From Gemmatimonadaceae bacterium (lineage in GTDB: Bacteria; Gemmatimonadota; Gemmatimonadetes; Gemmatimonadales; Gemmatimonadaceae), in contig DASXUN010000015.1 of assembly GCA_036504815.1 (NCBI GenBank), positions 1 to 64,000 of the forward strand: 64,000 bases of DNA, read 5' to 3'. The first letter of the stretch is position 1; the number at the start of each line of letters is the position of its first letter. A program made the translations under genes and the position numbers. The notes under the pieces were generated by a model, which did no database searches, was not told where the DNA came from, and worked only from the letters and a program-made list of their open reading frames with translations. Below, piece by piece: positions 1-64,000 of this stretch.

Positions 1-95
1 AACAGAGAAACAACAGAGCGCGCCGGGGCCGGATGCCGTGGCGCGCTCTTTCTGTTGTCTCTCTGTTGTCTTTCTGTTGTCTCTCTGTTGTCTCT

Positions 96-97
<2 letters not shown>
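1..97 (-). terminator. Repeat-flanked GC hairpin at the 3' end of gcvP
   Basis: On the minus strand, immediately after the gcvP stop, lie four 11-nt units of the ACAACAGARAG type. They are followed by a 10-bp GC stem (15-24 pairs with 40-49, 15-nt loop) and then the complementary T-rich units (CTCTGTTGTTTCTCTGTT). The whole forms a long interrupted hairpin ending in a U-rich tail, which fits a transcription terminator. The same architecture recurs near 23.3, 24.8 and 56.1 kb. The element may continue beyond the left edge of the window. Confidence 0.6.
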
Positions 98-2942
<2,845 letters not shown>

Positions 2943-3115
2943 GGTACGCGCTTCTCCAGTGCGGCGCGCCTGCGGGCGCCCCCGACGCGGGTGCGGTGCG
3001 GCGCGCGACGTTCATAAAACTAACGAGCCGCTTGCTTCGTTGGGGCACCGCGATGGAAAGGGATTGCCCTAGCATTTGCAGGGGCGGCCCTCACAGCGCA
3101 AAACCGCTTCTATTT

Positions 3116-3178
3116 CCCCTGCACCACACCCCGCACCCCGCCCCCGCACCACACCCTGCTCCCTGCCCCCTGCACCCC
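3116..3178. repeat. C-rich heptamer-periodic intergenic repeat (CCCTGCA type)
   Basis: Successive 7-nt units such as TGCTCCC, TGCCCCC and TGCACCC follow a CCGCACCACACCCTG block. The same block with the same order of units occurs at 30.33-30.39 kb and, inverted, at 63.91-63.97 kb. It fills the leader of the small membrane gene that follows. Confidence 0.7.
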
Positions 3179-3211
3179 GTAAGTTCATCTATCCACCTCA
3201 CGGAGCCCACA

Positions 3212-3367
3212 TTGTCTGCCCGACAGGAAGCCACTCGCGCCGGCATCAGCTTCGGCTCGGCCCTGGCAATTGCCATCTCGTGGAGCGTGAACAAGTCGAT
3301 TCTCTGGGCCATGCTGCACGGCGTGCTGTCGTGGTTCTACGTGATCTACTACGCCATGACCCGCTGA
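3212..3367 (+). CDS. Small predicted membrane protein (51 aa)
   Basis: A short frame starting at TTG, preceded by GGAG seven nucleotides upstream. It encodes 51 residues with a hydrophobic, probably membrane-inserted core (SALAIAISW ... AMLHGVLSWFYVIYYAM). Small proteins of this type, with an 'NKSILWA-HG-SWFYVIYY' pattern, are widespread and uncharacterised as far as I know. It ends one nucleotide before the GTG of the lipM-like gene, so the two are probably co-transcribed and translationally coupled. Its function is unknown. The SD-supported start and the tight spacing are the main evidence that it is real. Confidence 0.7.
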   Translation: MSARQEATRAGISFGSALAIAISWSVNKSILWAMLHGVLSWFYVIYYAMTR

Positions 3368-3368
3368 C

Positions 3369-4154
3369 GTGACGCGTTGGCAGCTGCTCGACACGGGAGC
3401 GCGCGACGGCGCCTGGAACATGGCGTGCGACGTCGCGCTGATGGACCGTGCCCGACGCCTCGGCGAAGCGGTCTTCCGCGTCTATGCGTGGCAGCGGCCC
3501 ACCCTCTCGTTCGGACGACACGAGGCGGCCCGCCAGCACTATGATGCCGCGGCCATTTCAGCGGCCGGCGTGGACCTGGTGCGACGCCCCACCGGCGGGC
3601 GGGCGCTGCTGCATCATCACGAGGTCACGTACTCCATCACCGCGCCCCTCGACGAGCGTGTGCCGCTGACGGAAAGCGTCCGCCACTTCAATCAGCTGCT
3701 CCTTCGCGCGCTGCATCTGCTCGGCGTCCCCGCCGTTGAGGCGGCGGAACCGCGCGCCATGCGTCCGGAGGGGTCAGCCTGTTTTGCCGTGCCAAGTGCG
3801 GGGGAGCTGACGCTGCACGGCCGCAAGCTGGTCGGGAGCGCGCAAGTGCGGCGGGACGGCGCGCTTCTGCAGCACGGCTCGATTCTCCTGGACGATGATC
3901 AGGGCCGCATCGCCCGCTTTGCCGTCGGCCCCTATCTCCCGTCCGCCCCGGCGGCGTCGCTGCGCGACGCCCTCGGTGACCAGGCGTCGTACGACGCGGT
4001 TCGCGACGCCCTGTTCCGGGTGGTGGCCGCCGATGCCGGTGCCCGGTCGCCGGAGGAACTCGTCCTATCGCGGGAGGCCGCACTACCCGAGGCGGGGGCA
4101 CTTGACGACGCTCTCGCGCAGTTTCGTGATCCCGAATGGACGTGGCGCCGCTGA
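3369..4154 (+). CDS. lipM: LipM-like octanoyltransferase (biotin/lipoate A/B ligase family)
   Basis: A 261-residue protein of the biotinyl/lipoyl transferase fold. Features seen: NMACDVAL near residue 17, VRRPTGGRALLHHHEVTYS (71-89), a cysteine C138 in GSACFAVPS, then GRKLVGSAQVRRDGALLQHG (151-170). This order, with the Cys and the GRK lysine, matches Bacillus-type LipM octanoyltransferase rather than LplA. LplA would carry an extra C-terminal adenylation accessory domain that is missing here. Inferred role: transfer of octanoyl from octanoyl-ACP to GcvH or another lipoyl domain, for completion by LipA (17.5 kb). A second octanoyltransferase, LipB, is encoded at 25.8 kb. A lipoate ligase remains the alternative. 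Confidence 0.75.
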   Translation: MTRWQLLDTGARDGAWNMACDVALMDRARRLGEAVFRVYAWQRPTLSFGRHEAARQHYDAAAISAAGVDLVRRPTGGRALLHHHEVTYSITAPLDERVPLTESVRHFNQLLLRALHLLGVPAVEAAEPRAMRPEGSACFAVPSAGELTLHGRKLVGSAQVRRDGALLQHGSILLDDDQGRIARFAVGPYLPSAPAASLRDALGDQASYDAVRDALFRVVAADAGARSPEELVLSREAALPEAGALDDALAQFRDPEWTWRR

Positions 4155-4179
4155 CCGTTAGCCTCTAACATTTCCCGTC

Positions 4180-5847
4180 GTGACCCCAAGCGTCGTGCGC
4201 CGACTCGCGTTGGTCCTGTTCACCGTCTCCGCGGTTGGCTGCCGCAGCCGCGACCTCGGACCAAGCGGCGGCGTGCTCGTGGTGTCCGCCGGCGCCGACG
4301 CCGAGACCCTCTTTCCGCCCCTCGCGGTGGGCAGCCAGGGCCGCGCCGTCACGGAACTCCTCTACGACAAGCTCGCCGACATTGGCCCGTCGCTGAACAC
4401 CATCGGCGACGCCGGATTCGTGCCGAAGCTCGCGAAGTCGTGGGAGTGGTCGGCCGATTCGCTGACCATCACGTTCCACCTCGATGAACGCGCCCGCTGG
4501 CATGACGGACGTCCCGTCACGGCGGCGGACGTGCAGTACGCCTTTCGCGTCTGGACGGACAGCGCCGTGGGCGCCGTGCAGCGCGTCGCCCTCGCGAGCG
4601 TCGATACCATCGCCGCTCCCGATCCGCGCACCGCGCGCGTGCACTTTCGCGAACGCACGCCCGAGCAATTCTACGCCTTCGTCTACACGCTGATTCCGCT
4701 CCCGGCGCACCGCCTCTCGGCGATCGCCGACACGGCGCTGCACGATGCGCCCGAGGTGCGTGCCCCGGTGGGCAGCGGACCCTTCCGCTTCGTCTCGTGG
4801 ACGCCGCGCGCCCGCCTCGAGCTGGCGGCGAACCGCGCCTACTACGGCGGCAGCCCGCGCCTCGATGGCGTCGTCTTCGTCGTCGCCGCGCAGGGCGCGA
4901 CGGTCGCCGCGCGCCTCTTCGCCGGCGAGGCGGATTTCCTCGAGCAGCTCGCGCCGCCGGATTTCGCGCAACTGCCGGCCGACGGACAGGTGCGCGCCCG
5001 CGCCTACGGCGGCTTCGACTACTCCTTCGTGCAGTTCAACCTCCGCGATGCGCGCGCGGGCGATCTGCCGCATGCGCTCTTTGGCGACGTGGCCCTGCGC
5101 CGCGCGCTCACCATGGCGGTCAATCGCACGGCGATCGTGCGCAGCGTCTTCGATACCCTCGCGCACCCCGCCATCGGCCCGTTCTCGCGCACCCAGTGGA
5201 CGGCCGATACCACGCTGCGCGGCATTCCGTTCGACCGCGCCGCCGCGACGCAGCTGCTCGACTCGCTGGGTTGGCGCGACCTGAACGGCGATGGCGTGCG
5301 CGAGCGCGGCGGCCGGACGCTCGCCTTCTCACTGCTCGTGCCGGCGTCCAGCCGCACGCGCCAGGCGGCCGCCGTGCTCCTGCAGGCGCAGCTCAAGGCC
5401 GTCGGCGCGGCCGTGACCATCGAGCAGGCCGACTTCAACGCCTTCCTCGACCGCGCGCACCGCGGCGCCTTCGACGCGCTCGTGGGTGGGGTCCGCACGA
5501 GTCCGAGTCCGCGCGGCGTGCGCGACCTGTGGGGCACGCCCGGCCCGGCGCGTGGCGGCCAGAACTGGGGGCGGTGGAGCAACGCGACCTTCGACGCGCA
5601 GGTGGACAGTGCGCTCGCCGCCACCAGCACCGCCGCCGTGCGCGCCCACTTTCGCGCGGCCTACCAGGCCGCCATCGATGACGCGCCGGCCATCTGGCTC
5701 TATGAGCCGCGCCTCTTCGCCGGACTGCATCGCCGGCTGACCGTCGGCCCGCTGCGCCCCGACGCCTGGTGGTCGGGCGTCGCGAGCTGGTCCATCGATC
5801 CGGCGCAGCGGCTCCCGCGCGACCGACGCGCCGCCGGCACACCCTGA
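4180..5847 (+). CDS. Peptide ABC transporter substrate-binding lipoprotein (SBP family 5)
   Basis: A 555-residue extracytoplasmic solute receptor of the DppA/OppA family. The signal peptide ends in a lipobox (VSAVGC, Cys21), so the protein should be membrane-anchored. The family-5 body includes LAKSWEWSADSLTITFHLDE, then WHDGRPVTAADVQYAFR, and the long C-terminal lobe. It is the first gene of a five-gene importer (4.18-9.23 kb) whose members abut or overlap, so it is almost certainly one operon. The start is GTG with no clear SD. TAACAT lies 8 nt upstream and could be a -10 box for a leaderless message. Ligand specificity (di- or oligopeptide) cannot be read from the sequence. Confidence 0.92.
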   Translation: MTPSVVRRLALVLFTVSAVGCRSRDLGPSGGVLVVSAGADAETLFPPLAVGSQGRAVTELLYDKLADIGPSLNTIGDAGFVPKLAKSWEWSADSLTITFHLDERARWHDGRPVTAADVQYAFRVWTDSAVGAVQRVALASVDTIAAPDPRTARVHFRERTPEQFYAFVYTLIPLPAHRLSAIADTALHDAPEVRAPVGSGPFRFVSWTPRARLELAANRAYYGGSPRLDGVVFVVAAQGATVAARLFAGEADFLEQLAPPDFAQLPADGQVRARAYGGFDYSFVQFNLRDARAGDLPHALFGDVALRRALTMAVNRTAIVRSVFDTLAHPAIGPFSRTQWTADTTLRGIPFDRAAATQLLDSLGWRDLNGDGVRERGGRTLAFSLLVPASSRTRQAAAVLLQAQLKAVGAAVTIEQADFNAFLDRAHRGAFDALVGGVRTSPSPRGVRDLWGTPGPARGGQNWGRWSNATFDAQVDSALAATSTAAVRAHFRAAYQAAIDDAPAIWLYEPRLFAGLHRRLTVGPLRPDAWWSGVASWSIDPAQRLPRDRRAAGTP

Positions 5848-5850
5848 GGC

Positions 5851-6825
5851 GTGGCGCGCCGCCTCGCCCTTCGAGTGCTGCAGGCCGCCGCCGTCTGTGC
5901 GGTGGTCGCGACGTCGGTCTTTGTGCTGCTCCAGTTCGCGCCCGGTGATCCCTTCGCCACGGCGCTCGATGGCGCCGATGTCCCGCCCACCGTGCGGGCC
6001 GAATGGCGTGCCCGGTATGGCTTCGACCTGCCGCCCGGCGAACGGTTCGTTCGCTGGACGGGCGCGCTCGTGCAGGGTGAGCTCGGCTACTCCGCGTCGC
6101 TGCACCGGCCCGTCGCCGCCGTCGTGGCCGACGCCGTGCCGCGCACCCTCCTGTTGATCGGCACCGCACTCGTCGTCGGATTCGCCGCCGGTGTCTGGAT
6201 TGCGCTGGTGCAAACGCGCCACCATCGCCGCTGGCAGGACCATCTGCTCGGCGCGCTCACGCTGGCCGGGGTGGCGCTCCCCGAGTTTCTGCTCGCCCTG
6301 CTCGCCATGACGTGGCTGGGCGCTCGCTGGCGCATCTTCCCGGTGGCCGGCATCGGCAGCCTCGGCGACGCGGCGGCATGGCCGCTCTGGGAACGCTTCA
6401 TCGACCTACTCTGGCACCTGGCGCTCCCCGCGGCCGTGCTCGCCCTCGCCGTCGCGTCGCGCGTCGCCCGTCATCAGCGTGCCGCACTGCTCGGCGTGAT
6501 GCGAGAGGACTACATCCGCACGGCGCGCGCCAAGGGGCTCGGCGAATGGGACGTCCTGCGCCGTCACGCCCTCCCCAACGCCATCGGCCCCGTCATCGCC
6601 CTCCTCGGACTCGCCCTGCCCTCGCTCGTCGGCGGGGCCGTGCTCATTGAACGCATCTTCGGCTGGCCGGGCATGGGGCTCACGCTCTTCGATGCCCTCC
6701 TCGCGCGCGACTATCCGCTGGTGCTCGCCGTCGTGCTGCTGGCCACGCTCGTCGCCATCGTGGCGCGGACGCTCACCGATGTGATCGCCGACCTCGTCGC
6801 GCCGCGGCGCGCGCCGGAGCGCTAG
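5851..6825 (+). CDS. Peptide ABC transporter permease (DppB/OppB type)
   Basis: A 324-residue inner-membrane permease with several hydrophobic segments. It has the cytoplasmic EAA-type coupling loop DYIRTARAKGLGEWDVLRRHALPNA, which contacts the ATPase, followed by the conserved P..GPVIALLGLALPSLVGGAVLIERIFGWPG region. It begins 3 nt after the receptor gene with a GTG start and shares one base with the next permease gene. The N-terminal segment (LQFAPGDPFA...) is the usual DppB signature. It forms the transmembrane pore with the following gene product. Confidence 0.93.
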   Translation: MARRLALRVLQAAAVCAVVATSVFVLLQFAPGDPFATALDGADVPPTVRAEWRARYGFDLPPGERFVRWTGALVQGELGYSASLHRPVAAVVADAVPRTLLLIGTALVVGFAAGVWIALVQTRHHRRWQDHLLGALTLAGVALPEFLLALLAMTWLGARWRIFPVAGIGSLGDAAAWPLWERFIDLLWHLALPAAVLALAVASRVARHQRAALLGVMREDYIRTARAKGLGEWDVLRRHALPNAIGPVIALLGLALPSLVGGAVLIERIFGWPGMGLTLFDALLARDYPLVLAVVLLATLVAIVARTLTDVIADLVAPRRAPER

Positions 6826-7670
6826 TGGCGTCGCCCACCTGGGAGCGATTGCACGGCGACCGCGTGGCGCGGGTCGCGGGCGGCGTGCTGACGGCCGTCA
6901 CCCTGGCCGCGCTGTTCGCCCCGTGGCTCGCGCCGTACGATCCCACCGCCCAGCCTGATCCGGTCGCGCTTCGCCTCGTCGCGCCATCGTGGTCGCACCC
7001 GTTCGGCACCGATCCGTACTCGCGCGACGTGCTCAGCCGCATCCTGCACGGCGCGCGCATCTCGCTCGGTGTCGCCGCCGGGGCGATGTTGCTCTCGGTC
7101 ACGCTCGGCACCGCCCTTGGCGCCATGGCCGCGGTGCTCGGCGGATGGGTGGACACGGTCGTGGCGGGACTCGTGGACGTGCTGATCGCGATGCCGCGCC
7201 TGCTCGTCGTGATCGCCCTCGTCGCGACCTTCGGGACGCTCTCTCCGTGGTGGCTGGTGCTGCTGATTGGCGGCAGCGGATGGCTGACCACCGCGCGCAT
7301 CGTGCGGGCCGAGTTCCGCGACCATCTGCAGCGGGAGTACGTGCTGGCGGCGTGCGCCCTGGGCGCGTCATCGTGGCGCGTCGTCTGGCGTCACCTGCTG
7401 CCGGCGGTCGCACCGCAGCTCGCGGTCGCCGCCGCGCTCGCCCTCGCTGCCGTCATCCCGCTCGAGGCGGCGCTGAGCTTCGTCGGGCTCGGCATCCAGC
7501 CGCCGCTCCCCAGCTGGGGCAACATCCTGCTCGACGGCACCGACTTCCTGACGCGCGCGTGGTGGCTCGTGATCTTCCCGGTGGGCGCCATCACGCTCAC
7601 GGTCGGTTCGGCGCTGGTGCTCGCCGACCGGCTCCGCGTCGCCATCGCCGGCGAGGAGCGTGCGCGGTGA
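6825..7670 (+). CDS. Peptide ABC transporter permease (DppC/OppC type)
   Basis: A 281-residue second permease. The motif HPFGTDPYSRDVLSRILHGAR near residue 60 is diagnostic of DppC/OppC proteins. The EAA loop is YVLAACALGASSWRVVWRHLLP. The hydrophobic helices and the C-terminal PSWGNILLDG motif are intact. The GTG start overlaps the preceding stop (TAGTG), and the stop overlaps the next GTG by four bases, indicating translational coupling through the operon. Confidence 0.93.
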   Translation: MASPTWERLHGDRVARVAGGVLTAVTLAALFAPWLAPYDPTAQPDPVALRLVAPSWSHPFGTDPYSRDVLSRILHGARISLGVAAGAMLLSVTLGTALGAMAAVLGGWVDTVVAGLVDVLIAMPRLLVVIALVATFGTLSPWWLVLLIGGSGWLTTARIVRAEFRDHLQREYVLAACALGASSWRVVWRHLLPAVAPQLAVAAALALAAVIPLEAALSFVGLGIQPPLPSWGNILLDGTDFLTRAWWLVIFPVGAITLTVGSALVLADRLRVAIAGEERAR

Positions 7671-8467
7671 GCGCGCTGCTGACGGTCGAGGGCCTGCACA
7701 TCGACGCCTCGAGCGCCCGCGAGCACGCGCCGGTTCCGATCCTGCGCGACGTCACATTCTCGCTGCGACCCGGCGAGACGGTCGGCCTGCTCGGCGCGAG
7801 CGGCAGCGGCAAGACGACGCTCGCCCTCGCGCTGATGGCCCTGCTGCCCGATGCCCTGACGGCACGCGGTCGCGTCTACTTCGAGGGCCACGAACTGCTG
7901 ACGGCGTCGCGCGGCGCACGCCGCACGCTGCGCAGCCGCCGCGTCTCGATGGTCTTCCAGGAACCGCTCTCGGCGCTGAATCCGCGCCAGCGCATTGGCC
8001 CCCAGGTGGCCGAGGTGGCGCTCGCGCACGGGGAGCGGGATGCGTCGCGGGCCCGGCGGGCGGCCCTGGCGATGCTCGATCGCGTCGGCCTTGCCGACGC
8101 CCATCAGTGTGCGCAACGCTACCCGCACGAGCTCTCGGGCGGCGAACGGCAGCGCGTCCTGCTCGCCCTGGCGCTCCTGCTCGATCCGGCCTTGCTCATC
8201 GCCGACGAACCGACCTCGGCGCTCGACGTGACGGTGCAGGCGCAGGTGCTGCAACTCCTGCGCGCGCAGCAGCGCGAGCGCGGAATGGCGCTGCTGCTCG
8301 TCAGCCACGACCTCGGCGTCATCGCCACCGCCTGCGAGCGGACGCTGGTGCTGCACGAGGGTCGCCTCGTCGAGGATGCGCCGACGCGGCAGCTGCTCGG
8401 CTCACCCGAGCACGCCCAGACGCGCGCGCTCGTGAATGCCGTGCGGCCCGCGGGAGCGCACCGATGA
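7667..8467 (+). CDS. Peptide ABC transporter ATP-binding protein (DppD-like, short)
   Basis: A 266-residue ABC ATPase. Walker A is GASGSGKTT, the Q-loop is VFQEPLSALNPRQRIG, the signature is LSGGERQRV, Walker B is LLIADEPTSALD, and the H-loop is LLVSHD. OppD/DppD proteins usually run to 320-340 residues, with a C-terminal cysteine-containing extension that caps the nucleotide domain. Here the protein stops shortly after SPEHAQTRALVNAV, so that extension is missing. The GTG start overlaps the permease stop (GTGA) and the ATGA at the end overlaps the second ATPase. The partner ATPase follows directly. Confidence 0.93.
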   Translation: MSALLTVEGLHIDASSAREHAPVPILRDVTFSLRPGETVGLLGASGSGKTTLALALMALLPDALTARGRVYFEGHELLTASRGARRTLRSRRVSMVFQEPLSALNPRQRIGPQVAEVALAHGERDASRARRAALAMLDRVGLADAHQCAQRYPHELSGGERQRVLLALALLLDPALLIADEPTSALDVTVQAQVLQLLRAQQRERGMALLLVSHDLGVIATACERTLVLHEGRLVEDAPTRQLLGSPEHAQTRALVNAVRPAGAHR

Positions 8468-9231
8468 GCGCGCTGCTCGAGGTGCGCGACCTCGTGGTCG
8501 AGTACGCCGCACGCGGATCTCGCGCGCGCGCCGTGGATGGCGTCTCGCTCGACGTCGAGCGCGGCGAAACTCTCGCCCTCGTGGGCGAATCGGGGAGCGG
8601 CAAGACAAGCCTGGTCCGTGCCATTGTGCGCCTTGTTCCCGCCGTCGGACACGTGCGCTTCGATGGCGCGGATGTGTTGTCCCTCGCGCCGAGGGAACTC
8701 GCGGCATTCCGCCGGCGCGCGCAGATCGTCTTCCAGGATCCCAAGGCATCCCTTGATCCGCGCATGCGCGTGGGCGACATCGTGCGCGAGGGCATCGACA
8801 TTCATCGCCTGGCGCCGCGCGACGCGGCGGACCTCCGCGTCGCCCGCCTGCTCGGAGAGGTCGGGCTCTCCGCTGCCGATGCCACCCGATATCCGCATGA
8901 GTTCTCGGGCGGTGAGCGCCAACGCATCGCCATCGCCCGTGCGCTCGCCGTGGAGCCGGAGTTCCTCGTCCTCGACGAGGCGGTCTCCGCGCTCGACGTT
9001 CTCGTGCGTGCCCAGGTGCTCGACCTCCTGGCGCGGCTGCAGGCCGGACGGGCGCTGACCTACCTGTTCATCGCGCACGACCTCGCGGTCGTCGAACGCA
9101 TCGCCACGCGCGTCGCGGTCATGCAACGGGGACGCCTGGTCGAGGTCGCGCCCACGGCCGCGCTGTTCGCTGCCCCATCGTCGAGCGCCGCGCAGGCGCT
9201 CCTCGCCGCCATCCCGCGCATTCCCTGGTAG
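8464..9231 (+). CDS. Peptide ABC transporter ATP-binding protein (DppF-like, short)
   Basis: A 255-residue second ABC ATPase of the same importer. Walker A is GESGSGKTS, the Q-loop region is VFQDPKASLDPRMRVGD, the signature is FSGGERQRIAIARAL, Walker B and D-loop are LVLDEAVSALD, and the H-loop is FIAHDLAVV. The Walker B glutamate is kept, but the proline usual after it (DEP) is alanine. Like its partner it lacks the usual C-terminal extension. It is the last gene of the importer operon. Its ATG overlaps the previous stop. Confidence 0.93.
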   Translation: MSALLEVRDLVVEYAARGSRARAVDGVSLDVERGETLALVGESGSGKTSLVRAIVRLVPAVGHVRFDGADVLSLAPRELAAFRRRAQIVFQDPKASLDPRMRVGDIVREGIDIHRLAPRDAADLRVARLLGEVGLSAADATRYPHEFSGGERQRIAIARALAVEPEFLVLDEAVSALDVLVRAQVLDLLARLQAGRALTYLFIAHDLAVVERIATRVAVMQRGRLVEVAPTAALFAAPSSSAAQALLAAIPRIPW

Positions 9232-9265
9232 CCGCGCACCACCGCGCCGGCCATCACTGCCCAGC

Positions 9266-9299
9266 AAAAAAGCGAAACGGCGGCCCGAAGGCCGCCGTT
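9266..9299 (-). terminator. Intrinsic terminator of the POT transporter gene
   Basis: A perfect 10-bp stem AACGGCGGCC/GGCCGCCGTT (9276-9285 with 9290-9299) has a four-base loop that reads TTCG on the minus strand. It is followed on that strand by a TTTTTT run (complement of 9266-9271). It lies between the convergent ABC operon and POT gene, with orientation favouring the POT gene. Confidence 0.85.
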
Positions 9300-9300
9300 C

Positions 9301-9352
9301 GCATCTGCCATCCGCCATCAGCCATCCGCCATCAACGATCAGCCCTCAGCCT
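9301..9352. repeat. Heptamer-periodic repeat (CCGCCAT type)
   Basis: Tandem 7-nt variants (GCCATCC, GCCATCA) fill the space between the terminator and the stop codon of the POT gene. The same family recurs at 16.96, 21.83, 44.28 and 62.30 kb. Confidence 0.7.
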
Positions 9353-9359
9353 GCGTCGC

Positions 9360-10868
9360 CTACTTCACCCCGTGCATTAGCTTCTGCACCTTCGGCGCCG
9401 CCACGAGCAGGATCAATCCCGCAATCGACAGCGCCCAGAAGCCGAACGTGTAGCCGCTGAGCGCGGAGGCCGTCGTCATCCCGGTCGCGCCGCTGACTTC
9501 GCTGGCGAAGATGCCCGACAGGTTGTTGCCGATGCCCGTCGAGAGGAACCAGCCGCCCATGCCGAGGCCGACCAGCTTCACCGGCGCCAGCTTGGTGACC
9601 ATCGACAGCCCGATGGGCGACAGGCAGAGCTCGCCGATCGACTGGATCAGGTAGACCGCGACCAGCGTCCAGAATGGAATCTTGTTGTCGGCGCCCAGCA
9701 GGCTCGACAGCGCATACATCAGCAGCAGGAACGCGAGGCCGTTGAAGATCAGGCCGAGGCCGAACTTCCGCGGGATCGACGGATTGGCATTCACCTTCGC
9801 GAGCGCCACCCAGACCCACGCGACGATCGGCGCGAACAGGATGATCGCCACCGCGTTCACGCTCTGGAACCAGCCGGTCGGGAACGTCCACGAGCCGAAC
9901 TGGCGGTTCACGATCTGGTCGGCCAGGAACGTGAACGAGCTGCCGGCCTGCTCGAAGAACATCCAGAACATGATGTTGAAGACGAAGATCAGCAGCATCG
10001 CGATGGTCTTGTCGCGCGCCACCGCGCCTTCACGGATCCCCTCGAGCAGCAGCATCGCCGAGAGACCCAGGAACATCGCGGTGAGCACCCACTGCAGGTT
10101 CTTGCCGCCCACGGCGAGCAGCATGTAGACGACCGGCACGCACAGCGCCGCGCCGATGGCCACGTAGATCACGCGCATCCGGTTCTGCTGGTCCGCCGTC
10201 GGCGCGCCGATCCCCTGCAGCTGGCGCCGGCCGATGTAGAACCAGACCAGCGAGATCAGCATGCCGATGCCGGCCGTCAGGAAGACCACCTTGTACGCGG
10301 GCATCGCGTCGGTGCCGAACATGTTCTCGGCCAGCCAGCTCGTGAGCAGCGGCGAGAGGAACGCGCCGGCGTTGATGCCCATGTAGAAGATCGTGAAGCC
10401 CGAATCGCGGCGCTCGTCGCCCTGCGAATAGCACTTGCCGACGATCGTCGAGATGTTCGGCTTGAACAGCCCGTTGCCGACCACGATGGTGGAGAGGCCG
10501 AGCTTGAAGATCGTCGGGTCGGGCAGCGTGATCAGGAACAGGCCCGTCGCCATGAAGACGGCCCCCGTCAGGATCGAACGCTGGTAGCCGATCACCTTGT
10601 CCGCGACGTAGCCGCCGAAGATGGCCACCGCATACACGAGCGCGAGGTAGGACCCGTAGGTCAGGTTCGCCTCGGCCTGCCCCGTGGGCGAGCCGCCGTG
10701 GAACTGGGCCACGATATACAGCACCAGCGCCCAGCGAATGCCGTAGAACGCGAAGCGTTCCCAGAACTCCGACATGAAGAGCATCCACAGGGGCTGCGGA
10801 TGGCCCATCAGCTGCTTGAACTCCGGGAGGACCGTGCCGTCCCGGTTCGTATCGGCTCCACCACTCAT
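9360..10868 (-). CDS. Proton-coupled peptide symporter (POT/PTR family, MFS)
   Basis: A 502-residue polytopic inner-membrane protein. The proton-coupling ExxER motif is seen as EFWERFAFYG (residues 34-43) at the end of the first helix. Further POT features are FTIFYMGINAGAF on helix 5 and an N-P-containing C-terminal half with about twelve or more hydrophobic segments. It imports di- and tripeptides with protons. An SD (GGAG, 7 nt) precedes the ATG, and a good sigma-70-type promoter lies about 90 nt upstream. It converges with the peptide ABC operon, so two energetically different peptide importers sit side by side. Confidence 0.93.
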   Translation of the reverse strand: MSGGADTNRDGTVLPEFKQLMGHPQPLWMLFMSEFWERFAFYGIRWALVLYIVAQFHGGSPTGQAEANLTYGSYLALVYAVAIFGGYVADKVIGYQRSILTGAVFMATGLFLITLPDPTIFKLGLSTIVVGNGLFKPNISTIVGKCYSQGDERRDSGFTIFYMGINAGAFLSPLLTSWLAENMFGTDAMPAYKVVFLTAGIGMLISLVWFYIGRRQLQGIGAPTADQQNRMRVIYVAIGAALCVPVVYMLLAVGGKNLQWVLTAMFLGLSAMLLLEGIREGAVARDKTIAMLLIFVFNIMFWMFFEQAGSSFTFLADQIVNRQFGSWTFPTGWFQSVNAVAIILFAPIVAWVWVALAKVNANPSIPRKFGLGLIFNGLAFLLLMYALSSLLGADNKIPFWTLVAVYLIQSIGELCLSPIGLSMVTKLAPVKLVGLGMGGWFLSTGIGNNLSGIFASEVSGATGMTTASALSGYTFGFWALSIAGLILLVAAPKVQKLMHGVK

Positions 10869-10902
10869 GCGTCTTCTCCAAGAATTGGGAAGGGCGTTGA
10901 AC

Positions 10903-10912
10903 GTGACGTCAC
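10903..10912. promoter_or_regulatory. Palindrome GTGACGTCAC in the leader of the POT gene
   Basis: A perfect 10-bp palindrome lies between the predicted transcription start and the ATG of the peptide symporter gene. A site with the same GTGAC half-sites but 4-nt spacing lies upstream of susC (53559-53572). It could be an operator; no regulator is identified. Confidence 0.3.
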
Positions 10913-10954
10913 AGGGCCGCCGACGCGGTTTTCGCGCGCCTTCGCGGATGGTTT

Positions 10955-10983
10955 TATGTAGCGGTTGGGGAGCCGTTCGTCAA
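10955..10983 (-). promoter_or_regulatory. Sigma-70-like promoter of the POT gene
   Basis: On the minus strand, -35 TTGACG (10983-10978), a 17-bp spacer and -10 TACATA (10960-10955) fit the consensus well. The leader would be about 80 nt and contains the GTGACGTCAC palindrome. Confidence 0.7.
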
Positions 10984-11036
10984 ACAGATTCCGGTGCCGC
11001 GTGGGGCGGCCGCATGGCCCCGTCGCGACGGCGCGT

Positions 11037-11615
11037 CTACGGCTGCCCCATCCGGCGCTTGAGCTCCTCGAGCCGCGCCGCGGCGTCGGCATCCTTGGCC
11101 TCGCGCGCCGCCTGGCGCTTGAGCGAGTCGAGCTGCGCATTGAGCGCGCCGTCATCGGGCAGTCCGAGCTCGGCGTCGCTGGGTTCGCGCGACGTGCCCG
11201 CCGGCGCGCCGCCGCCCCCGACACTGCCCGCGCCCGCCGCCGCGGCCTTCAGCTGAGTCAGCATCTCGTCGTAGTCACGCCGCGCCAGCGCCGCCTCGGC
11301 TTCCTGCGCCTCGAGCTTGCGCTCCAGGACGGCGATGCGCTCGCGATGCTGGACCTCGAACTTCTCGGCGATCGCCACCGTCTCCGCATCGTTGATGCCG
11401 GCGGCCAGTCCCCGGCGACGCGCGACCGTCTCGAGTCCCTGCCGTTCCACCTCGAGCTTGCGGCGCGTCACCTCGACGCCTTGCTCGAGATCCTCGACGC
11501 CGAGCTTCGCCGAGACGAGCGCCTGCTTCATGTCGTGGATCACGGCGCGCCGGTCGCTGGGATTCACGCGGCCGCCGAGCAGATCGGCGATGGTGGTCTT
11601 GAGGGATTCGAACAC
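11037..11615 (-). CDS. Conserved-looking coiled-coil protein of unknown function
   Basis: About 192 residues from a GTG start (VFESLKTTIADLLGG). The frame stays open a further 22 codons upstream to 11681, but that part is Arg/Pro-rich without an SD, so the shorter start is preferred. Residues 20-130 are charged and heptad-like (MKQALVSAKLGVEDLEQGVEV, then LERKLEAQEAEAALARRDYDEM), predicting a long coiled coil. A Gly/Ala-rich linker and a second short helix (AQLDSLKRQAAREAKDADAAARLEELKRRM) follow. There is no signal peptide or catalytic motif. It could be a cytoplasmic scaffold; I do not assign a function. Confidence 0.65.
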   Translation of the reverse strand: MFESLKTTIADLLGGRVNPSDRRAVIHDMKQALVSAKLGVEDLEQGVEVTRRKLEVERQGLETVARRRGLAAGINDAETVAIAEKFEVQHRERIAVLERKLEAQEAEAALARRDYDEMLTQLKAAAAGAGSVGGGGAPAGTSREPSDAELGLPDDGALNAQLDSLKRQAAREAKDADAAARLEELKRRMGQP

Positions 11616-11719
11616 GGGCAGGCGGGAAACGGTTCTGGAGCGCGGCGCGCCGGGCACTCCGGAGCGCCATTCAGTCCACACTACGTTACTGCAATCGGAC
11701 GGTTGCGCCCAATGGCCCG

Positions 11720-12310
11720 CTAGCGTGGCCGACGCGCCACGACCTGCACCACCGCACTGCGCCCGTCGTGAAACACCCCCTCGCGCACGGGCCGTTCGGT
11801 CTCCACGGCATGCAGCATTTCAAGGCCCGCGAGCTCGTCGCGCAGCAACGCGAGGGTGGGCATCATCTGCGGATCCGACGGACCACCGGTCCCCAGCGCC
11901 AGCTGCGCCGGGGTGTACGCCTCCAGCACGAAGACGCCCCCCGGCACGAGCCCGCGCACCACCTGCGCGTGCACGCGCTGCCTCAGCGATGGTGGCAGGT
12001 GGCAGAAGATCGAAACGATCCCCTCCCACGCGTCGGGCGTGATGACGAACTCCGCGAGATCCGCGGTGATGGTCTCGATGACCACCCCACGGGTCTCGGC
12101 CAGCGCATGCGCCTTGGCAAGCCCCACGGGTGACGCGTCGACCGACGTCACCGCCTGCCCGAGCGTCGCGAGAAAGACCCCGTTGCGTCCTTCTCCGTCG
12201 CCCAGCGAGAGGACGCGACCGCGCGGAATCTGCGCGGCGCTCCCGGCGAGGAAGTCGTTGGGCTCGGTGCCGTACGCATAGCCCGGAGCGCTGTACCGTT
12301 CGTTCCACAT
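11720..12310 (-). CDS. SAM-dependent class I methyltransferase
   Basis: 196 residues starting MWNERYSAPGYAYGTEPNDFL, a typical opening for small TehB-like methyltransferases. The glycine-rich SAM loop is VLSLGDGEGRNGVFLA, followed by SVDASPVGLAKA (the ribose-binding acidic strand) and a C-terminal strand VARRPR. The frame is open 22 codons upstream, but ATG 12310 fits the family start. TATCGT ends 6 nt before this ATG, so the message may be leaderless. It is transcribed divergently from the amidotransferase-like gene, 56 nt away. The substrate is unknown. Confidence 0.85.
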   Translation of the reverse strand: MWNERYSAPGYAYGTEPNDFLAGSAAQIPRGRVLSLGDGEGRNGVFLATLGQAVTSVDASPVGLAKAHALAETRGVVIETITADLAEFVITPDAWEGIVSIFCHLPPSLRQRVHAQVVRGLVPGGVFVLEAYTPAQLALGTGGPSDPQMMPTLALLRDELAGLEMLHAVETERPVREGVFHDGRSAVVQVVARRPR

Positions 12311-12366
12311 ACCTGCACGATACCACACAGGAGGCGCGGCGCAGAGGGGGCGCATAGTTTCCCTGC

Positions 12367-13107
12367 ATGCCGTCACGCCTCGTCGCCCTGTCTTCCTCCT
12401 CCAAACCGGCCGCTGCCGAAGGGCAGTACGCGCGGGTCGGCGTCAACGAAGCCTACGTGCGGGCCATCCAATCCGTCGGCCTTGTCCCGCTGATCGTTCC
12501 GCCGTCGCTCTCGCCGGACGCGGCGGCGTCAGTCGTCGCCCAGGTGGCGGGGGTGGTGCTGTCGGGCGGAGAGGACGTCGATCCCGCCTGCTACGGCGTT
12601 GAACGGCATCCGCTGACGCAGGACGCACACGCCGGCCGCGACGCCACGGAGATCGCGCTCGTCCACGCCGCGCGCCGCGCGAAGCGCCCGGTCCTTGGCA
12701 TCTGCCGCGGCCTCCAGCTGTTCAACATCGCCCTCGGCGGCACGCTGGTGCAGGATCTGGCGTCGGAACGGCCGAGTGACATCGTGCACCCCCGCGAAGC
12801 GGCGCGCACGCAGCGGGTGCATGCCGTCGAGATCGTCGAGGGAACGCGGCTCGCGCGCGCCACGGGGGCGCGGCGAATCGACGTCAACACGCTCCACCAT
12901 CAGGCGGTGGACCGCCTGGCCTCGGGCTTGCGAGTCACGGCCCTGGCCACCGACGGCGTGATAGAGGCTTGCGAAACGACCGACGACTGGTGGGTCATCG
13001 CCGTGCAATGGCATCCGGAGGAACTGATCGATGATCAGGCTCCGTGGGATCGTGCCATCTTCGAGGCCTTTGCGACGGCCTGCGCGACGGACGGGGCGAC
13101 AGCTTAG
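12367..13107 (+). CDS. Class I glutamine amidotransferase-like hydrolase (peptidase C26, PuuD-like)
   Basis: 246 residues with the C26/GATase1 arrangement: GVVLSGGEDVDPACYG (oxyanion region, 62-77), nucleophile Cys113 in GICRGLQLFN, and His216 and Glu218 in VQWHPEE. The family hydrolyses gamma-glutamyl bonds (gamma-Glu-GABA and related compounds); the actual substrate here is not known. No putrescine-pathway genes are nearby, so the PuuD role itself is not supported. CATAGTTT lies just upstream of the ATG with no SD, again suggesting a leaderless transcript. Confidence 0.88.
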   Translation: MPSRLVALSSSSKPAAAEGQYARVGVNEAYVRAIQSVGLVPLIVPPSLSPDAAASVVAQVAGVVLSGGEDVDPACYGVERHPLTQDAHAGRDATEIALVHAARRAKRPVLGICRGLQLFNIALGGTLVQDLASERPSDIVHPREAARTQRVHAVEIVEGTRLARATGARRIDVNTLHHQAVDRLASGLRVTALATDGVIEACETTDDWWVIAVQWHPEELIDDQAPWDRAIFEAFATACATDGATA

Positions 13108-13188
13108 CAGCTGCCGGGTGCGGGTTCCCGCGTCCATTTGCACGTCGCCGCGCCTGTGCCCCTGCCCCCGGTTCGCCATATTCTAGGC

Positions 13189-14265
13189 GTGCGCATTCTT
13201 CATCTGGACAGCGGCCGCCACTGGCGCGGCGGCCAGCGGCAGGTCTTCCTGCTCGCCGCGGCGCAGCGGGAGCGCGGTCTCGAGCCGCTCGTCGTCGCCG
13301 CGCCGCATTCACCGCTGGCCGGCCGGCTGAAGACCCAGGGCATCGCGAGCGCCGCCGTCGCGATGCGCGCCGATTTTGACCTCATCGCCATGCGCCGCGT
13401 GCGCCGGCTCGTCTCGCGCTGGCGCCCTGACGTCGTCCACGCGCACGATGCACGGGCGCACGCCATCGCGCTCGGCGCGACCATCGGCGTGGACGTGCCG
13501 CTGCTCGTCACGCGACGGGTCCCCTTCGTCCCCCGCGGGCGCGTCAAGTACGGACGGCGCGTGACGCACTTCATCGCCATCAGCCAGGCCGTGGCGCGAG
13601 CGCTGCAGGAAGGAGGCGTCGACGCGAATCGCTGCACCGTCGTCTACTCCGGCGTCCCCACACCGACGGTTAGCCATCCGCGAGACTGGCGGCGCGAAGC
13701 GGGATGGCCCGCGGACGTGCTCATCTGCGGTGTCGTCGGCGCGATGACTGCAGAGAAGGGCGTGGCTCAACTCCACCAGATCGCGCAGCGCCTCACCCCG
13801 GACGTTCGCAATCGCCTCCGGCTGGTCCTGCTCGGCGGCTCGGCCGTGGGTGCCGACACGTTCGGCGGCATCGCCGCCTATCGCGCCGGATTCGTGGACG
13901 CCATTCACAACGCCATGGCGGGGCTCGACATGCTCTGGCACCCCTCGGGTGCCGAGGGCCTCGGCACTGCCGTGATTGACGCGATGGCGCTCGGCGTCCC
14001 GCCGGTGGCGTTCGCGACGGGTGGGTTGGCCGAGCTCGTGGAACCCGGCCAATCCGGACTGCTCGCGCCGTCGGGTGACGTCGCGGCGTTTGCGAACGAA
14101 GTCGTTCGCCTGACCACCGATGACGCTCTGCGGCGCGCGTTGGCCGCCGGCGGCCGCCAGCGCGCGGCTCAATTTGGCGTCGCGCGCATGGTCGACGGCA
14201 CGGCCGCGGTGTATGACACCCTATTGGCGGCCCGCGCCCTCCGCCTGGCGCAGACCACCGGGTAG
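13189..14265 (+). CDS. Glycosyltransferase family 4 protein
   Basis: 358 residues with a GT-B fold. The N-terminal domain begins VRILHLDSGRHWRGGQRQ (a GG donor-side loop) and the C-terminal domain carries SGAEGLGTAVIDAMALG, where the second acidic residue of the E-x7-E motif is Asp. The GTG start at 13189 is chosen because the extra upstream residues are Pro-rich and lack an SD, and because CATATT ends 6 nt upstream. It heads a run of four genes (GT4, GT2, DUF3108, DHS-like). The last three are linked by overlapping start and stop codons, suggesting a cell-surface glycan or lipid-glycan pathway. Confidence 0.85.
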   Translation: MRILHLDSGRHWRGGQRQVFLLAAAQRERGLEPLVVAAPHSPLAGRLKTQGIASAAVAMRADFDLIAMRRVRRLVSRWRPDVVHAHDARAHAIALGATIGVDVPLLVTRRVPFVPRGRVKYGRRVTHFIAISQAVARALQEGGVDANRCTVVYSGVPTPTVSHPRDWRREAGWPADVLICGVVGAMTAEKGVAQLHQIAQRLTPDVRNRLRLVLLGGSAVGADTFGGIAAYRAGFVDAIHNAMAGLDMLWHPSGAEGLGTAVIDAMALGVPPVAFATGGLAELVEPGQSGLLAPSGDVAAFANEVVRLTTDDALRRALAAGGRQRAAQFGVARMVDGTAAVYDTLLAARALRLAQTTG

Positions 14266-14332
14266 GCGCCTCCGGCGCCGTTCCGGTTATCTTGTAGGTT
14301 CATCTTCCTCCCCCTGCCCCCTCCCGACGCCC

Positions 14333-15094
14333 GTGCTCTACATCTGCATCCCGTCCCGCAACGAGGCGCCCACCATTGGCGTCCTGCTGTGGCGCATCCG
14401 GAAGGTCTTCCGGGAGTTCTCGCGCGAGTACGAGATCCTCGTCTACGACGACGCGAGCACGGATGAGACGTCGGCGGTGCTCGAGCCCTACCACACGGTG
14501 CTCCCCCTCACGGTCATCCGCGGCGAACGGCAGGTGGGCTACGCCCGCGCCGTGGATGCGCTCTTCCGGGCCGCAGGCCAGCGGACACGCTACCCGCGAC
14601 GCGATGCCGTGGTGCTGATGCAGGGCGACTTCACCGACCAGCCCGAGCAGTTGCCCGAGCTGATCAAGCGCTTCGAGGGCGGCGCCGACGTGGTCGTCGC
14701 CGAGTCGGCCGCGGTGCCGACCGCACCAACGGCCGTGCGCAAGCTCGCCACATGGGCGCGTCGCGTCGCGAAGCTCTGGCCGGTGCGCGCGCATCTCAGC
14801 ATCGGCGGCGTGGCCGACCCGTTCGGCACCTATCGCGTCTTCCGCATCACCGTCGTGCGCGACGTGGTGCGCGCCGCCGGCGAGGCGCCGGTGACCGAGG
14901 GGCCGGTCCGCGTCGCGAACCTCGAGCTGCTGCGGCGCGCGGCGGCGCTTGCGCGCCGGGTCGAAGCGGTGTCCGTGGAGCCACGCTACGATCTCCGGCC
15001 GCGCGCAACGCGTGTGCAGCTCTGGCCGGACCTCAAGGCAATCCTTCGCGCCGGCTGGGCGGCCCGGAAGCGGCGCGCCGTCGCCGCGGCGTGA
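14333..15094 (+). CDS. Glycosyltransferase family 2 protein
   Basis: 253 residues with a GT-A fold. The start VLYICIPSRNEAPTIG and the DDASTDET nucleotide-binding motif are classic GT2 features, and MQGDFTDQPEQLPELI matches the metal-binding segment. There is no C-terminal membrane segment, so it is probably cytosolic or peripheral. The GTG at 14333 sits right after a C-rich run of about 30 nt and aligns with the normal GT2 N-terminus. The stop overlaps the GTG of the DUF3108 gene (GTGA). Confidence 0.85.
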   Translation: MLYICIPSRNEAPTIGVLLWRIRKVFREFSREYEILVYDDASTDETSAVLEPYHTVLPLTVIRGERQVGYARAVDALFRAAGQRTRYPRRDAVVLMQGDFTDQPEQLPELIKRFEGGADVVVAESAAVPTAPTAVRKLATWARRVAKLWPVRAHLSIGGVADPFGTYRVFRITVVRDVVRAAGEAPVTEGPVRVANLELLRRAAALARRVEAVSVEPRYDLRPRATRVQLWPDLKAILRAGWAARKRRAVAAA

Positions 15095-15900
15095 CGCGCT
15101 TGCGTTCCGCGCCAGCGAAGGCGCGCGCCGCGGTCGGCCGCGCGGCGCGCGCCTTCGCTGGCGCGCTCGCGCTGCTCGCCACGCCGCTCTCGGCCCAGGA
15201 CGGCGCGCTGCCGCCCTCCCCCGCGAAGGTGCCGTGGAGCATCGGCGAACGCTTTGGCTACGATGTCCGCTTCGGCTTCATCAAGGCCGGCAGCGGCGAG
15301 ATGGCCATCATGGGCATCGAGTCCGTGCGTGGCCGCCCGGCGTGGCACGGCCGCTTTACCGTGCACGGCGGCTACCTCGCGCTGCGCGTGGACGACGTCC
15401 TCGAGACGTGGATGGATGTCTCCACCCTGTCCTCGCTCCGCTTCGCGCAGGACTTCAAGGAGATCGGCCGCGAACGCCAGAAGACCTTCGAGATCTTTCC
15501 GGAGCGCAAGGCGTACCTGCAGCTCGGCAAGATCGAGAAGCCGTCGGTGGCCGATCCCCTCGACGACGGGTCGTTCCTCTACTTCATCCGCACAGTGCCG
15601 CTCGTCGTTGGCGCGTCGTACGAGTTCAATCGCTACTTCATCCCCGACCGCAACCCGGTGCGGATCCGCGTCCTGCGTCGCGAGCGCGTCCAGGTGCCGG
15701 CCGGCACGTTCGACTGCATCGTGCTGCAGCCCATCATCAATGCCAAGGGCATCTTCTCCGAGAACGGACAGGCGGAAGTCTGGCTGACCGACGACGAGCG
15801 GCGCATCATGGTGCAGATGAAGTCGAAGCTCCCGTTCGGATCGCTGAACCTCTATCTCCGCACGATGTCCGTCCGCCCCGCTCCGGAGTCCTCCAAGTGA
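15091..15900 (+). CDS. DUF3108 domain-containing secreted protein
   Basis: 269 residues. An N-terminal hydrophobic signal (FAGALALLATPLSAQD) is followed by the DUF3108 body: GERFGYDVRFGFIKAGSGEM, then DFKEIGRERQKTFEIFPERKAY, then VPAGTFDCIVLQPIINAKGIFSENG and a C-terminal VWLTDDERRIMVQMKSKLPFGS. Proteins of this family are envelope beta-sandwich proteins of uncertain role. The start is GTG overlapping the GT2 stop. The stop overlaps the next gene by 4 bases, so the product is made with the glycosyltransferases. Confidence 0.88.
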   Translation: MTRLRSAPAKARAAVGRAARAFAGALALLATPLSAQDGALPPSPAKVPWSIGERFGYDVRFGFIKAGSGEMAIMGIESVRGRPAWHGRFTVHGGYLALRVDDVLETWMDVSTLSSLRFAQDFKEIGRERQKTFEIFPERKAYLQLGKIEKPSVADPLDDGSFLYFIRTVPLVVGASYEFNRYFIPDRNPVRIRVLRRERVQVPAGTFDCIVLQPIINAKGIFSENGQAEVWLTDDERRIMVQMKSKLPFGSLNLYLRTMSVRPAPESSK

Positions 15901-16850
15901 GTTCGCCTCGCGAAGCCGACCTGTCGAAGGTGCGCACCATTCCGGTGGCCGGCCGCCCCAACAAGGTGACTGCGGGCGAGTTCGCCGTGCCGCCCGGCGA
16001 CGAGCGCTCCTTCGGCGCCTTCGTCCGCGCCCTGCCGGACGTCCTCAAGGCCGGCGATTTTCGCCGCGTGGTGGAGGCGGTCGTGCACGCGCACCGCGCC
16101 AAGCGCGCCGTCATCGTCATGCTCGGCGGGCACGTGGTGAAGACCGGCATCGGCCCGCTGCTCGTGGACCTGATGCGCCGCGGCGTCATCACCGATCTGG
16201 CCATGAACGGGTCGGCCGCCATTCACGACTACGAGATCGCGCGCTTTGGCGCGACGAGCGAGGACGTGGCGGCCGGGTTGCGCGATGGCACGTTCGGCAT
16301 GGCCGAGGAGACGGGGCGCGGGCTGAATGACGCCTTCGTGCGAGGGTCTGCCGAGGGATGGGGGATGGGCGAAAGCGTGGCGCGCGCCCTCGCCGCCGAA
16401 CCTGCCCTGGCGCATCCGGAACTCAGCATCATCCGGCAGGCGCACCAGCTCGGCGTCGGCGTGACCGTCCATGCCGCGCTCGGCGCGGAAATCATCCACC
16501 AGCATCCCGCCGCGAACGGCGCCGCGATTGGCGACACCAGCCACCGCGATTTCCGCCGGCTCGCCGCCAGCATCGAACGGCTGCACGACGGCGGCGTGGT
16601 GCTCAACTGCGGCAGCGCGGTCATCATGCCCGAGGTCTTCCTCAAGGCGCTGACCGTTGCACGCAACCTGAATGCGGGCCAGCCGACCGGCTTCGTGACG
16701 TGCGACATAGACATGCAGCGTCACTACCGTCCGCACGTCAACGTCGTGCAGCGCCCCACGCTGGCGGGTGGCGCTGGCTACGAACTGACTGGCCACCACG
16801 AGCTGATGCTCCCCTTGCTGACCTGGGCGATCGTCGACGCGTTGGGATAG
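15897..16850 (+). CDS. Deoxyhypusine-synthase-like protein of unknown function
   Basis: 317 residues without signal or membrane segments. The layout resembles the NAD-dependent deoxyhypusine synthase (DHS) fold: an early strand AVIVMLGGHVVKTGIGPLLVDLMRRG, then LAMNGSAAIHDYEIARFG (compare 'TTGAN-x-HD' in DHS), SIIRQAHQLGVGVTVH, GGVVLNCGSAVIMPEVFLKA and a terminal HHELMLPLLTWAI. The WGK segment bearing the catalytic lysine of eukaryotic and archaeal DHS is not recognisable, so the reaction is probably different. I read this similarity by eye. The gene overlaps the DUF3108 gene (GTGA) and ends next to a G-rich repeat. Confidence 0.7.
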   Translation: MSSPREADLSKVRTIPVAGRPNKVTAGEFAVPPGDERSFGAFVRALPDVLKAGDFRRVVEAVVHAHRAKRAVIVMLGGHVVKTGIGPLLVDLMRRGVITDLAMNGSAAIHDYEIARFGATSEDVAAGLRDGTFGMAEETGRGLNDAFVRGSAEGWGMGESVARALAAEPALAHPELSIIRQAHQLGVGVTVHAALGAEIIHQHPAANGAAIGDTSHRDFRRLAASIERLHDGGVVLNCGSAVIMPEVFLKALTVARNLNAGQPTGFVTCDIDMQRHYRPHVNVVQRPTLAGGAGYELTGHHELMLPLLTWAIVDALG

Positions 16851-16856
16851 GAGTGC

Positions 16857-16882
16857 GGGGGGCGGGGGGCGGGGGGCGGGGG
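16857..16882 (+). repeat. Tandem GGGGGGC heptamers with G-quadruplex potential
   Basis: Runs of 6, 6, 6 and 5 guanines are separated by single cytosines, seven bases after a stop codon. This is a textbook intramolecular G-quadruplex pattern with 1-nt loops on the plus strand. G-rich sequence continues to about 16915. Confidence 0.8.
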
Positions 16883-16923
16883 CTTGGTGAGGGGGGGGAG
16901 GAGTGTGGAGAGGGGGAAAGAGT

Positions 16924-16955
16924 ACGGGGCGCCATCCATTCGGAGTGCGCCCCGT
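16924..16955. terminator. Bidirectional GC hairpin between convergent genes
   Basis: A 9-bp stem ACGGGGCGC/GCGCCCCGT with a 14-nt loop lies between the DHS-like gene (plus) and the small membrane gene (minus). There is no strong T run on either side; CCGCCAT-type heptamers follow to about 16992. It is a weak terminator candidate. Confidence 0.45.
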
Positions 16956-17011
16956 CTGCCATCTGCCTTCCGCCATCTGCCATCACCCGCCCAGCGAACT
17001 TGGGCTCGCGT

Positions 17012-17227
17012 CTACTTGGTGAATTGCTCCTCGATCTTCTTCGCCGTCTCCGGCATGAAGATGCGGAGGATCAGGTAGATGATCGCACCGACGATGGCGA
17101 TGCGAATCGCCCACGCCAGAAGGACCCAGAGCAGCGCGAACAGGAAACCGAAAAGGCCGAAGAAGACCTTCAGCAGGAACAGGCCAACCAGGGCCAGGGC
17201 GCCAATTCCAAAGATGGTGCGAAGCAT
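17012..17227 (-). CDS. Small membrane protein (71 aa)
   Basis: 71 residues starting MLRTIFGIGALALVGLFLL. It has two hydrophobic stretches (about 5-40 and 42-58) and a charged tail PETAKKIEEQF. An SD (GAGGA) lies five bases before the chosen ATG, which supports it over the longer frame to 17329. It has no recognisable domain. It is transcribed divergently from lipA across a 323-nt gap. Confidence 0.7.
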   Translation of the reverse strand: MLRTIFGIGALALVGLFLLKVFFGLFGFLFALLWVLLAWAIRIAIVGAIIYLILRIFMPETAKKIEEQFTK

Positions 17228-17550
17228 GAGATCCTCGTCGCGGGTGCTGTAGGCCATACGCGCCAGGGTACGCAGAGGTTTCGGGCTGCTGGAACGAACT
17301 CGCCGCCGTCCGGCCGGCGCCCGGTCCAAGACCGCAGTCGACCGACACGCGCTCCGTACCAGACCGCAGCCTTCCGATCGCCTGTTGTTGCACTCAGAAC
17401 CTCTATCTGCAGCGCCATTACGTCCATGTTGTGATAACCGTTAAAGACTATTTTAACAGTTACTAATGCTGGCTTCCGCCCGGCCACTCCACTAGGTTCA
17501 TCATCCCTACCCCGACTGCCGGGGCGCGGGCCCCTCTCGCCGACTGGAGC
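17228..17550. other. Divergent intergenic region between the small membrane gene and lipA
   Basis: A 323-nt gap with no gene. Its middle (17430-17465) is the most AT-rich stretch around here and holds the promoter and operator candidate listed separately. The part next to lipA is GC-rich, and I see no further motif in it. Confidence 0.6.
17429..17462 (+). promoter_or_regulatory. Twin TAACNGTTA operator overlapping a putative lipA-pdh promoter
   Basis: Two 9-bp palindromes, TAACCGTTA (17435-17443) and TAACAGTTA (17454-17462), have centres 19 bp apart. TTGTGA (17429-17434) and TTTAAC (17452-17457), 17 bp apart, form a candidate promoter that the two sites would overlap. This suggests repression of the lipA-PDH operon by a dimeric regulator. 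The regulator is unknown, and the arrangement does not look like PdhR, FadR or BirA sites. Confidence 0.45.
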
Positions 17551-18459
17551 ATGAGCGAGCATCTGTACCAGATCATGGGCCGGCATCGGGCCGAACCACT
17601 CCCCGATCGGAAGCCGTCCTGGCTGAAAGTGAAGGCGCCGGGTGGAGGCAACTACCTCCATCTGAAGACCCTCATGCGCGACCTCAAGCTCAACACGGTC
17701 TGCGAGGAGGCTCATTGCCCGAATGTCGGCGAGTGCTGGCAGCACGGCACGGCCACCTTCATGATCCTCGGCGACGTCTGCACGCGGAACTGCGCCTACT
17801 GCGCCGTGGCCCATGGCCGACCGCCGAAGTTTGACCCCGCCGAGCCGTCGCGCGTGGCGGAGGCGGCCCGCAAGATGAACCTTCGGCACGTCGTGCTCAC
17901 CTCCGTGGACCGCGACGATCTCCCCGATTTCGGGGCGTGGGCCTTCGCCGAGACCGTCCGCCAGATCAAGGCCGACAACCCGTCCACCTCGGTGGAAGTG
18001 CTCGTCCCGGATTTTCAGGGCAACGAAGATTCCATCCGCACCGTTCTCGAGGCGGGGCCGGACATCTACAACCACAACACCGAGACGGTGCCGCGCCTCT
18101 ACAAGAAGGCGCGCCCGGGCGGCCGTTACGAGCGCGTGATGGAGATCTTCCGCACCTCCAAGCGCCTCGCGCCGGACATTCCCACCAAGACGGGCGTCAT
18201 CGTCGGCATGGGTGAGACCAACGAGGAGATCGTCGAGGTCATGAAGGACCTGCGGCGCGTCGACGTCGACATCCTCACCATCGGGCAGTATCTGCGCCCC
18301 TCCAACGACCACATCGAGCTCGACCGCTACGTCACCCCCGCCGAGTTCCGCTGGTTCTACGACCAGGGGATGGCGCTCGGCTTCCGGCACGTCGAATCGG
18401 CCCCGCTGGTCCGCTCCAGCTATCACGCCTGGGAGCAGGTCCAGGCGGCCGGCGTCTGA
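17551..18459 (+). CDS. lipA: Lipoyl synthase
   Basis: 302 residues. This radical-SAM enzyme inserts two sulfurs into protein-bound octanoyl groups. Both iron-sulfur cluster motifs are intact: the auxiliary cluster cysteines in CEEAHCPNVGEC (Cys51, Cys56, Cys62) and the radical-SAM CxxxCxxC (Cys77, Cys81, Cys84). The C-terminal RSSYHA motif supplies the serine ligand. It is the first gene before pdhA, pdhB, pdhC and lpdA, so the cofactor-maturation enzyme is made with the complex it serves. GGAG is only 1 nt from the ATG, so translation initiation may be weak or the start slightly different. Confidence 0.97.
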   Translation: MSEHLYQIMGRHRAEPLPDRKPSWLKVKAPGGGNYLHLKTLMRDLKLNTVCEEAHCPNVGECWQHGTATFMILGDVCTRNCAYCAVAHGRPPKFDPAEPSRVAEAARKMNLRHVVLTSVDRDDLPDFGAWAFAETVRQIKADNPSTSVEVLVPDFQGNEDSIRTVLEAGPDIYNHNTETVPRLYKKARPGGRYERVMEIFRTSKRLAPDIPTKTGVIVGMGETNEEIVEVMKDLRRVDVDILTIGQYLRPSNDHIELDRYVTPAEFRWFYDQGMALGFRHVESAPLVRSSYHAWEQVQAAGV

Positions 18460-18473
18460 TCCCCAATCACCTC

Positions 18474-19505
18474 ATGGCAACCAAGAAGAAGACTGCCGCC
18501 AAGGGCGCGCCGTGCGCGGTTCGCACCGCCGGCGATCCGGCGCTCGACCGTGAACTGCTGCACTCGATGCTCCTCCAGCGCCGCTTCGAGGAGAAGACGG
18601 GAGAGGCGTACGCCCTCGGCAAGATCGGCGGCTTCTGCCACCTCTACATCGGGCAGGAAGCCGTCTCCACCGGCATCATCGGACAGCTGCGCCCCGATGA
18701 TTACGTGATCGGCACGTACCGCGACCACGGCCAGGCGCTCGCGCGCGGCGTCACCCCGCGCGCGGTCATGGCCGAGCTGTTCGGCCGCATCGACGGCTGC
18801 TCGCACGGCAAGGGCGGCTCGATGCACCTGTTCGACCGCCAGACGAACTTCCTCGGCGGGCACGGCATCGTCGGCTCGCACGTGCCGATCGCCGCCGGTG
18901 TCGGCTTCGCCATCAAGTACCGCGGCGGCGACCAGGTCTGCGTCTGCTTCATGGGCGACTCGGTGGTGAACATCGGCGCGTTCCACGAAGCGCTCAACAT
19001 GGCCGCGCTGTGGAAGCTCCCCGTGCTCTTCGTCATCGAGAACAACCGGTACGGCATGGGCACCTCCGTCGAGCGCGCGGCGGCCGTCGACGACCTGTCC
19101 AAGCGCGCCGACGGCTACACGGGCATGGACGGCATCGTCATCGACGGCATGGATGTGCACGCCGTCCGCGAAGCGGCCTGCAAGGCGATCGAGCGCGCGC
19201 GCACCGAGTCGCGCCCGTCGCTGCTCGAAGTGCGCACGTACCGGTATCGGGGACACTCGATGTCCGACGCGGTGAGCGGCACGTACCGCAGCAAGGACGA
19301 GCTGGACGAGTACCAGGCGTACGATCCGGTCTTCTCCCTGCGCGACGCGATGGTGCTGGCCAGCACGCTGACCGTGGCCGAGTGGGAGGCGATGGAGGCG
19401 GAGATCACCCACATCGTGCAGGACGCGTGGGACTTCGCGGACGCCAGCCCGGAGCCGCCGCCGGCGGCGCTGTACGAGGACGTCCTCGTGGACACGACGA
19501 GCTGA
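18474..19505 (+). CDS. pdhA: Pyruvate dehydrogenase E1 component, alpha subunit
   Basis: 343 residues. With PdhB it forms the thiamine-diphosphate-dependent E1 that decarboxylates pyruvate. The TPP-binding motif GDSVVN...ENN is present (GDSVVNIGAFHEALNMAALW, then VIENNRYGMGTS). Phosphorylation-loop-type residues appear in YRYRGHSMSD. A short Lys-rich leader (MATKKKTAAKG) precedes the conserved domain. It starts 14 nt after lipA and is followed by pdhB two bases after its stop. Confidence 0.96.
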   Translation: MATKKKTAAKGAPCAVRTAGDPALDRELLHSMLLQRRFEEKTGEAYALGKIGGFCHLYIGQEAVSTGIIGQLRPDDYVIGTYRDHGQALARGVTPRAVMAELFGRIDGCSHGKGGSMHLFDRQTNFLGGHGIVGSHVPIAAGVGFAIKYRGGDQVCVCFMGDSVVNIGAFHEALNMAALWKLPVLFVIENNRYGMGTSVERAAAVDDLSKRADGYTGMDGIVIDGMDVHAVREAACKAIERARTESRPSLLEVRTYRYRGHSMSDAVSGTYRSKDELDEYQAYDPVFSLRDAMVLASTLTVAEWEAMEAEITHIVQDAWDFADASPEPPPAALYEDVLVDTTS

Positions 19506-19507
19506 CC

Positions 19508-20488
19508 ATGCCAATCATCACGTACCGCGAAGCCCTCAATCAGGCGCTGCGCGAAGAGATGGCCCGCGACGACCGCGTCTACATCATGGGCGAGGAAGTC
19601 GGCGTCTATAACGGGGCCTACAAGGTTTCCAAGGGACTGCTCGAGGAGTTCGGCGAGAACCGTGTCGTCGACAGCCCCATCGCCGAGCTCGGCTTCGCCG
19701 GCATCGGCGTCGGCTCCGCGATGGCCGGCCTGCGCCCCGTCATCGAGTTCATGACGTGGAACTTCGCCCTGTTGGCCATCGACCAGGTGGTCAACTCCGC
19801 CGCGAAGATGCTCTACATGTCGGGCGGCCAGTTTCCCGTCCCGATCGTCTTCCGCGGGCCCAATGGCGCAGCGCTGCAGCTCGGCGCGCAGCACTCGCAG
19901 GCCTTCGAGAGCTGGCTGGCGCACATCCCCGGCATCAAGGTCGTCGTCCCCGGCACGCCGTACGACGCCAAGGGACTCCTGAAGAGCGCCATTCGCGACG
20001 ACAACCCGGTGGTGGTGCTCGAGGGCGAGATGCTCTACAACACCAAGGGCGAGGTGCCCGACACCGAGTACCTGGTTCCGCTCGGCGTGGCCGACGTCAA
20101 GCGCGAAGGCAAGGACTGCTCGATCATCACGAGCGGCAAGATGGTGCTGGTCGCCATGCAGGCGGCCGACCAGCTGGCAAAGGAGGACATCCACATCGAC
20201 GTGGTGGACCTCCGCACCATTCGCCCCATGGACGTCGAGGCCATCTACGCGTCGGTGCGCAAGACGCAGCGCGCGGTGGTGGTCGAGGAAGGATGGGAGA
20301 TCTGCGGCATTGGCGCGCAGGTGGTGGATTTCATCCAGCGCGACTGCTTTGATCACCTCGACGCGCCCGTGCTCCGCGTGCATCAGGCGGATGTCCCGAT
20401 GCCGTACGCCAAGGGGCTCGAGAAGATCGCCAAGCCCGACGTCGCCAAGACCATCGCGGCAGTCAAGCAGGTGATGTACCGGACGTAG
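19508..20488 (+). CDS. pdhB: Pyruvate dehydrogenase E1 component, beta subunit
   Basis: 326 residues, the standard length. Family features: MGEEVGVYNGAYKVSKGLLEEFG, DSPIAELGFAGIGVG, and a C-terminal transketolase-C domain with VVVEEGWEICGIG. The ATG at 19508 lies just after the pdhA stop. This start gives the family N-terminus ITYREALNQALREEM; the upstream continuation of the frame overlaps pdhA and is not real. It pairs with PdhA to form the E1 heterotetramer. Confidence 0.96.
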   Translation: MPIITYREALNQALREEMARDDRVYIMGEEVGVYNGAYKVSKGLLEEFGENRVVDSPIAELGFAGIGVGSAMAGLRPVIEFMTWNFALLAIDQVVNSAAKMLYMSGGQFPVPIVFRGPNGAALQLGAQHSQAFESWLAHIPGIKVVVPGTPYDAKGLLKSAIRDDNPVVVLEGEMLYNTKGEVPDTEYLVPLGVADVKREGKDCSIITSGKMVLVAMQAADQLAKEDIHIDVVDLRTIRPMDVEAIYASVRKTQRAVVVEEGWEICGIGAQVVDFIQRDCFDHLDAPVLRVHQADVPMPYAKGLEKIAKPDVAKTIAAVKQVMYRT

Positions 20489-20493
20489 GATCT

Positions 20494-20522
20494 CCCGTCC
20501 TCCGTCTTCCGTCTACCGTCAC
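20494..20522. repeat. Heptamer repeat CCGTCNN between pdhB and pdhC
   Basis: Four consecutive 7-nt units (CCGTCCT, CCGTCTT, CCGTCTA, CCGTCAC) occupy the 54-nt gap between pdhB and pdhC. They leave only about 20 nt for ribosome binding before the pdhC ATG. Confidence 0.75.
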
Positions 20523-20542
20523 TCACCGACGACACGAGTCTT

Positions 20543-21793
20543 ATGGCAACGAAGATCTTCATGGAAGCGCTCTCTCCCACCATGGAAGAGGGCCGCCTCG
20601 TCAAGTGGAACATTCCCGAGGGCGCCGCCGTGAAGTCGGGCGATGTCCTCGCCGAAGTCGAGACCGACAAGGCCGTGATGGAGCTCGTGGCGCGCGGCGA
20701 CGGCGTGCTGCGCAAGCAGCTCGTGGCCGAGGGCGTCACGGCGCCCGTCGGATCGCTGGTGGGTGTCATTGCGGGTGCGGACGAGGACATAGCGGCGCTC
20801 GTGGCTGGCGCTGGCGCGGCACCTGCCGCGGTGGCTCCTGCCGCTGCGGTTCCTGCCGCGCCGGCCGCCGCCCCGGCGCCGGCCGCTGTCCTGGCCGCCG
20901 CTCCGGCTCCGGCGGCCCCCTCGGCCGTGGCGGGCGCCGTCAGCACCAAGAGTTCACCGCTCGCGCGGCGTCTCGCGCGCGAGAGCGGCCTCGACGTCGG
21001 CGCCATCCCCGGCTCCGGCCCCGGCGGCCGCGTCATCAAGCGCGACATCGAGGCGGCGATGGCCGGCGGCGCTTCCGCCATCAGCCGTCCGTCATCCGCC
21101 GTCTCCGCCGCCGACTACACCGATCAGCCGCTCACCCAGATCCGCAAGACCATCGCCAGGCGCCTCGGCGAAAGCATCGGCCCGATCCCGACGTTCTACC
21201 TGACCGCCGAGTTCGACCTGACCCGCGTTGTCGAGATGCGCGCGCAGGCCGCCGCGCTCGGCGAGGACTTCAAGGTGTCCGTCAACGACATCCTCCTGAA
21301 GGCCGTCGCCACGGCGCTCGCCGCGCACCCCGAGGTCAATGCGCACTGGCTTGGCGACAAGATTCGCTACTTCAACCGCGTGCACCTCGGCATGGCCGTG
21401 GCCACGGATGACGGACTCATCGTTCCGGTGATCTTCGACGCCGACCGGAAGGGACTGCGCGAGATCTCCGTCGAGTCGCGCGACCTCGCCAAGAGGGCGC
21501 GTGAGCGCAAGCTCACGCCCGAGCAGTACACCGGCTCGACCTTCTCGGTGTCCAACCTCGGGATGATGCAGATCGACCAGTTCACGGCGATCATCAACCC
21601 GCCCGAGTGCGGCATCCTCGCCATCGGCGCCATCGAGGACACGCCCGTGGTGGTGGACGACGCCATCGCGGTGCGCAAGCGCCTGCGCGTGACGATGAGC
21701 TGCGACCACCGCGTGATCGACGGCGCGGTGGGCGCGCGCTTCCTGCAGACGCTGCGGCGGATGCTGGAGAACCCGCTGATGCTGGTCTTCTAG
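20543..21793 (+). CDS. pdhC: Dihydrolipoamide acetyltransferase, E2 of the pyruvate dehydrogenase complex
   Basis: 416 residues. One N-terminal lipoyl domain (lipoyl lysine K43 in VETDKAVMELV) is followed by a long Ala/Pro linker (about 90-130), the peripheral-subunit-binding domain (SSPLARRLARESGLDVGAIPG), a second linker (about 175-195) and the catalytic domain ending in SCDHRVIDG (His389, Asp393). It transfers acetyl to CoA and is the core of the complex. The second linker is encoded partly by a heptamer repeat like those in the flanking intergenic regions (see 21075-21109). The lipoyl lysine is the target of LipA plus LipB or LipM. Confidence 0.96.
   Translation: MATKIFMEALSPTMEEGRLVKWNIPEGAAVKSGDVLAEVETDKAVMELVARGDGVLRKQLVAEGVTAPVGSLVGVIAGADEDIAALVAGAGAAPAAVAPAAAVPAAPAAAPAPAAVLAAAPAPAAPSAVAGAVSTKSSPLARRLARESGLDVGAIPGSGPGGRVIKRDIEAAMAGGASAISRPSSAVSAADYTDQPLTQIRKTIARRLGESIGPIPTFYLTAEFDLTRVVEMRAQAAALGEDFKVSVNDILLKAVATALAAHPEVNAHWLGDKIRYFNRVHLGMAVATDDGLIVPVIFDADRKGLREISVESRDLAKRARERKLTPEQYTGSTFSVSNLGMMQIDQFTAIINPPECGILAIGAIEDTPVVVDDAIAVRKRLRVTMSCDHRVIDGAVGARFLQTLRRMLENPLMLVF
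21075..21109 (+). repeat. Heptamer repeat inside the pdhC coding sequence
   Basis: CCGCCAT, CAGCCGT, CCGTCAT and CCGCCGT units with 7-nt spacing encode the Ser/Ala-rich linker (SAISRPSSAVSA) between the E3-binding and catalytic domains. They match the intergenic CCGCCAT/CCGTC family found immediately before and after this gene. Confidence 0.6.
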
Positions 21794-21825
21794 AGATCGC
21801 GGAAAGCGGATGGCCGCTGGCGGAC

Positions 21826-21868
21826 TCCGCCCTTCTGCCATCCGCCACCCGCCATCTGCCATCACTAT
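21826..21868. repeat. Heptamer repeat (CCGCCAT type) between pdhC and lpdA
   Basis: Units such as GCCATCC, GCCACCC, GCCATCT and GCCATCA in tandem fill much of the 113-nt pdhC-lpdA gap. No terminator or promoter is evident beside it. Confidence 0.7.
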
Positions 21869-21906
21869 CCGAGCGCCCCATCTCTCCCATCATATAGAGC
21901 ACTCCC

Positions 21907-23310
21907 ATGGCAAACTTCGATGTGATTTTCTTGGGCGGCGGCCCGGCGGGCTACGTCGGCGCCATCCGCGCGGCCCAGCTTGGCTTGACCGTCGGTGTCA
22001 TCGAGCGCGAGGGACTCGGCGGCACGTGCGTGCTCTGGGGATGCATCCCGGCCAAGGCGCTGCTCGAGTCGTCGCACATTGCCAACCGGCTCAAGCACGC
22101 GGCCGAATTCGGCGTGAAGGTCGGCGACATCACGCTCGACTATGGCGTGGCGATGAAGCGCTCGCGCGATGTTTCCATCAAGAACTCCAAGGGCGTCGAG
22201 TTCCTCTTCAAGAAGAACAAGGTCACCTGGATCAAGGGCACGGGCGTCATCGGCGCCGGGAAGACGGTCAAGGTCTCGACCGCCGACGGCAAGACGGAGA
22301 CGCACACGGCCGCCAAGGCGCTCATCATCGGCACCGGCTCGCGCGTGAAGGGCCTGCCGCAGGCGGGGCTGGAGCTGAACAAGACGACGGTGATCTCGTC
22401 GGACGAGGCGCTGGTGCTCGAGAAGGCCCCCAAGACGCTCGCCGTCGTCGGCGCCGGCGCCGTGGGCTGCGAATTTGCCGACGTCTTCAATGCGTTCGGC
22501 ACGAAGGTGACCATCCTCGAGGTGATGCCGCGCATCCTGCCGCTCGAGGACGAGGACAGCTCGGCCGAGGTGGCGCGCTCGTTCAAGAAGCGCGGCATCG
22601 ACGTCTACGCCGGCGCGAAGCTTTCGGGCGCGAAGATTGGCAAGGACAGCGTCACCCTCACCGTCGAGGCGGGGGGCCAGAAGCAGGAGCTCACGGTGGA
22701 GAAGGTGCTCGTCGCCGCCGGCCGTGCCGCGAACGTCGAGAACATCGGGCTCAAGGAAGCGGGGGTGCAGCTGACCGACCGCGGCTTCATCAAGGTGAAC
22801 GACAAGCTCGAGACGACGGCCAAGGGGATCTACGCCATCGGTGACGTCGCCGGGCCGCCGATGCTGGCCCACAAGGGCGAACGCGAGGGCGTGATCGTCG
22901 CCGAGATCATTGCGGGGCATCATCACCACCCCATCAACTACGGCAACATCCCCAACTGCACGTACTGCAGTCCCGAAGTGGCGTCCATCGGCTTCACCGA
23001 GGCGCAGTGCAAGGAGAAGAAGCTCGACTACAAGGTCGGCAAGTTCCCCTTCAGCGCGAACGGCCGCGCCCGCACGGCGGGCGAGACCGAGGGCTTCGTG
23101 AAGATCATCCGCGACGCCAAGTACGGCGAGATCCTCGGCGCGCACCTCGTGGGCCCGCACGTGACGGAGATGATTCACGAACTGCTGGTCGCCCGTGAGA
23201 ACGAGTTCACCGTGGAAGAGGTGGATCTCGCCATCCACGCGCACCCGACGCTCAGCGAGGCGGTCGCGGAGGCGGTGTTGGATTCGATGGGGAAGATGAT
23301 ACACGCGTAA
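21907..23310 (+). CDS. lpdA: Dihydrolipoyl dehydrogenase (E3)
   Basis: 467 residues. This FAD enzyme reoxidises dihydrolipoyl groups of PDH E2 and also serves GcvH. The FAD-binding GGGPAGYVGAIRAAQ is followed by the redox disulfide Cys41/Cys46 (GGTCVLWGCIPAK, where most enzymes read CLNVGC). The NAD-binding region is VVGAGAVGCEFADVF, and the active-site His lies in HAHPTLSEA near the C-terminus. It is the last gene of the lipA-pdh group and ends at a clear terminator. Confidence 0.97.
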   Translation: MANFDVIFLGGGPAGYVGAIRAAQLGLTVGVIEREGLGGTCVLWGCIPAKALLESSHIANRLKHAAEFGVKVGDITLDYGVAMKRSRDVSIKNSKGVEFLFKKNKVTWIKGTGVIGAGKTVKVSTADGKTETHTAAKALIIGTGSRVKGLPQAGLELNKTTVISSDEALVLEKAPKTLAVVGAGAVGCEFADVFNAFGTKVTILEVMPRILPLEDEDSSAEVARSFKKRGIDVYAGAKLSGAKIGKDSVTLTVEAGGQKQELTVEKVLVAAGRAANVENIGLKEAGVQLTDRGFIKVNDKLETTAKGIYAIGDVAGPPMLAHKGEREGVIVAEIIAGHHHHPINYGNIPNCTYCSPEVASIGFTEAQCKEKKLDYKVGKFPFSANGRARTAGETEGFVKIIRDAKYGEILGAHLVGPHVTEMIHELLVARENEFTVEEVDLAIHAHPTLSEAVAEAVLDSMGKMIHA

Positions 23311-23317
23311 GGCGTGA

Positions 23318-23412
23318 GAGAGACAACAGAGAAACAACAGAGAAACAACAGAGAAACAACAGAGAGACAACAGAGAGGCGCCTGCGACTTGCGGGCGCCT
23401 CTCCTTTTTCCT
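23318..23412 (+). terminator. Terminator of the pdh operon with an ACAACAGAGAR repeat array
   Basis: Five 11-nt units (ACAACAGAGAA or ACAACAGAGAG) follow the lpdA stop. Next comes a 10-bp stem GAGAGGCGCC/GGCGCCTCTC (23373-23382 with 23394-23403, 11-nt loop) and then CTTTTTCC and CTCTGTTT. The hairpin plus T run is a standard intrinsic terminator; the array is an extra upstream arm. Confidence 0.8.
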
Positions 23413-23483
23413 CTGTTTGAGCGTTGCTGCGATCGAGACCGCCGGCCGCTGCCGGGGGCCGCCAGCCATCTCCTGGAGCACGC

Positions 23484-24797
23484 ATGTCCCCGCGTTCTTG
23501 CCGAATCGCTGTTGTGGCACTCTCCACCGTTGCGGCCTGCACCGCTACCTCCCGTCCGTCTACGCGCCCCGCGCCCGCGGCCGAGTGCTGCCTTGAGCTG
23601 GGACGCCGGGTTGCCACCGAGCAGCGCGTCGGCGCCCTGGAAAACCGTCGCTTCAACCACGCGCAATACTGGTCGGCCATCGCGCCGTCGCTGACGGCGA
23701 AGGCGCTGCGCGTGACGCCGGTCGGCGCCTCCACCCACGGCCGGCCATTGCGGGCCATCACGTTCGGCACCGGCCCCACCACCGTCTTCCTCTGGTCGCA
23801 GATGCACGGCGACGAGTCCACGGCGACGATGGCGCTTGCCGACCTGCTGGCCTGGTTCGCGCTCGCCGACACCCAGCGGGACCCGGTGCGCGACCGCCTC
23901 GCGTCACAACTCACGGTCGTGATGCTGCCGATGCTCAATCCCGACGGCGCGGAACTCTTCCAGCGCGAGAACGCCTTCGGCGTGGACATCAATCGCGACG
24001 TCCGCCGGATGTCGACGGCGGAGGCGCGCGTGCTCAAGGCGGTGCGCGATTCCATCAAGCCGCAGTTCGGCTTCAATCTCCACGATCAGAACGCCCGCAC
24101 GCTGGGCCGGCCGGGCAACCAGCGTGTCGGCATCGCGCTGCTGGCCCCCGCCGCTGAGGCAACGAACAGCTTCGGTCCCGGGCGCGCCGACGCGCGGCTC
24201 GTCGCGGCGCGCATCCGGTCGGTGCTCGAACGCGAGATCCCGGGACGCGTTGCCCGCTACGACGACACGTTCAATCCGCGCGCCTTCGGTGACCTGATGC
24301 AGTCGTGGGGCACGCGCCTCGTGCTTATCGAGAGCGGGGCGCTCCCGGACGACCCGGACAAGCAGCGCCTGCGGCGCGTCAACGTCGTCGGCATTCTCAG
24401 CGCGCTCGATGCGATTGCGTCCGGCGACTTCCGCAACGAGAACGCCGATACCTACACCGCAATGCCGGTCAACAGCGGCTCGGCGGTGGACGTGGTGATC
24501 CGCGGCGCTTCGCTGGTGATGCCCGGCCAGGCACCGGCGCGCGTCGACCTCTCGTTCAACTACGACGACGCGCTGCGCCAGGGGCGTGCCCGCGTGCGCG
24601 AAGTCGGCGACCTCGATGAGGTGGTGGCGTTCGACACCGTCTCGGCCGCCGGACTGTTCATCCACCCCGCGCCGGCGATGCTGACCGAGCAGGGGGGCAA
24701 GCTGTGGCTGCGCACCGGGACGACGGTGCAGATGACCCTGCGTCGCGGACCCGACGCCGCAAGCGAACTCGTGCGGGAGTTCGGCACGCAGCCCTGA
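23484..24797 (+). CDS. M14-family zinc carboxypeptidase, predicted lipoprotein
   Basis: 437 residues from the ATG with GGAG six bases upstream. The signal peptide ends in a lipobox-like AAC (Cys19), so it is probably envelope-anchored. Zinc ligands are seen as His108 and Glu111 in QMHGDEST and His200 in NLHDQN. The substrate-binding NPDGAE and N170-R-D motifs are present, and the catalytic Glu is in LIESGALPDD. These are full M14 features, so activity is likely. It probably trims peptides or peptidoglycan peptides outside the cytoplasm. It is a single-gene unit between two repeat-flanked terminators. Confidence 0.88.
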   Translation: MSPRSCRIAVVALSTVAACTATSRPSTRPAPAAECCLELGRRVATEQRVGALENRRFNHAQYWSAIAPSLTAKALRVTPVGASTHGRPLRAITFGTGPTTVFLWSQMHGDESTATMALADLLAWFALADTQRDPVRDRLASQLTVVMLPMLNPDGAELFQRENAFGVDINRDVRRMSTAEARVLKAVRDSIKPQFGFNLHDQNARTLGRPGNQRVGIALLAPAAEATNSFGPGRADARLVAARIRSVLEREIPGRVARYDDTFNPRAFGDLMQSWGTRLVLIESGALPDDPDKQRLRRVNVVGILSALDAIASGDFRNENADTYTAMPVNSGSAVDVVIRGASLVMPGQAPARVDLSFNYDDALRQGRARVREVGDLDEVVAFDTVSAAGLFIHPAPAMLTEQGGKLWLRTGTTVQMTLRRGPDAASELVREFGTQP

Positions 24798-24834
24798 CGC
24801 GGCCAGTCCGCGAGCGTCGGAGTCGGCAACCAGA

Positions 24835-24904
24835 AGGGCGGCGCACCATCGCGCCGCCCTCTGTTGTCTCTCTGTTGTTTGTCTGTTGTCTCTCTGTTGT
24901 TTCT
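24835..24904 (-). terminator. Repeat-flanked GC hairpin between convergent genes
   Basis: Minus-strand reading from the stop of the 24905 gene: four ACAACAGA-type units, then a perfect 10-bp stem AGGGCGGCGC/GCGCCGCCCT (24835-24844 with 24851-24860, 6-nt loop). It has the same architecture as the gcvP and lpdA ends but lacks a long T run after the stem. Confidence 0.6.
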
Positions 24905-25657
24905 CTATTTCTGAGACCTGAACAGCTTCTCATCAACCGGCTCATCGCACCGCCATTCATGGTACTCCTCGAGCTGCCGGCGCTGGCCGCCGCGGAACAT
25001 CTCGACCTTCGTCGCCAGCCACCCCTTGCCGCACGGCTCGAGCGCGCCGAGGTGAATGTCGAGCGGCGGGCGCCCAGCGCCGCCGGCCAGGACGATGCGC
25101 ACGACCATCAGGTGCTGATCCTCCACCCAGAACTGCGGCGAGGTGGTGTCCGCGGGACTGGAGGCACCCACAATCCAGACGGCCTGCCCCTTCCACGCCG
25201 CCGTGCGAAGCTTCGCCAGGTCGAAGCCGAGGGGCGCGAGCTGCCGGATCGTCTCGCCGACCGGCTGCACGTACGCACCCTCGATGAGTGCGAGGAACGG
25301 ATTCCCGCTCGCACGCACCGCCGCGAGCGTGTCGGCGCGAATGACCCACGTCGAATCCCACGTCGAGATGGAGGCATTCCCGGCAGCGAGCGGCGCCACC
25401 GCGATGCGCAGCTGCGTGCCGCGTTCTGGCGTGTAGCGGAGCGTCTCATGCCACGTCTGCACCGTGTCGCGCCCGTCGCTCTGGCGTATGGTCGTCGTCT
25501 GGCGGAAGGCCAGCGTCTTGTACCAGTCGCCGGCGTGACGGGAGCGCATGCGGGCGATGACATCCATGCCCGACTGGGGTGGCGCACCCTGCGCGAGCAG
25601 CGCAGGGGCGAAGGCAACGGTGGCGCAGGCGGCGAAGACGCGTATCGTTCGTTTCAT
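24905..25657 (-). CDS. Secreted protein of unknown function (250 aa)
   Basis: A clear signal peptide (MKRTIRVFAACATVAFAPALLAQG) is followed by a beta-rich body. Segments such as FRQTTTIRQSDGRDTVQTWHETLRY, AVWIVGA and FWVEDQHLMVVRIVLAGG recall periplasmic LolA/outer-membrane-sorting-like folds, but I cannot assign a family. Two C-terminal cysteines (EPCGKGW, EWRCDEP) could form a disulfide. It is a monocistronic unit ending at the repeat-flanked hairpin. A TATCGT about 30 nt upstream may be its -10 element. Confidence 0.65.
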   Translation of the reverse strand: MKRTIRVFAACATVAFAPALLAQGAPPQSGMDVIARMRSRHAGDWYKTLAFRQTTTIRQSDGRDTVQTWHETLRYTPERGTQLRIAVAPLAAGNASISTWDSTWVIRADTLAAVRASGNPFLALIEGAYVQPVGETIRQLAPLGFDLAKLRTAAWKGQAVWIVGASSPADTTSPQFWVEDQHLMVVRIVLAGGAGRPPLDIHLGALEPCGKGWLATKVEMFRGGQRRQLEEYHEWRCDEPVDEKLFRSQK

Positions 25658-25762
25658 GGATGGCTCGGTCAGGGACTCGCTGTACGATACGCGCCTGTGT
25701 CATCGGGCGCTGTGCGCGGATGCCGTGCAACGCGTCCTGACTTTCCTGACGCCGGACGCCGT

Positions 25763-25768
25763 TATCTT
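25763..25768 (+). promoter_or_regulatory. Putative -10 element of lipB (leaderless)
   Basis: TATCTT ends exactly 6 nt before the GTG start of lipB and no SD is present, so transcription would begin at the start codon. A matching -35 is not clear. Confidence 0.4.
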
Positions 25769-25774
25769 TCCTGC

Positions 25775-26497
25775 GTGAACGACCGCCGCCTCCTCGTCGC
25801 CGAGCTCGGCTCCATGCCGTATGCCGACGCGCTCACGCTCCAGCGCGACGCCGCCAGGGCGCGGCTGTCCGGCGCGCTCGCCGATGATGTGCTGTTCCTC
25901 GTGCAGCATCCGCCCGTCATCACGCTCGGCCGGTCGACGAAAGCCGGCAACCTGCTCGTCTCGTCGGAGCACCTGGCGGCGCGTGGCGTCGAACTGTTCG
26001 ACGTGGAGCGCGGCGGTGACGTCACCTTTCACGGGCCGGGCCAGTTGGTGGGCTATCCCATCATGAACCTCGAGCGGCATACGCAGGACCTGCACTGGTA
26101 CCTGCGCCAGCTCGAGGAGGCGATGATCCGCGCGCTCGCGACGTTCGACATCGTCGCAGCGCGCAATCCCGGCAAGACCGGCGTCTGGGTGCGCGATCGC
26201 AAGATTGCGTCCATCGGCGTGCACGCGCGCCAGTGGGTGACGTGGCACGGCTTCGCGCTCAATGTCACGACCGACCTCTCGTATTTCGACCTGATGGTGC
26301 CGTGCGGCATCCAGGATGTGGTGATGACGAGTGTCGAGCGTGAACTGCTCGATGCGGCCACGGGCCCGTGCCTCGCGCCGTCGCCGGCGCTCTTCGAGGA
26401 CGTTCGCGAGCGCACCGTCGCCGCGTTCTGTTCCCTCTTCGCCCTGACACCAGAGCCCGCCGACCTGGCGGCGCTGCGGACAACCATCGCGTCATGA
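25775..26497 (+). CDS. lipB: Octanoyl-[acyl-carrier-protein]:protein N-octanoyltransferase
   Basis: 240 residues. It moves octanoyl from ACP to the lipoyl lysine of E2 or GcvH, after which LipA adds sulfur. The LipB signature RGGDVTFHGPGQLVGYPI (79-96) is intact, with catalytic Lys143 in RKIASIGVHARQW and catalytic Cys177 in VPCGIQDVVMTS. The GTG at 25775 yields the family N-terminus; sequence upstream in frame belongs to the terminator region. Its stop overlaps the ATG of the DUF900 hydrolase (ATGA). It would be functionally redundant with the LipM-like protein at 3.4 kb. Confidence 0.95.
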   Translation: MNDRRLLVAELGSMPYADALTLQRDAARARLSGALADDVLFLVQHPPVITLGRSTKAGNLLVSSEHLAARGVELFDVERGGDVTFHGPGQLVGYPIMNLERHTQDLHWYLRQLEEAMIRALATFDIVAARNPGKTGVWVRDRKIASIGVHARQWVTWHGFALNVTTDLSYFDLMVPCGIQDVVMTSVERELLDAATGPCLAPSPALFEDVRERTVAAFCSLFALTPEPADLAALRTTIAS

Positions 26498-27636
26498 TGC
26501 GCCGCGCCTGCCTTCTCGCGCTCGTCCTCTCCGCCTGCGGCCGCGGCACGCCGCCCGCCACCCTGCCCGAACCCGTCGCGCCACCGGCGCCGCTGCCCCG
26601 CGCGGCCGAGCCCCGGTCGTATGCAGCGCTCGACACGGGCCCCGTGCGCGTGAACATATTGCTCGCCACGACGCGGCGTTCGCAGCCGAGCGATCGCCCG
26701 GGGCTTCGCTTCGGCCCCGAGGACGGCGACTCGCTGCAGTTCGCCGCCGTCAGCGTGAACGTCCCGTCGTACCGCGTGCGCGGCACCGGGGATCTTCCCC
26801 GCCCCGGCACCCTGCGCGACAACGCGCTCACGTACCGTCCCGACCCGCAACGCGACTTCTTCGTCACGACCACGATTCCGGTGGATAGCGCGCGCTTCGT
26901 GCAGCGGCTCGCCGCCGACCTCGCGACCACGCGCTCGCGCGACCTGCTCGTCTTCGTGCACGGCTACAACGTCTCGTTCGAGGATGCCGCCGTGCGCGCC
27001 GCGCAGGTCGCGGCCGACCTCAACTTCGACGGCACGGTCCTGCTCTTCTCCTGGCCGTCCGCCGCCTCGGTGACGGCCTACGTGCGCGATCAGCAGTCGG
27101 CCCGCAATGCGGGCTTCCAACTGCTTCGCGTGCTGCGCAACCACGCCGTGGCCGCGCAGCCGGACCGCATTCACCTGCTTGGCCACTCGATGGGTGTCGA
27201 GGTCATCGGCAAGGCGATCACGCTGACTGCCGCCACCGACTCGACGCCACGCCTGGCCGAGGTCGTGCTGGCGGCCCCCGACGTCGACTCCCGCGTCTTC
27301 CGCCGCGAGATCCTCCCGCGCCTCGCCCCGCACGCCGCGCGCATCACGCTGTACGCGTCGAGCGATGATGACGCGTTGCGCGCCTCGCGCGTCGTCAACG
27401 GCGCCGGCCGGCTTGGCCTTGGCGGCGATTCACTCGCCGTCATCGACGGCATGGACACCATCGATGCCAGCCGGGTGACCGCCGACGTGCTCGGCCATAC
27501 GCTCTTCGGCAATCAGGGCTTCCTGGCCGACCTCGCCATGCTGCTCGCCGACGGCAAGGCGCCCGCGGAGCGACGGCTGCTGCCCTCGACGAAGGACGGC
27601 TTGACGTTCTACCGGTTCCGCGGCGATCGGCGCTAG
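26494..27636 (+). CDS. DUF900-type alpha/beta-hydrolase lipoprotein
   Basis: 380 residues. The signal and lipobox (LLALVLSACG, Cys near residue 15) indicate a membrane-anchored periplasmic protein. The alpha/beta-hydrolase core has the oxyanion strand LLVFVHGYNVSFEDA and the nucleophile elbow GHSMG, as in the DUF900 family of serine hydrolases. VLLFSWPS is another family-typical segment. The substrate is unknown (lipase or esterase-like). It is translationally coupled to lipB. It overlaps the convergent plug-domain gene by 4 bp at the stop codons (CTAG). Confidence 0.85.
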   Translation: MMRRACLLALVLSACGRGTPPATLPEPVAPPAPLPRAAEPRSYAALDTGPVRVNILLATTRRSQPSDRPGLRFGPEDGDSLQFAAVSVNVPSYRVRGTGDLPRPGTLRDNALTYRPDPQRDFFVTTTIPVDSARFVQRLAADLATTRSRDLLVFVHGYNVSFEDAAVRAAQVAADLNFDGTVLLFSWPSAASVTAYVRDQQSARNAGFQLLRVLRNHAVAAQPDRIHLLGHSMGVEVIGKAITLTAATDSTPRLAEVVLAAPDVDSRVFRREILPRLAPHAARITLYASSDDDALRASRVVNGAGRLGLGGDSLAVIDGMDTIDASRVTADVLGHTLFGNQGFLADLAMLLADGKAPAERRLLPSTKDGLTFYRFRGDRR

Positions 27637-28145
27637 CGGTCGCGCCGAGACGACGGGGGCGCCCCTCGCGTCCAGATGACCACCAGGCCGCAGTCGACGT
27701 CGGTCTGGCGGAACTGCGTCGGCACTTCGGACGGCCCCCGGAAGATCTCGACCGCCTCGATCGCGTCGGGCGTGAGGTCGTCGATCGAGAAGATGTCCGA
27801 CGACAGGAAGTGTCCGTCCACATAGAACTGCAGCGGGCACTCCGCGCCCGGCGTCTTGCGCAGGCGCACCGGCGTCGCGGCCCGTCGCGTCGTCACCAGT
27901 CTCGTGGCGCCCTGCGTGCTGGTGACCACCTGGATGCCAATGACGCCCCGGAAGATGTCGAGGCTCGACTGCGGATGCCGGCGCTCGATCTCCGCGCGCG
28001 TGATGAAGACCCCGATGCCGATCGACCGGCGCACCCAGAACTCGCGCAATCGAACGGTCGAATCCTGGCCGGCCGGCGGCGCCTGCGACGCCACGGCGTT
28101 TCCGTTCACCAGAAGTGCCAGAACAGCCGCCAGCAGGTGTCGCAT
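27633..28145 (-). CDS. Stand-alone TonB-plug-like secreted protein
   Basis: 170 residues from an ATG with GGGAG five bases upstream. A signal peptide (MRHLLAAVLALLVNGNAVA) is followed by a plug-like domain: SIGIGVFITRAEIERRHPQS, an IRGV-like 'FRGVIGIQVV', then ECPLQFYVDGHFL and LTPDAIEAVEIFRGPSEVP...CGLVVIWTRG. This is how a SusC/TonB receptor plug ends (compare 'DIENVEVVKG...GVIQITTR' in the SusC at 50-53 kb). However, no beta-barrel follows; the protein ends after WTRG. The two cysteines may pair. A related protein lies at 46.1 kb. Confidence 0.8.
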   Translation of the reverse strand: MRHLLAAVLALLVNGNAVASQAPPAGQDSTVRLREFWVRRSIGIGVFITRAEIERRHPQSSLDIFRGVIGIQVVTSTQGATRLVTTRRAATPVRLRKTPGAECPLQFYVDGHFLSSDIFSIDDLTPDAIEAVEIFRGPSEVPTQFRQTDVDCGLVVIWTRGAPPSSRRDR

Positions 28146-28233
28146 CAGGGCTCCCGAGTCCGCGAACGCCGGCTTACGTCTCCAACGTCCGCGATCCCGC
28201 GGCATCCCGCAAGAATGCCGGCTGGCTTCGGTG

Positions 28234-28239
28234 TATATT
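28234..28239 (+). promoter_or_regulatory. Putative -10 element of the UvrD-like helicase gene (leaderless)
   Basis: TATATT ends 7 nt before the GTG start with no SD between, consistent with transcription starting at the start codon. No convincing -35 is seen. Confidence 0.45.
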
Positions 28240-28246
28240 TGGGACC

Positions 28247-30328
28247 GTGTCCGACGATCCCCGCCTCTATCCCAAGCGCGAACGCAGCGTCGCGCCGCGC
28301 GCCAGCGAGACCAGTGCCGCCGATGGCCTGAACGACGCCCAGCGGCGCGCGGCCACGCACGGCGACGGTCCGTTGCTCATCGTGGCGGGGGCCGGCACGG
28401 GGAAGACGCGGACGCTCGTGCACCGGGTGGGGGTGCTGCTGGAGCGCGGCGTGCGTCCCGAGCGCATCCTGCTGCTCACGTTCACGCGGCGGTCCGCGCA
28501 GGAGATGCTCGCGCGCGTCGAGCGCCTGGTCGGCAGCAGCAGCCGGCACGTGCATGGCGGCACCTTCCACGCCACGGCCCACCGGCTGCTCCGCCGCTTC
28601 GGCGAGCAGGCGGGCATTCGTCCCGACTTCACCATCATGGACCAGTCGGACGCCGAGGACCTGATGCAGTTCTCGCGCGCCCGCCTGGGCTTCGGCGACA
28701 AGAAGAAGCGCTTCCCCAAGAAGGAGACGCTGCACCACGTCTACTCGCGGCACGTCAACACCGACATCCCCGTGGGCGCGCTCTTGCGCGAGGAATACCC
28801 GCGCTTCGTCGAGTACGAGGACGACATCGCCAAGGTCTACGCCGACTACACGCAGCGAAAGCAGGAGCGCAACCTCGTCGACTACGACGACCTGCTGCTC
28901 TTCTGGGCGATGCTGCTGGAGCAGGTGCCGGCCCTCGCCGACAGGATCGCGGCGCTCTACGACCACATCCTGGTGGATGAGTACCAGGACACCAACCTGC
29001 TGCAGGCGCGCATCCTGCGCGGGATGTGCCGCACGCACCGCAACCTGACCGTGGTCGGGGATGACGCGCAGAGCATCTACTCGTTCCGCGGCGCCACCAT
29101 CCGCAACATCCTCGACTTCCCGCGCGAGTTTCCGGGCACCACCATCGTCGCGCTCGAGGAGAACTACCGCTCCACACAGCCGATCCTCGACACCTCCAAC
29201 CAGCTGATCTCCCGCGCCGGCGAACGGTACACGAAGAGCCTGTACACGAAGCGCACCGGTGGCGACCGGCCCTGGCTCGTCACCGCGCAGGACGAACCGA
29301 CGCAGACCCGCTTCGTCGTGGACCGCCTGCTCGAACTGCACGAGGAGGGAATTCCGCTGCGCGAGATCGCGGTCCTCTTCCGGGCCGGATACCACAGCGC
29401 CGACCTCGAGATCGAGCTCACCGCGCGCAACATCCCGTTCGACAAATGGGGCGGCCTCAAGTTCCTCGAGGCGGCGCACGTCAAGGACGTGCTCGCCTTC
29501 CTGCGCGTCCTCGAGAACCCGCGCGATGAAGTCAGCTGGTATCGCCTGCTCCTCCTGATGCCCGGGATCGGCGAGGTGACGGCGCGTCACGCCATGGAAG
29601 TGATGGCCGAGCACGCGTGGAACCATTCCGCCTTCGGGCAATTCACCCCGCCGCCGCGCGCCCGCGCCGCGCATCAGGCGCTGGTCTCGCTGCTGGATGG
29701 CCTGCGCACCGGCACGTTTGACGAGGACGGGGCGGTGGCCCGCGAGATCGCCCGCGTGCGCGTGCTGTACGACGACATCCTGCGCGAGAAATACGACCGT
29801 CCCGATCCGCGGCTCGCCGACCTCGACCAGCTTCAGGTGATCGCCGGCGGCTACCCCAGCCGCGCCGCCTTCCTGAGCGCGCTCGCCCTCGAGCCGCCGC
29901 AGGGCACGCAGGACTTGGGCTTCGGCTCGGACAGAGAGGACGACACCCTCGTGCTCTCCACCGCGCACAGCGCCAAGGGGCGCGAGTGGGATGCCGTTTT
30001 CGTCATCTGGGCAGTGGACGGATACTTTCCGCTCTCACGCGCGCTCGGCAGCGACGAGCAGATCGACGAGGAGCGGCGCCTGATGTACGTGGCGCTCACC
30101 CGCGCGCGCAATCATCTGGCGGTGTCGTATCCGCTGAATGTCTACGACACGCGCCGCGGCGCCGATTACACGTTGGACCAGGTCTCGCGGTTCCTCGATC
30201 GCGGTGTGCGCGCCACCATGCAGCGCATCGTCGCGGAACCGCCAATTGGCGAACTACCGCCCCCCGATGCGAAAGCTCCACCGGTCGTGGACCTGCGAGC
30301 GCTCCTGCGCGGCAAGTTCAGCAGCTAA
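28247..30328 (+). CDS. ATP-dependent DNA helicase, UvrD/PcrA-like (SF1)
   Basis: 693 residues. In order: Q-motif LNDAQRRAATHGDGP, Walker A AGAGTGKTRTL, motif Ia LTFTRRSAQEM, motif II DEYQDTN, motif III GDDAQSIYSFRGA, motif IV ENYRSTQPI, motif V STAHSAKGREWDAVFV and motif VI YVALTRARNHL. This is a complete 3'-5' SF1A helicase acting in repair or replication restart. It is slightly shorter than typical UvrD and lacks the C-terminal Tudor-like extension. The start is the GTG next to a TATATT box; the frame continues upstream without support. It is transcribed divergently from the plug-domain gene. Confidence 0.93.
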   Translation: MSDDPRLYPKRERSVAPRASETSAADGLNDAQRRAATHGDGPLLIVAGAGTGKTRTLVHRVGVLLERGVRPERILLLTFTRRSAQEMLARVERLVGSSSRHVHGGTFHATAHRLLRRFGEQAGIRPDFTIMDQSDAEDLMQFSRARLGFGDKKKRFPKKETLHHVYSRHVNTDIPVGALLREEYPRFVEYEDDIAKVYADYTQRKQERNLVDYDDLLLFWAMLLEQVPALADRIAALYDHILVDEYQDTNLLQARILRGMCRTHRNLTVVGDDAQSIYSFRGATIRNILDFPREFPGTTIVALEENYRSTQPILDTSNQLISRAGERYTKSLYTKRTGGDRPWLVTAQDEPTQTRFVVDRLLELHEEGIPLREIAVLFRAGYHSADLEIELTARNIPFDKWGGLKFLEAAHVKDVLAFLRVLENPRDEVSWYRLLLLMPGIGEVTARHAMEVMAEHAWNHSAFGQFTPPPRARAAHQALVSLLDGLRTGTFDEDGAVAREIARVRVLYDDILREKYDRPDPRLADLDQLQVIAGGYPSRAAFLSALALEPPQGTQDLGFGSDREDDTLVLSTAHSAKGREWDAVFVIWAVDGYFPLSRALGSDEQIDEERRLMYVALTRARNHLAVSYPLNVYDTRRGADYTLDQVSRFLDRGVRATMQRIVAEPPIGELPPPDAKAPPVVDLRALLRGKFSS

Positions 30329-30333
30329 CCTCG

Positions 30334-30387
30334 TCCGCCCCCCGCACCCCGCCCCCCGCACCACACCCTGTTCCCTGCCCCCTGCAC
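30334..30387. repeat. C-rich heptamer-periodic repeat between convergent genes
   Basis: It begins just after the helicase stop and abuts the stop codon of the minus-strand metalloprotein gene. It carries the same CCGCACCACACCCTGTTCCC - TGCCCCC - TGCACC sequence as 3116-3178 with one visible base change. Confidence 0.7.
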
Positions 30388-31428
30388 CTAACGCAGTGCC
30401 CGGTGCTCTCTGACAATCCGCTCGACCGTCCGCCGCAGGTCCTTCTCCTCACTCTCCCACACCGCATCGAACCGGCCGAGATCGGTCATGTACACCCGCC
30501 GTGCGAGCAGCGCCGCGTTGTCGAGCCGCACGCGTGCGGCGTACCACGTCGGGTAGGTGGTGAGCGTGGGACCAACGCTGTCCACGAGCAGCCGACGGGC
30601 CCATGCATACACACGGTCGCGCGCTTCGAGCCGTGCCGGCTTGCCTGCCGGACCCGGATGCGCGGCGTACGCGACCTCGAGCGAATCCACAACGCGCGTC
30701 CAGAACGCGCCGAGCCGCTTCTGGTCCTCCCAGCGACGATCGCAGAGCGCCGCGTTGAGCGTGTCACCCCGCGAGCGGAAGAAGGCGGCCGCGCCGCGGG
30801 CTCCCACGAAGTTCGCGAAGCTTTCGTTGAAGACCGCGGATCCGGCGGCGTAGTACCGGTTGTGCGTCAGCTCGTGCACCACCGTGTTCGCCACCTCGGC
30901 GGAGTCGGCGCTGAGCGTCGTCGAGAGCACGGGGTCGTTGAAGAAGCCGAGCGTGCTGAACGCCGGCGCCGGCCGCAGGTAGGCATCGAAGCCGCGGTCG
31001 CGCAGCCGCTGTTCCTCCCGCTGCGCCTGCTTCACGTCAAAGAACCCCTTGTACGGCACGCGCCCGACAATGGGGAACCACCACGTCACGGGGGCCAGCG
31101 TGTCCCGCGCCGCGCCGCTCAGCACCAGCACCAGCGTGTCCGACTTGAGCCGCGTGTACTTGGTGAAGGCGTCCTTGGCGGGGAACCCGAGCGTGTCGGC
31201 CGCGTACGCGCGCGCCGCGAGCACCAACTGCAGCTTGCCGCGCGTCACCGCGTCCGTTGTCGAATCGCGCACGAGGTCGGCGATCGCTCGGCGCCCGCGA
31301 AGGATCTTCCCCTCCGCCCACGCGGCTCGCACGAGATAACGTCCCGTGCGCGTGCCGGCGGTGACCAGCGCAACGCCGCCGCAGGCGATGAGCAGCGCCA
31401 CCCCCACGCTCCCCCAGCGCAGGCGCAT
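30388..31428 (-). CDS. Putative aminopeptidase (PF10023-like, HELTH zinc motif)
   Basis: 346 residues. A hydrophobic N-terminal segment (VGVALLIACGGVALVTAG) acts as a signal or anchor. The domain contains RGFDAYLRPAPAFSTLGFFNDP, then the zinc motif HELTH in VVHELTHNRYYAAGS, followed by FNESFANFVG with the third ligand Glu. This order is that of the 'putative aminopeptidase' family (formerly DUF2265). The start ATG lies 11 nt after the stop of the upstream outer-membrane protein gene, so both are co-transcribed. It is probably periplasmic. The stop abuts a C-rich repeat. Confidence 0.85.
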   Translation of the reverse strand: MRLRWGSVGVALLIACGGVALVTAGTRTGRYLVRAAWAEGKILRGRRAIADLVRDSTTDAVTRGKLQLVLAARAYAADTLGFPAKDAFTKYTRLKSDTLVLVLSGAARDTLAPVTWWFPIVGRVPYKGFFDVKQAQREEQRLRDRGFDAYLRPAPAFSTLGFFNDPVLSTTLSADSAEVANTVVHELTHNRYYAAGSAVFNESFANFVGARGAAAFFRSRGDTLNAALCDRRWEDQKRLGAFWTRVVDSLEVAYAAHPGPAGKPARLEARDRVYAWARRLLVDSVGPTLTTYPTWYAARVRLDNAALLARRVYMTDLGRFDAVWESEEKDLRRTVERIVREHRALR

Positions 31429-31439
31429 GCCGGCCCCCG

Positions 31440-32399
31440 TTAGCGGGAGGGGTTTCGTGGGTCGCCGGAGCGCCACGTGATCCCCATTCGATGCACCGCG
31501 CCGAGCGCGCCAAAGCCCTGATACGCATAGTCCAGCGACCAGTGGCCGCGCGCCGCGCTCCCACCGGCCGACCATGGGGCTCGCACGGTTTCCTCGCTGT
31601 ATGCCAGCCCGGCACCGCGCACCCGCAGATCCCAGCCGGCCGCGGTCTTGAACGCGGCTTCCGCGCCGAAAACGCTCGTCGTCCCCTGATGCTGCGTGCG
31701 ACGCACCTCGCCGACGCCCCGCCAGCTGGCCCCGGCCAGCGTCCACGTCGGCGTCGCGATGCTCCCGCGCCACGTGGAGGGAATCGTCAGCGTCGGCCGC
31801 GCCGGATTCTGCGACGACGTGGACGCGTGCTCCACCGACAGGTCCGCATCCCAACCGCGCACCGTGACGCCGCTCGCGCCGCTCAGCGTCACTGCCGAGG
31901 CGCTCACGTCGGCGATTTGCTCGCGCATGTAGGTGAGCGCCACGCCCGTGCGCATCCGCGACGATTGCTGCTTGACGCCCGCGGTCAGGGCCAGTTCGCT
32001 GCCACCGACGCGATTGCCCGTCGGCGTGCCGCGCGTCCCGCCGGTCAGCGGGTCCGGCAGAATCTCGTCGACGTTCCCGAAGTCGAGCGACTGGACGCCG
32101 AGGGCCAGCACTGTCCGCGCCCGGCGTTGCCACGCCACAGGGGTCGCGAACGCGAGCGTCGCCAGTTGCGCATCGCCAATCCACGTCCCGGCGCTGAGCG
32201 TCGTGGCCCGCTCGTTGGGCAGCCGCTGCGCGCCATAGAAGAGCGCCGCGGCATCCGTGGCGAACACCGAGGCGTCGCCGCCCCCCGCTGCGCGCGCGCT
32301 CGCCGGCAGCGTGAGCACGACCATCGACGACTGCGCCCCAAGCACCGGAGTGCACAGCACGCTCGCCACCGCGGCAAGTAGAAAGGCCCGTCCCGTCAT
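31440..32399 (-). CDS. Outer-membrane beta-barrel protein (PorV/PorQ-like)
   Basis: 319 residues. The signal peptide MTGRAFLLAAVASVLCTPVLGAQ is followed by SSMVVLTLPASARAAGGGDASVFATDAAALFYG. This opening is typical of UPF0164/PorV-like proteins, in which an 'AARA-G-G-A--A---D--A-F-NPA' segment precedes a barrel. Alternating polar and apolar strands continue to the end (GITWRSGDP). The ATG at 32399 is chosen because the upstream frame encodes an Arg/Cys-rich stretch. It is the first gene of a pair with the aminopeptidase-like gene. Its cargo or function is unknown. Confidence 0.7.
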   Translation of the reverse strand: MTGRAFLLAAVASVLCTPVLGAQSSMVVLTLPASARAAGGGDASVFATDAAALFYGAQRLPNERATTLSAGTWIGDAQLATLAFATPVAWQRRARTVLALGVQSLDFGNVDEILPDPLTGGTRGTPTGNRVGGSELALTAGVKQQSSRMRTGVALTYMREQIADVSASAVTLSGASGVTVRGWDADLSVEHASTSSQNPARPTLTIPSTWRGSIATPTWTLAGASWRGVGEVRRTQHQGTTSVFGAEAAFKTAAGWDLRVRGAGLAYSEETVRAPWSAGGSAARGHWSLDYAYQGFGALGAVHRMGITWRSGDPRNPSR

Positions 32400-32516
32400 C
32401 ACGCTCAATGTGTCATCCCGTGCGTAACCCCGACAACTGCACCGCCTGCGCTTCCCGATCGCCATGGCGCAACCAGGCACGAGGCGCCATCCCGCGCCCG
32501 TCCGCCTGCACTCGCC

Positions 32517-34745
32517 CTACTTTACCCGCAGAATCGCCAGCTGCGCACCATCGGCGGCGCTGAACGCGCTGCCGTCCCGCTTCCCAAACCCGAGCTGGAT
32601 GGGCGGCTGCCCCGGCGAGAACGGTCCCAGCGACGCATGCACCATCGTCCCCTGGATGAGCGACCCCTCCGCGAAACCTCCCACTGGCACGCGCACGGGT
32701 TTCACCGGGAAAGGATCTTCCCATCCCGCAATCAGCGCCTGACGCGCCATCAACTGCCGAAGATTCCTGCTCAGGAACCGATACCGCGGCGCCACCGCCG
32801 CGCGCGGCACCCCCGACAAACTGTCCGCCCAGATCGCGACGCTGAAATCACCAAACAGCGTGGCGAACGGCTCGCCGGCCTGCGCCTCGACATTCGCGAT
32901 CCCACGCCGCGACGTCTGCTCCAGCCGCCGGAAGATGGCATCGCCCTTCTGATCGCCCAGCCAGCGAAGGAACAGCCAGGACGCGCCGCGCTCCTCGAGC
33001 GAGCCGGCGCCCGCGAACGTCGTCACCGAATGGGCGGCGGTGTTGTTGAGGTACACGAAGGCGTTGAGCAACTGCGGCGCGATGAACGGTTGCGCGGAGT
33101 CGGGAAAGATCTGTTCGGCCGTGGACCGGCCGAGCGGCGCCGGATATCGCGCCTCGAATACCTTCGACGCCAGCTCTTCCGCGATGTGGCTCAGTCCCTC
33201 GTTGAGCCAGGACTCTTCCGCCTCGCCGCCGCGGGCCACGACGTGATGGAAATACGAGATCATGTGCTGCATCTCGTGGATGAACGTCCCCGAGACGAGG
33301 CGCTGGGTGTCGCTCTTCGCGTGCGCGCAGCTGTAGCGCGCCACCGGATCGGGGACCATCGCGTAGAACACTTCTCCCGCATTCGAGTTGGGAAGCGACG
33401 GCACGAGGTCGCGTCCGTAGAAGAAGCCCGTCACGAACCCTTTCTGCCCGCAATCATTGGCCGCGACGAGCGCGTTGACCTTGGGCGTGAGGAAGACCAG
33501 CACCTTGCCGTTCTTGTCGATGTCCGACTCCGGGCCAAACGACTCGACCACCGTGTGATACAGCTCGCGGTCAAACAGCCGCCCAAGCTGCTCGATCTCC
33601 GCGGTCGTATACGCCTGGTACGCCTCGGTGTCGAGGTAGATGCCGAGATGCTCCCCCACCCAGCGCAACTGTCCCATCACCGTCGTGAACTGATCGCCTT
33701 CGAGGGACGTGATCACCTTGAAGTTCCGCGTGCTGCCGACCGTGAGGGCGAGCATCGGCGGCTGGTACGGTTCCCCACCGCGCGCCAGCGGGGCGAGACG
33801 GCGTTCCTCGTCGCGCAGGCGCGCGTCGAGCAGCTCCTGGGCCAGCGGCCGCGCCAACGCGCCAACCCTCGCATCGGTGCCGCCGCCCAGCAGCGACGCG
33901 ATCGTCACGCCGCCGGCCGTCACACGCGCAACGGTCGCGACGGGCGTCGCCCCGTGCGTCGCGAGCTGCGGGACTAGCACATACTCGGCCCCATCATCGG
34001 TTGCGAGCGCCGCGCAGGTCGAAAGCTCGCCGGCGCCAATCACCGTGGCCGCGTACCGCGCCAGCGTCAGCGCCCGCCGGCGCGGCGTGTAGGTGATCGT
34101 GCGCGCGGCCGTCCACGCCGAACCGGTGAGGATCCGCACCTCGACGTTGCCACTCGGCAGGCAGTCGGGCACGACCACGCGCAAGAGCGTCGCCGAGCCG
34201 CTCACCGCGCTCGCGCGCGCATTGCCAAAGGCCACGGTGGTTCCGGCTCCGCCCAGTGCGCTCCCCGCGATGGCGAGCGTGTCACCGGGCCCCACGGCCA
34301 GCGGGAGCACGCCGCTGATGGACGCGCCGCCACTCGCCGTCGCGGTCAGGGTGACCGCGCGATCGGGCGCGCCCAGCGGCAGGGCCTGAACCTCCACGGC
34401 GCCGGCGCTCGCCCCCAGCCGCAACTCGGCCACGGCGCGCCCGTTGTCGTCCGTCACCGCGATCGAGTCCAGTATGACAGCGCCGTCGTTGCGCGCCGAC
34501 GTGACGCGGAAGATGATCACCGCCGCCTTCACCGGGGTCCCAGAAACGTCCCGTACCTCGACCGCCAGTGGCACCGGCAGGACGCTCCCAGCCGGCGCGA
34601 CCTGCTGGTCACCGGCGACGACACGCAGCGAATAGGAACGCCCGACCGCGAGAACACGATCGTGCGAACACCCCACCGCAAGCGCCAAGGCCACGAAAGC
34701 GGCCACCCGAACTCGCGTGTGCCCGACTAAATCCTTGATTGACAA
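32517..34745 (-). CDS. Large lipoprotein with Ig-like and IPT-like domains and an HExxH metallopeptidase-like domain
   Basis: About 742 residues. A lipoprotein signal (VAAFVALALAVGCS) is followed by an Ig/Big-like region (SVLPVPLAVEVRDVSGTPVKAAV), an IPT-like region (PGDTLAIAGSALGGAGTTVAFG) and a C-terminal metallopeptidase-like domain with FIHEMQHM (His505, Glu506, His509 counted from a start at 34790) and downstream WLNEGLSHIAEE giving a third ligand. The arrangement recalls M30/hyicolysin-like proteases. The frame is open to 34790, but that start would run into the dnaE -35 box. The TTG at 34745 gives a normal signal peptide and is preferred, though uncertain. It is probably a surface protease. 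Confidence 0.75.
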   Translation of the reverse strand: MSIKDLVGHTRVRVAAFVALALAVGCSHDRVLAVGRSYSLRVVAGDQQVAPAGSVLPVPLAVEVRDVSGTPVKAAVIIFRVTSARNDGAVILDSIAVTDDNGRAVAELRLGASAGAVEVQALPLGAPDRAVTLTATASGGASISGVLPLAVGPGDTLAIAGSALGGAGTTVAFGNARASAVSGSATLLRVVVPDCLPSGNVEVRILTGSAWTAARTITYTPRRRALTLARYAATVIGAGELSTCAALATDDGAEYVLVPQLATHGATPVATVARVTAGGVTIASLLGGGTDARVGALARPLAQELLDARLRDEERRLAPLARGGEPYQPPMLALTVGSTRNFKVITSLEGDQFTTVMGQLRWVGEHLGIYLDTEAYQAYTTAEIEQLGRLFDRELYHTVVESFGPESDIDKNGKVLVFLTPKVNALVAANDCGQKGFVTGFFYGRDLVPSLPNSNAGEVFYAMVPDPVARYSCAHAKSDTQRLVSGTFIHEMQHMISYFHHVVARGGEAEESWLNEGLSHIAEELASKVFEARYPAPLGRSTAEQIFPDSAQPFIAPQLLNAFVYLNNTAAHSVTTFAGAGSLEERGASWLFLRWLGDQKGDAIFRRLEQTSRRGIANVEAQAGEPFATLFGDFSVAIWADSLSGVPRAAVAPRYRFLSRNLRQLMARQALIAGWEDPFPVKPVRVPVGGFAEGSLIQGTMVHASLGPFSPGQPPIQLGFGKRDGSAFSAADGAQLAILRVK

Positions 34746-34780
34746 GCGATTACACGCTCCGCAATAGTCCCAGAATTGCT

Positions 34781-34809
34781 TTGACGCCACGGTGTGCTGG
34801 CGCTATCCT
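34781..34809 (+). promoter_or_regulatory. Sigma-70-like promoter of dnaE
   Basis: TTGACG (34781-34786), a 17-bp spacer and TATCCT (34804-34809). Transcription should start around 34816, just before ATG 34820 and after ATG 34811. This decides the dnaE start and gives an almost leaderless message. Confidence 0.75.
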
Positions 34810-34819
34810 TATGAATTCT

Positions 34820-37800
34820 ATGTCGTTCGTCCACTTGCACTGCCATTCCGAGTTCTCTCTGCTCGACGGAGCGAACCGGATTGACGACCTGATCGAGCGC
34901 GCGCTCGAGTTCGAGCAGCCCGCGCTCGCCATCACCGATCACGGTAACCTGCACGCCGCGTGGGAGTTCCAGGAGAAGGCCCGAAAGGCCAGTCTCCGCC
35001 CCATCATCGGCATGGAGGCTTACGTGGCGTCGGGCGATCGGCGCGCGCGCACCCGCGGCGGTCCCGGCGAACGCAACTACTACCACCTCATCCTCCTCGC
35101 GCAGAACCTCACCGGCTACCGCAATCTGGTGAAGCTGTCCTCGCTGGCCTACACCGAGGGGTTCTACGGCAAGCCGCGTGTCGATCGCGAGATCCTCGCC
35201 AAGTATAACGAGGGGATCATCGTCTCCTCGGCCTGCATGGCCGGCGAGATCGCGACGCACCTCCTCGCCGACCGCGCCGACGAGGCGCGCCACGCCGCCG
35301 AGTGGTACGCCGACGTCTTCAAGGACCGGTACTACCTCGAGGTGCAGGCGCACAACTCGGGTGAGCAGAAACGGCTCAACGAACGCGTGCTCGCCCTCGC
35401 CGGCACGCTGAACCTTCCGGTGGTCGCCACCAACGACGCGCATTTCCTGCGCGCCGAGGACCACGACGCGCACGACATCCTGCTCTGCATCGGCCTCAAG
35501 AAGGACCGCACCGACGCCGACCGGATGCGCTATGACCGCGGGCTCTATTTCAAGAGCGCGCCCGAGGTGCAGGAGTTCTTCCCCGGGCGCCCCGACGTGC
35601 TGGAGAACACGCTCGCCGTCGCCGATCAGGTGGACGTGCAGTTCGGCAAGAAGTACCACGTGCCGTCCTTCCCGCTCCCCAAGGGCGTGAAGACCGAGAA
35701 CGAGCTGCTGGTGCGGCTGGCCGCGGCGGGAATCACGGAGCGCTACGGCAACCCGGTGCCGAGCCCGGTGAAGGAGCGGCTCGACTACGAGCTCGACGTC
35801 ATCACCACGACGGGCTATGCGGGCTACTTCCTGATCGTCGCCGACTTCATCAAGGCGGCGCGCGACCGGGGCATTCCCGTCGGGCCGGGACGCGGCTCGG
35901 CCGCCGGGTCCATCGTCGCCTACGCCCTCCGCATCACCGACGTCTGTCCGCTCAAGTACGACCTCCTCTTCGAGCGCTTCCTCAATCCGGAACGCGTCTC
36001 GATGCCCGACATCGACGTGGACTTCTGCGAAGAGCGGCGCGGCGAGGTCATCGAGTACGTGCGCGAAAAGTACGGCCGCGACTCCGTGGGGCAGATCATC
36101 ACCTTCGGGACGCTCAAGTCGCGCGCCGCCATCAAGGACGTCGGCCGTGTGCTCGGCTTCACCCCGGGTGAGACCGATGCGATCGCCAAGCTGATCCCCA
36201 ACGCGCCCAACTATTCGCTGACCGTCAAGGAAGCCATCACCAAGGTTCCCGAGGTCCACAAGCTCTACGAGCAGGACGAGCGCCACCAGCAGCTGTTCGA
36301 TTTCGCGATCGCTCTCGAAGGCCTGTCGCGCCACGCCGGCATCCACGCCGCCGGCATCGTCATCGCGCCGGGTCCGCTCGACGAGTACGTGCCGGTCTGC
36401 ACCCAGGAGTCCAAGGGCTCCGGCGCCGGCGCCGACGATCGCGTCGTCGTCACGCAGTACGACATGAACATGCTCGAGAAGGCCGGGATGCTGAAGATGG
36501 ACTTCCTCGGCCTCACCACGCTCACCGTCATCCACGACGCCCTCGCCGCCATCAAGGCGCGCCATGGCACGGTCATCGACCTCGACGCCATCCCGTACGA
36601 CGACGACGCCACCTACCGCATGCTGCGCGCGGGCCGCACCGCCGGCGTCTTCCAGTTCGAATCGCCGCTCGCTACCGACATGGTGCGCGCCATGCGCGCC
36701 GACCGGTTCGACGACCTCGTCGCCTCCAACGCGCTGCTCCGCCCCGGTCCGCTCGACGCGGGGATGCACAAGGTCTACTGCCGCCGCAAGAAGGGCGAGG
36801 AGCCCGTCTCGTACGCCCTGCCCGAGCTCGAGGAGATCCTCGCCCCCACATACGGCGTCATCACCTACCAGGAACAGGTGATGCGCATCGCGCAGCGGCT
36901 GGCCGGCATTTCGCTCGCCGAAGCCGACGTGCTGCGCAAGGCGGTGGGCAAGAAGGACGCCGAGCTCATCCGGAAGGAGATCGGCAAGTTCGTCGAGAAG
37001 TCGCTCGCGCGCGGGTACGACAAGCGCATCATCGACGACCTCGCCGGGCAGATCGAGACCTTCGGCCGCTACGGCTTCAACAAGTCGCACTCGGTCGCCT
37101 ACTCCGTCCTGTCCTACCAGACGGCGTATCTCAAGGCGCACTTCCCCGAAGAGTTCATGGCGTCGCTGCTCTCCATGTGCATCGGCGACACCGACTCGGT
37201 GGTGAAGTACATCAATGAGGCCCGCGACCTCGGCCTCCAGATCCTGCCGCCCGACGTCAACGAGTCGGGCTACAAGTTCACGGTGGTCGGCGACAAGCGC
37301 ATTCGCTTCGGTCTTGGCGCGGTGCGCAACGTCGGCCGCTCGGCCATTGACTCGATCATCGCGGCGCGCAGGGAACACCCCATCACCACGCTCTACGAGC
37401 TGTGCGAGCGCGTGGACCTGCGCACCTGCAACAAGCGCGTCTTCGAGGCGCTGATCTTTGCGGGGGCCCTCGACGGCCTCGGGCACCGCGCGCAGCTCGC
37501 TGCGGCGCTCGACGGCGCCATGCAGTCGGCGTCGCTGGTCCAGCACGAACGGACGTCGGGACAGGGATCGCTCTTTGGCGACAACGGTGGCGCCACCGCC
37601 GACTCCAAGCAGCAGATCGCCCCGACCCTGCCGACGATCAAGCCGCTCTCCGAGAGCGAGCGCCTGCAGCGCGAAAAGGAGATCCTTGGGTTCTACATCT
37701 CGGGCCACCCGCTGGAACCGTTCCGCGCCGAGGTGGAGCTGCTCGCCTCCCACACGGTGTCGGCACTCGGCCAGTGGACCGATGCGCCCGTCGCCATTGG

Positions 37801-38302
37801 TTGCGTCGTCACCGCCATTCGGCGGCAGGTGAGCAAGAAGTCGGGCGCTGAGTTCGCCCGCCTCGTGGTGGAGGACTTCTCGGGGGCGGGTGAGGTCCTC
37901 GTTTTCCCCGAGGCTTGGGCCGCCCTTGGCGAGCGGGTTCAGACGGACGTGCCGGTCCTCCTCAAGGGGAGCTATTCCCGCCGGGACCAAGGGGTGGACA
38001 ACCCGACGTTTATCGTCGAGAGCGTCACCCGCCTCGCCGAACTGCGGACGACGGGCCAGATTGCGGTAGCCATCGAACTGGCCGCCGGCAGCGACCTGGC
38101 TGGCGCGGTGATGAAGGACGTGCGGGCCGTGGCCGAGTCGCATCCGGGCGCGGCGCCGCTGGAATTGCATTGGCGGGGAGCGGATGGCGCGACGACGCGG
38201 TTCCGGTCGTCGTCGCTGCACGTCTCCACGGCCGGTGCGTCGCTGCTGGAACTTCGTGCGCTCCTCGGTGAGGAGCGTGTGCGCCTGGTGCGCGGGAGCT
38301 GA
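34820..38302 (+). CDS. dnaE: DNA polymerase III alpha subunit
   Basis: 1160 residues, the standard DnaE length. The N-terminal PHP domain starts FVHLHCHSEFSLLDG. The polymerase catalytic acidic residues lie in MPDIDVDF (Asp397/399/401) and in LKMDFLG (Asp561). The GPGRGSAAGS motif, the helix-hairpin-helix region and the C-terminal OB fold (APVAIGCVVTAIRRQVSKKSG) follow. It is the replicative polymerase. The promoter position favours MSFVHLH over MNSMSFVHLH. It is followed after one base by accA and then the RicT-like and metG genes, in the same direction with minimal spacing, so probably one operon. Confidence 0.97.
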   Translation: MSFVHLHCHSEFSLLDGANRIDDLIERALEFEQPALAITDHGNLHAAWEFQEKARKASLRPIIGMEAYVASGDRRARTRGGPGERNYYHLILLAQNLTGYRNLVKLSSLAYTEGFYGKPRVDREILAKYNEGIIVSSACMAGEIATHLLADRADEARHAAEWYADVFKDRYYLEVQAHNSGEQKRLNERVLALAGTLNLPVVATNDAHFLRAEDHDAHDILLCIGLKKDRTDADRMRYDRGLYFKSAPEVQEFFPGRPDVLENTLAVADQVDVQFGKKYHVPSFPLPKGVKTENELLVRLAAAGITERYGNPVPSPVKERLDYELDVITTTGYAGYFLIVADFIKAARDRGIPVGPGRGSAAGSIVAYALRITDVCPLKYDLLFERFLNPERVSMPDIDVDFCEERRGEVIEYVREKYGRDSVGQIITFGTLKSRAAIKDVGRVLGFTPGETDAIAKLIPNAPNYSLTVKEAITKVPEVHKLYEQDERHQQLFDFAIALEGLSRHAGIHAAGIVIAPGPLDEYVPVCTQESKGSGAGADDRVVVTQYDMNMLEKAGMLKMDFLGLTTLTVIHDALAAIKARHGTVIDLDAIPYDDDATYRMLRAGRTAGVFQFESPLATDMVRAMRADRFDDLVASNALLRPGPLDAGMHKVYCRRKKGEEPVSYALPELEEILAPTYGVITYQEQVMRIAQRLAGISLAEADVLRKAVGKKDAELIRKEIGKFVEKSLARGYDKRIIDDLAGQIETFGRYGFNKSHSVAYSVLSYQTAYLKAHFPEEFMASLLSMCIGDTDSVVKYINEARDLGLQILPPDVNESGYKFTVVGDKRIRFGLGAVRNVGRSAIDSIIAARREHPITTLYELCERVDLRTCNKRVFEALIFAGALDGLGHRAQLAAALDGAMQSASLVQHERTSGQGSLFGDNGGATADSKQQIAPTLPTIKPLSESERLQREKEILGFYISGHPLEPFRAEVELLASHTVSALGQWTDAPVAIGCVVTAIRRQVSKKSGAEFARLVVEDFSGAGEVLVFPEAWAALGERVQTDVPVLLKGSYSRRDQGVDNPTFIVESVTRLAELRTTGQIAVAIELAAGSDLAGAVMKDVRAVAESHPGAAPLELHWRGADGATTRFRSSSLHVSTAGASLLELRALLGEERVRLVRGS

Positions 38303-38303
38303 C

Positions 38304-39269
38304 ATGGGCAGTTCAGCGCTGGAATTCGAGAAGCCGATCCTCGAGCTGGAGCGACAGATCGAGGAGATGCGCCGCAGCTCCACGGAGCAGAGCATCAACA
38401 TCACCGCGGAGCTGGCGCCCCTCGAGCACAAGCTTTCCGAGCTGCGGCGCGAGGTCTACCGCAACCTGGCGCCGGTCCAGAAGGTGATGGTCGCGCGCAA
38501 CTCGCGCCGGCCGTTCACCCTCGACTACCTGAAGCTCTGCTTCACCGATTTCATCGAACTGCACGGCGATCGCGCCTTCCGCGACGACGCCGCCATCGTC
38601 GGCGGCTGGGCGCGGCTCGAGGGCGAGACGGTCATGATCATCGGCCACCAGCGCGGCCGCGACACCAAGGAGAACATCCACCGCAACTTCGGCATGCCCC
38701 ATCCCGAGGGGTATCGCAAGGCGCTGCGCCTGATGCGGCTTGCCGAGAAGTTCCACGTGCCGGTGCTGACCTTCATCGACACGCCGGGCGCCTGGGCCGG
38801 ACTCGGCGCCGAGGAGCGCGGCCAGAGCGAAGCCATCGCGCGCAACCTGTTCGTGATGTCGGAACTGCAGGTGCCCATCATCGCCACGGTGATCGGCGAG
38901 GGCGGGTCCGGCGGCGCGCTCGCGCTTGGCGTCGCCGATCGCATCCTGATGTTCGAGCATTCGGTCTACTCGGTGATCACCGTCGAAGGGTGCGCCGCCA
39001 TTCTCTGGAAGGACGGCAAGAGTCCGGAGATGCGGGAGCGGGCGGCCAGCGCCCTGCGCATCACCGCGCCGGAACTCCTGGAGCTCGGCGTGATCGACGA
39101 GATCCTCCCCGAACCGGAGGGCGGCGCGCACGCCGACCACGCCGCAGCCGCCGCGACGCTCAAGGAACGCCTCCTCGAGAATCTCGAGGAGCTTCGCAAG
39201 CTCAAGCCGGAGAAGCTCGTCCGCCGCCGGCGCGAGAAGTTCATGAAGATGGGCCAGTTCGAGGAGTAG
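38304..39269 (+). CDS. accA: Acetyl-CoA carboxylase carboxyltransferase, alpha subunit
   Basis: 321 residues. It carries out the carboxyltransferase half-reaction of malonyl-CoA synthesis together with AccD (not in the window). Family features: LEFEKPILELERQIEEMR coiled start, VMIIGHQRGRDTKENIHRNFGM, then FIDTPGAWAGLGAEERGQSEAIARN and GEGGSGGALALGVADRILM. The SD GGGAG lies 5 bases before the ATG, one base after the dnaE stop. The dnaE-accA order is a common bacterial arrangement. The stop is 1 nt before the next GTG. Confidence 0.96.
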   Translation: MGSSALEFEKPILELERQIEEMRRSSTEQSINITAELAPLEHKLSELRREVYRNLAPVQKVMVARNSRRPFTLDYLKLCFTDFIELHGDRAFRDDAAIVGGWARLEGETVMIIGHQRGRDTKENIHRNFGMPHPEGYRKALRLMRLAEKFHVPVLTFIDTPGAWAGLGAEERGQSEAIARNLFVMSELQVPIIATVIGEGGSGGALALGVADRILMFEHSVYSVITVEGCAAILWKDGKSPEMRERAASALRITAPELLELGVIDEILPEPEGGAHADHAAAAATLKERLLENLEELRKLKPEKLVRRRREKFMKMGQFEE

Positions 39270-39270
39270 G

Positions 39271-40695
39271 GTGGAGCACCTGATCGAAGTCGCCTTCAAG
39301 GGCAATCGCCGCGAGTTCTTCCGCTGGGCGTTCGAGGCGCCGCCGCCGGTCAGGGCGGCGATCATCGTCGACGTGGAGCGCGGCGAGGACCTCGGCCGCG
39401 TGCATGCCACCGGCGAGCTCGCGGAGCGCCGCAAGACGGGGACGACGCACGGGAAGGAGCAGCGCGAACCGCTGCGCGCCGCCCTGCGCCTCGCCACGGC
39501 GGATGATATTGCGCGCGCTGATGTACTGCGCGCCGACGACGAGAGCGCGCGGCGTTTCGCCGTGCAGAAGGCGCGCGCGCTGAACCTGCAGATGAAGATC
39601 TCGGATGCGGAGTGGCAGTGGGACCGCCGCCGCCTGACCTTCTACTTCACGGCGGAGGAGCGGGTCGATTTCCGCACGCTGGTGCGCCAGCTTGAGGCCC
39701 ACTTCGGCGTCCGCGTCCAGATGTGGCACATCGGGCCTCGCGACGAGGCCAAGCGCCTCGATGGCGTTGGCCACTGCGGGCGGCAGCTCTGCTCCGCCTC
39801 CTGGCTCCCCGAACTGCTCCCGGTGAAGACGTCGCTGGCCAAGGAACAGCGGCTGTCCACCATCACGCCGACGCAGATCTCCGGCGCCTGCGGCCGCCTG
39901 ATGTGCTGCCTGCGCTACGAGCACGAGTTCTACGTGCAGGCGCGCAAGCGCTTCCCCAAGCAGGGGAAGATCGTGCAGACGCTGCAGGGCGAGGAGAAGG
40001 TGGATGCCACCGACATCTTCCGCGACCTCGTGACGCTGCGCAATCCCGCCGGTGACGTGCGCGTCATTCCGCTCGCCCAGTTCAAGCGCGAACTCGCCGG
40101 GGAGCCCGTGTCGATGGAGGACATGGAACCGGAGTCGGAAGACGAGTCATCGGACGACCGCGAGTCGCTGGAAGGCGCCGTGACGCTGCAGCGCGCCGCT
40201 GAGCGCCCGACACGTCCCGCCGCCCGGCCCGAGTCGCGCCGGGAGGCGCAGCGTCCGACCGCGCCGTCACCGACGCGTTTCGATGGACGCGGCGATCGGC
40301 GCACACCGTCCGGCGGTGAAGGCGACCCGCGCAGTGCGCGTCCCGAGCCGCCGCGCGCCGATGCCACGCGCGCTGATGCCGCGCGCCCGGACGCCGCACG
40401 CCCTGATGCCTCGCGACGCGACGTGAATCGCCAGACTCCGGCGCGCCAGGAGCCAGGCCAGTCTGGGTCTGCACCAATGACGGGCGCACCGGCGGGAGAT
40501 CGTCCCGCAACCGGCGCGCCACTCGACGCGGCCTCCCAGGACGCCGCGCAGGACGCCGACCAGCGCCGTGGACGCCGCCGCCGCGGCCGCCGCGGCGGTC
40601 GCCGCCATCGCGGTGACCGCAACCCGGGCACTCCGGGTGGCAATGACCACAACGGCGGCGCTGACGACGCGCCGTCGTCGAACCCGAACGACTGA
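39271..40695 (+). CDS. PSP1/RicT-family protein with a long basic Arg/Gly-rich tail
   Basis: 474 residues. Residues 1-270 form a PSP1 domain: EHLIEVAFKGNRREFFRW, then VDFRTLVRQLEAHFGVRV and the cysteine cluster CGRQLCSASWLPELLPVKTS...GACGRLMCCLRYE. In RicT/YaaT these cysteines help hold iron-sulfur clusters in the Ric complex that stimulates RNA maturation. Residues after about 285 are low complexity: acidic, then five-residue repeats (RADAT, RADAA, RPDAA, RPDAS), then RRGRRRRGRRGGRRHRGDRN, which resembles an RNA-binding RGG-type tail. The GTG start follows accA by one base. Such a tail is not part of Bacillus RicT. Confidence 0.85.
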   Translation: MEHLIEVAFKGNRREFFRWAFEAPPPVRAAIIVDVERGEDLGRVHATGELAERRKTGTTHGKEQREPLRAALRLATADDIARADVLRADDESARRFAVQKARALNLQMKISDAEWQWDRRRLTFYFTAEERVDFRTLVRQLEAHFGVRVQMWHIGPRDEAKRLDGVGHCGRQLCSASWLPELLPVKTSLAKEQRLSTITPTQISGACGRLMCCLRYEHEFYVQARKRFPKQGKIVQTLQGEEKVDATDIFRDLVTLRNPAGDVRVIPLAQFKRELAGEPVSMEDMEPESEDESSDDRESLEGAVTLQRAAERPTRPAARPESRREAQRPTAPSPTRFDGRGDRRTPSGGEGDPRSARPEPPRADATRADAARPDAARPDASRRDVNRQTPARQEPGQSGSAPMTGAPAGDRPATGAPLDAASQDAAQDADQRRGRRRRGRRGGRRHRGDRNPGTPGGNDHNGGADDAPSSNPND

Positions 40696-40698
40696 CCA

Positions 40699-42270
40699 GT
40701 GCCCCGCTTCTTCCTGACCACCGCCATCGACTACGCCAACGGCGAGCCCCACCTGGGGCATGCCCTGGAAAAGGTCGGCGCCGATGCCATCGCGCGCTTT
40801 CACCGGCAGCTCGGCTATGACGTCCACTTCCTCATCGGCATGGACGAGCATGGCCAGAAGGTCGCGCAGACCGCCGAGAAGCAGGGCGTGCCGCCGCAGC
40901 AGTTCGTGGACGACATTGCCGCCCTGTTCCAGGCGATGTGGGCGCAGCTGGGGGTGCGGTACGATCAGTTCATTCGCACCACGTCGCCCGCGCACAAGGC
41001 CGGCGTCACGAAACTGATCGAGCAGATCTTCGCCGCCGACGCGTCGCTCCCCGCGGACAGGCGCAACTTCTACGAGCGGTCCTATACCGGGCTGTACTGC
41101 GTCGGCTGCGAGAGCTTCAAGCAGCCAGCGGACATCGTGGACGGCAAGTGCGCCACGCATCCCACGCGCACGCTGGAGGAAGTCACCGAGCACAACTGGT
41201 TCTTCCGGCTCTCCGCGTACACCGGACGCCTGCAGCAGCTGTTCGCGGAGAATCCGTCGTTTCTCGAGCCGGAAAGCCGCCGCAATGAAATCCTGCAGCT
41301 GCTCGAGCAGGGGCTCGACGACATATCGGCCAGCCGTTCTCGCTTCGACTGGGGCGTTCCGTTCCCCCGTCCGCTCTCCAACGGCGACGTGCAAACCACG
41401 TATGTCTGGTTCGACGCGCTCCCCAACTACTGGACGGCGCGCTTCTTCCCGGGCTTCGAGCAGAAGGCGGCGTGGCCGGCCCACCTGCACGTGATCGGCA
41501 AGGACATCACGCGGTTCCACACCGTCATCTGGCCGGCCATGCTGATGGCGGCGGGCGAGACACTGCCCGCGCAGGTCTGGGCGCACGGGTTCATCTCGCT
41601 CGGCGGCGAGCGTTTCTCCAAGTCGGCCGGCGTCAAGCTCACGCTGGGCGAGGCCATCGACCGGTACGGCGTGGATGCGTTCCGGTATTACCTGCTGCGC
41701 GATGTCCCGTATGACGGCGACGGCTCGTTCTCGTGGGAGCGCTTCGAGGAGGTCTACAACAGCGACCTGGCGAACACGCTCGGCAACCTCGGCAGCCGCT
41801 CGATCGCGATGGTCGAGAAGTACCGCGGCGGGGTCGTCCCGTCGGTCGCGCCGGATGCGGAGCTGTTCGCGGCGCACGACGCGTCGCTCGCGCAGGCGCG
41901 CGCCGCCGTCGACGGCGCCCGTCGCCATCGCCCAAACGAGGTGATCGGCGCGCTGATGGACGCCGCGCGCCGCACCAACGAGTACATCCAGCGCACGCAG
42001 CCGTGGGCGCTCGCCAAGGATCCCGCGAATGCAGCGCCGCTTGATGTGGTGCTCACCACGCTCATTGCCTCGCTCGCGCAGTGCGCGGCGTGGCTCGCCC
42101 CCGTGATGCCGCAGAAGATGCAGGCCCTCTGGGAGCAGCTCGGCGGCACCGGTGACGTCACGCAGGTGCGCCTCGACCAGCCCATCGTGGTCAACGGCTG
42201 GCAGGTGAAGAAGGGAGGACCGCTCTTTCCGAAACCGTTGGTTTCGGAGGGTACCACAGAAACAGAATAG
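40699..42270 (+). CDS. metG: Methionyl-tRNA synthetase
   Basis: 523 residues. Class I motifs: the HIGH equivalent PHLGHA (about 17-22) and the KMSKS equivalent RFSKS (FSKS at 306-309). The knuckle segment has C-x2-C...C-x2-H ligands (CVGC and CATH), as in Thermus-type enzymes. It lacks the C-terminal Trbp111-like tRNA-binding domain, so it is the short form. The GTG start is 3 nt after the upstream stop. The gene ends at a long repeat structure. Confidence 0.96.
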   Translation: MPRFFLTTAIDYANGEPHLGHALEKVGADAIARFHRQLGYDVHFLIGMDEHGQKVAQTAEKQGVPPQQFVDDIAALFQAMWAQLGVRYDQFIRTTSPAHKAGVTKLIEQIFAADASLPADRRNFYERSYTGLYCVGCESFKQPADIVDGKCATHPTRTLEEVTEHNWFFRLSAYTGRLQQLFAENPSFLEPESRRNEILQLLEQGLDDISASRSRFDWGVPFPRPLSNGDVQTTYVWFDALPNYWTARFFPGFEQKAAWPAHLHVIGKDITRFHTVIWPAMLMAAGETLPAQVWAHGFISLGGERFSKSAGVKLTLGEAIDRYGVDAFRYYLLRDVPYDGDGSFSWERFEEVYNSDLANTLGNLGSRSIAMVEKYRGGVVPSVAPDAELFAAHDASLAQARAAVDGARRHRPNEVIGALMDAARRTNEYIQRTQPWALAKDPANAAPLDVVLTTLIASLAQCAAWLAPVMPQKMQALWEQLGGTGDVTQVRLDQPIVVNGWQVKKGGPLFPKPLVSEGTTETE

Positions 42271-42274
42271 GACG

Positions 42275-42400
42275 GAGTACGACAGAGTACCACGGAGGAC
42301 CACAGAGGGGCGCCGATCCATCTCGGCGCCCCGTTGTCGTACTCTGTCGTACTCTGTCGTACTCTGTCGTACTCTGTCGTACTCTGTCGTACTCTGAACT
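42275..42400. repeat. Inverted tandem repeats (GTACTCTGTC, 10-nt unit) around a GC hairpin
   Basis: The left arm has purine-rich units (GGAGTACGACAGAGTACCAC, then GGAGGACCACAGAG). The centre is a perfect 10-bp stem GGGGCGCCGA/TCGGCGCCCC (42307-42316 with 42323-42332). The right arm has six exact or near-exact copies of TGTCGTACTC ending one base before the stop codon of the minus-strand M23 gene. The arms can pair with each other. It separates two convergent genes. Confidence 0.8.
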
Positions 42401-43378
42401 TCAGTCCGTAATCTTCCCCGCCGGCATCACGAACGTCAGCGGATCCATCGGCTTCCCGTTGCGCATGATCTCGTAGTGCAGGTGCGGTCCGGTGCTGAGT
42501 CCCGAGTTGCCGACCCTCGCGATCATCTGCCCGCGCACCACGCGCTGTCCGACCGACGCCATCAGCTTCGAGGCGTGCGCGTAGATCGAGACGAGTCCGT
42601 TGCCGTGGTCAATCTGCACCATCAGGCCGTAGCCCTGCTCGCGTCCGGCCTTGATGACGCGACCCGCGGCCGGCGCGACGATCGGCGCCCCCATTGGCGC
42701 CACCACGTCCACGCCCTCGTGCGCGCGCGACACGTGCAGAATGGGATGGAACCGGCTCTTCGAGAACTGGCTCGTGAGCCACCCGGCCGTCGGCATGATC
42801 GATGGCAGGTTCGCCATGCGCTCGGCGTGCAGCACCAGCGTGTCGCTCACTGCACGGAAGCTGGCCGACAGTTCCGACGCGCGGCGAATCATTCCTTCGA
42901 GATCGGGGCGCGAGCCACCGAAGCCGAGGCGGCCCAGGAAAGGCCGGCTCGCGAACCGCTGCGGCTTCTCGGGTGCCAGACCCATTGGCTTTGCCGGCAC
43001 CGCGCCCTCCGTGATCGTTCCCGCGTCGGCGGTCGCCAGCTCCTTCTGCGCCACCTCGCCGGTCGAGTCGGGATCGATGCCGGCCAGTGTGCGAATGCGC
43101 TGATCCTGCTGCTCGATCTGCGCGATCGTATCGACCAGGGCCTGCAGTCGCCCATCGATGGACGCCAACTCCTGCTTGAGCCGTTCGTTCTCCCGCGCCG
43201 CCATTCGCGCCGAGGGCGTCGCCCACGGCGTGAAGAGCACCGCCGCAGCCGAACCAATCAGCAGAAGCAGCGCGACGGCCACGCCGACCAACACGCGCAG
43301 GCGTCGCTCGCCCAGCACGAAGCTTCGTGGCGAGTCGGTGCCGTCAGGCACGATGAGAATGGTCCAGCGACGAGGCAT
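42401..43378 (-). CDS. M23-family peptidoglycan endopeptidase/activator, membrane-anchored
   Basis: 325 residues. The N-terminus has one membrane segment (about 30-50), followed by a coiled coil (RMAARENERLKQELASIDGRL, IAQIEQQDQRI) and a C-terminal LytM/M23 domain. Zinc-binding motifs are intact: HEGVD (H-x3-D), and HLHYE at the H-x-H position. GSAAAV... gives a single-pass topology with the enzyme in the periplasm. It is the usual arrangement of cell-wall hydrolases or their activators in morphogenesis. A metal-competent site suggests it is catalytically active. It is a monocistronic gene on the minus strand. Confidence 0.9.
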   Translation of the reverse strand: MPRRWTILIVPDGTDSPRSFVLGERRLRVLVGVAVALLLLIGSAAAVLFTPWATPSARMAARENERLKQELASIDGRLQALVDTIAQIEQQDQRIRTLAGIDPDSTGEVAQKELATADAGTITEGAVPAKPMGLAPEKPQRFASRPFLGRLGFGGSRPDLEGMIRRASELSASFRAVSDTLVLHAERMANLPSIMPTAGWLTSQFSKSRFHPILHVSRAHEGVDVVAPMGAPIVAPAAGRVIKAGREQGYGLMVQIDHGNGLVSIYAHASKLMASVGQRVVRGQMIARVGNSGLSTGPHLHYEIMRNGKPMDPLTFVMPAGKITD

Positions 43379-43540
43379 CGGCGCAATTTAGCCCACCGGC
43401 GCACGCCGGCAACGCGGGCTCCGTAGAAAACCCGAACGCCGAATTTCATCGCGCGCCGTCGTTGCTCCCCAGTCGAGCTGTTGCCGTTCTTGTATCCGTG
43501 TTCCGCCGTGTTCGACCGTGTCATCCGTTGGTGGTCAGCA

Positions 43541-43577
43541 GAAAAGCATGAGGGCCGCGCCCTCGCGGACGCGGCCC
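43541..43577 (-). terminator. Intrinsic terminator downstream of lemA
   Basis: The minus strand reads an 8-bp stem GGGCCGCG/CGCGGCCC (43570-43577 with 43552-43559), followed by TCATGCTTTTC. It sits about 20 nt after the lemA-like stop codon. Confidence 0.7.
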
Positions 43578-43597
43578 CCTCCCACCACGACGTCTGA

Positions 43598-44164
43598 CTA
43601 CGGCTTCTTCGTGAAGTCCACCGTCGGCGCTTCCTTCGCCGCCGCGCTGGTCACCTCGAAATAATCGCGCGCCTTCGCGCCCGTCACCTTGGCGGTCAGC
43701 ACCTGCGGGAACTTCCGGATGTACGCGTTGTACGTCCCCACCGCGTCGTTGTAGTCCTTGCGGGCCACCGCGATGCGGTTCTCGGTGCCGGTCAGCTCAT
43801 CCTGCAGCTGCAGGAAGTTCTGGTCCGACTTGAGCTGCGGATACGCCTCCACGGTCACCATCAGCCGGCTCAGCGCGCCGGTGAGCGCCTGGTTGGCGTC
43901 CGCCATCTGGGCCATGTTGCCGCCCTTGATCGCGCCCGTCAGCCCGGCCCGCGCTTCCGTGACCTTCACGAACACATCCTGCTCCTGCTGCGCAAAACCC
44001 TTGACCGTGTTCACCAGGTTCGGCACCAGGTCGGCGCGACGCTGCAGCTGCACTTCGATGTCCTGCTTGGCCTTCGCGGCCGCTTCGTCGTAGCTCTGGA
44101 TCGTGTTGTACCCACACCCCGCGAGGAACAAGGGAAGCAGGAGTAACCAACCGCGACGTAGCAT
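43598..44164 (-). CDS. LemA family lipoprotein
   Basis: 188 residues from the ATG at 44164; the upstream in-frame sequence lacks a signal. It starts MLRRGWLLLLPLFLAGCGYN with a lipobox (LAGC), then has the LemA core of long helices: DEAAAKAKQDIEVQLQRRADLVPNLVNTVKGFAQQEQDVF and LQDELTGTENRIAVARKDYNDAVGTYN. LemA proteins are membrane-anchored helical bundles of unclear role that often accompany TPM-domain proteins. That pairing is seen here with the gene at 45.1-45.9 kb, separated by the nucleotidyltransferase. Confidence 0.9.
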   Translation of the reverse strand: MLRRGWLLLLPLFLAGCGYNTIQSYDEAAAKAKQDIEVQLQRRADLVPNLVNTVKGFAQQEQDVFVKVTEARAGLTGAIKGGNMAQMADANQALTGALSRLMVTVEAYPQLKSDQNFLQLQDELTGTENRIAVARKDYNDAVGTYNAYIRKFPQVLTAKVTGAKARDYFEVTSAAAKEAPTVDFTKKP

Positions 44165-44279
44165 CTGTCTCTCACTCCGTAAAGGAAAAGGGGAACTGCC
44201 TGGCAGCGCTCGGCTCGCTAGCCGCTCCGCCACCATATCTCACTCGGCGCACCGCGCCGTCAAATCACCCGGTCAACAT

Positions 44280-44352
44280 CCGCTATCCGCCATCCGCCAT
44301 CCGCGATCAGCCATCCGCCATCCGCCATCAGCCATCCGCCGTCAGCCATCCG
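44280..44352. repeat. Long CCGCCAT-type heptamer array reaching into a gene's 3' end
   Basis: About ten 7-nt units (CCGCCAT, CCGCGAT, CAGCCAT, CCGCCGT). The rightmost units contain the stop codon and final codons (QADG) of the minus-strand nucleotidyltransferase gene. The array lies between that gene and lemA. Confidence 0.75.
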
Positions 44353-45064
44353 CCTGAACACCATCGAGCCAGGCGGCCAGTCTCTCCAGCCCATCATGGC
44401 ATCCGCGCACCACGCCCGCCGCCGCCTTGTCGCCGATCTTCGCCATGCCGCGCCGGTGCGCGATGAGCGCCAGGAACGGCGCCGCATCGAAGCCGGCCTT
44501 CGCCGCCACGTCTCGCGCCACCTGCTCGGAATCGAGGTATGGCGCCGACAGCCCGTCCGTGAGCCGCAGCGCCGCCCGGAAGATCGCGAAGATGGTGCCG
44601 TGCGCCGCCTCCAGCAGCTGGCGCTGCGCCGCACCTTCCCCATGCCGCGCCTGCATCTCGCGCCGCAACTGGATCAGCTTCCCCATCACTTCCCGCTCGA
44701 GCTGCAGCCGCAGGTCGTGACGTGACACCGACAGTCCCTCGGTGTGCAGCGCGCCGTGCAGCACGCGATGCGCCGAGAGGATATCGGCATACTCGATGGC
44801 GAAGACGTCGGCGCTTGTGCGCCACTCCGCGGACGTCAGCGTGAGCGGGGCCGGGTGGCCAGCCTGCATCCACGCGCGCGTGGCGGCGCCCGCGGCCGGC
44901 AGCGCCTGGTCGGCGAGCGTCCGCACGATCACCAGCACGTCAATGGTCCCCGTCGGCGGGCCGGAGTGCCGGGCCGCCGAGCCGTAGAGCACCACTGCTT
45001 CGAGCGCGTCGCCATGCGCCGCGCGCAGCTGCTCCACCAGGTTGTCCAGCGTCATCTTGGCCAT
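44342..45064 (-). CDS. Nucleotidyltransferase-fold protein, possibly inactive
   Basis: 240 residues. The N-terminal Pol-beta-type NTase segment AVVLYGSAARHSGPPTGTIDVLVIV has the GS motif, but the paired acidic motif reads TID instead of D-x-D, so one metal-binding Asp seems missing. The remainder is alpha-helical (RLQLEREVMGKLIQLRREMQARHG), as in proteins with a helical substrate domain. The start ATG has GGGAG 8 bases upstream and lies one base from the TPM gene stop. The last residues come from a heptamer repeat. The function is unknown; it could be an antitoxin-like or regulatory NTase. Confidence 0.7.
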   Translation of the reverse strand: MAKMTLDNLVEQLRAAHGDALEAVVLYGSAARHSGPPTGTIDVLVIVRTLADQALPAAGAATRAWMQAGHPAPLTLTSAEWRTSADVFAIEYADILSAHRVLHGALHTEGLSVSRHDLRLQLEREVMGKLIQLRREMQARHGEGAAQRQLLEAAHGTIFAIFRAALRLTDGLSAPYLDSEQVARDVAAKAGFDAAPFLALIAHRRGMAKIGDKAAAGVVRGCHDGLERLAAWLDGVQADG

Positions 45065-45065
45065 G

Positions 45066-45860
45066 TCACCAACTCCCGCTTGATCCGCCGCCAGAGAAAC
45101 CGCCGCCGCCACCAAACCCGCCGAACCCGCCGCCGCCGAACCCACCGCCGCCAAATCCGCCGCGGCCTCGACCACCGCTGCTGAGCGCCTGGCCAAGCAG
45201 GAACCAGAGCAACCCGTTCCCACCCCGGCGGCGCCCGCCCGCCAGCAACATGAAGAAGAGAAGGAAGCCAAGGACGAACAGTCCCGGCGGAATCCCCGGC
45301 GACCGGCGTTGCGGTGGCGCACGCGGTGCCGCGAATGAGGTGTCCAGCGCGAAGCCGAACTCACGCGCGTACGACTCCGCCACGCGCAGCGTCATCAGCT
45401 CCAGCGCCGCGCCATAGTCCGCCCGTTGCAGGAACGGGAGCGCCTCGCGACGGATGTCACCGGCGCGCGAGTCGGTGATGAAGCCCTCGACGCCGTTCCC
45501 CGTCTGGATGCTGATATGTCCGCGTCCGTCGGAGCTGCTTTCCTTGGGCACCACGAGAATGACGAGTCCGGCATTCCGCTGGCGGTCGCCCACGGCGGCC
45601 GCGGCGCCAACCTTCCACTGACGGCCGATCTGCAGCGCCACATCACCGACTGGACGGTCGCCGATGTCGGCGAGCGTCACCACCGCGATCTCGCCCCCGG
45701 ATTTGTCGTGGACGTCCGCGATGATGCGCTCGATACGCGCCGCCCGCTCGGCGCCAATGACGCCCGCGAAGTCGTTCACGTAGCCGCGTGGCGCCGGGAT
45801 CTGGGGATCCTGCAGCAGCAGCGCAGTCGACAACAGGGCGGCGTGCACCGCCAGGAACAT
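45066..45860 (-). CDS. TPM-domain membrane protein with a glycine-rich C-terminus
   Basis: 264 residues from the ATG with CGGAG 7 bases upstream. A signal peptide (MFLAVHAALLSTALLLQ) precedes the TPM domain (YVNDFAGVIGAERAARIERIIADVHDKSGGEIAVVTL, VEGFITDSRAGDI). A membrane helix (GLFVLGFLLFFMLLAGG) and a Gly/Phe-rich tail ending GGGSSGSW follow. This is the standard layout of YgcG/TPM proteins next to LemA. The TPM domain faces the periplasm. Some family members are reported as phosphatases or photosystem assembly factors; the role here is unknown. Confidence 0.9.
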   Translation of the reverse strand: MFLAVHAALLSTALLLQDPQIPAPRGYVNDFAGVIGAERAARIERIIADVHDKSGGEIAVVTLADIGDRPVGDVALQIGRQWKVGAAAAVGDRQRNAGLVILVVPKESSSDGRGHISIQTGNGVEGFITDSRAGDIRREALPFLQRADYGAALELMTLRVAESYAREFGFALDTSFAAPRAPPQRRSPGIPPGLFVLGFLLFFMLLAGGRRRGGNGLLWFLLGQALSSGGRGRGGFGGGGFGGGGFGGFGGGGGFSGGGSSGSW

Positions 45861-46002
45861 CGGGTATCTCCGGTGGGGAATAGCGCCGACCGACGGCGCT
45901 TCAGTGCCATACGTAACGCGGCAGGAGAAAGTTACGTGCCCACGCAGGCGGATGGGACAGTGGCGCGGAGGCCTCCGCAACTATAAAGGGGGCACCAGAC
46001 CG

Positions 46003-46069
46003 GCGCCCCGCTCCCGTTCCTGCACTCGTCCCCCGTCCCTTTGCCCCCAATCCCGTCCCCGTTCCCCCT
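46003..46069. repeat. C-rich heptamer-periodic spacer
   Basis: Units such as CCCGTTC, CTGCACT, CGTCCCC, CGTCCCT, TTGCCCC and CAATCCC with 7-nt spacing. It lies between the TPM gene's upstream region and the stop of the next minus-strand gene. It is more degenerate than the other arrays. Confidence 0.5.
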
Positions 46070-46831
46070 CTAAGGATGAATCTGATCCCCATTCATCCGC
46101 GTGTAGATGACGATTGCCCCCCACGGTGCCTTGTCGCCGTACTGCATCAGCGACTGCGACGCGGTGAGCACCGCCATGAAGTAGGTGTCACGCGGGTTCA
46201 ACACGGGAAGCGGGCCGAGCACCTGACCGTCCACCACCCAGACCATGCAGCGGTCGTTGCGGCGATCGCCCGCCACGTAGCGCGCCGAGCGCACACAGTC
46301 GGTGTGCCGCGTCGGAATCACCAGGCTGTTGGCGCCCGACCAGCGCAGCAGGTCGTACACGTTGTTCACCATCTCCCGGTGCTTGGCCACTTCCGCCGGC
46401 GAGAATACCAGCCAGCCGCGTCGCACCGCCTCCTGATACTTCACTTCGTTGTACGAAGGCAGCCCCGTGATGCGCACGGTGTCGCCCATCACGGGCGTTT
46501 CCGGCATGGTGAGCTCGTACTCCACCGTGTCGTGCGGGGCCAGCGTAAACTCCTGCGTCGTGGACGGCTCGATGCCGATGCGGCGCACCGTGAGCGTGAA
46601 CGGCGCGTTCCCGGCGTCCACTCGCAACGTGAAGCTCCCGGCATCGCTGGCAATCGTCTCGCCAAGCACGCGTCCGTTGCGGTCCATCGCCGTCACCCGG
46701 GCGCGCTCGATGGCGCGCGACGTCACCTGTGAACGCAAGACCCCCCGGATGACCTGGCCGTGCGCGGGCGTCACCAGCAGCAACGCTGCGGCGGCACCGA
46801 GACACGTGATCAGCCGGGGGGACTTGTTCAC
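46070..46831 (-). CDS. Carboxypeptidase-regulatory-like plus plug-like secreted protein
   Basis: 253 residues from a GTG with GGAG six bases upstream; a longer frame to 46855 lacks an SD. A signal peptide ends in LLLVTPAHGQ. Residues 25-105 form a CarboxypepD_reg-like beta domain (IRGVLRSQVTSRAIERARVTA, SDAGSFTLRVDAG). The second half ends with DRCMVWVVDGQVLG and ASQSLMQYGDKAPWGAIVIYTR, like the end of a TonB receptor plug, but no barrel follows. It belongs to the susC-susD locus (same strand). A 16-bp hairpin lies just upstream. Confidence 0.75.
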   Translation of the reverse strand: MNKSPRLITCLGAAAALLLVTPAHGQVIRGVLRSQVTSRAIERARVTAMDRNGRVLGETIASDAGSFTLRVDAGNAPFTLTVRRIGIEPSTTQEFTLAPHDTVEYELTMPETPVMGDTVRITGLPSYNEVKYQEAVRRGWLVFSPAEVAKHREMVNNVYDLLRWSGANSLVIPTRHTDCVRSARYVAGDRRNDRCMVWVVDGQVLGPLPVLNPRDTYFMAVLTASQSLMQYGDKAPWGAIVIYTRMNGDQIHP

Positions 46832-46850
46832 GGAAGGCTCCGGGATGTTG

Positions 46851-46885
46851 GACACGACCGCTGGCGGAACGCCAGCGGTCGTGTC
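46851..46885. terminator. Perfect 16-bp hairpin between the DUF4397 and plug-protein genes
   Basis: GACACGACCGCTGGCG pairs perfectly with 46870-46885 around a 3-nt loop. There is no T run. It is 27 nt downstream of the DUF4397 stop and 20 nt before the next start, so it could terminate, pause or protect mRNA 3' ends. Confidence 0.6.
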
Positions 46886-46911
46886 GTCCTGCCAATCCGA
46901 AATCTACTGCC

Positions 46912-47751
46912 TTACGGCGAGGTCGTACGCGGCGGCTGCTTGTCCACCACGTAGACGACGCTGGGCGCCGCCGCCGTGGCGGCCATGGAGCCGCTGACCG
47001 ACGCCGGGAAGACCATCGCGGTCATCACGGTGCCCGCCACAGTGGCGCCACCGATCGGGTCAGTCGAGGTCGTTCCGGCCGTGCCCGCCGGCGCCGCGCC
47101 GCTCGCCAGGATGGTCGTCGCGTCGCCGGCCTTCGTCGTGCGAATCGCAAACGCACCCGGTGCCGCAGTGATGTAACCCGAAAACTTCTGTTCGCCCACC
47201 GCCGCGATGGACGGCGCGCCGGTGATCGCATCACCGACTGCCGCCGTCTTGTACGCGTCGACCGAGCCGAGGCCCGTGTTCGCGTTCAGCACGCGAACCG
47301 CGACGTTGCTCCCGGCGGCCGGGAACACGTCCTCGAACACCAGGATCTTCTTCGAGCCGTTGCGGGCATAGCCCGTGAAGAGGATGGTGTAGTACTTGTT
47401 CGCCTCGAACGACAACGTCTGCTCCGTCAGCACGGCGGTGTTGCCCGCCGTGGAGAAGTTCACCGCGTCGGCGTTGAAGATCTTGAACTGCCGCGAGCCG
47501 GCCTTGAGGCCCTGATACAGCCCCTGGCCGACGCCGCGATACGCCACGTTCACGAAGGTCTGCGGCGTGAACTCGATGTAGTCCACGAAACGAACCGTCG
47601 TGTTCTGGGTATCCGGCAGCGCGTTGATGTACCGCACATACGCGAGCGGCGGCTTTGCAGCGGTGGCCGTGGGCTGCCCATCGTCCGTCGAGCATCCGAC
47701 GGCCGCAATGGCAAGCGCGGCTACCAGCATTGGAACCTTGTTGATCCGCAT
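46912..47751 (-). CDS. DUF4397 domain lipoprotein
   Basis: 279 residues. The lipobox is AAVGCSTDD (Cys near residue 24). The DUF4397 domain follows: YVRYINALPDTQNTTVRFVD, TFVNVAYRGVGQGLYQGLKAGSRQFKI, then SFEANKYYTILFTGYARNG. A second copy of the fold may occupy the rest (VAVRVLNANTGLGSVDAYK). It is a surface-exposed or periplasmic beta-sandwich protein of unknown ligand. It is downstream of susC-susD and the small lipoprotein in the same direction, so it is likely part of that locus. Confidence 0.85.
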   Translation of the reverse strand: MRINKVPMLVAALAIAAVGCSTDDGQPTATAAKPPLAYVRYINALPDTQNTTVRFVDYIEFTPQTFVNVAYRGVGQGLYQGLKAGSRQFKIFNADAVNFSTAGNTAVLTEQTLSFEANKYYTILFTGYARNGSKKILVFEDVFPAAGSNVAVRVLNANTGLGSVDAYKTAAVGDAITGAPSIAAVGEQKFSGYITAAPGAFAIRTTKAGDATTILASGAAPAGTAGTTSTDPIGGATVAGTVMTAMVFPASVSGSMAATAAAPSVVYVVDKQPPRTTSP

Positions 47752-47805
47752 GAAGTTGGGACTCCGTAAGAGAACGTCGTTGAAAGCAGGGAGGGCCAAC
47801 CGCCC

Positions 47806-48297
47806 CTACCTGGACTCGCCACCCGGCACCGTCCCGGGGTCTGCCCGGGTGAAGCCGCTGAACAAGTCGAAGTTCACCATGAGCATTGAGGCTGCAATCG
47901 CACCCACAATTGCGGCGGACAGCAGGATGGTGCGGCGCTTGTTGAACTGGCGCTCCTGGTAACCCGTAATGCCATCACGGGGCACCTGGACCCGTTCACC
48001 CGTCCATGAGGCAGCATTGCCTTTCAGGTCGAGCGTCCGGTACACCTCCAGGGTGACATTCGCGTCGTCACCCTGGACCAGCAGTCCGTCGACTCTATCC
48101 AACGCAGACCCTAGTCGATCGCTGATGAGGGAGCGGCCGCGGTCATTCAGCACCACCGCGATCCGCTTCCCCGTCGCCGGCACGCTGGTCTGCAAGGGCA
48201 GGAAGCTGTAGCACCCGACTTGCATGGCCAGCGCAACGGCGGAGAGACCGCCGACAAACCGACGCCAGAAGCGCGAGTTCATCGAAAGGGTCGTCAT
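47806..48297 (-). CDS. Lipoprotein of unknown function (163 aa) in the susCD locus
   Basis: The ATG at 48297 is 10 nt after the susD stop with GAGG at 8 nt, suggesting co-transcription. The signal ends VALAMQVGCYSF (lipobox). The mature part has SVPATGKRIAVVLNDRGRSLISDRLG and NVTLEVYRTLDLKGNAASWTGERVQVPRDGI, probably beta-rich. A hydrophobic segment LLSAAIVGAIAASMLMV lies near the C-terminus. No known domain is recognised. It is probably periplasmic with a membrane contact. Confidence 0.7.
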   Translation of the reverse strand: MTTLSMNSRFWRRFVGGLSAVALAMQVGCYSFLPLQTSVPATGKRIAVVLNDRGRSLISDRLGSALDRVDGLLVQGDDANVTLEVYRTLDLKGNAASWTGERVQVPRDGITGYQERQFNKRRTILLSAAIVGAIAASMLMVNFDLFSGFTRADPGTVPGGESR

Positions 48298-48307
48298 TCC
48301 GTCAGCC

Positions 48308-49936
48308 TCAGAACCCGTACGTGCCCTTCGCGGCAACGTTCGTTCCGTTGTGGAACGGCGCGTAGCGAGCCTGCATCTCCTGATACGGCACCGGCCATTC
48401 GATCGCGGTTCCCTGAACCAGGTCGCCCCAGCCGCGGCTGTCGGCGAACCAGATCATGTAACCCGTGAACGACGTCTCCATGCGCTTCTCGTACTTCATC
48501 GCTTCCAGCAGGCTGCCGCACGCCGTCGACGTGAAGCTCGGCGCCTGCGGCACGCGCGGCACGCACGTGGCGGACGTCGAGTACGGCACCGAGGCGCTGG
48601 CTGGCACGCCGACCGACTCGAGACCGTTCTTGATGCGGGTCTTGTCGATCAGGGCCGCCGCCGCCGCGAGGTTGCCGGTGCGGATGTAGCCTTCGGCCGC
48701 CAGCATGTCGATTTCCGTCGCCGACATCTCGACGTACGGACCCTGGTGGCTGGCCTGATTCACCACGCCATAGCGGCGGTGATCGTAGAACGAGTCGCCC
48801 CAGCCCGACACCGGCACATCTTCGCCGGGCGGACGGTTGCGGATGTACTGGCCAGCCGGCAGCGCCACCGTCGGCGTGTTGGCGCCCTGCGCGGCCCGCG
48901 TGGCACCCACCGGCCAGCGCTTGTCCGGCGTGATCACCAGGAACGCCTTGCGGGTGTTGAGGCCGTCCTTCAGCCAGGCATCATAACCACCCGACACGTC
49001 CGCCATACCGTAGTAGAACATCGGCAGCGAGTGCCAGCCGCCGGTCACGTACGACTGGTTCTCGTCGAAGTTCGCCGTCCACCCGGTGCTGCCACCGATG
49101 CTGACGGTGAAGTCCGACGTGATGCCGTTCGTCGCGTCACTGATGACGGCCGCCCAATCCACTGCGGCGCGCTCCGCCGGCGTGCGGGCAACGCCCGCGC
49201 GAATGCGCGCCTTGTACGAGCGCACGAGCCGCACGAAGTTGGCCGCCGACAGGTTGGCCTGACCGCTCATCCAGGTGCTCGGCAGCGGGAAGCCGTTCGC
49301 CCCGTTCGACGCATCGGCCGAGTTGGCGACGGCGATGGCCGAATCGAGCATGGCCAGCGCCACCTTGTTCACATCCTTGTAGGCGGAGAGCGGCGGCACT
49401 TCGGAGCTCCCCGTCAGCGGCGTCACGATGGCCGCCGAGTCATACCCGATGGACAGGTAGCCGAGCGCGTTGCCCAGGATCATGTAGGCAAACGCCTTGG
49501 CGCGCGCATCCTGCGCCTTGCTTCCCATCGTCAGGCCCTTCGCCTGATAGGCCTGGATGGCCTGAATGGCCGTCGCGGCCGACCGGCCGGTGCGCGAGAA
49601 CGTATCCCAGTTCGCGCGGTTGCCGACCGAGTTGTCGTTGCCCAGGTCGTTCGAGATGGGGTTGCGCGGAATGATCGCGCGGGCCGCCATGCCGAAGTTC
49701 GCCACCGTGGCGAACTGTTCGCCCGAGAGAATCTTGGCTTGCGTGTTGATGGATTCCGACGCGCGCTGGGTGTTGTTCAGCTGCACGCCGAGGCCACCCG
49801 CGACGCCTTCCACGCCCGCCGGCGTGGCGTAGGCGCGGGCGACGTCCGGGTTGTTGTGATTGACTACTTCGAGGTTGTTACCGCAGGCGGTCAGCGCCAC
49901 CAGCGATGCCCCGATCCAGAGAAAATGCTTGCGCAT
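48308..49936 (-). CDS. SusD/RagB family outer-membrane nutrient-binding lipoprotein
   Basis: 542 residues. The lipoprotein signal MRKHFLWIGASLVALTACGN is followed by LEVVNHNNPDVARAYATPAGV, the usual SusD opening. Tetratricopeptide-like helices follow (GDLSIGYDSAAIV-like, LAMLDSAIAVANS). The C-terminal AAEGYIRTGNLAAAAALIDKTR repeat and YEKRMETSFTGYMIWFADSRGWGDL match the family. It forms the lid of the SusC transporter encoded immediately upstream. GAGG lies 7 nt before the ATG. No polysaccharide-utilisation enzymes are nearby, so the substrate may be a peptide or another oligomer. Confidence 0.92.
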   Translation of the reverse strand: MRKHFLWIGASLVALTACGNNLEVVNHNNPDVARAYATPAGVEGVAGGLGVQLNNTQRASESINTQAKILSGEQFATVANFGMAARAIIPRNPISNDLGNDNSVGNRANWDTFSRTGRSAATAIQAIQAYQAKGLTMGSKAQDARAKAFAYMILGNALGYLSIGYDSAAIVTPLTGSSEVPPLSAYKDVNKVALAMLDSAIAVANSADASNGANGFPLPSTWMSGQANLSAANFVRLVRSYKARIRAGVARTPAERAAVDWAAVISDATNGITSDFTVSIGGSTGWTANFDENQSYVTGGWHSLPMFYYGMADVSGGYDAWLKDGLNTRKAFLVITPDKRWPVGATRAAQGANTPTVALPAGQYIRNRPPGEDVPVSGWGDSFYDHRRYGVVNQASHQGPYVEMSATEIDMLAAEGYIRTGNLAAAAALIDKTRIKNGLESVGVPASASVPYSTSATCVPRVPQAPSFTSTACGSLLEAMKYEKRMETSFTGYMIWFADSRGWGDLVQGTAIEWPVPYQEMQARYAPFHNGTNVAAKGTYGF

Positions 49937-49958
49937 TGAAAGTCCTCATTTCGGTCTC

Positions 49959-49990
49959 CCGGGGGGGCCGCCATTCGGCGGTCCCCCCGG
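49959..49990. terminator. 14-bp hairpin between susC and susD
   Basis: Left arm 49959-49972 and right arm 49977-49990 pair at 13 of 14 positions around a 4-nt loop (ATTC on the plus strand). It lies in the 66-nt gap between the susC stop and the susD start. No T run. It could attenuate or process the message, giving more SusC or SusD. Confidence 0.6.
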
Positions 49991-50002
49991 CGACCCGGGT
50001 CG

Positions 50003-53000
50003 TCAGAAGCTGGTGCCGATCGAGAAGGTGAGCTGCCGCAGGTTCGGGAACGTGAAGGCATCGATCGCGTTGAGCGCGCCCGAGCCAAGGTTGCCGCCGC
50101 CCAGGCCCACTTCCGGGTCGTAGCCGCGGTAATCCGTCCACGTCTTCAGGTTGCGCCCGATGAGCGACACGGTCCAGTCGCCGCCCACGCCGGGGAGCTT
50201 GCCGAAACGGTAGCCGAGCGACACTTCGCGGAGCTTGATGAAGCTGGCGTCTTCCACCGTGTTGTTGTTCGGCGCCAGCAGGTCGTACAGGCCGCCGATA
50301 CCGCCCGTCGAGGCGGCGCGGAAGTAGTAGCCGAGCGGCTTCGCGTCGCCGATGCTGTGCTTCGACTGGTCAACTTCCGAGACCTGGAAGTCGCCCAGCG
50401 ACCACTGGCGCTGCTCGTTCCACACCGACTTGCCGACCGTCGCGTCGAGCAGTGCGTAGGCCGTGAACTTGTGGAAGCTGAAGTTCTGGCTGAACGACCA
50501 GTGGAAGGTCGGCAGCGCGTGGCCAATGTTGACCAGCGGCACCGCACCCGTCGAGTCGCGGTACAGGATCGGGCCGCCCCACTGGAGAATGTCCATGCCC
50601 CACGGCGCCTGATCCTTCGGAAGGCGCGTGAACCACAGGTTCTTCGTGATGCCGTCCTTCACCGTGTTGCCCTGGCCGACGTAGACGATGAAGCCGTCCT
50701 GGTTCTTCACGTAGTCGAGGCCATTGCCGCACTTGGCCTGGAAGGCCGCCGGCAGCTGCGAGCAGCTCTTGACGAAGCTGCGGCCCCAGATCGACCCGAA
50801 CGTCTGCCCCTGCTTGATCTTGAACATCTGCTCGGCGCCCTGCTGGCCGGCGGCCGAGTAGAACGTCTCGGGCATGTCGAGGCGGGTGATCACGGACGTC
50901 GTCGCGTCATAGTTGAAGCGCACGGAGTAGCCGAGGTCGCGCTTCTGGATGATCGGGACGTTGAGCGAGAACTCCCACGTCTTGTTGGTCAGCTCGCCCG
51001 CGTTCTGCCACTGCGTGCCGAAGCCCGACGCGGCCGGCGGGGTCACCGGGAGAATCTGGTCGTTGATGACGTTCTTGGCATTGGTGATCGTGAGGCCGTA
51101 CTTGTTCATGACCTCGATATCAATGCCGGTCTCGATCTCGCGCGACACTTCCGGGCGCAGGTTCTTGTTGCCCAGGCTGGACGGCGACAGCGCGCCGCCG
51201 GCGCCAATCGAGAACGTCTCGTACTGCGCGCTGTAGTTCGGGCGGTTGCCCGCCGTCCCTTCCGAGATGCGGAGCTTCAGGTCCGAGATCTTGGAGACCT
51301 TGAACCAGGGCTCTTCACTGACGCGCCACGCGAACGAGCCGCGGCCGTAGGTCTGCCAGCGCTGCGCCGCGCCGAACAGCGACGCCGCGTCACGACGGAC
51401 GAGGCCGCCGAGGATGTAGCGACCCTTGTAGTCCACATCGATGTTCGCGAACATGCCCAGGGCGCGCACCTGCTGCGAGTAGCCGCCGATGTACTGGCCG
51501 GTCACCACCGCGTCCGGATCTTCCAGGCCCGGCACCGCCAGGTTCACGCCGCCGTAGCTGCCGCCGCGGTCGTCCGACGCCTCGTACGAGGTGCGCAGGG
51601 TGAGGCGCGTGTCGAGCGCGTTGTCGAGCCAGGAGTGGCGCGCCGTCACCATGGCGGCCGTGTTGAGCGCGTACGACTTGTTGTCGCTCCAGTCGAGGTA
51701 GCCCAAGTTGTTCGAATTGGCCGCGGTCGTGCGGAAGCCGCGGTCGGCCTGCGACTCGCGGTGGTTGTTGCGCGAGTCAAACCCGAACTCGGCCGAGGCG
51801 TCCAGCCACGTCAGCGGCTGCCACTTGGCGTTCAGGGCGCCCACGAAACGGCTGATGCGGTTGCGCGGGCGATAATTCTCGGCGTAGTACGCCGGGTTGT
51901 AGTTCTGCGCGCCCTGCGCCTGCGGCACCGAGCGGACATAGAGACGGCCCTTCGAGTCGCGCTTGAGCAGCTGCGCGTTGGCCGGCTGGCGCGAGAGGTA
52001 CAGCCACTGCACGCCGCCGTCGTTGTCGATGGCGTCCGTGAAGGCGGTGCGCACGCCGAAGTTCCAGTTGCCCGCCATCTGCTGGTCAAGGTTCAGGCGG
52101 ATCGAGTTGCGCGAGTAGCCGTCCATGAAGCGCAGCGACCCCTGCTGGCGGAACATGTTCGCCGAGGCGAAGAAGTTCGTGCGCCCCACGCGGCCGGTCG
52201 CGTCCAGCGTGTTGTTGTACTGCTGGCCGTGCGTCAGCAGCTGGCGCATCGGCGTCCCGGCCTTCGGCCAGGGGTTGGTCAGGTACAGCGCACGCAGGTT
52301 CACCTGCCCCGGGTTGCGCGAGATGCCGCCGTCATTCACGAAGTTCAGCGGCGGGAGCGAGAAATCCGTGCCCTGGTCATTGATGCGATACGCCTCGGCG
52401 AAGATGTCCGCCGTGCGCGTGCAATCGGGGGCGCCGCTCGTGACCACGCAGAAGCGCGTCATGTCTTCGTTCATGAGCATCATCGTGGCCTTCGGGATGT
52501 TGAGGATGTGCTCAACATCCGACGAGCCGTATTCCGCGTTGACGCGGAACTTGATGCCGTCCTGCGAGTTCTTGCCCGAGCGCGTCGTGATCTGGATGAC
52601 GCCGTTCCCGGCGCGCGAGCCGTACATCGACGATGCGGCCGCGCCCTTCACGACTTCGACGTTCTCGATGTCCTGCGGGTTGATGTCCTGCAGGCCGCCC
52701 TGCGAAACCACGCCGTCGATGATGTACAGCGGTTCCTGGCCACGGCCAGAACCGTTGATCGACTGCGGGCCACGCAGGATGATCGACGGCGCCGAACCCG
52801 GGCGGCCGCTGGCCGACACGATGTTGGCGCCCGCCACCTTACCCTGCAGCTGCGAGAGCGGGTTCGAACCGGCGACCGGCACGTCCGCCTGCGACACCTG
52901 CGCCACGGTGAAGGCGAGCTTCTTCACCTCGGTGGCGCCCGTCACGCCCGTGATGACCACCTGGTTCAGGCGGTTGACGTCGATCTTCATCTCGAAGTTG

Positions 53001-53314
53001 AACGTCTGCGTGCCCGCATTCAGCACGACGTTCTGCACCACCGGCTGATAGCCGATCGCGCGGACGCGCAGCACGACCGTCTGGCCGCGTGCCCGGGCGC
53101 CAGGCACCACGATCGTGTACGTGCCCTGGGCAGTCGTACCAACCGAGATGGTGAGCGCTTCGATCACAACGTTGGCTCCGTACAGCGGCTGACCGGCGTC
53201 CGACAGCACCTTGCCGGTAATGGTGGCATTCTGCGCAATCGCAGTTGCCGAGACGCCGAACAGGAGAGCCAGTACTGCGGTCGTCATCCAGCGAAACCGA
53301 GTACTCATGGTCAT
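50003..53314 (-). CDS. SusC/RagA family TonB-linked outer-membrane transporter
   Basis: 1103 residues. A signal peptide (MTTAVLALLFGVSATAIAQ) is followed by a carboxypeptidase-regulatory domain (ATITGKVLSDAGQPLYGANVVI, about 30-110), then the plug with the SusC-type LQGKVAGANIVSASGRPGSAPSIILRG, LYIIDGVVSQGGLQDINPQDIENVEVVKGAAAS and NGVIQITTR. A large 22-strand-type barrel ends in FSIGTSF with a terminal Phe for outer-membrane insertion. SD GGGAG precedes the ATG. It forms an importer with SusD. The TonB-ExbBD partners are outside the window. Confidence 0.95.
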   Translation of the reverse strand: MTMSTRFRWMTTAVLALLFGVSATAIAQNATITGKVLSDAGQPLYGANVVIEALTISVGTTAQGTYTIVVPGARARGQTVVLRVRAIGYQPVVQNVVLNAGTQTFNFEMKIDVNRLNQVVITGVTGATEVKKLAFTVAQVSQADVPVAGSNPLSQLQGKVAGANIVSASGRPGSAPSIILRGPQSINGSGRGQEPLYIIDGVVSQGGLQDINPQDIENVEVVKGAAASSMYGSRAGNGVIQITTRSGKNSQDGIKFRVNAEYGSSDVEHILNIPKATMMLMNEDMTRFCVVTSGAPDCTRTADIFAEAYRINDQGTDFSLPPLNFVNDGGISRNPGQVNLRALYLTNPWPKAGTPMRQLLTHGQQYNNTLDATGRVGRTNFFASANMFRQQGSLRFMDGYSRNSIRLNLDQQMAGNWNFGVRTAFTDAIDNDGGVQWLYLSRQPANAQLLKRDSKGRLYVRSVPQAQGAQNYNPAYYAENYRPRNRISRFVGALNAKWQPLTWLDASAEFGFDSRNNHRESQADRGFRTTAANSNNLGYLDWSDNKSYALNTAAMVTARHSWLDNALDTRLTLRTSYEASDDRGGSYGGVNLAVPGLEDPDAVVTGQYIGGYSQQVRALGMFANIDVDYKGRYILGGLVRRDAASLFGAAQRWQTYGRGSFAWRVSEEPWFKVSKISDLKLRISEGTAGNRPNYSAQYETFSIGAGGALSPSSLGNKNLRPEVSREIETGIDIEVMNKYGLTITNAKNVINDQILPVTPPAASGFGTQWQNAGELTNKTWEFSLNVPIIQKRDLGYSVRFNYDATTSVITRLDMPETFYSAAGQQGAEQMFKIKQGQTFGSIWGRSFVKSCSQLPAAFQAKCGNGLDYVKNQDGFIVYVGQGNTVKDGITKNLWFTRLPKDQAPWGMDILQWGGPILYRDSTGAVPLVNIGHALPTFHWSFSQNFSFHKFTAYALLDATVGKSVWNEQRQWSLGDFQVSEVDQSKHSIGDAKPLGYYFRAASTGGIGGLYDLLAPNNNTVEDASFIKLREVSLGYRFGKLPGVGGDWTVSLIGRNLKTWTDYRGYDPEVGLGGGNLGSGALNAIDAFTFPNLRQLTFSIGTSF

Positions 53315-53886
53315 CGGACTCCCTCTACAAAAGGTGAAGAACTGGGAACTACCGACATCAGGAGCTTCGCACTGCTGCCCCGCCGGAGCGGAGCGGAACT
53401 TCAGCAGGGTCTGCGGCGTATATCACCGCCAGATCCCGCGAGAACAACCGATTCGTCATCGGGCCGCCGCGGCATGCACGCACCGCATCGGCACACAAAT
53501 GCACCACACCCCTGAGCCTTACGGCCCAAGGGCTGCACACCCCCTCTACCTAGGAAGCGTGACTTCTGTCACAGCCGGAAATCCTACGGAAGGGGCCATC
53601 TTTGTGCAAGACGCAATCTCAGGGAAACCCCTACTCGCCGCAAAGTCACGGATGCCCGTGCCGCAATTGGACTTAGCGGTCGACGGTTGCATGGAATGAC
53701 GGCCATCTAACGGCGTCACCTGCCCCAGACCCCGACGGAGAAAAAGCGCCGCGTTGATAGCCTGCGCGCTCACCGGCGAGCGCGCCTGGTGCTGTTCGAT
53801 CTCGACGGCGCCGCCACGGCGCGCGAGCGCTGCGTCTGGACCGGGACGCGTTTCGTGAATCACCCGCATCACGCGCGCGCCGCTAC
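53315..53886. other. Noncoding region upstream of susC
   Basis: About 570 nt without a convincing gene. It should hold the susC promoter (minus) and that of the DsbA-like unit (plus). The only clear motif is the GTGAC-TTCT-GTCAC palindrome. Part of 53761-53886 stays open in the frame of the small gene that follows, without a start codon I can support. Confidence 0.5.
53559..53572. promoter_or_regulatory. Inverted repeat GTGAC-N4-GTCAC upstream of susC
   Basis: A perfect 5-bp inverted repeat with a 4-nt spacer, about 245 nt upstream of the susC start. It shares half-sites with the POT-gene palindrome at 10903-10912. It is a possible binding site of a CRP/FNR-like or other dimeric regulator. 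Confidence 0.3.
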
Positions 53887-54072
53887 GTGGCCGGGAGCGC
53901 GGCGAGGGGCCATTTGTTGCTCGACGCGCGCGCCGCGCGCGGCACGTTGCTGGGCCTCGCGCGCCGGGTGGGCTTCGCCGTCGCGCTCGGAGAAGAGGGC
54001 GACTACACTTATGTACTGGATCGCACGGCGCCCGCCGTGCATCGCTTTCGCTCCGCTTTCCCCCTCCGATGA
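53887..54072 (+). CDS. Small hypothetical protein overlapping the DsbA-like gene
   Basis: 61 residues from GTG; the true start may be further upstream, since the frame is open from 53761. The C-terminal part LLGLARRVGFAVALGEEGDYTYVLDR resembles by eye the end of TusA/SirA-like sulfur carriers ('FARRxGH...EEGDYTFVL'). The CPxP active-site segment is absent. Its stop overlaps the next ATG (ATGA), which supports it being translated. It could be a degenerate TusA-like remnant or a chance frame. Confidence 0.35.
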   Translation: MAGSAARGHLLLDARAARGTLLGLARRVGFAVALGEEGDYTYVLDRTAPAVHRFRSAFPLR

Positions 54073-54776
54073 TGCGCTTTCGCCTCACCTCGTCCCTGCT
54101 TGCGCTCACCCTGCTCGCCTGCGCGAACCGGGACAGCGCGGGAGCCGCCCGCACCGCCGACGCCGCCACGCTGCAGCCGTCGTCGGTCGTCCCGGGCGAC
54201 TCCGCCAATGCCCTGCTGGCGAAGGCCGACGCGGGACGCATCCTTGGAGACCCCAAGGCTTCGGTCTGGCTGATCATCATCAGCGACTTCCAGTGCCCGT
54301 ACTGCCGGCAGTGGCACGAGGAGTCGTGGGAAGCCATCCGCAAGGAGTACGTGGAGACGGGGAGGATTCGCGTCGCGTACGTGAACTTGCCGCTCGAGAT
54401 GCACCCGAATGCGATGCCCGCGGCCCAGGTGGCCATGTGCGCCGCCGTGCAGGGCAAGTTCTGGCCGGTGCAGGATGCCATCTTCCGGACGCAGAAGGCG
54501 TGGAAGGATCTCGCGGACGCGCAGCCGTTCTTCGAGAAGCTGGCCGGGGATGCCGGCGCGAACGTCGACACCCTGCGCGCCTGCGTGACGTCCAAGGCCA
54601 CGCGCCCGCTCATTCAGGGCGACATCGATCGCGCCATGCGGGCCGGAGCGCAGTCGACCCCGACGTTCTTCGTCGGCGGCCAACCGATGATCGGGGCGCA
54701 GCCGCTGGCGGCATTTCGCGGCGCCATAGAAGCCGCGCTCGCGACGAAACCGGCGGCCAAGCCCGCCGCAAAGTAG
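54069..54776 (+). CDS. DsbA-like thioredoxin-fold lipoprotein
   Basis: 235 residues. The lipobox is LLAC (Cys18). The thioredoxin-fold domain has DPKASVWLIIISDFQCPYCRQWHEE with the redox pair CPYC (76-79), then the helical insertion and a cis-Pro loop AQSTPTFFVGGQPM. This is the Thioredoxin_4/DsbA-DsbG-like type, acting on disulfides in the periplasm as a membrane-anchored oxidoreductase. A short Ala/Lys-rich tail (KPAAKPAAK) ends the protein. It is followed by waaA 12 nt later in the same direction. Confidence 0.9.
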   Translation: MMRFRLTSSLLALTLLACANRDSAGAARTADAATLQPSSVVPGDSANALLAKADAGRILGDPKASVWLIIISDFQCPYCRQWHEESWEAIRKEYVETGRIRVAYVNLPLEMHPNAMPAAQVAMCAAVQGKFWPVQDAIFRTQKAWKDLADAQPFFEKLAGDAGANVDTLRACVTSKATRPLIQGDIDRAMRAGAQSTPTFFVGGQPMIGAQPLAAFRGAIEAALATKPAAKPAAK

Positions 54777-54788
54777 GCTGACGACGGC

Positions 54789-56072
54789 GTGAACCCCGCG
54801 CTGCGCGCCGCCTACGCCACTGCGGGCACGCTCGCGGAGTGGGCGTCGTCGGCCGCTCGCCACCACGGCGGCGGCAAGACGATGGCGTCGCTGGCGGGAC
54901 GGCGCGGCGTGATCGAACGATTCGCCCGGTGGGGCGCCGCGCATCGCGACCCGGTCCGTCCGCTGGTCTGGTTCCACGCCCCGTCGGTCGGCGAAGGGCT
55001 GCAGGCGCGCCCGGTCATCGAGTTGCTGCGCGCGCATCGGCCGGACGTGCAGGTGGTCTACACGCACTTCTCGAGCAGCGCAGTGAGCTTTGCCGCGCGC
55101 GTTGGCGCCGATTACGCCGACTACCTCCCGTTCGACACCGCGCGCGCGGCGCGCGCCCTCGTGCACGCGCTTCGCCCCACCGCGCTGGTGTTCAGCAAGC
55201 TCGATGTCTGGCCGGTGCTCGTGGAGGAAGCGGCCCGGGCCGGGGTGCGCGTGGCGATGATCGCCGCCACGATGGCCGAAGGATCGGGCCGGCGCGGCAT
55301 GATGGCGCGCGCCTTCCTGCGCGATGCGTACGCCGCCATCGGCGCCATCGGCGCGATCGACGCCGACGATGCCGAGCGCCTGGTGGCGCTGGGCGTGAAC
55401 CAGGCGCACGTGCGCGTGACGGGTGACACCCGGTACGATCAGGTCTGGGCGCGCGCCGCGGGCGTGGACCGGGACTCCGGACTGCTCGCACCGCTCGCGA
55501 GCGCTCGGCCCACGCTCGTCGCCGGCTCCACCTGGCCCGCCGATGAGACGGTGCTCGCTGAGGCCTGGCGCGGCCTCCGCGCCCGCGTGCCGACCGCGCG
55601 GCTCATCATCGCGCCGCACGAACCCACGCCGACGCATGTGAACGCGATTCAGGGGTGGGCAGCGCGGGAAAGTTTGCCGGCCGCGCGACTCGGCGCGCAC
55701 GATGTCGGCAGCGCCGAGGTGGTGATCGTCGATCGCGTCGGCGTCCTGGGCGACCTGTACGCGCTGGCGGACGTGGCGTACGTCGGCGGTGGCTTCCATG
55801 CAGCGGGGCTGCACTCGGTGATCGAGCCTGCGGCCTTCGGCGCACCCGTCCTCTTTGGCCCGCGTTGCGTCGGCAGCCGCGACGCCGGCTTGCTGATGGC
55901 GGCGCGGGGCGGACGCGCTGTGCCCGACGCGCGTGCGCTCCAGTCGTCGCTCATCGAGTGGTTCAGCAACGCCGCCGCTCGCTCCGCGGCGGGTCAGCGG
56001 GCGCGCGCGCTCGTGCAGGGTGGAACGGGAGCGGCGGAGAGATCCTATGAGATGGTCGTGGAGATGCTCTAG
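54789..56072 (+). CDS. waaA: 3-deoxy-D-manno-octulosonic acid (Kdo) transferase
   Basis: 427 residues. It adds Kdo to lipid A precursors at the inner membrane. The GT-B motifs are present: HAPSVGEGLQARPVIELL with the catalytic Glu, VTGDTRYDQVW, AGSTWPADETVL, then IIAPHEPTP and YVGGGFHAAGLHSVIEPAAFGAPVLFGP. The usual 'VE-TELWPN' segment reads VFSKLDVWPVLVEEA, so the first Glu is replaced. The N-terminus is short of a strong membrane helix. The start is GTG. Its presence shows an LPS-type outer membrane. Confidence 0.92.
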   Translation: MNPALRAAYATAGTLAEWASSAARHHGGGKTMASLAGRRGVIERFARWGAAHRDPVRPLVWFHAPSVGEGLQARPVIELLRAHRPDVQVVYTHFSSSAVSFAARVGADYADYLPFDTARAARALVHALRPTALVFSKLDVWPVLVEEAARAGVRVAMIAATMAEGSGRRGMMARAFLRDAYAAIGAIGAIDADDAERLVALGVNQAHVRVTGDTRYDQVWARAAGVDRDSGLLAPLASARPTLVAGSTWPADETVLAEAWRGLRARVPTARLIIAPHEPTPTHVNAIQGWAARESLPAARLGAHDVGSAEVVIVDRVGVLGDLYALADVAYVGGGFHAAGLHSVIEPAAFGAPVLFGPRCVGSRDAGLLMAARGGRAVPDARALQSSLIEWFSNAAARSAAGQRARALVQGGTGAAERSYEMVVEML

Positions 56073-56150
56073 AAAGACAACAGAGAAACAACAGAGAGAC
56101 AACAGAGAAACAACAGAGGCCGGGTGAGCATCGCTCCCCGGCCTCTCGCT
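56073..56150 (+). terminator. Repeat-flanked terminator of waaA
   Basis: Directly after the waaA stop are four ACAACAGAGAR units (11-nt period), then a 10-bp stem AGAGGCCGGG/CCCGGCCTCT (56115-56124 with 56137-56146, 12-nt loop) and CGCTCTTG. It has the same plan as the lpdA terminator but with a gene-specific stem. Confidence 0.7.
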
Positions 56151-56216
56151 CTTGATCGCCAGTCGAAATCCGAATGCGGATTCCTCGATCGTACGCCGAA
56201 TTCCTGACCCTCAGTG

Positions 56217-56855
56217 CTATTTCCGCAGCCCTTTTGGTGTCCACGCCACACTCAGCCCCAGGCCATTGCCTGAGCCGAGATAGTCGCTGCCGCCCGCGGT
56301 GGCCACGATGCGCAGCGCCACCTGCTCGGTCATCTGCAGGCTGCCGCCGACATCAATCGCGACATTGAGCTTGCGGTCGGCGTTGCCCGCGCGGCAATCG
56401 TTGCATCGGTCGAACGAGAGCCGCGGGTGCACGAACGGCGTCACGCTCATGTCGCCGTCGAGCGGAAAGCGGTGACCGATCGAGGCGCCAACGGGGATGC
56501 GGAGCACGTTGTGGCCGTCGACACCCGAGAATCCGATGCCGCCGGTCAGGGCGACATCAAATGGGAAGTCGGTCGTGGCCCGCGTCAGTTCCCGCGCCAC
56601 GTGACCGCCCAGGACCAGGCGCGACGAGGCATTGCCATCTGGATCGGCCAGCCCCGCATCCACGCCCAACTGCCAGAGCGGCGACACGGCCTCGCGCCAC
56701 TGGAAGAGCAGCGACGTCCCCGCCCTCCCGGCATCAGCCGCGGCAAAGTTGTACTCGCGCTCGACGAGCGTCGGCAGCTGGAAGGACGGGTAGGTATACG
56801 ACTGTCCCTGCGCGACGGCAGGGAGGATCATCAGGGCGAAAACCAGGCGCTTCAC
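56217..56855 (-). CDS. Outer-membrane beta-barrel-like protein of unknown function
   Basis: 212 residues from a GTG with GGAG eight bases upstream; the frame could start at a TTG 6 nt earlier. A signal peptide (VKRLVFALMILPAVAQGQ) is followed by alternating strands (SSRLVLGGHVARELTR, VALTGGIGFSGV, RIPVGASIGHRFPL) and a final strand GLGLSVAWTPKGLRK. There is a Cys pair CNDCRAGN in a predicted loop. It fits a small porin-like or YfaZ/OmpW-size barrel, but no family is certain. Confidence 0.65.
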   Translation of the reverse strand: MKRLVFALMILPAVAQGQSYTYPSFQLPTLVEREYNFAAADAGRAGTSLLFQWREAVSPLWQLGVDAGLADPDGNASSRLVLGGHVARELTRATTDFPFDVALTGGIGFSGVDGHNVLRIPVGASIGHRFPLDGDMSVTPFVHPRLSFDRCNDCRAGNADRKLNVAIDVGGSLQMTEQVALRIVATAGGSDYLGSGNGLGLSVAWTPKGLRK

Positions 56856-56942
56856 GATCAATTCTCCGACTGGGGACGGGGTTTCCTACCCCAGACGAAC
56901 GCGGAAGTGTCCGGTCACGCGCTCGCTTTCGTGGGTGTCCGC

Positions 56943-57124
56943 GGACTTCTTCAGCACGGAGGCACGGAGGACTGCCTGAGGGCCACGGAGAACTGCTACA
57001 AAGTGGGTAACGACATCGCGCCACGCAGAATTCTGCGTGGCGCGCATTGTAACCCAAGAAGTTGTCGTCCTCCGTGGCCCTCTAGCAGTCCTCCGTGCCT
57101 CCGTGGTGAAAAAGCCCGGACGTC
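56943..57124. repeat. Dispersed inverted-repeat element, copy 1
   Basis: The outer arms (CACGGAGGCACGGAGGACTG and further, against its near-complement on the right) pair over about 45 bases. The centre is a perfect 14-bp palindrome (57017-57030 with 57031-57044) of CGCGCCACGCAGAA type. It lies 3' of the DUF5916 gene on the minus strand. A second copy is at 59456-59694. Confidence 0.8.
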
Positions 57125-57135
57125 GCGCACCCGAG

Positions 57136-59409
57136 CTAGCGCCGGAACTGATACGCCAGCTTCACAAAGAACGCGTCGTCCGCGCGGCGCAGGTCGGAGA
57201 ACTCGTCGGCGCGCGGCGCGTCGAGACCGGTGCCATACCCGAAGAACGCGACCGTGCCCGGCGTCGGCTGGTAGCTGGCGAGCCAGTCCACGCGCAGGCG
57301 GCTGGCGGCGGTCGGCACGGAAGCCGATTGGTTCACCCAGAGCGTCTGTCCATCATCGGCCGAGCGCAGGGCGTCACGGCGCTCCGAGCGGTATTCGCCC
57401 ACCACGCGGACGAACATGGCTCGCGTGAGCTGGTACTCCGCCTTCACGCGCGGGATCAGCGTCCGCGCATACTCCGAACCGTCGAGGCGCCGCGTGATGC
57501 GCGACGACGCGAGCGTGGCCTCGACGCGGGCCGCGCTCGTCGGACGCAGCGTCAGCGACCCGGAAAGGCGGAGGTCGGTGCCACGCGACCCTTCCGCGAA
57601 GATCGGCGAGGTGGTCCGCTGCACCGAGACCGACGCGTTGACCCGCTGCAGCACGGGGGACGAGACTGTGGCGCTGACGTCGGCCAGGCCGGACTGCCAG
57701 GTGGCGGGACGGTACGGCAGCGCCGTCGGTCCGCCGCCGATCGTGTATCGGGAGTAGGCCGCGGGATCGACATAGAAGAACTGCCGCGCCACCGACGTGT
57801 TCACGTTCCAGCCGCCGCGCAGCCGGATCATGAAGTTGACGTTGTCCTTCCCCTCGAGCGGCGCGCTCGTGAAGCCGCCGCCCGAACGCCAGATGCGCGT
57901 CGGACTGAAGAACGTCGTGAAGCTCTCCACCCGCGCCCCCGGCTCGCCGTACCACGACAGCCGGTTGAACCAGTGGAAGCTCGTGATGTTGTTGCGCGGC
58001 ACGAAGCCCGCCTGGCTCTCGAACCCGCGTCCGATGTCGATCCACTGGATGTTGTATCCCCAGTGACGCCCGGTGCGGTCGTTCTCGACCTTCCAGATTT
58101 CGCCCTGCCGGCCGGGCAGCCCATCGGTGCGCGTCGCCGCAGTGCCGAGCTGCGCCTCGAAGAAGTACAGCTTGCGGTAGACGAGGCGGACGTCGGCCGC
58201 CGCGACACGGTTGTACGCCCCGCCCTGCTCCTTGTCGGTGACAGTGAGGCCGGCATTCGAGCCCGCGCCCAGGTCGCGGCGCAGCCGGCCAATCTGGAAC
58301 TGCGCGTTCCCCGCCCCCTGATGGTCCCGCGCGCTGAGCAGCGCCACGCTGTACGCGCCAAGCTTCCCCGTCACCTTCCCGCCGACGGATGGATCCTTGA
58401 GCTGTCGCGTGTAGACCAGCTGGTTGGGCGTGGCGAAGAGCTCGATCCCTTCGAGAAAGAACGGACGTTTCTCGGGGACATACAGCGCGAAGCGCTCGTT
58501 GATCGTCACCAGCCCGGCGTCACTCTCCACCTGGCTGAAGTCGGGGTTGAAGGTCGCGTCCAGCGAGAGTTGCGTGAAGCCGAGGCGCAGGTTCGCCCCG
58601 GCGCTGGTGACGGCATCGCTGCGGGTGAACGACCCATCCGGCTGTCGCTGGCCGGCGGCTGACGAGGTGACGAACGGCTGCACCTCCGTGACCACGCCGC
58701 GCTCGAGGTCGTGGAGCCCGGTCAGCGTCCCCGACTGCGCCAGGAACGACGCACCGGCGCGGCGCACGCCGCTCCACGTGTCCTCGTAGCCCGAGGACGG
58801 CGAGAAGCGGTGCACATTGAAGCCCCACGTCTGCGCGCCCGTTCCCGGCAGGCGCAGGCTCTTGAACGGAATCCGCAGCTCCACTTCATAGCCCTGCGGC
58901 GTGAGGCGGCCGCGCGACTCGTAGTAGAAGTCGGGGTTGTAGTCGATGCTGCCGCCCATCATCGTCGTCGCGCTGTAGCCGCCTTCGGTGCGCACGCCGT
59001 CCAGCTGCACGCCCAGCGCGTTGACGCCGAACATGAACGCCCGCCGCTGGTCGTTGAACGTGTCGAGGTACAGGAGCACCCGGTCGTCATTGCCGATCTT
59101 GTCGCGGTCGGCGCGTGTCGCGCGCAGCGACGCGGCGTCGGCCGTGAACGCGCGGATCCCCACCATCAGCGCGTCGGGGGCGTACCACAGGCGCACCTCC
59201 GTCCGTTCCTGCGCCGGGCGGCTGTCGACGGGCATGTACTGGCGGAAGCCGTCGAGCACCGCGGCCTGCGCCCAGGCCGGTTCGTCGAGCACGCCATCCA
59301 CGGTGACGCGCGCGTCGATCCGCGGAATCGCAACGGACGGCCGGGCCGATTGCCCAAGAGCCGAGTGAGCGCTGATCGCCGCGCCGAGCAGAAATGCGCT
59401 GAATCGCAT
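57136..59409 (-). CDS. DUF5916 / CBM9-like outer-membrane protein
   Basis: 757 residues. A signal peptide (MRFSAFLLGAAISAHSALGQ) is followed by a family-9 carbohydrate-binding-like domain (IDARVTVDGVLDEPAWAQA, RTEVRLWYAPDALMVGIRA), then a DUF5916 barrel-like domain with FNPDFSQVESDAGLVTINERF and PEKRPFFLEGIELF, which are diagnostic. It ends in KLAYQFRR. Such proteins are outer-membrane proteins, often next to peptidases or sugar-handling genes; the molecular role is unknown. It is monocistronic and bounded by inverted-repeat elements on both sides. Confidence 0.88.
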   Translation of the reverse strand: MRFSAFLLGAAISAHSALGQSARPSVAIPRIDARVTVDGVLDEPAWAQAAVLDGFRQYMPVDSRPAQERTEVRLWYAPDALMVGIRAFTADAASLRATRADRDKIGNDDRVLLYLDTFNDQRRAFMFGVNALGVQLDGVRTEGGYSATTMMGGSIDYNPDFYYESRGRLTPQGYEVELRIPFKSLRLPGTGAQTWGFNVHRFSPSSGYEDTWSGVRRAGASFLAQSGTLTGLHDLERGVVTEVQPFVTSSAAGQRQPDGSFTRSDAVTSAGANLRLGFTQLSLDATFNPDFSQVESDAGLVTINERFALYVPEKRPFFLEGIELFATPNQLVYTRQLKDPSVGGKVTGKLGAYSVALLSARDHQGAGNAQFQIGRLRRDLGAGSNAGLTVTDKEQGGAYNRVAAADVRLVYRKLYFFEAQLGTAATRTDGLPGRQGEIWKVENDRTGRHWGYNIQWIDIGRGFESQAGFVPRNNITSFHWFNRLSWYGEPGARVESFTTFFSPTRIWRSGGGFTSAPLEGKDNVNFMIRLRGGWNVNTSVARQFFYVDPAAYSRYTIGGGPTALPYRPATWQSGLADVSATVSSPVLQRVNASVSVQRTTSPIFAEGSRGTDLRLSGSLTLRPTSAARVEATLASSRITRRLDGSEYARTLIPRVKAEYQLTRAMFVRVVGEYRSERRDALRSADDGQTLWVNQSASVPTAASRLRVDWLASYQPTPGTVAFFGYGTGLDAPRADEFSDLRRADDAFFVKLAYQFRR

Positions 59410-59455
59410 CGGGACAATTTAGCCGCGTGCGCCCCCGATTTCAGCGGTATTGCCT

Positions 59456-59694
59456 CGGACTTCTTCACCGCCGAGGCACGCTGGCCTCTTTCACCACGGA
59501 GGCACGGAGAACTGCTGAGGGCCACGGAGGAACTGCAACTTCTTGGAGTAACAACCCTCGCCACGCAGGGCTTTAGTGGCGCGCTGCTGTTACCCCGGCG
59601 TTTGCAGTTCTCCGTGGCCCTCAGCTTCTCCTCCGTGCCTCCGTGGTGAAGAAGCCCAGCGTTCCTCCGTGGTGATGAAGCCATCGGCTATCAC
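59456..59694. repeat. Dispersed inverted-repeat element, copy 2
   Basis: The arms CACCACGGAGGCACGGAGAA and GAGGGCCACGGAGGAACTGC on the left pair with GCAGTTCTCCGTGGCCCTC and CCTCCGTGCCTCCGTGGTG on the right. The interior CGCCACGCAGGG ... TGGCGCG can also pair. It is clearly related to copy 1, with a different loop. It fills the 336-nt gap between the DUF5916 start and atpC; apart from the terminator next to atpC, I see no other feature there. Confidence 0.8.
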
Positions 59695-59696
59695 GC

Positions 59697-59722
59697 AAAA
59701 GGCCGCCCCCATCGGAGCGGCC
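59697..59722 (-). terminator. Intrinsic terminator of the atp operon
   Basis: Minus strand: GGCCGC, a 10-nt loop, GCGGCC, then TTTTGCG. It is 24 nt downstream of the atpC stop. Confidence 0.7.
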
Positions 59723-59745
59723 CCGGGCATTCGCGCACCGACCAG

Positions 59746-59994
59746 CTAGACGGCTTTTGCCTGCTCCGTCACCACGCGCACCACGTTGTCCACCACCTGC
59801 ACGAAGCCGCCTGACACCGCAAACCGCGCCGGCGTCGCGCCCTCCACGCGCAGCGTCCCCTGCCCCAGCACCGTGATCATCGGCGCGTGGCTCGGCAAGA
59901 TGCCCACCTCGCCGTCGAACGCGGGCGCCACGACCGACGTGGCGTCCCCCTCGTACAGCGTCGCTTCCGGCGAGACCACCGAGACCTTGAGCAT
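59746..59994 (-). CDS. atpC: ATP synthase epsilon subunit (short form)
   Basis: 82 residues, only the N-terminal beta-sandwich (LKVSVVSPEATLYEGDATSVVAPAFDGEVGILPSHAPMIT, ARFAVSGGFVQVVDNVVRVV). The C-terminal helical hairpin that inhibits ATP hydrolysis in many bacteria (usual length about 130-140) is absent. Similar short epsilon subunits are known in Chlorobi and Bacteroidetes, so this is probably natural. It starts 3 nt after atpD and ends the operon at an intrinsic terminator. Confidence 0.94.
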   Translation of the reverse strand: MLKVSVVSPEATLYEGDATSVVAPAFDGEVGILPSHAPMITVLGQGTLRVEGATPARFAVSGGFVQVVDNVVRVVTEQAKAV

Positions 59995-59997
59995 GGG

Positions 59998-62297
<2,300 letters not shown>

Positions 62298-62341
62298 GGA
62301 TCAGATGGTTGATGGCAGATGGCGGATGGCAGATGAACGGG
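62298..62341. repeat. Heptamer repeat between atpA and atpG
   Basis: Units GATGGCA, GATGGCG and GATGGCA (complement of the TGCCATC/CGCCATC type) fill the whole 47-nt gap between the atpA stop and the atpG start. They occupy the place where the SD would be. Confidence 0.75.
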
Positions 62342-62344
62342 TCA

Positions 62345-63907
62345 TCAGGCCAGGGACTTCTTGTACGCGTCGATCGCCTGCTTGAGCTGCGCCTCGATTT
62401 CCTTCGACAGCACCTTCTCCTTGCGCAGCGCGTCGCCGACCTGCGGGAACTTCGCCGCCATGTAGGCGAGGAAGCCCGCCTCCCATTCGCGGACCTTGGC
62501 CACCGGCACGTCGTCGATGTAGCCGTTGGTCACCGCGTAGATGATCATCACCTGCTGCTCGGCGGGCATCGGCCGGTACTGTCCCTGCTTGAGCACTTCC
62601 ACCGTGCGGGCGCCGCGGTCGAGCTGGCGCTTGGTGGCGGCGTCGAGGTCCGACGCGAAGGCGGCGAACGCCTCGAGCTCACGGTACTGGGCCAGGTCGA
62701 GGCGCAGGCGGCCGGCGACCGACCGCATCGCCTTGATCTGCGCCGAGCCGCCCACGCGCGACACCGAGATGCCGACGTTGATGGCGGGACGCACGCCCGA
62801 GAAGAACAGGTCGGACTCGAGGAAGATCTGGCCGTCGGTGATGGAGATGACGTTCGTCGGGATGTACGCCGACACGTCGCCGGCCTGCGTCTCGATGATC
62901 GGCAGCGCCGTCAGCGATCCGCCCGGGGCGAGGATGTGCACGCCGTCCACGACCTTCGGGTCGTTGGAAATCTTCGCGGCGCGCTCGAGCAGGCGGCTAT
63001 GGAGATAGAAGACGTCGCCCGGGTAGGCTTCACGGCCCGGCGGGCGGCGCAGCACGAGGGAGATCTGGCGGTAGGCCGCGGCCTGCTTCGACAGGTCGTC
63101 GTAGACCGCGAGCGTCGCCTTCCCCTCGTTGTACATGAAGTACTCGGCCATCGCCACGCCCGAGTAGGGGGCGATGTACTGCATCGGGGCCGGGTCGGAG
63201 GCCGTGGCCGCGACGACGATGGTGAACTCCATCGCGCCCGACTCCTTCAGCTTCTCCACCACGGAGGCGACGGTCGACGCCTTCTGGCCGATGGCCACGT
63301 AGACGCAGATGACGCCCTGCCCCTTCTGGTTGATGATCGTGTCGACCGCGACGGCGGTCTTGCCCGTGCCGCGGTCGCCGATGATGAGCTCGCGCTGGCC
63401 GCGGCCGATCGGGATCATCGAGTCGACGGCCTTGATGCCCGTCTGCAGCGGCTCCTTCACCGGCTGGCGGACGATGATGCCCGGGGCGATGGACTCGACC
63501 TTGCGCGTGTGCTTGGCATGGATCGGGCCGAGGCCGTCGATCGGACGGCCGAGCGGGTCGACGACGCGGCCGACGAGTTCGTGGCCGACCGGCACCTCGA
63601 GCACGCGGCCGGTCAGGCGCACTTCGTCGCCTTCCTTGATCTGCAGGTAGTCGCCGAGGACGACGGCGCCGATGTTGTCCTCTTCGAGGTTGAGCGCGAG
63701 GGCCGTGATGCGCTCGCCGGTGGCGACGGCGGTGATCTCGAGCATTTCGCCCGCCATCGCCTTCTTGAGGCCGTAGATGCGGGCGATGCCGTCCTTCACC
63801 TCGAGCACCGTGCCGATCTCTTCGACGTCGAGCTTGTTCAGGTCGGCGGCTTCGATTTCGCGAAGCAGGATGTCCTTGATCTCACCGGGGCGCAGCGACG
63901 TAGACAT
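62345..63907 (-). CDS. atpA: ATP synthase F1 alpha subunit
   Basis: 520 residues. It starts [23 protein letters not shown]. The P-loop is [15 protein letters not shown], followed by [35 protein letters not shown] and the [17 protein letters not shown] motif. It is the non-catalytic nucleotide-binding subunit of F1. The ATG at 63907 is preferred over the longer frame because the upstream codons are made of C-rich heptamer repeat. atpH would be expected just outside the window. Confidence 0.97.
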
Positions 63908-63965
63908 ATCGAGTGCAGGGTGCAGGGGAAGAGTACAGGGTGTGGTGCGGGGTGCGGGAGAACCG
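63908..63965. repeat. C-rich heptamer repeat immediately upstream of atpA
   Basis: On the minus strand it reads CCCGCACCACACCCTGTACT, CTTCCCC, TGCACCC, TGCACTCG and then the ATG of atpA. It is the third copy of the block seen at 3116 and 30334. There is no SD between it and the start codon. The last 35 nt of the window show nothing else. Confidence 0.7.
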
Positions 63966-64000
63966 GGGAGCCGGGGGCACACCCACTCGGCGTCGCCGCG

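Follow-up and report, generated by a model that had tools for sequence, protein, structure and literature searches.

The end of a bacterial transcript is usually described in one of two ways, a hairpin followed by a U tract or a Rho site of diffuse form. The STRR sequences of cyanobacteria are mainly heptamers, arranged in tandem, interspersed, restricted to a lineage and mostly intergenic. The MIRU of mycobacteria are built from units of approximately 50-100 bp that carry small ORFs. The DUS and USS are short lineage-specific motifs with dialects, which occur as inverted pairs at terminators (PMC2397512, PMC3630211), and the DUS pairs are known terminators (PMC2397512).

The stretch of DNA analyzed here, called the window throughout, has 64,000 nucleotides and belongs to genome G000. 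The original prediction for this window described one plan at four gene ends (gcvP, lpdA, waaA and the gene at 24905), in which several ACAACAGAGAR units stand directly after the stop codon and are followed by a GC stem and by T-rich complementary units, and it knew of no named element with such a plan. Indeed, none was found in Rfam or in the papers searched: the Rfam covariance models gave no match in the window, the letters of the unit appeared in no relevant context among the 20 listed of 73 literature matches, and no paper was found that joins Gemmatimonadota with such repeats. It is clear that the arrays represent a real genus-specific repeat family that is anchored at the 3' ends of genes.

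Array sites in the window and along the genome

The arrays and stems of the window, including those of a related 10-nt unit, are located as follows.

23317..23377, plus strand: 11-nt array of five units plus CAGAG, 3' of the lpdA stop codon (23308-23310)
23373..23403, plus strand: GC stem-loop of the lpdA terminator, then CTTTTTCC; the stem is also conserved in array-free species
47..97, minus strand: 11-nt array of approximately four units, after the gcvP stop codon (CTA, 96-98 on the plus strand)
1..50, no strand assigned: stem and fragment of an opposite array at the contig end, belonging to a 97-bp copy; linkage to gcvP uncertain
24859..24906, minus strand: 11-nt array after the stop codon of a 250-aa ORF (24905-25657, minus strand)
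24835..24860, minus strand: GC stem-loop beyond the array of the 24905 gene
56071..56118, plus strand: 11-nt array of four units after the waaA-like gene (stop codon TAG, 56070-56072)
56115..56146, plus strand: GC stem-loop beyond the waaA array, with a weak U tract
42270..42308, plus strand: degenerate 10-nt array of the ACGACAGAGT type, left of a stem
42307..42332, no strand assigned: GC stem GGGGCGCCGA..TCGGCGCCCC, which separates the two 10-nt arrays
42335..42396, minus strand: 10-nt array, six copies of ACGACAGAGT (a sister to the 11-nt unit), in the opposite orientation

The lpdA and gcvP genes were identified by the family models TIGR01350 and TIGR00461, and the waaA-like gene matches PF04413 and KDO transferase models; for the 250-aa product of the 24905 gene no Pfam or NCBIfam match was obtained. 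As predicted, tandem ACAACAGAGAR units stand directly after the stop codon, on the coding strand, at all four sites. The motif has 17 matches in the window versus 0.56 expected, and no shuffle reached 17. The general form of an array is (CAGANARACAA)n followed by CAG, with n = 4 in 126 of 221 arrays, and four units measure approximately 47 nt. The phase is fixed, in that the array usually begins with CAGAGAR or TAGAGAR and finishes with CAG, and there is no T on the sense strand.

The predicted GC stem after the array was recovered at three sites, with fold z-scores of -5.1 (lpdA), -3.9 (waaA) and -3.8 (the 24905 gene), where a stable GC-rich hairpin lies just past the gene as in intrinsic terminators. 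The stem at gcvP is part of the 97-bp copy at the contig end. In the predicted RNA folds the stem is paired and the array mostly unpaired. On the 3' side of the stem, lpdA has CTTTTTCC, and the T/U tract is weak at waaA and at the 24905 gene. T-rich complementary units at all four ends were not borne out: tandem ones (CTCTGTTGTTT) occur only in the gcvP element, while lpdA has one partial unit (CCTCTGTTTG), waaA has CTCTCGCTCTTG and the 24905 gene has CTTCTGGTTGCC.

Other repeats are found in the same window. Between 42270 and 42396, the arrays of the 10-nt unit ACGACAGAGT face each other across their GC stem. Repeats with a heptamer unit (GATGGCR / TGGCAGA) lie at 9302-9351, 16955-16984, 21074-21110, 44277-44354 and 62302-62335, and their purine-rich strand also often follows stop codons. 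A 7-nt repeat family exists in G000 separately from the 11-nt one.

The abundance and placement of the arrays were determined in an unbiased sample of 744 kb chosen regardless of the repeat (C21:1-680000, from another contig of G000, plus the window), with genes called by a simple purpose-written gene caller based on codon usage. This sample holds 28 arrays, 24 in C21 and four in the window, and a mononucleotide shuffle of C21 holds none. The density is approximately 38 arrays per Mb, or roughly 130 in a 3.5-Mb genome, and about one gene end in 20 carries an array. The expectation that arrays follow stop codons more often than by chance holds genome-wide, with 20 of the 28 arrays (16/24 in C21 and 4/4 in the window) starting near the stop of a coding ORF on the same strand, versus 11.6% expected for random intergenic places (p = 2e-13). 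The arrays usually start, on the sense strand, within a few bases of the stop codon or of a tRNA 3' end. Among 23 cases in G000, the stop is TAG in 13, with the array often supplying its AG, and in seven the first three bases of the array are themselves the stop. Two further arrays of C21 are preceded by tRNA-Cys and tRNA-Phe, and elsewhere the gene that precedes an array is one for tRNA-Leu, tRNA-Gly or (in several species) tRNA-Thr. Single units are rare: among the 32 groups counted over 680 kb, seven are singletons, which account for 7 of 103 units. A 'reversed' control of the search was uninformative given that the unit is nearly a mirror repeat.

A minority of the arrays is either antisense and immediately before a start codon or in frame within a protein; two species, for example, have one in the linker that follows the first MazG domain. 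The in-frame arrays of the MazG linker (L104:5062-5105 and L145:6701-6744) encode RETTERQQ-like peptides. In a groundwater member of the genus, ARAGORN called a stop-reading tRNA with a TTA anticodon beside a tRNA-Leu (L076:6219-6307), which is probably a false or odd call.

Among 395 Gemmatimonadota genomes, the 11-nt array is restricted to the genus of the window (0/385 outside it), where it is present in 8 of 10 members in the first scan and in 9 of 11 in the scan of the genus. G201 and G230 have no 11-nt array, and G114 and G395 have three matches each; the matching genomes include MAGs from groundwater and from lake depths, among others. Three genomes, G000, G230 and G301, have many copies of the 10-nt sister unit ACGACAGAGT, whereas it is missing from 137 others in the family. 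Overall, the genus has several unrelated tandem units, of 7, 10, 11, 14 and 16 nt. When every intergenic tandem repeat found by TRF is considered, whatever its unit, it is the purine-rich strand that follows the stop codon in 37 cases and the pyrimidine-rich one in five in G000, with 44 versus 8 in nine other genomes of the genus. In a sample of 647 kb from other genera, repeats were fewer (1 versus 1) and had no strand pattern. The bias survives removal of the 11-nt unit from G000 (17 versus 4), and therefore the rule that a purine-rich repeat follows the stop codon in the sense direction is broader than that unit.

Constraint on the unit and the relation of array to stem

Arrays at the same gene ends are inherited in different species, and their changes are almost wholly at positions 5 and 7 of the unit. 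Comparison between species gave 159 orthologous pairs, and substitutions were counted in the 41 pairs of the same length with at least 85% upstream identity. Changes amount to 46/166 at position 5, 73/166 at position 7 (A/G) and 0 to 8/166 at each other position; the difference between position 5 and the other positions has p = 3e-26, in statistics that ignore phylogeny and in which some species enter twice under different names. The array finder drops units with more than two mismatches, and the variability of position 5 is no artifact of detection because the finder treats this position like the rest. The predicted near-identity of units between sites is imperfect, since positions 5 and 7 vary. 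The constraint on nine of the eleven positions between orthologs indicates selection on the sequence, one of the two causes proposed originally. The other, an active mechanism that copies the units, is possible, and a stem shared exactly within G000 was found only once, at the contig end.

The number of units is less stable than their sequence and differs in 88 of the 159 pairs. In four-unit arrays the value for neighboring units is 0.183 versus 0.200 by position-preserving permutation; neighbors are no more alike than when permuted, and therefore these arrays are not products of recent slippage. Long arrays do contain runs of identical units.

That array, stem and complement form a single element, as had been proposed, is not supported. 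Approximately half of the arrays beside a co-directional gene have no unusual stem, and stems without arrays exist in relatives. A following stem with z < -2 is found for 58% of the convergent and 37% of the co-directional arrays. In the combined set, a facing array is present for 71 of 113 convergent neighbors versus 26 of 81 co-directional ones (p = 4e-5), and therefore the complement is mostly the array of the other gene, so that at convergent ends the partner array provides the T-rich tract.

At the lpdA end, eight aligned species retain the lower GC helix. Two of them, G201 and G114, have unrelated spacers of 52 and 24 nt, respectively, where the array would be; in G222, the array is present with no clear stem. 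Given that the hairpin persists without the array, it appears to be the ancestral terminator and the array an addition, and the terminator is separable from the array and probably older. At the waaA end, the array is present in some species and absent in others. The spacers at array sites are not alignable.

The gcvP site has to be read with caution. Positions 1-97 of the window are an exact copy of C21:473699-473795, the match stops exactly at position 97, and contig C15 begins with position 1 of the window. This may be a k-mer overlap at the contig end, or a real repeat or recent copy that ended the contig, and for this reason the gcvP stem is not safe as evidence. Orthologs of gcvP have arrays but another stem (GGTCCGG..CCGGACC), and comparison with them therefore supports the gcvP array itself and not its stem. 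At this gene end G174 has the unit CAGAGAGAAAG, and G230, a species without the 11-nt family, has a 16-nt unit, AACACAAGAGCGCACG, at the same place (L231). In G376, both arms at gcvP carry a rare unit at a shifted position, which may reflect exchange between the arms. Palindrome correction between arms was rejected at C21:107009, where the unit patterns are not mirror images.

Possible roles of the array and rival explanations

The reading that we favor, with a probability of roughly 0.4, is that this genus-specific family of interspersed short tandem repeats acts as a sense-strand 3' trailer that is recognized by a putative factor at the end of the transcript. The constraint on the unit suggests that a sequence-specific factor could recognize the repeated motif AGANARACAAC-AG, and more likely on the transcript than on the DNA, because the orientation of the array follows the gene. 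At the transcript end, the array would keep gene and terminator hairpin apart by a stretch free of structure and of U, which could favor termination or 3'-end processing. Arrays often run up to a pre-existing terminator stem. In E. coli, the ribosome represses a terminator that lies less than ~27-30 nt from the stop codon (PMC4824070), and for this reason an open spacer of 47 nt is a plausible benefit. Spacing alone leaves the tRNA ends and the constrained bases unexplained, which is why we infer a specific reader. New arrays would probably arise by slippage together with occasional copying between loci. Against the trailer reading stand the arrays without a stem, about half of the co-directional ones, and those that are in frame or antisense before a start codon, as well as the presence of arrays at only about one gene end in 20 and the variation in unit number between orthologs.

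A more specific form of the trailer reading is that the array is a new 3'-end signal, in which a so far undescribed protein of the genus would read four tandem 11-nt units on mRNA and tRNA transcripts, for sequence-specific termination or for processing or protection of the 3' end, and the unit itself would diverge into dialects between species; we hold this to be rather doubtful. Two candidate readers were rejected. Hfq, through an ARN-type site, is encoded in 0 of 11 genomes of the genus, with a positive control, and a second Rho cannot be a genus-specific reader since the paralog is present in all 59 family genomes tested (59/59). The two Rho proteins, one canonical and one second, are at L323:876-2426 (G000:C30:97875-99425) and L324:933-2453; over the core the second has 51% identity to the first, but its RNA-binding domain is diverged and its N terminus is of low complexity.

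A repeated and constrained motif of typically fixed length that stands after coding and tRNA genes alike, in a single genus, would indicate either an additional factor at the transcript end or an unusual family of repeats that gene ends direct in its dispersal. The close relatives free of arrays, and the species with other units at the same gene ends, make this testable by comparison.

A serious rival, in our judgment unlikely, is a neutral repeat without a cellular role, which would arise by slippage and by copying or recombination and survive mainly between stop codon and terminator. It would explain why so many different units occur in one genus, from 7 to 16 nt in length, and it agrees with the runs of identical units in long arrays, with the unit number that varies between orthologs, with the 97-bp element common to two loci and with the in-frame insertions in protein linkers. 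The 11-nt unit can be tolerated in coding sequence because it is free of stop codons in either orientation. The main counterarguments are the constraint, which holds nine of eleven positions between orthologs and lets two drift, and the sharp peak at four units without similarity between neighbors. Nor would a tolerated repeat lead one to expect the purine-strand bias after stop codons, in G000 or in its nine relatives, or arrays in the sense direction after tRNAs.

An improbable alternative moves the function to the opposite strand, where the complement, (UUGUYUCUCUG)n, would be a rut site that loads Rho and halts antisense transcripts entering the 3' end of the gene, so that the array guards its own gene. 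This would account for the position at the stop codon, for the tRNA ends and for the arrays without a stem, and unrelated units have the same strand polarity. The complement is rich in U and C and unstructured, it has 2.5 YC dinucleotides per 11 nt versus 0 on the sense strand, and the genome has genes for Rho and for a second Rho-like protein. RhoTermPredict defines a rut site by C>G and by a C spacing of 11-13 nt (PMC6407284), and the recurrence of C at approximately 11 nt falls within that range. Nonetheless, G is about as frequent as C in the complement (C/G of 1 to 1.5), a four-unit array, with its 47 nt, does not fill the 78-nt rut window, and the near-invariant bases, including an invariant antisense G, are not needed by a rut site. 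The family genomes that all carry the second Rho mostly lack arrays, and the enrichment at convergent ends is slight in the unbiased sample (9/128 versus 6/165 co-directional).

About as improbable is a mobile cassette, with a recombinase or retroelement that prefers 3' ends and inserts a four-unit array at stop codons and tRNA ends. The fixed start (CAGAGAR), end (CAG) and orientation, the modal four units and the one exact 97-bp copy are what such insertion would give, as is the presence or absence of an array at the same gene end between species, as seen at waaA. On the other hand, stems are almost never common to loci of one genome, many arrays are inherited at orthologous places, and the REP-associated Y1 transposase is absent from G000.

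A DNA uptake or self-recognition sequence, as in Neisseria and Pasteurellaceae, is very improbable, since in spite of a 10-12-nt core with species variants (ACAACAGAGAR, ACGACAGAGT and CAGAGAGAAAG), the restriction to a single genus and the inverted pairs around stems, singletons make up only 7/32 groups and the tandem fours are unlike DUS, the units are much sparser than one per 1.2-1.5 kb, and the orientation follows the genes.

Comparison with known systems

Of the described systems, REP/BIME elements with their RAYT transposases resemble the family of arrays in being interspersed after genes and associated with stem-loops, but here there is no palindromic core. An element of the REP type driven by RAYT was rejected, given that the Y1 transposase has 0 matches in G000 and is found in 2 of 11 genomes of the genus. 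With DUS/USS, the arrays share a short lineage-specific motif that has dialects and forms inverted pairs at terminators; they differ in being tandem, rarer and oriented with the gene, and not hundreds to thousands of single motifs. As in MIRU, the tandem repeats have an orientation and overlap the stop codon of the preceding gene, while the unit here has 11 nt and no T, in place of ~50-100 bp with a small ORF.

Intrinsic terminators, including the bidirectional ones of convergent genes, share with these sites the GC stem-loop past the gene, with a stem found across species. Beyond the stem, a T-rich stretch is seen at lpdA and at convergent ends and is weak at waaA and at the 24905 gene. Ordinary terminators have no array, whereas at these sites it is the tandem array 5' of the stem that is conserved. 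The STRR sequences share the short tandem units at many intergenic places, the restriction to a lineage and the several unit families per genome. The units here have 10-11 nt instead of seven, with a modal number of four copies, and the arrays are set apart from the STRR by lying in the sense direction behind stop codons and tRNA ends and by the constrained positions of their unit.
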